This document shows positions 1 to 20,352 of a stretch of DNA of 20,352 nt, one piece after another. The position numbers and the translations under genes were made by a program. Position 1 is the first letter of the stretch, and every line of letters starts with the position of its first letter. Location of the stretch: IMG/VR virus record IMGVR_UViG_3300006100_000106, positions 1-20,352 of that record; one strand, given 5' to 3'. Source of the DNA: a virus. The notes under the pieces are model-generated. The model saw nothing but the letters and a program-made list of their open reading frames with translations. It had not been told where the DNA came from and ran no database searches.

Positions 1-269
1 ACAGCGTCCCATGACTGATAGATTAACACAGCCTGTGCTGAGTCGGGTTCTGATAATATGTCATCATAGGGCATGTCCGATATGTCATAGGGCAATTTTA
101 TGGCATTAAGCAGTCTCTTGGGCAGAATAAATGCCCAATCATCAAATTCATCTAACTGCTCTAATACACGGCGAATGTCATAGATAGTGGTTAACCTGTT
201 GTGTAGGTTCAACACAAAGTCTTGGTATAATACGGTGTTAGGTGGTATTTTCATTGCGTTATTTTCCAT
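1..269 (-). CDS. Hypothetical protein, partial (3' end off the window)
   Basis: An open frame from ATG 269 (or ATG 254) to the left edge without a stop, giving 89 visible residues beginning MENNAMKIPPNTVLYQDFVL. Further segments are YDIRRVLEQLDEFDDWAFIL and PYDISDMPYDDILSEPDSAQ. It overlaps the end of the preceding gene by 19 bases. The visible part is acidic and helical, with no motif I recognise. The C-terminal part lies outside the window, so no function is proposed. Confidence 0.6.
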   Translation of the reverse strand, partial: MENNAMKIPPNTVLYQDFVLNLHNRLTTIYDIRRVLEQLDEFDDWAFILPKRLLNAIKLPYDISDMPYDDILSEPDSAQAVLIYQSWDA

Positions 270-628
270 TGTGATTTTGGAATACCTCTATTCCAAGCAG
301 GTTTTCCTTTACTAGCAGGTATTTGTCCTTTATTAGATTTACTAATTTTATCTTTAGTTTCTTGACTTCTTTTTCTACCTGTCATACCTTGTATATTATT
401 ATCACTATTTGATTGAATAAAAACATTGCCAACCGCATAAGGTCCTAAATCACCAATACGACTCATGCAATATTTTCCTAATCCACGACCTCTATCTTGC
501 CAATGTCCAGATTTATCCCATATATCCCACCATTCTTCAAAAGTTAATTGAAAATCTATTCCTCTGGATTTAGAGTGAGATTTATGTTGAATATATTTTC
601 CCCACATAGGTTTAAGTTCTTCTATCAT
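251..628 (-). CDS. HNH-like protein with NUMOD3 motif
   Basis: A 125-aa basic protein starting seven bases after the PPK2 stop, with weak SD. The N-terminal core has HKSHSKSRGIDFQLTFEEWW, then RGRGLGKYCMSRIGDLGPYA and VGNVFIQSNSDNN, as in the paralogue at 3613-3903. The C-terminal part carries GRKRSQETKDKISKSNKG, a NUMOD3 DNA-binding motif of homing endonucleases, and a shorter GKPAWNRGIPKS element that usually accompanies it. Catalytic HNH histidines are not evident. It probably binds DNA and derives from a mobile homing nuclease; its insertion directly after PPK2 fits such mobility. Confidence 0.7.
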   Translation of the reverse strand: MIEELKPMWGKYIQHKSHSKSRGIDFQLTFEEWWDIWDKSGHWQDRGRGLGKYCMSRIGDLGPYAVGNVFIQSNSDNNIQGMTGRKRSQETKDKISKSNKGQIPASKGKPAWNRGIPKSQWKITQ

Positions 629-635
629 ATCTTTA

Positions 636-1385
636 TTATACTTTAGGAAACTTGATAACGCTATAATCTATCTTACCGATTAGATCTAAATCCCTACCAG
701 GAAAATCATTCTTTAATAAAATATAACGCATGGCATTTAATCTGGCTTGTTTTTTATTATTTCCATCAACTATAATCCAAGGGCAAGTTTTAAGATTAGT
801 TAACGCAAACATTCTATTTTTTGCTCGAGTATATTCATCCCATAAACTTTGACTAGCACGATCTACTTCTGATAATTTACCCAGTTTAAGTGGATTAGTT
901 TGTCTTTCAAAAAATCTACGGGCTTGTTCTTCTCGAGTAATACTAAAATAAAACTTAATAATTTGTATGCCACTTTTGACCCATATTTTTTCTAACTGCG
1001 GGGCTTCTCTGTAAAAATCATCTGTTTGTTGTCTGGAGCAGAATCCCATAACTGGTTCCACAAGGGCTCGGTTGTAATAACTTCTATCAAAGAAACAGAT
1101 TTCTCCTCTTCTAGGAAGTTCGTTAACATATCTTTGCCAGAACCATGCGTTAAGATCTTCTTCTGTGGGTTTGGGCAAAGCAACCAAGCGACTTGCTCTT
1201 GGGTTGAGGTTTTCCATAAAACATTTGATGGCTCCCGATTTGCCTGCGGCATCCCTGCCTTCAACGAGGATAATATGGCTGGTATTGGTTTCTTTAACAT
1301 AATTTTGCCACTTTAAAAGTTGTATCTGTAATAGATAATTTTGTTCTTCAAATTTAGCGTGTTCGTAGTCCATGCTCTGCGTCAT
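636..1385 (-). CDS. ppk2: Polyphosphate kinase 2 (PPK2 family, class I-like)
   Basis: About 249 aa from ATG 1385; a GTG at 1412 or ATG at 1373 are alternatives, none with a clear SD. PPK2 enzymes move phosphate between polyphosphate and nucleotides. All hallmarks are present: Walker A EGRDAAGKSGAIK (about 42-54), NPRASRLVALPKPTEED, Walker B EICFFDRSYYNRA (about 95-107) followed by VEPVMGFC, GIQIIKFYFSITREEQARRF, a lid with ERQTNPLKLGKLSEVD, and PWIIVDGNNKKQARLNAM. VMGFC and single-domain length favour class I (NDP-linked). The usual GKGG is GKSG here. It overlaps the preceding gene by 32 bases. In a phage it could raise NTP supply from host polyphosphate. Confidence 0.93.
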   Translation of the reverse strand: MTQSMDYEHAKFEEQNYLLQIQLLKWQNYVKETNTSHIILVEGRDAAGKSGAIKCFMENLNPRASRLVALPKPTEEDLNAWFWQRYVNELPRRGEICFFDRSYYNRALVEPVMGFCSRQQTDDFYREAPQLEKIWVKSGIQIIKFYFSITREEQARRFFERQTNPLKLGKLSEVDRASQSLWDEYTRAKNRMFALTNLKTCPWIIVDGNNKKQARLNAMRYILLKNDFPGRDLDLIGKIDYSVIKFPKV

Positions 1386-1818
1386 TGGTGTATTGGTCTT
1401 GAGCTGAATCACGAGTGGTCTTTATTAGTATATAATCTTTAGGGTTACTTCGCACTTGTTCTGGAGTGCCTTCCTGCATACTGATCACATGAACCCAAGC
1501 ATCTCTCAATGTTTCTGGTGCCATTACTCGTTGAATGGCCTGCTGATTATCAATGTTCCAACATTGAGTAACTGCGGCATAGCGATCTGCGCCAATCATC
1601 ATGGCCAGCCAATTATAAGCATCTTCATGTGTGAAATTGCCTTCCCATTTACTTTCAGCCATGCGTTCTAATTCCATGGCAATGCGTTCACTTTCATCCC
1701 AAGTGAGATAGGGGCTTAGGGCAAACATGGCACGATCAATAATCCAAAAACGATCAGTAACTTTCTTACTAACATAGGTCTGTGCGTGTCCCATGCGGGG
1801 TTGAACAAATGTGGTCAT
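1354..1818 (-). CDS. Hypothetical protein, mostly helical
   Basis: A 154-aa protein with AAGGATTTGTAGAT before the ATG at 1818, lying 19 bases after the Dps-like gene's stop. Segments include VTDRFWIIDRAMFALSPYLT, then WDESERIAMELERMAESKW, EDAYNWLAMMIGADRYAAVT and ETLRDAWVHVISM. It is rich in Trp, Met and acidic helices, with no signal peptide, membrane segment or metal motif. I do not recognise the family. It overlaps the start of the PPK2 gene, so both are likely translated from one message and may be functionally linked. Confidence 0.6.
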   Translation of the reverse strand: MTTFVQPRMGHAQTYVSKKVTDRFWIIDRAMFALSPYLTWDESERIAMELERMAESKWEGNFTHEDAYNWLAMMIGADRYAAVTQCWNIDNQQAIQRVMAPETLRDAWVHVISMQEGTPEQVRSNPKDYILIKTTRDSAQDQYTNDAEHGLRTR

Positions 1819-1837
1819 ATCTACAAATCCTTGTTAG

Positions 1838-2356
1838 TTATAGTAATTCAGGCTTATGTTCTGCTGGATCACCTAGAGCACTTTCATCTTCATCTTTACC
1901 AGGAGCAACATATTCAGTTGCGGCTAGAGCGTGCCAACTATAATGTTGTAGCATTTTCATATACTTGCCTAGAATACTGCTGATACCATATTGTTCTACA
2001 TCATGGGATCTGTTAATGGCTTTTTTAATGCGATCAATTTGTATTTCAAAATCTTTATATAACTGAATGTTTAGTTCATGTGCATCTGGAATTTCAGTGG
2101 CATCAGGTATTTCATTTAGTTCTGTAACACGGTCGATGCTGGCAGGAGGAACTTCATTCAAATAACGAATGGCATGTCCAATCTTATGATGGTTCATGGC
2201 AATCTTTTTGGCCACACGCTTGTAGTTGTGATGATTGGCCAACATTGTGGGTCCTTGACTCATTAGGCTATAACCTTCGACCTTGGTATACAAGGCAATG
2301 TCATTGGCCCAAATGATTTTTAAATGATTTATAAGTTTGTCTTCTGCGTCAGCCAT
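1838..2356 (-). CDS. Dps/ferritin-like four-helix protein without ferroxidase ligands (putative)
   Basis: A 172-aa, mostly helical protein of Dps-like length. WANDIALYTKVEGYSLMSQG, then P-T-M-L-A-N-H-H (about 16-43), follows the Dps pattern 'LA.EF.LYTKT.NYHWNV.GP.F..LH'. HHKIGHAIRYLNEVPPAS (about 56-73) follows 'ID.IAERIRALG..APGS'. MLQHYSWHALAA (about 135-146) follows 'HEK.AWML.A'. The ferroxidase residues differ: H of YHWN is S, and the D and E of 'ID.IAE' appear as H. It may bind DNA or metal differently, or only keep the fold. The C-terminal tail is acidic (GKDEDESALGDP). Family call is by eye and moderate. Confidence 0.45.
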   Translation of the reverse strand: MADAEDKLINHLKIIWANDIALYTKVEGYSLMSQGPTMLANHHNYKRVAKKIAMNHHKIGHAIRYLNEVPPASIDRVTELNEIPDATEIPDAHELNIQLYKDFEIQIDRIKKAINRSHDVEQYGISSILGKYMKMLQHYSWHALAATEYVAPGKDEDESALGDPAEHKPELL

Positions 2357-2358
2357 GT

Positions 2359-2424
2359 TTATTTTCTCTTTTTAGGTTTTGGCACTTTCATTGGTGCGGG
2401 TCGTTTTGGCATTGGATATCCCAT
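2359..2424 (-). CDS. 21-aa lysine/proline-rich micro-protein
   Basis: A very short gene placed exactly between the HiPIP-like stop (2426) and the Dps-like start (2356). AAAGGAGCATAAC precedes its ATG, one of the better SD sequences in the window. The peptide starts MGYPMPKRPAPMKVPK and ends PKKRK: five prolines, five lysines and two arginines, and no acidic residues. TAA lies three bases before the next ATG. It could be a nucleic-acid-binding peptide, or a leader whose translation opens the Dps-like gene's start, which itself has only a weak SD. Confidence 0.45.
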   Translation of the reverse strand: MGYPMPKRPAPMKVPKPKKRK

Positions 2425-2425
2425 G

Positions 2426-2647
2426 TTATGCTCCTTTAATTTTTTCCCATTTGGCACACCAATATTGTGGTCTTACCACTGCGTTGTTCCAACGACTACA
2501 TTTGTCATTGACGGGATTATAATATCCGCAGTTACTACATCTTTGTCCATTAGGCACAGCATCATTGCTGGCAGGTTGATATGCTGGAGGCAGGCTTTTG
2601 GGTATGGGCTTACCATCAGGATATGCGTCGGGTCTTTGGTAGGCCAT
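2426..2647 (-). CDS. HiPIP-like four-cysteine iron-sulfur protein (putative)
   Basis: A 73-aa protein. The N-terminal 35 residues are Pro-rich and probably disordered. C37-x2-C40-x9-C50-x13-C64 follows, with W63 just before the last Cys and W67 after it (RCSNCGYYNP, DKCSRWN, QYWCAKW). High-potential iron-sulfur proteins (HiPIPs) bind a 4Fe-4S cluster through C-x2-C-x(n)-C-x13-C with a 'GWC..W' end; the x2 and x13 spacings and the 'WC..W' end match here. The middle loop is shorter and the usual G before W is Y. There is no export signal, although many HiPIPs are periplasmic. A zinc-binding knuckle is the alternative. It is translationally coupled to the 52-aa gene. Confidence 0.5.
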   Translation of the reverse strand: MAYQRPDAYPDGKPIPKSLPPAYQPASNDAVPNGQRCSNCGYYNPVNDKCSRWNNAVVRPQYWCAKWEKIKGA

Positions 2648-2805
2648 TAATAATTACCTGTGGTTCTATTGCCTGTGTTGGCACCAGTATATCCACCCAT
2701 GGGCACATTCACTGATACCTTGTTCATGGGCACTGATGGAAATTTAGGAGTTTTGCCATGTGCGGGCATGGCTGGTGTATGTTTCTTTTGTGGTTCTTGT
2801 CGCAT
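2647..2805 (-). CDS. 52-aa proline-rich small protein
   Basis: A short gene linked at both ends by TAATG stop/start overlaps: its ATG (2805) overlaps the stop of the 54-aa gene, and its TAA (2647-2649) overlaps the ATG of the HiPIP-like gene. The 52 residues begin MRQEPQKKHTPAMPAHGKTP and end GGYTGANTGNRTTGNY. The protein is rich in Pro, Lys, Thr and Gly, without hydrophobic segments or cysteines, and probably disordered. The precise start/stop coupling is the main argument that it is a real gene. No family recognised. Confidence 0.6.
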   Translation of the reverse strand: MRQEPQKKHTPAMPAHGKTPKFPSVPMNKVSVNVPMGGYTGANTGNRTTGNY

Positions 2806-2969
2806 TATCGTTTCCTAGTTGCGTTGGATTTCATTTGAGGTTCTTTATAACCATTGGCATGAGCGGCCTGTGCTTGCCGGACAGCATCAGCACGGTTTTT
2901 ATAGACCTTGCCTGAATTGCCCCACTGCCATCCCTGTTTACCATCTTTCATTGCTCGATGTATTGGCAT
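2805..2969 (-). CDS. Small basic phage protein (WGxxGKxY motif)
   Basis: A 54-aa basic protein. ATG at 2969 is preceded by TTAGGAGACATT, a strong SD, whereas the ATG at 3086 that would give 93 residues has none. The sequence MPIHRAMKDGKQGWQWGNSG, then KVYKNRADAVRQAQAAHANG, contains the pattern 'KDGK.GW.WG..GK.Y....A...A..Q..A....GY'. This recurs in many phage small proteins and ends in a Lys/Arg-rich tail. The function is not known to me. The protein is short and positively charged, so nucleic-acid or virion association is possible. The stop overlaps the next ATG as TAATG. Confidence 0.65.
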   Translation of the reverse strand: MPIHRAMKDGKQGWQWGNSGKVYKNRADAVRQAQAAHANGYKEPQMKSNATRKR

Positions 2970-3085
2970 AATGTCTCCTAAAGTGTGCCTGACAGCCCTA
3001 GGCCTGCGTATTCCCATCTTACCATAACTGGAAAGTGGCAAAACAATTATGTTTGGCATAAGGCACGCGGCCACTTGACATATCA

Positions 3086-3093
3086 TATTTATT
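3086..3093 (-). promoter_or_regulatory. AATAAATA motif at a gene boundary
   Basis: AATAAATA overlaps the stop of the membrane-protein gene and precedes the non-coding stretch 2970-3088. Within that stretch a 7-bp inverted repeat (AAGTGGC 3033-3039, GCCACTT 3070-3076) is visible. A promoter or leader for the small genes downstream is possible but unproven. Confidence 0.22.
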
Positions 3094-3403
3094 TGTCTTC
3101 TATTTTTTGCTGGGAATTAGCATGATCTTCTTGATTGATTAAGAGATCTGCTTGTATACGATCTCGTTCAATGCTTTTACCGCGAAGATGTAGTGTGGTT
3201 TCGACCTTTTGATCCAATCTAATAAGATCATTGTCCAACATGCGAATACGATCAATAAGAGCAATGAGTATTCCATTGGCCTGCGAAATAACTGGCTTAA
3301 CTTCGGTGGTAACCCATCGCCAAACATAATATACGTAATAACCAAGGCCACCAGCAGCCACAATGGGAAATCCATACTTATTGACCAAGTCCACTAGATC
3401 CAA
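3089..3403 (-). CDS. Membrane protein with coiled coil, holin candidate (TTG start)
   Basis: A 104-aa protein starting with TTG. No in-frame ATG precedes the hydrophobic segment, and GGAGG sits six bases before the TTG, which decides the start. Residues about 10-32 (YGFPIVAAGGLGYYVYYVWR) are a single transmembrane helix. Residues about 45-90 are a charged coiled coil (LIDRIRMLDNDLIRLDQKV). The tail is hydrophilic. The architecture is the reverse of the membrane protein at 6574-6813 and resembles BhlA/UviB-type holin-like proteins, a family of short N-terminally anchored phage proteins. No endolysin is adjacent. Lysis role is a hypothesis; a membrane-bound accessory protein is equally possible. 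Confidence 0.65.
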   Translation of the reverse strand: MDLVDLVNKYGFPIVAAGGLGYYVYYVWRWVTTEVKPVISQANGILIALIDRIRMLDNDLIRLDQKVETTLHLRGKSIERDRIQADLLINQEDHANSQQKIEDK

Positions 3404-3626
3404 GGCGTGCCTCCAATAGTTGTATTCTTACATGGAGTTGAGCCATGTCTCTTTCCATATGTTGTATCAAGGCCACAACATTTTGTTCATATTCAGCGAC
3501 CTGATGTATCAGTAGACTGTTGCGTCTAATCACCAAGGCCATTTGTTCTATTTGTTCAGCATGTTCACGGTCAGTAGCCAAAAGATCAGGCAAAACACTC
3601 ATGGGATCAAATTTATGAAATGTCAT
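3378..3626 (-). CDS. Small coiled-coil protein of unknown function
   Basis: An 82-aa protein. Residues about 19-75 form a heptad-rich amphipathic helix (DREHAEQIEQMALVIRRN, SLLIHQVAEYEQNVVALIQH, MAQLHVRIQLLEARLG). There is no membrane segment or cysteine. The ATG at 3626 lies inside the preceding gene (14-base overlap), with only a weak GAAAG before it. Its 3' end overlaps the next gene by 26 bases. Partnership with the downstream membrane protein, which also has a coiled coil, is plausible because the two genes overlap and both predict helical bundles. I do not recognise the family. Confidence 0.6.
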   Translation of the reverse strand: MTFHKFDPMSVLPDLLATDREHAEQIEQMALVIRRNSLLIHQVAEYEQNVVALIQHMERDMAQLHVRIQLLEARLGSSGLGQ

Positions 3627-3903
3627 ATTCTTTCATGTTCTTTTCAGCCAAATGTCCACTGCGTGTAACTATGATGGTATTGGCTAAACTCCATGGACCT
3701 GATGAATCCAAACGTGTCATACACACACTGTTGGGGCTACGTCCTCGTTGACTCCAAGTTTGGGGATCACGCCAAAGTTCAAACCAATCTTCAATGGTCA
3801 TCAACCATGGTTCTTGTCTATGATTGGCCTGTGCTCGTGCCTTGCTGAAGGCCTTGTGTCTCACATGGTCAAATTCATTTGAATATCTTTTAACTCCTGG
3901 CAT
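3613..3903 (-). CDS. Small HNH-related protein, paralogue of the gene at 251-628
   Basis: A 96-aa protein. ATG at 3903 is chosen because CAGGACAACAGT precedes it; an upstream ATG at 3948 would overlap the preceding gene by 59 bases, while this start overlaps by only 14. HKAFSKARAQANHRQEP, then TIEDWFELWRDPQTWSQRGR and VCMTRLDSSGPWSLANTIIV match, in order, the protein at 251-628 (HKSHSKSRGIDFQ, TFEEWWDIW, RGRGLGKYCMSRIGDLGPYA). These are short HNH-nuclease-like proteins spread among phages. The conserved Asn at the end of the core is present (SLANTI), but catalytic histidines are not. Function uncertain; probably a decayed mobile nuclease or DNA-binding protein. Confidence 0.6.
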   Translation of the reverse strand: MPGVKRYSNEFDHVRHKAFSKARAQANHRQEPWLMTIEDWFELWRDPQTWSQRGRSPNSVCMTRLDSSGPWSLANTIIVTRSGHLAEKNMKEYDIS

Positions 3904-4324
3904 ACTGTTGTCCTGTCTTTCTATTGGGTATATTGATGATCTCATCAAATGTCATACCTTGATTAAAATATCTATCTCTTATGGTCCAATAACTCATGCC
4001 CAAGATTTCACTCCATTCTTTTAGGCTGTGTGTTTCGCCTTGGTGTGTGACAAATTCACAATGTGGGCGATTGTTGCTGGCTTGTTTACTAGTGGCCCAT
4101 ATCAAATTGCCTGGAACCCAACCTTGATCTTGATCAATTCTATGTAGAATTTTGTAGCTGGCATCAGGTCGTGGTAAAGACTCCACATAGTCAGCAAACT
4201 CTAGAAAATTTCTAAAACCCAACTTGAGTTGATGACCATAATGATAATCTGGTGAATTGGGATTAAACTTGGCCTGTAGAATCCAACGCCAACGTGTGTA
4301 TAAGGGATGTTTGTTTGTGGTCAT
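3890..4324 (-). CDS. HNH-endonuclease-superfamily-like protein (degenerate)
   Basis: A 144-aa protein. N-terminal HPLYTRWRWILQAKF and GFRNFLEFADYVESLP (about 6-51) match the leader of phage HNH/AP2-type proteins. The core ILHRIDQDQGWVPGNLIWAT (about 59-78) followed by NNR corresponds to the common 'LDRIDNDGNYEPGNCRWAT...N.R' segment. The C-terminal part (SLKEWSEILGMSYWTIRDRY, GMTFDEII) is a helix-turn-helix-like DNA-binding module often attached to homing nucleases. The first catalytic His of HNH is not evident, so cleavage activity is doubtful. It starts eight bases after the previous stop with no clear SD. It may be a free-standing homing endonuclease remnant or a DNA-binding protein. Confidence 0.65.
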   Translation of the reverse strand: MTTNKHPLYTRWRWILQAKFNPNSPDYHYGHQLKLGFRNFLEFADYVESLPRPDASYKILHRIDQDQGWVPGNLIWATSKQASNNRPHCEFVTHQGETHSLKEWSEILGMSYWTIRDRYFNQGMTFDEIINIPNRKTGQQYARS

Positions 4325-4328
4325 ATTG

Positions 4329-4336
4329 TATTTATT
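4329..4336 (-). promoter_or_regulatory. AATAAATA motif at a gene boundary
   Basis: AATAAATAC starts within the stop of the preceding gene and lies five bases before the ATG at 4324. It differs by one base from the T4-type late promoter core TATAAATA. It leaves no room for a leader with an RBS for that gene, so activity here is doubtful. Confidence 0.2.
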
Positions 4337-4721
4337 GGTTTAGGTCAAAAAGGTTATTAAACACGGTATTTCCTGTTTTTAGATCTTGAATATGCCATAC
4401 TTCTCTAAGTTCAGTCATCACAGTGTCTAAATCAGCTTCCATTTCAATTCGTGGCACTGAATCAGCTGATATAAGATTCTTTGTGGCGTCTTTGATTTCA
4501 AAGTTATGGAATGTTACCACAATACCTTCATCAGGTCTTTCTATGATATAAAGCCATTGTGCGTAGTTCCTATTGGTCTTTTGAATATAGGTGTGATAGA
4601 TCTTGCGATCAGCAATACCTACAAATTCAATTCGATGTAGTTTTCGACCATTGTAATTGCTCCATTGGGTTCGTTGTTCAATTACAACATATCCCTGTTT
4701 GTTTTGTTGTTTGGTTGTCAT
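4332..4721 (-). CDS. Small beta-rich protein, possible OB-fold/ssDNA-binding type
   Basis: A 129-aa protein with AAAGGAGAATAAA right before its ATG; the stop of the polymerase-like gene lies within this leader, so the two are tightly linked. The sequence alternates strands and aromatic residues: GYVVIEQRTQWSNYNGRKLH, RIEFVGIADRKIYHTYIQK, NYAQWLYIIERPDEGIVVTF, followed by LISADSVPRIE. Such aromatic/basic strand patterns suit an OB-fold that binds single-stranded nucleic acid, and phage SSBs often neighbour polymerase genes. No family signature is certain, and the acidic C-terminal tail usual in SSBs is not clear (EMEADLD occurs at about 103-109). Treat as unknown with a weak SSB hypothesis. 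Confidence 0.5.
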   Translation of the reverse strand: MTTKQQNKQGYVVIEQRTQWSNYNGRKLHRIEFVGIADRKIYHTYIQKTNRNYAQWLYIIERPDEGIVVTFHNFEIKDATKNLISADSVPRIEMEADLDTVMTELREVWHIQDLKTGNTVFNNLFDLNQ

Positions 4722-4722
4722 T

Positions 4723-5823
4723 TTATTCTCCTTTCAAAAGATGTATGACAATAGGGTAGTATACTGGTTGTGTTAATTTCATATAATCAAATTTTACATC
4801 AAACCCTGTTTGATTTCTCACATATTCACATAGCTCATTCCTATCTATTTCACTCTCACATGTCCACCCATCATGAATTAAAAAATATTTCACTTCTCTC
4901 TTATCTAAATAACGTCTAACTGATGTGATGATAACTCGCTCAAGTTCAAAATAAACATTCCACTTTTGTTGGCATGTGATTTTAATTAATCTATTTGTTT
5001 TGGCATTACGTCTGCGTGATAGTGTAGGCGTGATGTATTCCCAACAGGTCTTGATATCAGATATTAATTCATTTATGAATTTGTGTTGTTTTAGGAATTC
5101 AATACGAGCTAGATCTCCATTTAATATTTGATAGATATCACTATGGTCTTTGTTATTGGAAATAACAGCACCACAAAATAAAGCATTAATGATTTCTTTA
5201 ATGGCCGCGGGGTCAAGTTCAAGTTCATGAGCTAATTCATTTCTAATTTCAGTTCTATCAGTTAGGTATTTGTTTAGGGCAAATAGATATAGATCCATAC
5301 CTAGATGTTGTGCATATTGATGTATTAGTGTAGGTGCCGCACATTCAATGTCATAATCATGTAGGTATCCATGATCACTTAAGATTTGAGTTCTATGTTG
5401 TTTGCGATATCTCTGCAATGGATGCCAAAGGCGATTACTTAGATCTTTATATTCAAACTGACCAGATTCAAGTTCTTTATTATGATCTGTTTGGGCGACT
5501 TGTATGACAATAGGGTAGTAACTGGTTGTGTTAATTTTCAGTTGTCCCATCAAGGAATCTACTCCCTGTTTATTTAGGATATATTTTTTACATATACCCC
5601 TCTCACCAGGAACATTAAATTTGTAATAATCATCTGTGCAAATCAGTAAGGTATTCCTCAAATATTGACTTAATGGATTAGTAGCCATACCAAAATATTT
5701 GTCTATATATCTAGTAGACCATGGATGTGGTTTAGTCTCACTCATTACTGCACAGGCAAAGCCCATGGCTCTTTTCATACGGGCACGGGTTCGTGGATCA
5801 TTAAAGTTTGGTTCATAGGGCAT
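4723..5823 (-). CDS. Putative compact family-A-polymerase-like protein
   Basis: A 366-aa protein. ATG at 5823 has AAGGAGATAAGA before it, better than the upstream TTG at 5862. Three segments line up in order with single-subunit (family A DNA/T7-type RNA) polymerase motifs. D156-Y-D-I-E160, followed by CAAPTLI, resembles motif A (D-Y-S-x-I-E). K209-EIINALFC-G218 has the K-x8-G spacing of motif B (Pol I KAINFGLIYG). YFLIHDGWTCE with H317-D318 resembles motif C (VHDELVFE; T7 RNAP IHDSFG). FELERVIITSV (about 292-302) precedes motif C. The protein lacks exonuclease and most finger/thumb mass, so activity is uncertain. Alternatives: a replication initiator or primase-like enzyme. It contains an internal duplication (see repeats). 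Confidence 0.45.
   Translation of the reverse strand: MPYEPNFNDPRTRARMKRAMGFACAVMSETKPHPWSTRYIDKYFGMATNPLSQYLRNTLLICTDDYYKFNVPGERGICKKYILNKQGVDSLMGQLKINTTSYYPIVIQVAQTDHNKELESGQFEYKDLSNRLWHPLQRYRKQHRTQILSDHGYLHDYDIECAAPTLIHQYAQHLGMDLYLFALNKYLTDRTEIRNELAHELELDPAAIKEIINALFCGAVISNNKDHSDIYQILNGDLARIEFLKQHKFINELISDIKTCWEYITPTLSRRRNAKTNRLIKITCQQKWNVYFELERVIITSVRRYLDKREVKYFLIHDGWTCESEIDRNELCEYVRNQTGFDVKFDYMKLTQPVYYPIVIHLLKGE
4742..4780 (-). repeat. Direct repeat copy 2 inside the polymerase-like gene
   Basis: Second copy of the 39-base repeat at 5501-5539, offset by 759 bases (253 codons). It encodes KLTQPVYYPIVIH at the extreme C-terminus. The compensating indels change the frame only across the INTTS/LTQPV part. 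Confidence 0.85.
5501..5539 (-). repeat. Direct repeat copy 1 inside the polymerase-like gene
   Basis: Thirty-nine bases that recur at 4742-4780 with 38 aligned identical bases and two opposite one-base indels. This copy encodes KINTTSYYPIVIQ near residues 96-108 of the polymerase-like protein. Confidence 0.85.
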
Positions 5824-6016
5824 TCTTATCTCCTTGTAATAATCCCAATCTATCAGCCTCAATGGCTTGTAAACGAGTTAGCCAAGCAATGTGCTTAGAG
5901 CAATCTACGCAGTAATATCCAGCATAGTGCTGAGTGCTACTGGATCTAATTTCCACTTGACAGTTTTTGTGCCGTTCCAAAGGCGGTATTGGCATTTTTT
6001 TAATCTTGTGTGACAT
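5813..6016 (-). CDS. Small cysteine/histidine protein, probable zinc binder
   Basis: A 67-aa basic protein, first gene after the promoter at 6040-6075, with AAAAGGAGATTAA directly before the ATG. Possible metal ligands are C19 (RHKNCQVEI), H30 (TQHYAGYYC), C36 and C39 (YYCVDCSKHIAWLTRL) and H42. The 'YYC..C.KHI.WL' core resembles small phage proteins and finger modules linked to replication proteins, but I do not recognise a named family. Its stop lies inside the next gene (11-base overlap), indicating coupled translation with the polymerase-like protein. It may act as an accessory or nucleic-acid-binding partner; that is inference from adjacency. Confidence 0.6.
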   Translation of the reverse strand: MSHKIKKMPIPPLERHKNCQVEIRSSSTQHYAGYYCVDCSKHIAWLTRLQAIEADRLGLLQGDKNAL

Positions 6017-6039
6017 TTAATCTCCTTTTAATTACAATG

Positions 6040-6075
6040 TATTTATACTATACAGTAAAAATGTGATTAAATCAA
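6040..6075 (-). promoter_or_regulatory. Promoter of the accessory/replication operon
   Basis: On the minus strand TTGATT (6070-6075) and TATAGT (6047-6052) are separated by exactly 17 bases, matching four of six and five of six sigma-70 consensus bases. TATAAATA (6040-6047) overlaps the -10 by one base and is identical to the T4 late-promoter core. The promoter lies just after the terminator U-tract and about 20-30 bases before an AAGGAG RBS and ATG at 6016, so it is well placed to drive the downstream operon. Confidence 0.65.
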
Positions 6076-6084
6076 GGTATTTTG

Positions 6085-6117
6085 AACAAAAAAATACCCC
6101 CAATTGCTGGGGGTATT
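6085..6117 (-). terminator. Rho-independent terminator
   Basis: A perfect 9-bp stem, AATACCCCC paired with GGGGGTATT (6109-6117 with 6093-6101), with a seven-base loop. On the minus strand it is followed by a run of T (ATTTTTTTG, down to about 6087). It has a GC-rich stem and a U-tract on the minus strand only, so it ends transcription coming from the tail operon and/or the structured RNA. Confidence 0.88.
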
Positions 6118-6270
6118 GGAAAAGGTTAAAATGTCACAGAAAACCTTTTCGGTGATTTATAAAGTGTTCAGAGATTTACCTAGTTTGCCGCTATAGAAGA
6201 ATTGAACACTAGGGTGGATATAAATCACATGCGGTGGTTAAAAGTAATCTTAGGAGATGCCCACCGCACT
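6085..6270 (-). ncRNA. Candidate structured non-coding RNA of about 180 nt
   Basis: No protein gene fits here, but inverted repeats fill the segment. Reading along the minus strand, helix A pairs TGCGGTGG with CCACCGCA (8 bp; 6261-6268 with 6230-6237) around a 23-nt loop. Helix B pairs GTGATTTATA with TATAAATCAC (10 bp; 6219-6228 with 6152-6161) and continues, after an internal loop, into an 8-bp helix (6203-6210 with 6163-6170). Helix C pairs 9 bp (6142-6150 with 6119-6127). The terminator hairpin follows (6093-6117). Single nucleotides (6229, 6151, 6118) separate the helices. A TATAAT box sits immediately upstream. This organisation fits an independent transcript with stacked helices. Alternatives are a 3' UTR of the late operon or a replication origin. 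Family unrecognised. Confidence 0.5.
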
Positions 6271-6277
6271 AATATTT

Positions 6278-6306
6278 ATTATACACTGAAAAAATCACGA
6301 TTAAAA
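6278..6306 (-). promoter_or_regulatory. Candidate promoter for the structured RNA (TATAAT box)
   Basis: A perfect TATAAT lies at 6278-6283. Seventeen bases upstream is TTTTAA (6301-6306), a poor -35 with three of six consensus bases. Transcription would begin near 6269-6271, exactly at the foot of the first hairpin (6230-6268). The same bases also contain AATAAATA (6273-6280), so a T4-late-type promoter is an alternative reading. Seen directly: the box and its spacing. Inferred: activity. Confidence 0.4.
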
Positions 6307-6570
6307 GACTAATTTTTCCAATCTTTCTTTGTGCTTACAGTTTAGACACTGTTTGACCCAACAAGGACTGTTTCGACCATAATGAACAATATAATAATTG
6401 ATCTTGCGACCTTGAACCATTCGATCACAGTCACCACAGGGCTGAGCCTCATGTCGAACTGATATCTTGGGATTGGCATTAATGGCATCACATTGACCAT
6501 TTCTGCCAATTGTTCCATATTTGATTGTGACCAATTCATCTAAATGTTTTGTAAATTCTCTATTATCCAT
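6301..6570 (-). CDS. Small zinc-ribbon protein
   Basis: An 89-aa basic protein starting three bases after the preceding stop. It holds two CxxC knuckles, C45-G-D-C48 (EAQPCGDCDRMV) and C75-L-N-C78 (WVKQCLNCKHKERL), the four-cysteine arrangement of a zinc ribbon. The Lys/Arg-rich surroundings fit nucleic-acid or protein binding. An ISVRHEAQPC segment precedes the first knuckle. I recognise similar short proteins from other phage genomes but no defined function. It is the last gene before the structured intergenic region; its stop codon coincides with the possible -35 region of the promoter there. Confidence 0.65.
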   Translation of the reverse strand: MDNREFTKHLDELVTIKYGTIGRNGQCDAINANPKISVRHEAQPCGDCDRMVQGRKINYYIVHYGRNSPCWVKQCLNCKHKERLEKLVF

Positions 6571-6573
6571 CCA

Positions 6574-6813
6574 TTATTTAAGATGGGTAATGATCACACC
6601 TATAGTGGTTATGATACTGACCACAACTGTGCCCGCTGTGCCAATCATTACTCGCCAGATATCAGCATGTAGGCTTTCAACTTTTTTGTGGACTTCATCT
6701 ACTTTATTTTCCACACTGGATAATCTGTCTTCTAAGGCCTTGTATCGTTGAGCACAAAGATCCACGTGTGTTTCTAGGTCATGTGTTTCGGCTGGAATAG
6801 TGTTTATGGTCAT
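6574..6813 (-). CDS. Small coiled-coil membrane protein, XhlA/holin-like
   Basis: A 79-aa protein. The ATG at 6813 forms an ATGA overlap with the preceding stop, which decides the start over a TTG at 6831. Residues about 14-50 (ETHVDLCAQRYKALEDRLSS, then VENKVDEVHKKVESLHADI) form a charged amphipathic coiled coil. Residues about 54-77 (VMIGTAGTVVVSIITTIGVI) are one transmembrane helix. The layout of N-terminal coiled coil plus C-terminal membrane anchor matches XhlA-type proteins, which help holins in host lysis. It lies at the end of the late operon, a usual place for lysis genes, but no endolysin is recognisable nearby. An alternative is a structural membrane-associated protein. Confidence 0.6.
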   Translation of the reverse strand: MTINTIPAETHDLETHVDLCAQRYKALEDRLSSVENKVDEVHKKVESLHADIWRVMIGTAGTVVVSIITTIGVIITHLK

Positions 6814-7169
6814 AATGGTATTTGATCCCAAGTTTGTTCTGTTTCATTCCATGACCAAGCTATACCTTCTTGAGGTTCTGGTTTGGCCACAGGTGGCTGC
6901 CATAGCCAATTGGTTTCAGGACCTATTGTCCAACTGGGATATGGTTGTGGTGGATAAAAAACATCATGTTCTTCATCATAAAAATATCCTAGACCGGCAA
7001 AGTTGCCTCTTAAAGGTGTGCCACCTAATAGATGCTGATTGCCACGTGTGTTATAGCTGGTCTGTATCCAGCGTCCTGGACTAGTATCTACAAATGTATC
7101 AAAAAATTCTGGTTCAGCTCTGATTACATTTATAACTCGTCCATAATCGACTTTTGCGTAATGACTCAT
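6810..7169 (-). CDS. Conserved phage protein of unknown function following tail fibres
   Basis: A 119-aa protein. The ATG at 7169 has AAGGAGAACACT before it, which is better than the upstream ATG at 7190. It begins MSHYAKVDYGRVINVIRAEP and contains EFFDTFVDTSPGRWIQTSYN, then LRGNFAGLGYFYDEEHDVF and PPQPYPSW, and ends with a Trp-rich segment. I recognise this as a small protein family common in marine and cyanobacterial phages near tail-fibre genes; its biochemical role is not established to my knowledge. Position suggests a fibre-associated or assembly function. Its TGA overlaps the next ATG (ATGA), so the downstream membrane protein is translationally coupled to it. Confidence 0.72.
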   Translation of the reverse strand: MSHYAKVDYGRVINVIRAEPEFFDTFVDTSPGRWIQTSYNTRGNQHLLGGTPLRGNFAGLGYFYDEEHDVFYPPQPYPSWTIGPETNWLWQPPVAKPEPQEGIAWSWNETEQTWDQIPL

Positions 7170-7179
7170 AGTGTTCTCC

Positions 7180-8922
7180 TTAAGCAACATATTGTCCAGA
7201 TGAGGTAAATTTGTGAATATACCATGTGGCAGAATTAATTGTGGCAGTGGAAACTGCGCCTCCAGTGCCTAATTGAGTGGGACTTTGATAAGTTACAAAT
7301 ACCACACCACTTCCGCCATTACCTCCGTGTCCACTACAATAAGCGCCACCTCCGCCACCACCTCCTAAAAATGCTGTGCCTGCACTGCCATAATAACCTG
7401 CCACTGAGCCCGCACCACTGCCGCCTCCACCAGTTGATGGTGTTCCTGGACCATAGAATCCGCCACCCCCAGCTCCGCCGCCTCCAGCAAAATAAGTATT
7501 GGTGCCTGTGATTGCGGTTTGAAGTCCAGCTCCGCCATTACCACCAGCATGGCTTATGCCCTGACTGCCCGCATAACCAGCACCACCGCCACCTCCGCCA
7601 TTACTACCACTGGCATTGGCTGTGCCTCCGCCATTATTGCCTTGACCTGCTGTGCCAGATCCGCCTGTGCCTGATGCTGAACTTCCGCCACCAGATCCAC
7701 TGCCAGATCCACCACTCCAACCCTGCTGTGCTGTGGCTATACCACCACCGCCTCCTCCAATACTGGTCACACTACCAAACACGCTGTTTAGACCAAATGT
7801 GCCAGTGCTGGTGCCATTGCCGCCAGCTCCACCCGCACCCACTGTGACAGTGTAACTATTACCACTGACCACAGCAGTTGTGCCAGTTTGGAATCCACCA
7901 GCTCCGCCACCTCCGCCCCAATTGCTACCGCCACCACCGCCACCAGCAACCACAATATAGGTTGCGGTATATACACCAAGTCCAGCAGATCCAGTATAAC
8001 CAATAGAACCTTGGCTACCAGTATAGCCCACTGATCCATTATAGCCAGCAGGTCCTTGTGGTCCTTGTGGTCCAGTGGGTCCTTGAACGCCCTGACTACC
8101 AGTATAACCAGTAGATCCCAAATAGCCACCTGGGCCTTGAACGCCCTGACTGCCAGTATAACCAGTAGATCCTAAATAACCACCAGGTCCTTGTGGTCCT
8201 GTAGGCCCTTGAACGCCCTGACTGCCTGTATAGCCCACTGATCCATTATAGCCAGCTGGTCCTTGAACGCCTTGACTGCCGGTGAACCCTATTGATCCAT
8301 TATAGCCAGCCGTGCCCTGACTACCCTGACTGCCTGTATAGCCCACTGATCCATTATAACCAGCCGTGCCCTGACTACCCTGTGATCCATTATAACCATT
8401 ATTGCCTGCTAGGCTAATGTTCCAATAGGTGTATGTTCCGCTGCCTGAACTAACATCAGACCAAATATTAATAAGTTTGTTAGTGGCATCAATTGAGCCA
8501 ATATAACCTTGAAAGTAATTTGTGGTCGATGAAGTAGCTATAACTCTTACATAATCACCTGGTTGATATGCTCCAGATGTTCCACCCACGTTGTTAGATC
8601 CAGTATATCCATAGTATTCAAAAGTGGTCCAATTATTTGTTCTTGGAAAAGTTATATTCTGTTGAATATATTGAACATTGGGTAATAGATATCCAAGACC
8701 TTGACTGCCTGAATAGCCCTGTGGTCCTTGAACGCCTTGACTGCCAGTGTAACCCACTGATCCAGTGAATCCACCACTACCATTTAAACCAGCAGAACCT
8801 TGATAGCCTGCCGCGCCTTGACTGCCAGTGTAACCTACCAAGCCATTGGCCGTGGTCACAGTGGTATTATCGTTGAATTGAATTCCTGTTGGAACTCTAA
8901 AGTATTTGTTTGTTGTTGTCAT
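7180..8922 (-). CDS. Collagen-like plus glycine-rich tail adhesin
   Basis: A 580-aa protein. ATG at 8922 is chosen over an upstream GTG at 8940 because the resulting MTTTNKYFRVPTGIQF opening parallels the neighbouring fibre's, with AGGGA about eight bases before it. Collagen repeats (about 20-75) are followed by a beta insert (about 76-176) ending GSGTYTYWNISLAG, then a longer collagen stretch (about 177-325). The C-terminal domain (about 326-580) is extremely glycine-rich: YIVVAGGGGGGSNWGGGG, VTVGAGGAGG, and GGNGGSGVVFVTY near the end. Such domains in phage adhesins form sandwiches of polyglycine-II helices that bind receptors. Last of the four fibre genes, so probably the receptor-contacting tip. 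Confidence 0.8.
   Translation of the reverse strand: MTTTNKYFRVPTGIQFNDNTTVTTANGLVGYTGSQGAAGYQGSAGLNGSGGFTGSVGYTGSQGVQGPQGYSGSQGLGYLLPNVQYIQQNITFPRTNNWTTFEYYGYTGSNNVGGTSGAYQPGDYVRVIATSSTTNYFQGYIGSIDATNKLINIWSDVSSGSGTYTYWNISLAGNNGYNGSQGSQGTAGYNGSVGYTGSQGSQGTAGYNGSIGFTGSQGVQGPAGYNGSVGYTGSQGVQGPTGPQGPGGYLGSTGYTGSQGVQGPGGYLGSTGYTGSQGVQGPTGPQGPQGPAGYNGSVGYTGSQGSIGYTGSAGLGVYTATYIVVAGGGGGGSNWGGGGGAGGFQTGTTAVVSGNSYTVTVGAGGAGGNGTSTGTFGLNSVFGSVTSIGGGGGGIATAQQGWSGGSGSGSGGGSSASGTGGSGTAGQGNNGGGTANASGSNGGGGGGAGYAGSQGISHAGGNGGAGLQTAITGTNTYFAGGGGAGGGGFYGPGTPSTGGGGSGAGSVAGYYGSAGTAFLGGGGGGGAYCSGHGGNGGSGVVFVTYQSPTQLGTGGAVSTATINSATWYIHKFTSSGQYVA
8081..8188 (-). repeat. Two tandem 54-bp collagen-coding units
   Basis: 8081-8134 and 8135-8188 are near-identical 54-base units differing at about five positions. 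Each encodes the 18-residue block GGYLGSTGYTGSQGVQGP. The unit is a multiple of three Gly-X-Y triplets, so gain or loss by slippage or recombination keeps both frame and collagen register. Confidence 0.85.
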
Positions 8923-8945
8923 TTTGGTTTCCCTATCCACCTAAT

Positions 8946-8965
8946 TGGGGGTCCTAAGACCCCCA
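8946..8965 (-). other. Perfect hairpin between two fibre genes
   Basis: An 8-bp stem (TGGGGGTC with GACCCCCA) closed by a four-base loop lies in the 59-base gap between the fibre genes at 8982 and 8922. On the minus strand no T-run follows, so it is not a standard terminator. It may be an RNA-processing or stability element, or a weak attenuator lowering expression of the last adhesin. Confidence 0.55.
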
Positions 8966-8970
8966 TACCA

Positions 8971-8978
8971 TATTTATT
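8971..8978 (-). promoter_or_regulatory. AATAAATA motif in the fibre intergenic gap
   Basis: AATAAATATGG lies just after the stop of the fibre gene and before the hairpin at 8946-8965. The 14-base stretch TAAACCAATAAATA here is identical to the one at 4329-4342. It could be a late-type promoter for the glycine-rich adhesin; evidence is motif and position only. Confidence 0.25.
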
Positions 8979-8981
8979 GGT

Positions 8982-10337
8982 TTACAACGCAAACAATATT
9001 TTTGCCACACGAATTGTCATATTACTTGCTCCTGTTGGAGTAAATTGTAATACGCAATTACCGCTGTTCAATATTGCTTGGAATGTGCCCAATGGTCCAT
9101 TGTTACTTAACTGACCATATTCAGTTTCATAAACATTGGTGCCGTTTTGTGTTACCAGTAATTCTGTGAAGTAGATATTGCCACTGTCCACAACTTGAAT
9201 GTAGTATTTGGCACTGACATAGGTTGTAGAATTAAATGTATCTAAATTCACTGTGCTTGTGCCACTGATACCACTCAAGTAATAACTTGTGTATGTGATA
9301 CCATCACCAGTAATCAATGGATATACTGTGTTGCTGGAACTGCCACCTAAAGTAACTTCAACGAATGTTGGGCTGTCTGTGGTGTTTAGACTTTGGTTAT
9401 AACTACCTGCTGAACCAGTATAACCAGTTGGACCAGCAACAGTAGATGCTGAACCAGTATAACCAGTGTTACCAGCATTACCCTGTGTTCCTTGGCTACC
9501 AGTGTATCCTAGATCGCCCTTGCTGCCAGTGTAACCATTTGTTCCGTTTGAACCAGTATAACCAGTTGTTCCTTGTGTGCCTTGGCTACCTGTATAACCC
9601 AATACGCCCACAGCACCATCCAAGTTCACAGTCCATGTGCTATAACTACCACTACCAATTGTGCGGTTTACATTAAAGCTGAATGCTCCATTGCTAGAAT
9701 TATAAGAAGTAACAGTTACATAAGCAAGATTGCTAACATCATAAGCCACAACTGCTGTTTGTCCCACAGTCCAACTTAAACCGGTATCAATATCAATTGT
9801 GCCACTTGAACTACCTAATGTAAAACTTCCACTACCTTCGCTGGCATACTTGTCACTGTTACCAGGAGTTCCTTGATCACCCTTAGATCCAGTATAACCA
9901 ATATTGCCTTGGCTACCAGTGTATCCCATGTCACCATGGCTACCAGTATAACCCTGTGTGCCTTGTGTGCCTTGGCTACCAGTATAGCCTGTATCACCAT
10001 GTGTGCCTTGGCTACCAGTATATCCAAAAGATCCAGTGTAACCAGCATTTCCTTGATCGCCTTTGGAACCAGTATAACCCTGTAGACCCATTGTGCCTTG
10101 GCTACCTTGGCTACCAGTATAACCCTGTGTTCCTTGGCTACCAGTATAACCAGTTACATCAGGAGCACCAGTAATTTGACTCCAATAAACACTGGCACTG
10201 CTATTCCACGCTGTGCTTTGTAATGTGCTATTGCTAAAGTGTATATTGCCACCCAATACCAAATCGTTGCCTACCGTGGCTGTGGTGGCAACATCTAGAC
10301 CTTTCTTAACCTTAAAGTTATTGTCATAAGTTGTCAT
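8982..10337 (-). CDS. Collagen-like tail fibre protein (paralogue of the preceding fibre)
   Basis: A 451-aa protein with AAGGA eight bases before its ATG. After MTTYDNNFKVKKGLDVATTA (residues 1-20), a fibre N-terminus seen in many phages, it has collagen-like repeats (about 58-165, GYTGSQGTQGYTGSQGSQG). A beta insert with VGQTAVVAYDVSNLAYVTVT closes in GSGSYSTWTVNLDG. A second collagen stretch and NQSLNTTDSPTFVEVTLGG follow. The C-terminal domain (about 340-451) contains AKYYIQVVDSG, GTNVYETEYG and LQFTPTGASNMTIRVAK, and matches the end of the upstream fibre (AKYFIQLVDSG, GTNVYKTEYG, LQFTPFGATNLSVRIAK). The two genes therefore arose by duplication or module exchange. Confidence 0.8.
   Translation of the reverse strand: MTTYDNNFKVKKGLDVATTATVGNDLVLGGNIHFSNSTLQSTAWNSSASVYWSQITGAPDVTGYTGSQGTQGYTGSQGSQGTMGLQGYTGSKGDQGNAGYTGSFGYTGSQGTHGDTGYTGSQGTQGTQGYTGSHGDMGYTGSQGNIGYTGSKGDQGTPGNSDKYASEGSGSFTLGSSSGTIDIDTGLSWTVGQTAVVAYDVSNLAYVTVTSYNSSNGAFSFNVNRTIGSGSYSTWTVNLDGAVGVLGYTGSQGTQGTTGYTGSNGTNGYTGSKGDLGYTGSQGTQGNAGNTGYTGSASTVAGPTGYTGSAGSYNQSLNTTDSPTFVEVTLGGSSSNTVYPLITGDGITYTSYYLSGISGTSTVNLDTFNSTTYVSAKYYIQVVDSGNIYFTELLVTQNGTNVYETEYGQLSNNGPLGTFQAILNSGNCVLQFTPTGASNMTIRVAKILFAL
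9411..10156 (-). repeat. Degenerate collagen-coding repeat array
   Basis: Two blocks (about 9411-9600 and 9860-10156) of 18- to 27-base degenerate repeats, recognisable on the plus strand as recurring 'ttggctaccagtataacc'. They encode GYTGSQG-type triplets, interrupted by the beta insert of the fibre protein. Similar but shorter arrays lie at about 7981-8400, 11228-11340 and 12290-12550. Confidence 0.7.
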
Positions 10338-10349
10338 TTGCTTTTCCTT

Positions 10350-11495
10350 TTATAAGACAGCCAGTTTTGTTTTGGCAATACGAACTGATAAGTTTGTAGC
10401 CCCGAAAGGAGTAAATTGTAACTGGACCCAATTTCCTCCCATTGTGTTTATTGTTGCGCCAAAGGTGCCCAATAAACCGTTATTGTAATTCATACCATAT
10501 TCTGTTTTGTAGACATTGGTGCCATCTTGAACCAAGCTAATTTCAGTGACTTGATAGCTGCCACTGTCCACTAGTTGTATAAAATATTTGGCACTGGTAT
10601 AGGCTGTGGCATCAAAGGTATCTAAGGTAAATGTGCCTGATCCATTAAGACCAGTTTGATAATAACTGCTGGATACCACACCATTATTGGCAAGATAATC
10701 ATAACTGGTATTGGCAGTATTACCACTGACCACCAAACTGGTTGATGTTATGGTATTGGTTGATAAAATTTGACCTGAAACATTAATAGTGGCTGTGCTA
10801 CTAAAATTTAAAGAATTGGTCAAGGTCACACCTGCGAATGTGACATTGTCTGTGGTATTCAAACTTTGATTATAGGTGCTACCAGCACTACCACTATATC
10901 CTCTTGGCCCTCTACTGCCAGTGTAACCAGTTATGGCAAAACCACTTAATACCAGACTCCATTCAGTAAATGATCCACTACCACCCACACTGTAAACACC
11001 AATATTAATAATCTGACCTGATACTGTAGTAATAAAACCTGAAATATAATTGGTAGGATCTGGATTACCATTAGGACTACTGATTAACAATACTGATTGG
11101 TTTGGCACATAACCAGTGCCACTAACTTGGATATTGATAGATGTTACATTAATAACCGTATTATATAAACTAGGATCAATGGTTATTGAATTACTGGATA
11201 CCAAGAAGGCAGGAAAACCCAAGGCGGCTGAACCAGTATAACCTTTTGATCCCATAAAACCTGCGGATCCAGTGTATCCTGTGCCTTGACTGCCAGTATA
11301 ACCAATAGCGCCTTGGCTACCAGTATAACCCATGGATCCCACATATCCTGAACCAGATCCCACAGCAATACCACCCTGGGTAACGCCATCACCCACATAT
11401 AGTTGTTTGTTGTCAGTGGTCCAAATAGGTTCACCACTCAATGGAGTGATTGTTTGTAGTTGTGTATAGGTTCCTTTTCTAAACTGTAATGCCAT
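10350..11495 (-). CDS. Collagen-like tail fibre with Mtd-type N-terminal domain
   Basis: A 381-aa fibre protein with AGGAGG seven bases before its ATG; only two bases separate it from the previous stop. It begins MALQFRKGTYTQLQTITPLS and continues GEPIWTTDNKQLYVGDGVT, the 'R.GT......P..GE..W.TD...LYVGDG' module known from the N-terminus of major tropism determinant-like fibres. It then has short Gly-Tyr-Thr-Gly-Ser repeats, an inserted beta module (about 96-187) closing with GSGSFTEWSLVLSG, NQSLNTTDNVTFAGVTLTN, and a C-terminal domain (about 270-381) with AKYFIQLVDSG and TEYGM. The insert and C-terminal domains are shared with the next gene. No variable-repeat/reverse-transcriptase system is visible in the window. 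Confidence 0.8.
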   Translation of the reverse strand: MALQFRKGTYTQLQTITPLSGEPIWTTDNKQLYVGDGVTQGGIAVGSGSGYVGSMGYTGSQGAIGYTGSQGTGYTGSAGFMGSKGYTGSAALGFPAFLVSSNSITIDPSLYNTVINVTSINIQVSGTGYVPNQSVLLISSPNGNPDPTNYISGFITTVSGQIINIGVYSVGGSGSFTEWSLVLSGFAITGYTGSRGPRGYSGSAGSTYNQSLNTTDNVTFAGVTLTNSLNFSSTATINVSGQILSTNTITSTSLVVSGNTANTSYDYLANNGVVSSSYYQTGLNGSGTFTLDTFDATAYTSAKYFIQLVDSGSYQVTEISLVQDGTNVYKTEYGMNYNNGLLGTFGATINTMGGNWVQLQFTPFGATNLSVRIAKTKLAVL

Positions 11496-11497
11496 TT

Positions 11498-13795
11498 TTA
11501 TCCTCCTATAATGGATCCAAAGTCAAACGCAGTCTGTGGTAGGGTTGAAGTATTAAATGCTTGAACCTGATAACTGCCATCACCAAATTGTATACCATAG
11601 GGAAATACTGGACCAAAAGTAGCATTACGATTAACAATTCTTTCAACATTTAAGGTGCTATGATAGGTATCATTACCCACTACCAAGGTTGTTTGTGTGC
11701 TTTGACTACCCACTAGCACGTGATCCGAGGCCTGTATACTGACATTGGTGCCAGTTAATAAAATATTAGTGGTGCTGACCGTTAGATCTGTGTTAAATGT
11801 TGCTGTGCTGTTGAATATGACCGGATTGGTAAAATTGGTCAATGTGGCCAAAACAGTCAATGTGTTGGCTGCGATTACAACACTGTTGGCAGTCAAACCA
11901 ATGGTATTGGTTGACACTGTCAATACTGTGGCTGTGCTGGTAAATGTTCCACCAGCACCATGACTGTAATAATAGGCCTGTGCTGTGATACCATTAATAT
12001 CTGTTGTTATAGAACTATTGGTATTGTTGATTTGGATATCACTGCCATAAGGATACCAATAGCCAATATTGGCATATTGTTGACTGCCAGTATTAGCTAC
12101 ACCAAATCCCAATGTGTTATGATAAGAACTTACTCCATCAGGATTGGTAAAGACATAGTTAACAACTTCGCTAATACCAGCATTGCTGATATTGAGATAT
12201 TGATTGGAATTGGTAGATGTGGTTTGAATGTTATACCCATTGGTATACATGGGACTGGTCAAATTCACGCTGCCACTAGAGCCACTGCTACCAGTATAAC
12301 CTGCTGGTCCTTGTGGACCCACTGATCCTGAATAACCTAGACCAGCTGAACCAGTATAACCTTGGCTACCTGTGTATCCACCAGGTGTGCCAGCTGAACC
12401 AGTGTAACCAGCACTACCAGTATAACCGCCTGCTGGACCCTGCGGACCACTAGGTCCTTGACTACCAGTATAACCTGCGGCTCCATCAGCGCCAGGACGT
12501 CCAGTAGCACCTTGCTGTCCTTGTGCGCCTTGACTACCAGTATATCCTCTGAAATCACCCACACTGTGTAATGCGCTGCCATCACTGAATCTTACATAGC
12601 CAGGCACATAAAGACTTTGTGAAACACTCACAGTGTCTGTGCCAGTGTTAAAGGTCATGTAATTGCCTGACATGCCAGCATTGTATTGACCTTGACCTAT
12701 GCTTAATGATGTAGCAGTATTGCCACTAACAATATTATAACCATTGGTTGCTAGATCACTGCTAAGACTCCAATATACTAGATTACCTAGATAGGTCCAA
12801 TTGGCTTGATCATTACCGTTGGTAAACAAGACTTGGCCATACTGTCCCGCAGTAGTGGCAAAGTTTAGGCCATTAATGGCAAAATGGTTAGTTTGTAATC
12901 TATTGGTAACTGTTAGATTGCTGACAATTACATTGGCTTGATTTAGATTAACATCACCCTTAAATGTGGCAGTGCTGTTGAATGTGGTGCCACTATTAAA
13001 TGTGGCTGTGCTGTTGATGGTAAAACCATGACCACTTCCTCCCACATTCAAATCGCTTGAGAATGTGGCAGTGCCCACAAACGTGCTGGTGCCACCCACA
13101 TACAAAGGACCATTAAGACTAATACCACCATTGGCTGATCCAGAACCTATGACCAAAGAACCAGCTGTTAGGGTGTTGGTTATGGTCAGTGTGCTGATAG
13201 GTGTTTGAACACTTAGAGCATGTAGAGTGGCTGTGCCTGCGGTTTCAATGGTGTTGGCTTGAATGTCGCCAGCAAAGAAATTGGTCACTGTGAGATAGCC
13301 CACAGGATTATTGACCACTAGATTGTTTAGAGTGGCAATACCGCCAACATTGGCATTGCCTGTGACATTAAGATAGGCAAATGTGCTTTCTTTCCAAACC
13401 ACACGACGCCATCCACCACCAATACGATTGCCTTGACTGTCTGGTGTGCCAATTGTGCCCAAATCATTGGGTGGAATTATGGTAGATGTATAGTTGGTAA
13501 ATGTGGCCACATTGCTGACATATAAACTATTGGCATAGTTTACAATATCACCACGTGTATAAGTATTTCCACTGACCCAATCGCCTAGGAAATAGTTATC
13601 GAAATCATCAACCTTGAGTTCTACGCTGTTTTCATACAGGCTGACTGTGCTGGCATATTCAGTGACTTTGACACTTAATTGTGTAGTGGTAAATGCGAAT
13701 TGAGCCGCATCTTGCGTAGTGACCGTGACAGTTTGTGATACACTGGTTGCGGTAACCTGTGGTGTTATCTCGGTTATATTTACGGTATAGGCCAT
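11498..13795 (-). CDS. Large collagen-like tail fibre protein
   Basis: A 765-aa fibre protein, start fixed by AAGGAGGCAAC before the ATG. Residues about 1-70 are Thr/Val-rich strands. About 72-135 hold WVSGNTYTRGDIVNYANSLY, a carbohydrate-binding-like 'W..G..Y..GD.V.Y....Y' module. About 145-345 carry repeated Asn/Thr-rich strands (NSTATFNSGTTFNSTATF), probably a beta-helix shaft. About 416-505 are collagen-like Gly-X-Y repeats (GYTGSQGAQGQQGATGRPGA). The C-terminal 260 residues are again beta-rich and end with YGIQFGDGSYQVQAF. It is the first of four adjacent fibre genes. Trimeric host-recognition fibre is inferred from the collagen repeats. Confidence 0.8.
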   Translation of the reverse strand: MAYTVNITEITPQVTATSVSQTVTVTTQDAAQFAFTTTQLSVKVTEYASTVSLYENSVELKVDDFDNYFLGDWVSGNTYTRGDIVNYANSLYVSNVATFTNYTSTIIPPNDLGTIGTPDSQGNRIGGGWRRVVWKESTFAYLNVTGNANVGGIATLNNLVVNNPVGYLTVTNFFAGDIQANTIETAGTATLHALSVQTPISTLTITNTLTAGSLVIGSGSANGGISLNGPLYVGGTSTFVGTATFSSDLNVGGSGHGFTINSTATFNSGTTFNSTATFKGDVNLNQANVIVSNLTVTNRLQTNHFAINGLNFATTAGQYGQVLFTNGNDQANWTYLGNLVYWSLSSDLATNGYNIVSGNTATSLSIGQGQYNAGMSGNYMTFNTGTDTVSVSQSLYVPGYVRFSDGSALHSVGDFRGYTGSQGAQGQQGATGRPGADGAAGYTGSQGPSGPQGPAGGYTGSAGYTGSAGTPGGYTGSQGYTGSAGLGYSGSVGPQGPAGYTGSSGSSGSVNLTSPMYTNGYNIQTTSTNSNQYLNISNAGISEVVNYVFTNPDGVSSYHNTLGFGVANTGSQQYANIGYWYPYGSDIQINNTNSSITTDINGITAQAYYYSHGAGGTFTSTATVLTVSTNTIGLTANSVVIAANTLTVLATLTNFTNPVIFNSTATFNTDLTVSTTNILLTGTNVSIQASDHVLVGSQSTQTTLVVGNDTYHSTLNVERIVNRNATFGPVFPYGIQFGDGSYQVQAFNTSTLPQTAFDFGSIIGG

Positions 13796-13804
13796 GTTGC
13801 CTCC

Positions 13805-14308
13805 TTATACCAAGCTAATATAACCGGTGCCAGTTGTGGTTGCAGGGTTTGTGGGTGCTACTAATGGCTCCCAGGCCAAGAGTTTAGCAATACGGTGGCT
13901 GTTGATTTGAGGAGGTGAACTAGCATCTTTCCATGTCAATCCCATGACCAACAATGGAGTATTGGCACGAGCATCAGGAAGAATAGGACCAGTGTATAGG
14001 TTACCAGGATGCGTTACGTTTACAATGCCTGAAGTAGCATTGACCACACTGATATAAGAACTTGTGCTGACCACACCACTGGGGAAATAGCCAATCACTG
14101 TGCTGTTGCTGAAACTGGGTTCGTTGGTAATACGATCATAACTAATGGTATCTACTACCACTGTTTGATATTCTAGTTCAAATGTCCAACCTGTGACATT
14201 TGTTCCGAAATTATACATGTAGGTTTTACTACTTGACGGGAATGTAGATTCCACGATGACGTTGTCTGGGCCGCCAAGCCACTGTGCGATTGTTAATACA
14301 CCAGCCAT
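13805..14308 (-). CDS. Beta-rich tail/baseplate protein of unknown exact role
   Basis: A 167-aa protein. The ATG at 14308 is preferred over an upstream in-frame ATG at 14335 because CAGGAGACAATT lies directly before it. The sequence is beta-strand-rich: GWTFELEYQTVVVDTISYDR, then FSNSTVIGYFPSG, YISVVNATSGIVNVTHPGN and SHRIAKLLAWEP. The pattern 'T.....Y....V........F..S.V.G..P.G' with a final 'W.D...P.Q.NSHR' recalls the Ig-like N-terminal domains of baseplate upper proteins. No catalytic motif is seen. It lies between the J-like hub and the fibre genes, so an adaptor linking fibres to the tail tip is a reasonable inference, not a demonstrated role. Confidence 0.6.
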   Translation of the reverse strand: MAGVLTIAQWLGGPDNVIVESTFPSSSKTYMYNFGTNVTGWTFELEYQTVVVDTISYDRITNEPSFSNSTVIGYFPSGVVSTSSYISVVNATSGIVNVTHPGNLYTGPILPDARANTPLLVMGLTWKDASSPPQINSHRIAKLLAWEPLVAPTNPATTTGTGYISLV

Positions 14309-14378
14309 AATTGTCTCCTGAGGGAATAAATCCATGAGCTGAGGCCCATGAAAGTTTGCTGTTTGTTATATTTACCCA

Positions 14379-16736
14379 TTATCCAAGTTTTACCCACGAA
14401 GACCCGTTATAAACAGTCAAGTAGGCTGTGCCTGTATTGGTCTGTGGTGTGACAGGATGCCATAAAAGATTATCGGCCATGGCCATGGTGCCAGTAGTGT
14501 AACTGGCAGGTGGTGCTGTTAACACTGACAAATTGGCCACGCTGTTGATGTTCATCGTGGTCACTGTGCCAGTGGTGGCAGCAACCTTGGGGGTAGTTAG
14601 AGTTTGACTTGAACTGTTATATTTTAAGTTAGTATCAGCATATTGCGGAGCATTGCCTGAACTGGCTGAACTGTGTGTGATATAATAATCACCAACACCA
14701 TTGTTCATTAAAACATTGCTGGCATTGGTTGAATCCACACTGGTTTGAGCACTTACGTTAGGTGACCAAGTAAATGATGATGTAGAAATTGCGCTGAATT
14801 GACTGTAACCATTGATACCATAGGCTCTTGTGGCAAAATAATAAGTGCCTGATTGTAAACTGGTCACATCAAAATTAATATAATACTGTGTGCTGGTGGT
14901 GCTGTTGGTAAATGGTTGGCCATTGCCCTGTGTGGTTTCCAATAATAACCAAGTGCTGTCAAATGGTGTGGTATTGGTTAGTCCATACCATAACTCCATG
15001 GCATTGACAATACCACCAAATGGTATTTCACTGGTGACCACAAAGTTAGGCACAGTGGCTGTGGGATTATTGGCAGTGACTGATGGTTGGCCAGGAGCAC
15101 TGGTATAGGCCTGATCCACAGCAATACCAAATACATCTGGTGTGTAAAAGTGTGGGTTCATGGTATAATACAAACTGTCATTATAACTTTGTGCTGTAAT
15201 TTGAACACTTAATACACCTGAACCATCTTTGGCTTCTTTGACCTGTGTTAGTCTAAATGGTTTGCCAGGACAGTATAGGCCATTGTAATTGGCAGGAGCC
15301 CATCCATACCATTCATGATTGATAGCCACAATATCACCAGCATTGAGTCCAATGCCCGAATAGTCCATGCTGAATGTGATAACAATGTCTTCACGACTCA
15401 TCAACAATTTACGATAACCTAGATAAGTGGCCTGTATGCTGTCACTGACAAAGGGCATGTTGACATCAACATTGTTTAAGGGTTCATTAGGACTCTTAAA
15501 CTGATCTTCTAACCAATAGTATCTATAGTCTGTTTGATTGATAATTTCCGCATTGGGAAACTGTATGGTAATTTGATTAGCACTGGTCTGTAGGTCAGTG
15601 GGTGTTAGGTTAATACCACCAATAATGTTGTCACTGGTGATCACACGCATTGTGGCAGTGCTGCCACCACTTTGTGCCAAACTGATATTGGGTATAACTC
15701 CCCATTGTCCCAAACGTTCATCCCAATTAATCCAACTGTCGCAGGCATCACTCATATAATTCAATGTGGTCAAACAGTCCGCAGTAGTATCTACCACACC
15801 ATTAATTTGATAGGTAAATGTGTTGGTCACGGTATTACCATCTGTATCCACAATACTTAATGGTTGAGCACTGATTGTATTAATTTGTGCCAAGCTGGCT
15901 GTGTTGACATTGATTAAATCAACGCCACAACCATAATTGGTATTGGTAAAATAATCTAAGAATACATCACCTGGTGCTTGTAGAGTATTTTGGATCTTAA
16001 AATCCATACTGCCCAAACCATAGATACCTGCTGTTTGGTCATAGGTCAATTTAAGGACAGCAAACACGCTGTTGTTCATTTTTGTATAACTGGTCCACTG
16101 TGTGTTTGCGGGTATACTGCTGTCTTGTAATAATGATATGGCATCAATGGTTGTGGTGCCTGTGCTTAAATCACCAATATTATAACTGCCATCATCATTT
16201 TGAACCATGTAATAGCAATTATGTGTGGTGCCTGTAGTCAATGAACCATTACGATAGAAATACATTTCCAATTTGCCAGCAGGTTTGGTATTGTATTGTC
16301 CACCTACCTTGCTGTGCTTTTTGGGCTGTGTATACCAACCAGTGATTTCATTGGGATTGTCTGGATCAAATATCAATAAATGTCCATCATAATAAACATC
16401 ACCAAAACTTACACTACCACTGGTCACTTCACTCAATGCCAATACATACCACATGACCTTTTGGTCACTGCTTATAATAGCATCTGTGATAATGGGTTTG
16501 GCATAACGATTACCATAGACCACAGGAAGTTTATTATCTGTGGCGGGGCCTAACTGTATTTCTGTGCCACTTTGTGCTGTGCTTTGTTGTGGTTGTTTGA
16601 ATAGCAAACTACTAACAGCATAGGTCACAGCCAAGTCAATGGCAAAACTTGCGGCCGCATAACCAAAAGCACCTAAGGCAGCACCTGCCATCAATGTGTC
16701 GCCGAATACTGCGGCTAAGATCAAACTTGAGGGCAT
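14379..16736 (-). CDS. Tail-tip attachment protein, J-like central hub/fibre
   Basis: A 785-aa protein with a hydrophobic Ala-rich N-terminus (about 1-47), then IQLGPATDNKLPVVYGNRYA (about 60-79), the entry motif typical of phage J-like tail-tip proteins. The central part is a long hub-type beta domain. The C-terminal third is fibronectin-like, with SAPGQPSVTANNPTATVP and further strands with Y-Y-F-A-T-R-A-Y. The end (AMADNLLWHPVTPQ, then TAYLTVYNGSSWVKLG) resembles a short phage fibre tip. The start is set by an AGGAG seven bases before the ATG. It is smaller than lambda J (about 1130 aa). Role inferred: closes the tail tube and carries receptor-binding parts. Confidence 0.75.
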   Translation of the reverse strand: MPSSLILAAVFGDTLMAGAALGAFGYAAASFAIDLAVTYAVSSLLFKQPQQSTAQSGTEIQLGPATDNKLPVVYGNRYAKPIITDAIISSDQKVMWYVLALSEVTSGSVSFGDVYYDGHLLIFDPDNPNEITGWYTQPKKHSKVGGQYNTKPAGKLEMYFYRNGSLTTGTTHNCYYMVQNDDGSYNIGDLSTGTTTIDAISLLQDSSIPANTQWTSYTKMNNSVFAVLKLTYDQTAGIYGLGSMDFKIQNTLQAPGDVFLDYFTNTNYGCGVDLINVNTASLAQINTISAQPLSIVDTDGNTVTNTFTYQINGVVDTTADCLTTLNYMSDACDSWINWDERLGQWGVIPNISLAQSGGSTATMRVITSDNIIGGINLTPTDLQTSANQITIQFPNAEIINQTDYRYYWLEDQFKSPNEPLNNVDVNMPFVSDSIQATYLGYRKLLMSREDIVITFSMDYSGIGLNAGDIVAINHEWYGWAPANYNGLYCPGKPFRLTQVKEAKDGSGVLSVQITAQSYNDSLYYTMNPHFYTPDVFGIAVDQAYTSAPGQPSVTANNPTATVPNFVVTSEIPFGGIVNAMELWYGLTNTTPFDSTWLLLETTQGNGQPFTNSTTSTQYYINFDVTSLQSGTYYFATRAYGINGYSQFSAISTSSFTWSPNVSAQTSVDSTNASNVLMNNGVGDYYITHSSASSGNAPQYADTNLKYNSSSQTLTTPKVAATTGTVTTMNINSVANLSVLTAPPASYTTGTMAMADNLLWHPVTPQTNTGTAYLTVYNGSSWVKLG

Positions 16737-16767
16737 AATTTTCTCCTATCCCATATAATTTTACTAG

Positions 16768-17223
16768 TCAATTCTGACATACATGCGTCTCCTCAAGATA
16801 ATCAAATCCAAACTTTTTATAGTCTAGATCTGGACTGTTGACCATTTTGCTTATGGTGAAATATTCTATTTGATTTCTACGCATCAATTCATCACCATAT
16901 TCTCGATATTTTTTTAATAATCTATAACCTGCGGTGCTGCCACGATGTTCAGGCTTGACCCAATAGGCCAATTCATTCATAAACTTTATGGTTTGATCCC
17001 AAATGTTCAAACTGTATAAGGCCATGATCATGCCAGTGACACCCTCGTCATCTTCGCTTAATAATATTAAGCCATGATTCTTTTCAAGAATAAACTTGAC
17101 TGCGTGTTGAGCAGTTTCTTCATTCAAATATTGATGTGCCTTTAGGGGACTATTTTTTTTATACTCCCTTAACATACTATAAATTTCTTCGCAGTCTTCT
17201 ATCTGTGCTTGTCTAACTATCAT
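16768..17223 (-). CDS. GNAT-family N-acetyltransferase
   Basis: A 151-aa protein of typical GNAT length. It starts MIVRQAQIEDCEEIYSMLRE, the usual beta1-alpha1 opening of the fold. GVTGMIMALYS is strand beta2-3, and LAYWVKPEHRGSTAGYRLL (about 86-104) is beta4 plus the acetyl-CoA pyrophosphate-binding motif A (R-G-x-x-A/G pattern). KKFGFDYLEETH near the end is the conserved C-terminal motif. GNAT enzymes transfer an acyl group from acyl-CoA to an amine; the substrate here is unknown. The gene sits inside the tail-tip operon with an ATGA overlap, so co-expression with structural genes is likely. It might modify a tail protein or a host protein, but nothing in the sequence shows which. Confidence 0.82.
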   Translation of the reverse strand: MIVRQAQIEDCEEIYSMLREYKKNSPLKAHQYLNEETAQHAVKFILEKNHGLILLSEDDEGVTGMIMALYSLNIWDQTIKFMNELAYWVKPEHRGSTAGYRLLKKYREYGDELMRRNQIEYFTISKMVNSPDLDYKKFGFDYLEETHVCQN

Positions 17224-17915
17224 ACCGGTAAACCAAAGTTAAATGTTGTGTCATAAATGGCATTGACTCTATCCATGCCTGTGTCATACAGGGGATTAGT
17301 GGGTAATCCTGTGTCAGGATCATAATTGGGATTGACGTTCTTATTCCAACTGGCTCCATTAGTATGACGGCCTGCTGTTCTATTTTCTAAAATACTCTTA
17401 TAACTTGAACACTTCAACATCAAAATAAATGTGTCATCTTGATCCACGCGATTTTCACTGATGGTATAACTGGTAACAATGCCAGTATAGCGTAGTTGGG
17501 GTGTGTCAATTAGTTGGTAATTTTCATTGTAAAAACCACGCCAGATCTGAACTTTTGAGCCCTTAATACCCGCATGATATGTCATATTATCAGGATTTAG
17601 ACCCACTTCTAAGACCAGGCGTATCTTGTTGGGATCAATGCCCTGTAGAACAATCTGTGTGTCATAACTGGTTACACTCAAATCTCTTTGGTGACCACTG
17701 ATGCTGACCAAACCACCTAGGCCTGTGTATGTGCCCACAGCAATTGAACTTACACCATTTTGATCAGTGACTGTTTCATTTTGAAAACTGGTGGACACAC
17801 AATAGACTGTGCTGGTGGTGTTTAAGGGATCAGTGATGGTTAGTTTAACAAACTCCGCATCTCTGATTATGTTGCCAGCCAGTGCGGCATCAATGGCAGG
17901 AGTGAATATGGTCAT
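17220..17915 (-). CDS. Tail-tip/baseplate protein, gpL- or DUF2163-like
   Basis: A 231-aa protein whose ATG overlaps the preceding stop (TAATG) and whose own TGA overlaps the next ATG (ATGA), so translation is probably coupled across all three genes. Beta-rich segments (LRYTGIVTSYTISENRV) are followed by a C-terminal region with ENRTAGRHTNGASWNKN, then P-D-T-G-...-MDRVNAI and FNFG. This recalls lambda gpL/DUF2163-type hub proteins, which carry an 'R.....Q....P.D..F..V' tail after a beta domain. The Cys ligands expected of an iron-sulfur gpL protein are not obvious. Role inferred: hub component between tape measure and J-like protein. Confidence 0.6.
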   Translation of the reverse strand: MTIFTPAIDAALAGNIIRDAEFVKLTITDPLNTTSTVYCVSTSFQNETVTDQNGVSSIAVGTYTGLGGLVSISGHQRDLSVTSYDTQIVLQGIDPNKIRLVLEVGLNPDNMTYHAGIKGSKVQIWRGFYNENYQLIDTPQLRYTGIVTSYTISENRVDQDDTFILMLKCSSYKSILENRTAGRHTNGASWNKNVNPNYDPDTGLPTNPLYDTGMDRVNAIYDTTFNFGLPV

Positions 17916-18595
17916 TAAACATCTCCAGTGAATTCATATAGGGTAAATGGTCCACTCCAAGTGACCAAGGCTGTTGATCCACCAGGATTAAGTTTATACA
18001 CAGGTGTGTTATTACAAAACACATTGAACTCTACAGCATTGCCCACAACAATATGACCATTCGCAGTGGCTGTGGTCAATGAACCAAATGCTGGACGATG
18101 TGTGGTCACTGTGACTGTGCTGGTGGTGCCACGAGTGATATCATACTGTGAAGTCACAGGATAGGGATAGCCCACTACCTGTAGGAAATCACCCTTGCGG
18201 AACAAATAGGCACTGGAACTCATTGTGGGCAGGTTGGTTAGAGTCATTTGATTACCAGTCCAACTGCTGACAGTGATTGAACTAATTTGTGTTGCGTTCA
18301 TATCTCCCTGATAGGCAAAGATATAGCTCAATCCTGATGTGGCTCCAGTTGCGGTGCTAAAACTCACAACCTGTGGTGTGCTACGATCCAATCTATCAAT
18401 GTCTTCTATTAGACTACGCACAGTTTCATAGGGCAACATGGCAGGAATGGTCAAGGTCAACTTCCATGGATTGCGAGTCACTGTTTCATTGATCTTGGCT
18501 ACTTCACTACGAGTATATTGTATACCCATGACACGGCGACGATTAATGTCTAATGTTTCTGCTAGGTTAATTATTGATTGAAATCCTGTGCTCAT
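17915..18595 (-). CDS. Minor tail protein (tail tip, distal-tail-like position)
   Basis: A 226-aa beta-rich protein directly after the tape measure gene, its ATG overlapping that stop (TAATG). The N-terminal part (FQSIINLAETLDINRRR, IQYTRSEVAKINETVTR, NPWKLTLTIPAMLPY) resembles a widespread phage tail protein found between tape measure and tail-tip genes. The rest is Thr/Ser/Val-rich with few charges, as expected of a structural beta-sandwich. No enzyme motif is visible. The order tape measure, this gene, L-like protein, J-like protein matches siphovirus tail-tip modules, so a role at the distal tail or baseplate hub is inferred from position. The exact equivalence (Dit-like or other) is not resolved. 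Confidence 0.7.
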   Translation of the reverse strand: MSTGFQSIINLAETLDINRRRVMGIQYTRSEVAKINETVTRNPWKLTLTIPAMLPYETVRSLIEDIDRLDRSTPQVVSFSTATGATSGLSYIFAYQGDMNATQISSITVSSWTGNQMTLTNLPTMSSSAYLFRKGDFLQVVGYPYPVTSQYDITRGTTSTVTVTTHRPAFGSLTTATANGHIVVGNAVEFNVFCNNTPVYKLNPGGSTALVTWSGPFTLYEFTGDV

Positions 18596-20352
18596 TATCT
18601 ATTCCTCATTGGCAATTCACGGCGTGCTTGCTCTGTCATACCAAACATGGTTAATCTATTTTCATAGAACATCTGTGCCACCGATTTACTATCTATGGCA
18701 TTGATGTTGTAGTTGTGTGTAATGTATTGGTCACCACTGCCACCACTCATAACACTGCTTAATTGGCTGTTAGGTATTACAGTTCGGCCACCCACTCCTG
18801 TGATAATTTCAGGACCTTTTTCACCTACTAGAACTGGTTGGTTATTGGGAACAACACCACCTTCAGCAAATCCTAAAAAACTGGCAATGCCCGCAAGACT
18901 AAAACCAGTGCTAGCACCTGCGGCTTTGAAAACATTAGCAGCCGCTGCCTTTAATGCTATTAATTCTAAATCTTGAATAACACTTTTGGCAAAATCACTA
19001 AAATTCATCTTACCTGTTTTAACAAAATTGCTTAACATTGAATCCATGTTATTGGTCACAGCATTAAACACATCTTTGGCCTGTGTGGCAGCATTGGTGG
19101 CATTTTCAACATAACTTCTAAATGCTTCTTCAAAACCCACATTAAAATCTCGAGATTTTTCTGTAAGTTCTTTTTGTTTATCAATGATAGGTTGATATTT
19201 TTCTCGCATATCATCTAAAACTTTATTAATTTCTTCTTGACTTAATTTTTGATTTTTGATCTGTTCAATATTTTTAATTAAGGCTTCACTTTCAATATCA
19301 CGTTTTTTATAAATTGATTCTATGGCCTTTTCATCCGAAGTCATGGTTAATTCGGCTATTTTTTCCTGTAGGGTAATTAATTCTTTACTGGCCTTTAGAT
19401 CTTCTTCAGAAAATAATTTGTTAATTTCGTGAACTTCTTTATCTAACTCTAATTGTCTTGCCACTGCGGCAGCTCGTTGTGCCTGTAGATCTCTGGCTTT
19501 TTCTAATATTGGAATTTGAGCAGCCAATGTGCCCACAGTTTTAGATTCCTCGCTTTCTGGACGAGCCATTCTAGCACTTTTTAATTTGGCATTTACTTCA
19601 TCAATCTTTTTAGCATAATCATCATTGACCTTAGTGGCTGCTTCAATGGCTTTTTGTTCAGCCTTACTTTTTTCGATATTTTGATCTTGAACTGCCATTT
19701 TGGCAATCATGCGTCTTTGATTTTCGATAAAATTCAAAGTATTTTCGCGAATAGCCGCATTAAGTCTAGCATAGGCCGTATAGACTTCATTTTGACCACG
19801 ACTGGCCTCCATGGTCTTTTTGGTAGTTTCTTCTTGTGCGGCAGCGGCTGCTCTATTTGTTTCAACATTTTCTTTTAAAGCAGAATCCATTAATTTTTGG
19901 ACTCCAAAAAATGTAACCAAGGCTACAACAGCTTTGGCAATAATATTCAATAATGCCCCGATGCCAGTGGCATTCATAGCCAATGTTTCTGCTATAGATA
20001 GGGCTTTCAATGCCTGAATAGTATCATAAATTAAAACAATTAATTTACCAAAACTGCCAACCAAACCTAAAACCCAACCAGCCATACCCACTGCTATTAC
20101 AGCTCCAAGAACTGGGATTATTGCTCTAAATCCATTAGCAACTTCATCCACTGTTATATAAAATTTAGCAAATGTGGCCAGCATGGGTTCAAATGCTTCC
20201 AAGAAACCTAATTTAAGTTCCTGTTGAAGCATGATTAATTTTTTATAGGCTTCATTACCCGCATAGGTCGCACCCATTAAGGCATCTTGATCTTCTATAA
20301 CACCTCTAATGCCTGCTCCAAATCCTATCATACCATCGGCAATATCTTTTAA
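18595..20352 (-). CDS. Tail tape measure protein, C-terminal part (5' end off the window)
   Basis: This is the length-determining scaffold inside the phage tail tube. The reading frame is still open at the right edge (codons before the first visible ATG at 20331 read L-K-D-I-A-D-G), so at least 585 residues are seen and the N-terminus is missing. In order it has hydrophobic helices (roughly residues 75-150), a long Lys/Glu/Gln-rich coiled-coil stretch (about 190-400), then a C-terminal domain like that of lambda-type tape measures. That domain contains VLVGEKGPEIITGVGG preceded by FAEGGVVP, the usual 'GG..P.LVGE.GPE' signature. The stop overlaps the next start as TAATG. Its position first in the tail gene order fits the role. 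Confident in family; the full length is unknown. Confidence 0.88.
   Translation of the reverse strand, partial: LKDIADGMIGFGAGIRGVIEDQDALMGATYAGNEAYKKLIMLQQELKLGFLEAFEPMLATFAKFYITVDEVANGFRAIIPVLGAVIAVGMAGWVLGLVGSFGKLIVLIYDTIQALKALSIAETLAMNATGIGALLNIIAKAVVALVTFFGVQKLMDSALKENVETNRAAAAAQEETTKKTMEASRGQNEVYTAYARLNAAIRENTLNFIENQRRMIAKMAVQDQNIEKSKAEQKAIEAATKVNDDYAKKIDEVNAKLKSARMARPESEESKTVGTLAAQIPILEKARDLQAQRAAAVARQLELDKEVHEINKLFSEEDLKASKELITLQEKIAELTMTSDEKAIESIYKKRDIESEALIKNIEQIKNQKLSQEEINKVLDDMREKYQPIIDKQKELTEKSRDFNVGFEEAFRSYVENATNAATQAKDVFNAVTNNMDSMLSNFVKTGKMNFSDFAKSVIQDLELIALKAAAANVFKAAGASTGFSLAGIASFLGFAEGGVVPNNQPVLVGEKGPEIITGVGGRTVIPNSQLSSVMSGGSGDQYITHNYNINAIDSKSVAQMFYENRLTMFGMTEQARRELPMRNR

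Follow-up and report, generated by a model that had tools for sequence, protein, structure and literature searches.

Only a few phage-encoded antisense RNAs acting in trans are known, and most of them come from a handful of temperate model phages. The c4 RNA of phages P1 and P7 precedes its target, with both encoded on one strand, sar of P22 and OOP of lambda overlap their targets, being read from the other DNA strand, and the plasmid copy-number RNAs of the CopA/RNAI type are fully complementary counter-transcripts that limit an adjacent replication gene. In c4, the loops a' and b' pair upstream of and on the ribosome-binding site (RBS) of the target mRNA, and the loop sequences carry the target specificity (PMC5320573, PMC12197685). 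Both sar and OOP are short phage antisense RNAs, each controlling how a single mRNA is translated or degraded (PMC12197685).

The locus studied here lies in a virus record of 20,352 bases (the window, meaning the whole stretch of DNA analysed), in which nearly all genes are on the minus strand. Judged by its sequence, a stretch of about 180 bases is a small-RNA gene, belonging to a family from environmental bacteriophages that had not been catalogued before. We consider it probable that this gene specifies a small antisense RNA in its own right, some 175 nt long in the window, which brakes the adjacent replication-side operon. Like c4, the RNA is phage-encoded, and two of its loops are complementary to the RBS and upstream sequence of a gene that follows on that strand. 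However, c4 measures about 77 nt and is released by RNase P from a longer precursor, whereas each of the units described here (about 75-215 nt across the relatives) has its own promoter, placed at the foot of hairpin 1, and its own terminator, which makes such processing unlikely. The target of c4 is an antirepressor operon, here it is replication-side genes. The C4 covariance model (RF01695) gave 0 matches in 21 contigs at E <= 1, in a search whose controls included no true-positive genome, and C4 was also missing from whole-library Rfam scans. Membership in C4 thus fails because of the lack of a model match, the dedicated promoter and terminator and the different targets; by analogy, the RNA would act like P1 c4 but is outside the Rfam C4 family. 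As with sar and OOP, a short phage antisense RNA would be directed against one mRNA, but instead of overlapping on opposite strands the RNA and its target share the minus strand, with ~70 nt between them in the window. The CopA/RNAI type also consists of structured antisense RNAs beside a replication gene, yet the matches seen here are only of loop length.

Fold and surroundings of the RNA in the window

No open reading frame of at least 50 aa was found between an 89-aa gene ending at 6301 and a 67-aa gene starting at 6016. Folding of positions 6271-6085 on the minus strand gave -55.3 kcal/mol (z -5.5 against shuffles), and for 6271-6093 the minimum free energy was -55.0 compared to -34.0 kcal/mol in dinucleotide shuffles (z -5.84), none of 200 being as stable. 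In this fold, hairpin 1 (6229-6269, minus) has 9 bp and a 23-nt loop, hairpin 2 (6152-6228, minus) has 10 bp continued by an inner helix of 8 bp, and hairpin 3 (6119-6150, minus) has 9 bp and a 14-nt loop. They are followed by an intrinsic terminator hairpin (6093-6117, minus) with a U-run at 6088-6094 and a GCAAU pentaloop at 6103-6107. Gaps of 0-1 nucleotide separate the neighbouring helices, including that of the terminator. A second large hairpin is present also in the relatives L008, L097, L103 and L104. No tRNA was found in the region 6085-6283, and Rfam returned 0 matches at the gathering score in the window and eight related loci, the best sub-threshold hits being far below the cut-off. 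Readings as a 6S-like RNA, a tRNA-like RNA or a riboswitch were dropped, as there was no match to any of them. The preliminary description of this DNA had claimed a stretch without protein genes, with three hairpins and a terminator resembling no known RNA family, and had proposed folding as a check; all of this agrees with the open reading frames, the fold and the family searches above, and the helices fall where it had placed them.

The 67-aa gene (5813-6016, minus), the predicted target, encodes a small Cys-containing protein, and its 3' end overlaps the start of a gene for a polymerase-like protein of 366 aa (4723-5823, minus), which is the conserved downstream neighbour of the RNA. In L008, the ortholog of the 67-aa protein is located downstream of the polymerase-like gene. 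The 366-aa protein had no sequence match in Pfam, PHROG or PDB. Its AlphaFold model (pLDDT 85.9) had T7 DNA polymerase as the best fold match, a weak one (E 2.6e-3). Conserved motifs of the protein, YDIxxxAPTLI, KxxxNALFxG and HDGW, appear to resemble polymerase motifs A, B and C, and the protein is possibly a minimal family-A-like polymerase.

Elsewhere on the minus strand of the window, a polyphosphate kinase 2 (PPK2) gene is located at 636-1412 (Pfam E 1.7e-78), a possible auxiliary metabolic gene of the phage. Small open reading frames resembling those of homing endonucleases (251-628, with NUMOD3; 3613-3948; 3890-4324) are scattered through the operon, and tail-fibre-like proteins with long collagen-like GYTGSQG/GPQG repeats are encoded at 7180-11495.

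Promoter, relatives and covariation of the unit

An equivalent unit was found at the same locus in ~26 related phage contigs, in the DNA between a small Zn-ribbon gene and the next operon. Units were read in L008, L091, L094, L097, L098, L103, L104, L113, L116, L117, L121, L123, L126, L127, L131, L133, L141, L142, L143, L168, L220 and others, and they close with a terminator. The related contigs are fragments. The polymerase-like protein occurred in 38 loci in the IMG/VR scans with neighbouring proteins. A further contig with both this gene and the RNA, L220 (CAISKC010000012.1), was assigned to the MAG of an uncultured Legionella; it could be a prophage, or a phage that was binned wrongly. With the strict descriptor, no unit was found in the searched stretch of 21 of 23 further loci having the polymerase-like or a holin-like gene, so that either the RNA is not universal or some units were missed by the descriptor. 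The promoter descriptor gave 26 hits compared to 5.7 on shuffled sequence, and single hits are therefore not proof. A motif scan of 80 loci fetched with the tail-side protein at 6810-7190 returned no homologous RNA, and the terminator-rich stretches inspected among them were mostly ends of coding genes. Comparison of the region with isolate phages by blastn produced chance hits only and no similar DNA; with the isolate phage P19250A, a tail tip protein is the sole shared feature.

Late promoters of T4-like phages have the consensus TATAAATA at -13 to -6, and phage Aeh1 has CTAAATA (PMC1524935). When 23 loci were aligned on the motif, TAAATA was present in all of them, preceded by A or C, and in 21 of the 23 a G follows six bases after it, which is the expected +1 given the positions occupied by the T4-like late promoter. 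The core common to the units is thus [A/C]TAAATA-N5-G, and the 23 loci share no conserved -35 element. In the window the core is ATAAATA at 6273-6279 (minus), and the predicted +1 is G6267 at the foot of the first helix, which is where the preliminary description had placed the start of transcription. The TATAAT box which it took as the promoter is indeed present at 6286-6281 (minus) as a sigma-70 -10-like sequence; it is, however, not conserved in most relatives, and the conserved element is the overlapping ATAAATA, of T4-late type rather than plain sigma-70. T4-type late promoters (TATAAATA, gp55) likewise have an ATAAATA or CTAAATA core, no conserved -35 and a +1 six bases past the core, and the units combine a TATAAATA-like -10 core without -35 with a fixed distance to a +1 that is itself predicted. 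T4 has the sigma factor gp55, whereas PHROGs recognised no gp55-like sigma, gp33 or clamp among the proteins of two fragmentary relatives. In L095, L139 and L140, a TATAAT-like box overlaps TAAATA and has a TTGACA 17 bases ahead of it. In ten related contigs, 71 of the 119 TAAATA sites on the coding strand were in non-coding DNA, compared to 0 of 19 on the other strand, and non-coding DNA makes up only 7.2% of these contigs. Because the motif is strand-specific and concentrated in non-coding DNA, it is most likely a phage promoter class. In the window, sites of the motif are found at 3086, 4329, 6040, 6273 and 8971.

As the MAFFT alignment of the distant members was structurally unusable, covariation was counted on promoter-anchored arms of hairpin 1, with the 5' arm taken at a set spacing from the promoter while the 3' arm was left free (n=18 sequences). 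Of the hairpin-1 cells, 92.2% were paired, compared to 62.8% in shuffles and 30-51% in slid controls; double changes numbered 60 compared to 17.9 in shuffles, and the covariation score was 0.90 against 0.28 shuffled and at most 0.28 slid. Since the 3' arm had been picked for pairing, a second null was run on other TAAATA sites: a stem score of at least 20 was reached by 78% of the ncRNA promoters but by 2% of 108 other sites (p 4e-13). L126 and L127 have near-identical flanks and first stems which differ in sequence yet both pair, and the anti-start loop core GUCAUU is kept in both. The compensatory changes which the preliminary description had expected in homologues are thus abundant in hairpin 1, with the promoter core and terminator kept as well, and its view that the locus contains a separate, structured phage RNA of ~180 nt, equipped with a promoter and a terminator, gains support from the ~26 contigs that keep units at the same locus.

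A hairpin of at least 4 bp with a GCAAY pentaloop was found in 13 of 23 units (0.18 expected), either as a hairpin of its own ahead of the terminator or in the loop of the terminator, which is the case in the window. In the relatives, such hairpins are located at 3905 in L094, 5002 in L095, 5179 in L097, 5194 in L103, 5224 in L104, 1521 in L121, 2255 in L123, 2163 in L130, 2269 in L132, 1633 in L133 and 2806 in L138. The word UCCUUUA occurs in 9 of 22 units (0.44 expected), GCCAU, UGUCAU and UUGCCAA are also enriched, and UCCU is mostly unpaired in the units.

Complementarity to the downstream translation start

The preliminary description had given no function to the RNA, and the antisense match of its loops to the adjacent translation start is our addition. 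In the window, the predicted target is the Shine-Dalgarno (SD) and start region AAAAGGAGAUUAAAUGUCACA (6009-6029, minus). The segment AUCUCCU in the loop of hairpin 1 (6252-6258, minus) is complementary to AGGAGAU at 6020-6026, and the segment UGUGACAUUU in the loop of hairpin 3 (6129-6138, minus) forms a perfect 10-bp match with AAAUGUCACA at 6009-6018, which includes the start codon. After UGUGACAUUU, CCUUUU of hairpin 3 (6120-6125, minus) is complementary to AAAAGG at 6024-6029. In the relatives the target genes differ; the polymerase-like gene itself is the first downstream gene in many of them and another gene comes first in some. In L142, GGCCAUUG matches the start and UCUCCGUU the SD, and target-pairing segments are ACGCCAU and UUCCUUUA in L121, UUUCAUGUUUA and GUUGCCAAAC in L113, UCUUGUUGCCA in L168 and GUUGUUUCGCACA in L091. 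L138 has a 15-base match to its target. The match in L092 is partly its own terminator and was discounted, and the trimmed shuffled-target test leaves the terminator out.

In a first broad test of the loops against all translation starts only a weak preference was seen (p 0.02), and pairing by simple complementarity to the starts was inconsistent. The top hits were, though, often the gene immediately downstream, and therefore swapped, shuffled and positional controls were run. First downstream genes were assigned by position, and the start codons of distant members by position and SD, of which a few may be wrong. Duplexes of each RNA with its own target had a mean energy of -21.9 compared to -16.7 for swapped pairs (0 of 100,000 permutations). 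When the intramolecular structure was included, own pairs reached -8.4 and swapped pairs -5.2, again with 0 of 100,000; in this structure-aware test the own target ranked 1-2 in five of ten contigs, came fifth in another, and had a middle or low rank in the remaining four. Against dinucleotide-shuffled targets, as a control for composition, Fisher p was 1e-13, although only 12 of the 26 members were significant individually: L008, L095 and L140 had no signal, and in L103, L104 and L220 it was weak. The signal is confined to about -30 to +11 of the start codon (mean z -2.5) and drops to approximately zero inside the gene; in the shuffled-target test, an internal control on the same genes had a mean z of +0.19. 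The target-pairing segments are also more often unpaired than the whole RNA (0.57 vs 0.41). In L140, another downstream start (819) has UUAGGAGA, complementary to the L140 loop UCUCCUAA; this was noticed post hoc and not counted.

Mode of action and rival explanations

From these sequences, the RNA most likely represses the replication operon in trans by an antisense mechanism. It would be transcribed from the TAAATA promoter (6279-6273) with +1 near 6267, end at the intrinsic terminator (6117-6093), and display on its hairpins single-stranded loops complementary to the SD and start codon of the gene that opens the next operon. That operon would be transcribed from its own promoter, TATAAATA at 6040-6047 (minus), which belongs to the motif class found to be non-coding and strand-specific in the ten related contigs. 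Pairing of the loops would then block ribosome binding on the first gene and, via the overlapping genes, may lead to less of the polymerase-like protein. Because the polymerase-like gene is in the target operon, or is its first gene in many relatives, lower replication-gene expression is the likely effect, and the RNA would serve to limit or time it.

The UCCU and UCCUUUA loops, together with the weak overall preference for translation starts, might also suggest a general anti-SD RNA acting on many phage or host mRNAs, with the neighbour as one target of many. This we regard as unlikely, as the complementarity also covers start codons and upstream sequence particular to each gene, and the RNAs score better with their own targets than with swapped ones. 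The position of the RNA on the strand of its target, roughly 20-650 nt upstream with the terminator between, would also suit a cis-acting leader, that is, the 5' part of a read-through transcript in which the loops sequester the downstream start of the same molecule, or an attenuator at the terminator. A strong terminator, however, parts the RNA from the target, a second TAAATA promoter lies between the terminator and the target gene in the window and in L008, and the two loop segments of the window belong to different hairpins, an arrangement shared with c4, which acts in trans; a leader of this kind is thus quite unlikely.

It seems slightly less probable still that the RNA has no promoter of its own and is a 3' UTR-derived sRNA, processed from the mRNA of the tail/lysis operon and acting on the same targets. 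As the sequence between the end of the upstream gene at 6301 and the RNA has no evident terminator, late transcripts probably run through it, but TAAATA and its fixed spacing to the G at the foot of hairpin 1 are conserved over 23 loci. Finally, the polymerase-like gene adjoins in most relatives, which could point to an element acting at the DNA level, such as a replication origin or packaging site with hairpins on single-stranded DNA. We regard this as very improbable, since the unit has a polarity with the promoter first and the terminator last, the complementarity is limited to the surroundings of the translation start of the gene that follows, and the downstream target is another gene in some relatives.

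The family can be recognised by a grammar of TAAATA, a stem at +1, antisense loops, a GCAAY hairpin and a terminator, and with the predicted target next door the pairing rules can be read from the sequence. A more far-reaching and tentative idea, to which we give only a limited chance, is a new antisense class whose loop code evolves fast, and in which a T4-late-type promoter is combined with a conserved GCAAY pentaloop that would bind some partner, forming a gene-dosage feedback loop on the replication operon, in which the immunity or incompatibility of related phages follows the loop sequence. In that case the RNA would accumulate as the genomes multiply, and the replication operon would be turned off. 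The repressor would provide a handle on replication control in phages with a minimal polymerase-like gene, and the analogy to the c4 system of P1 and P7 suggests that the loop sequence could set the compatibility among related phages.
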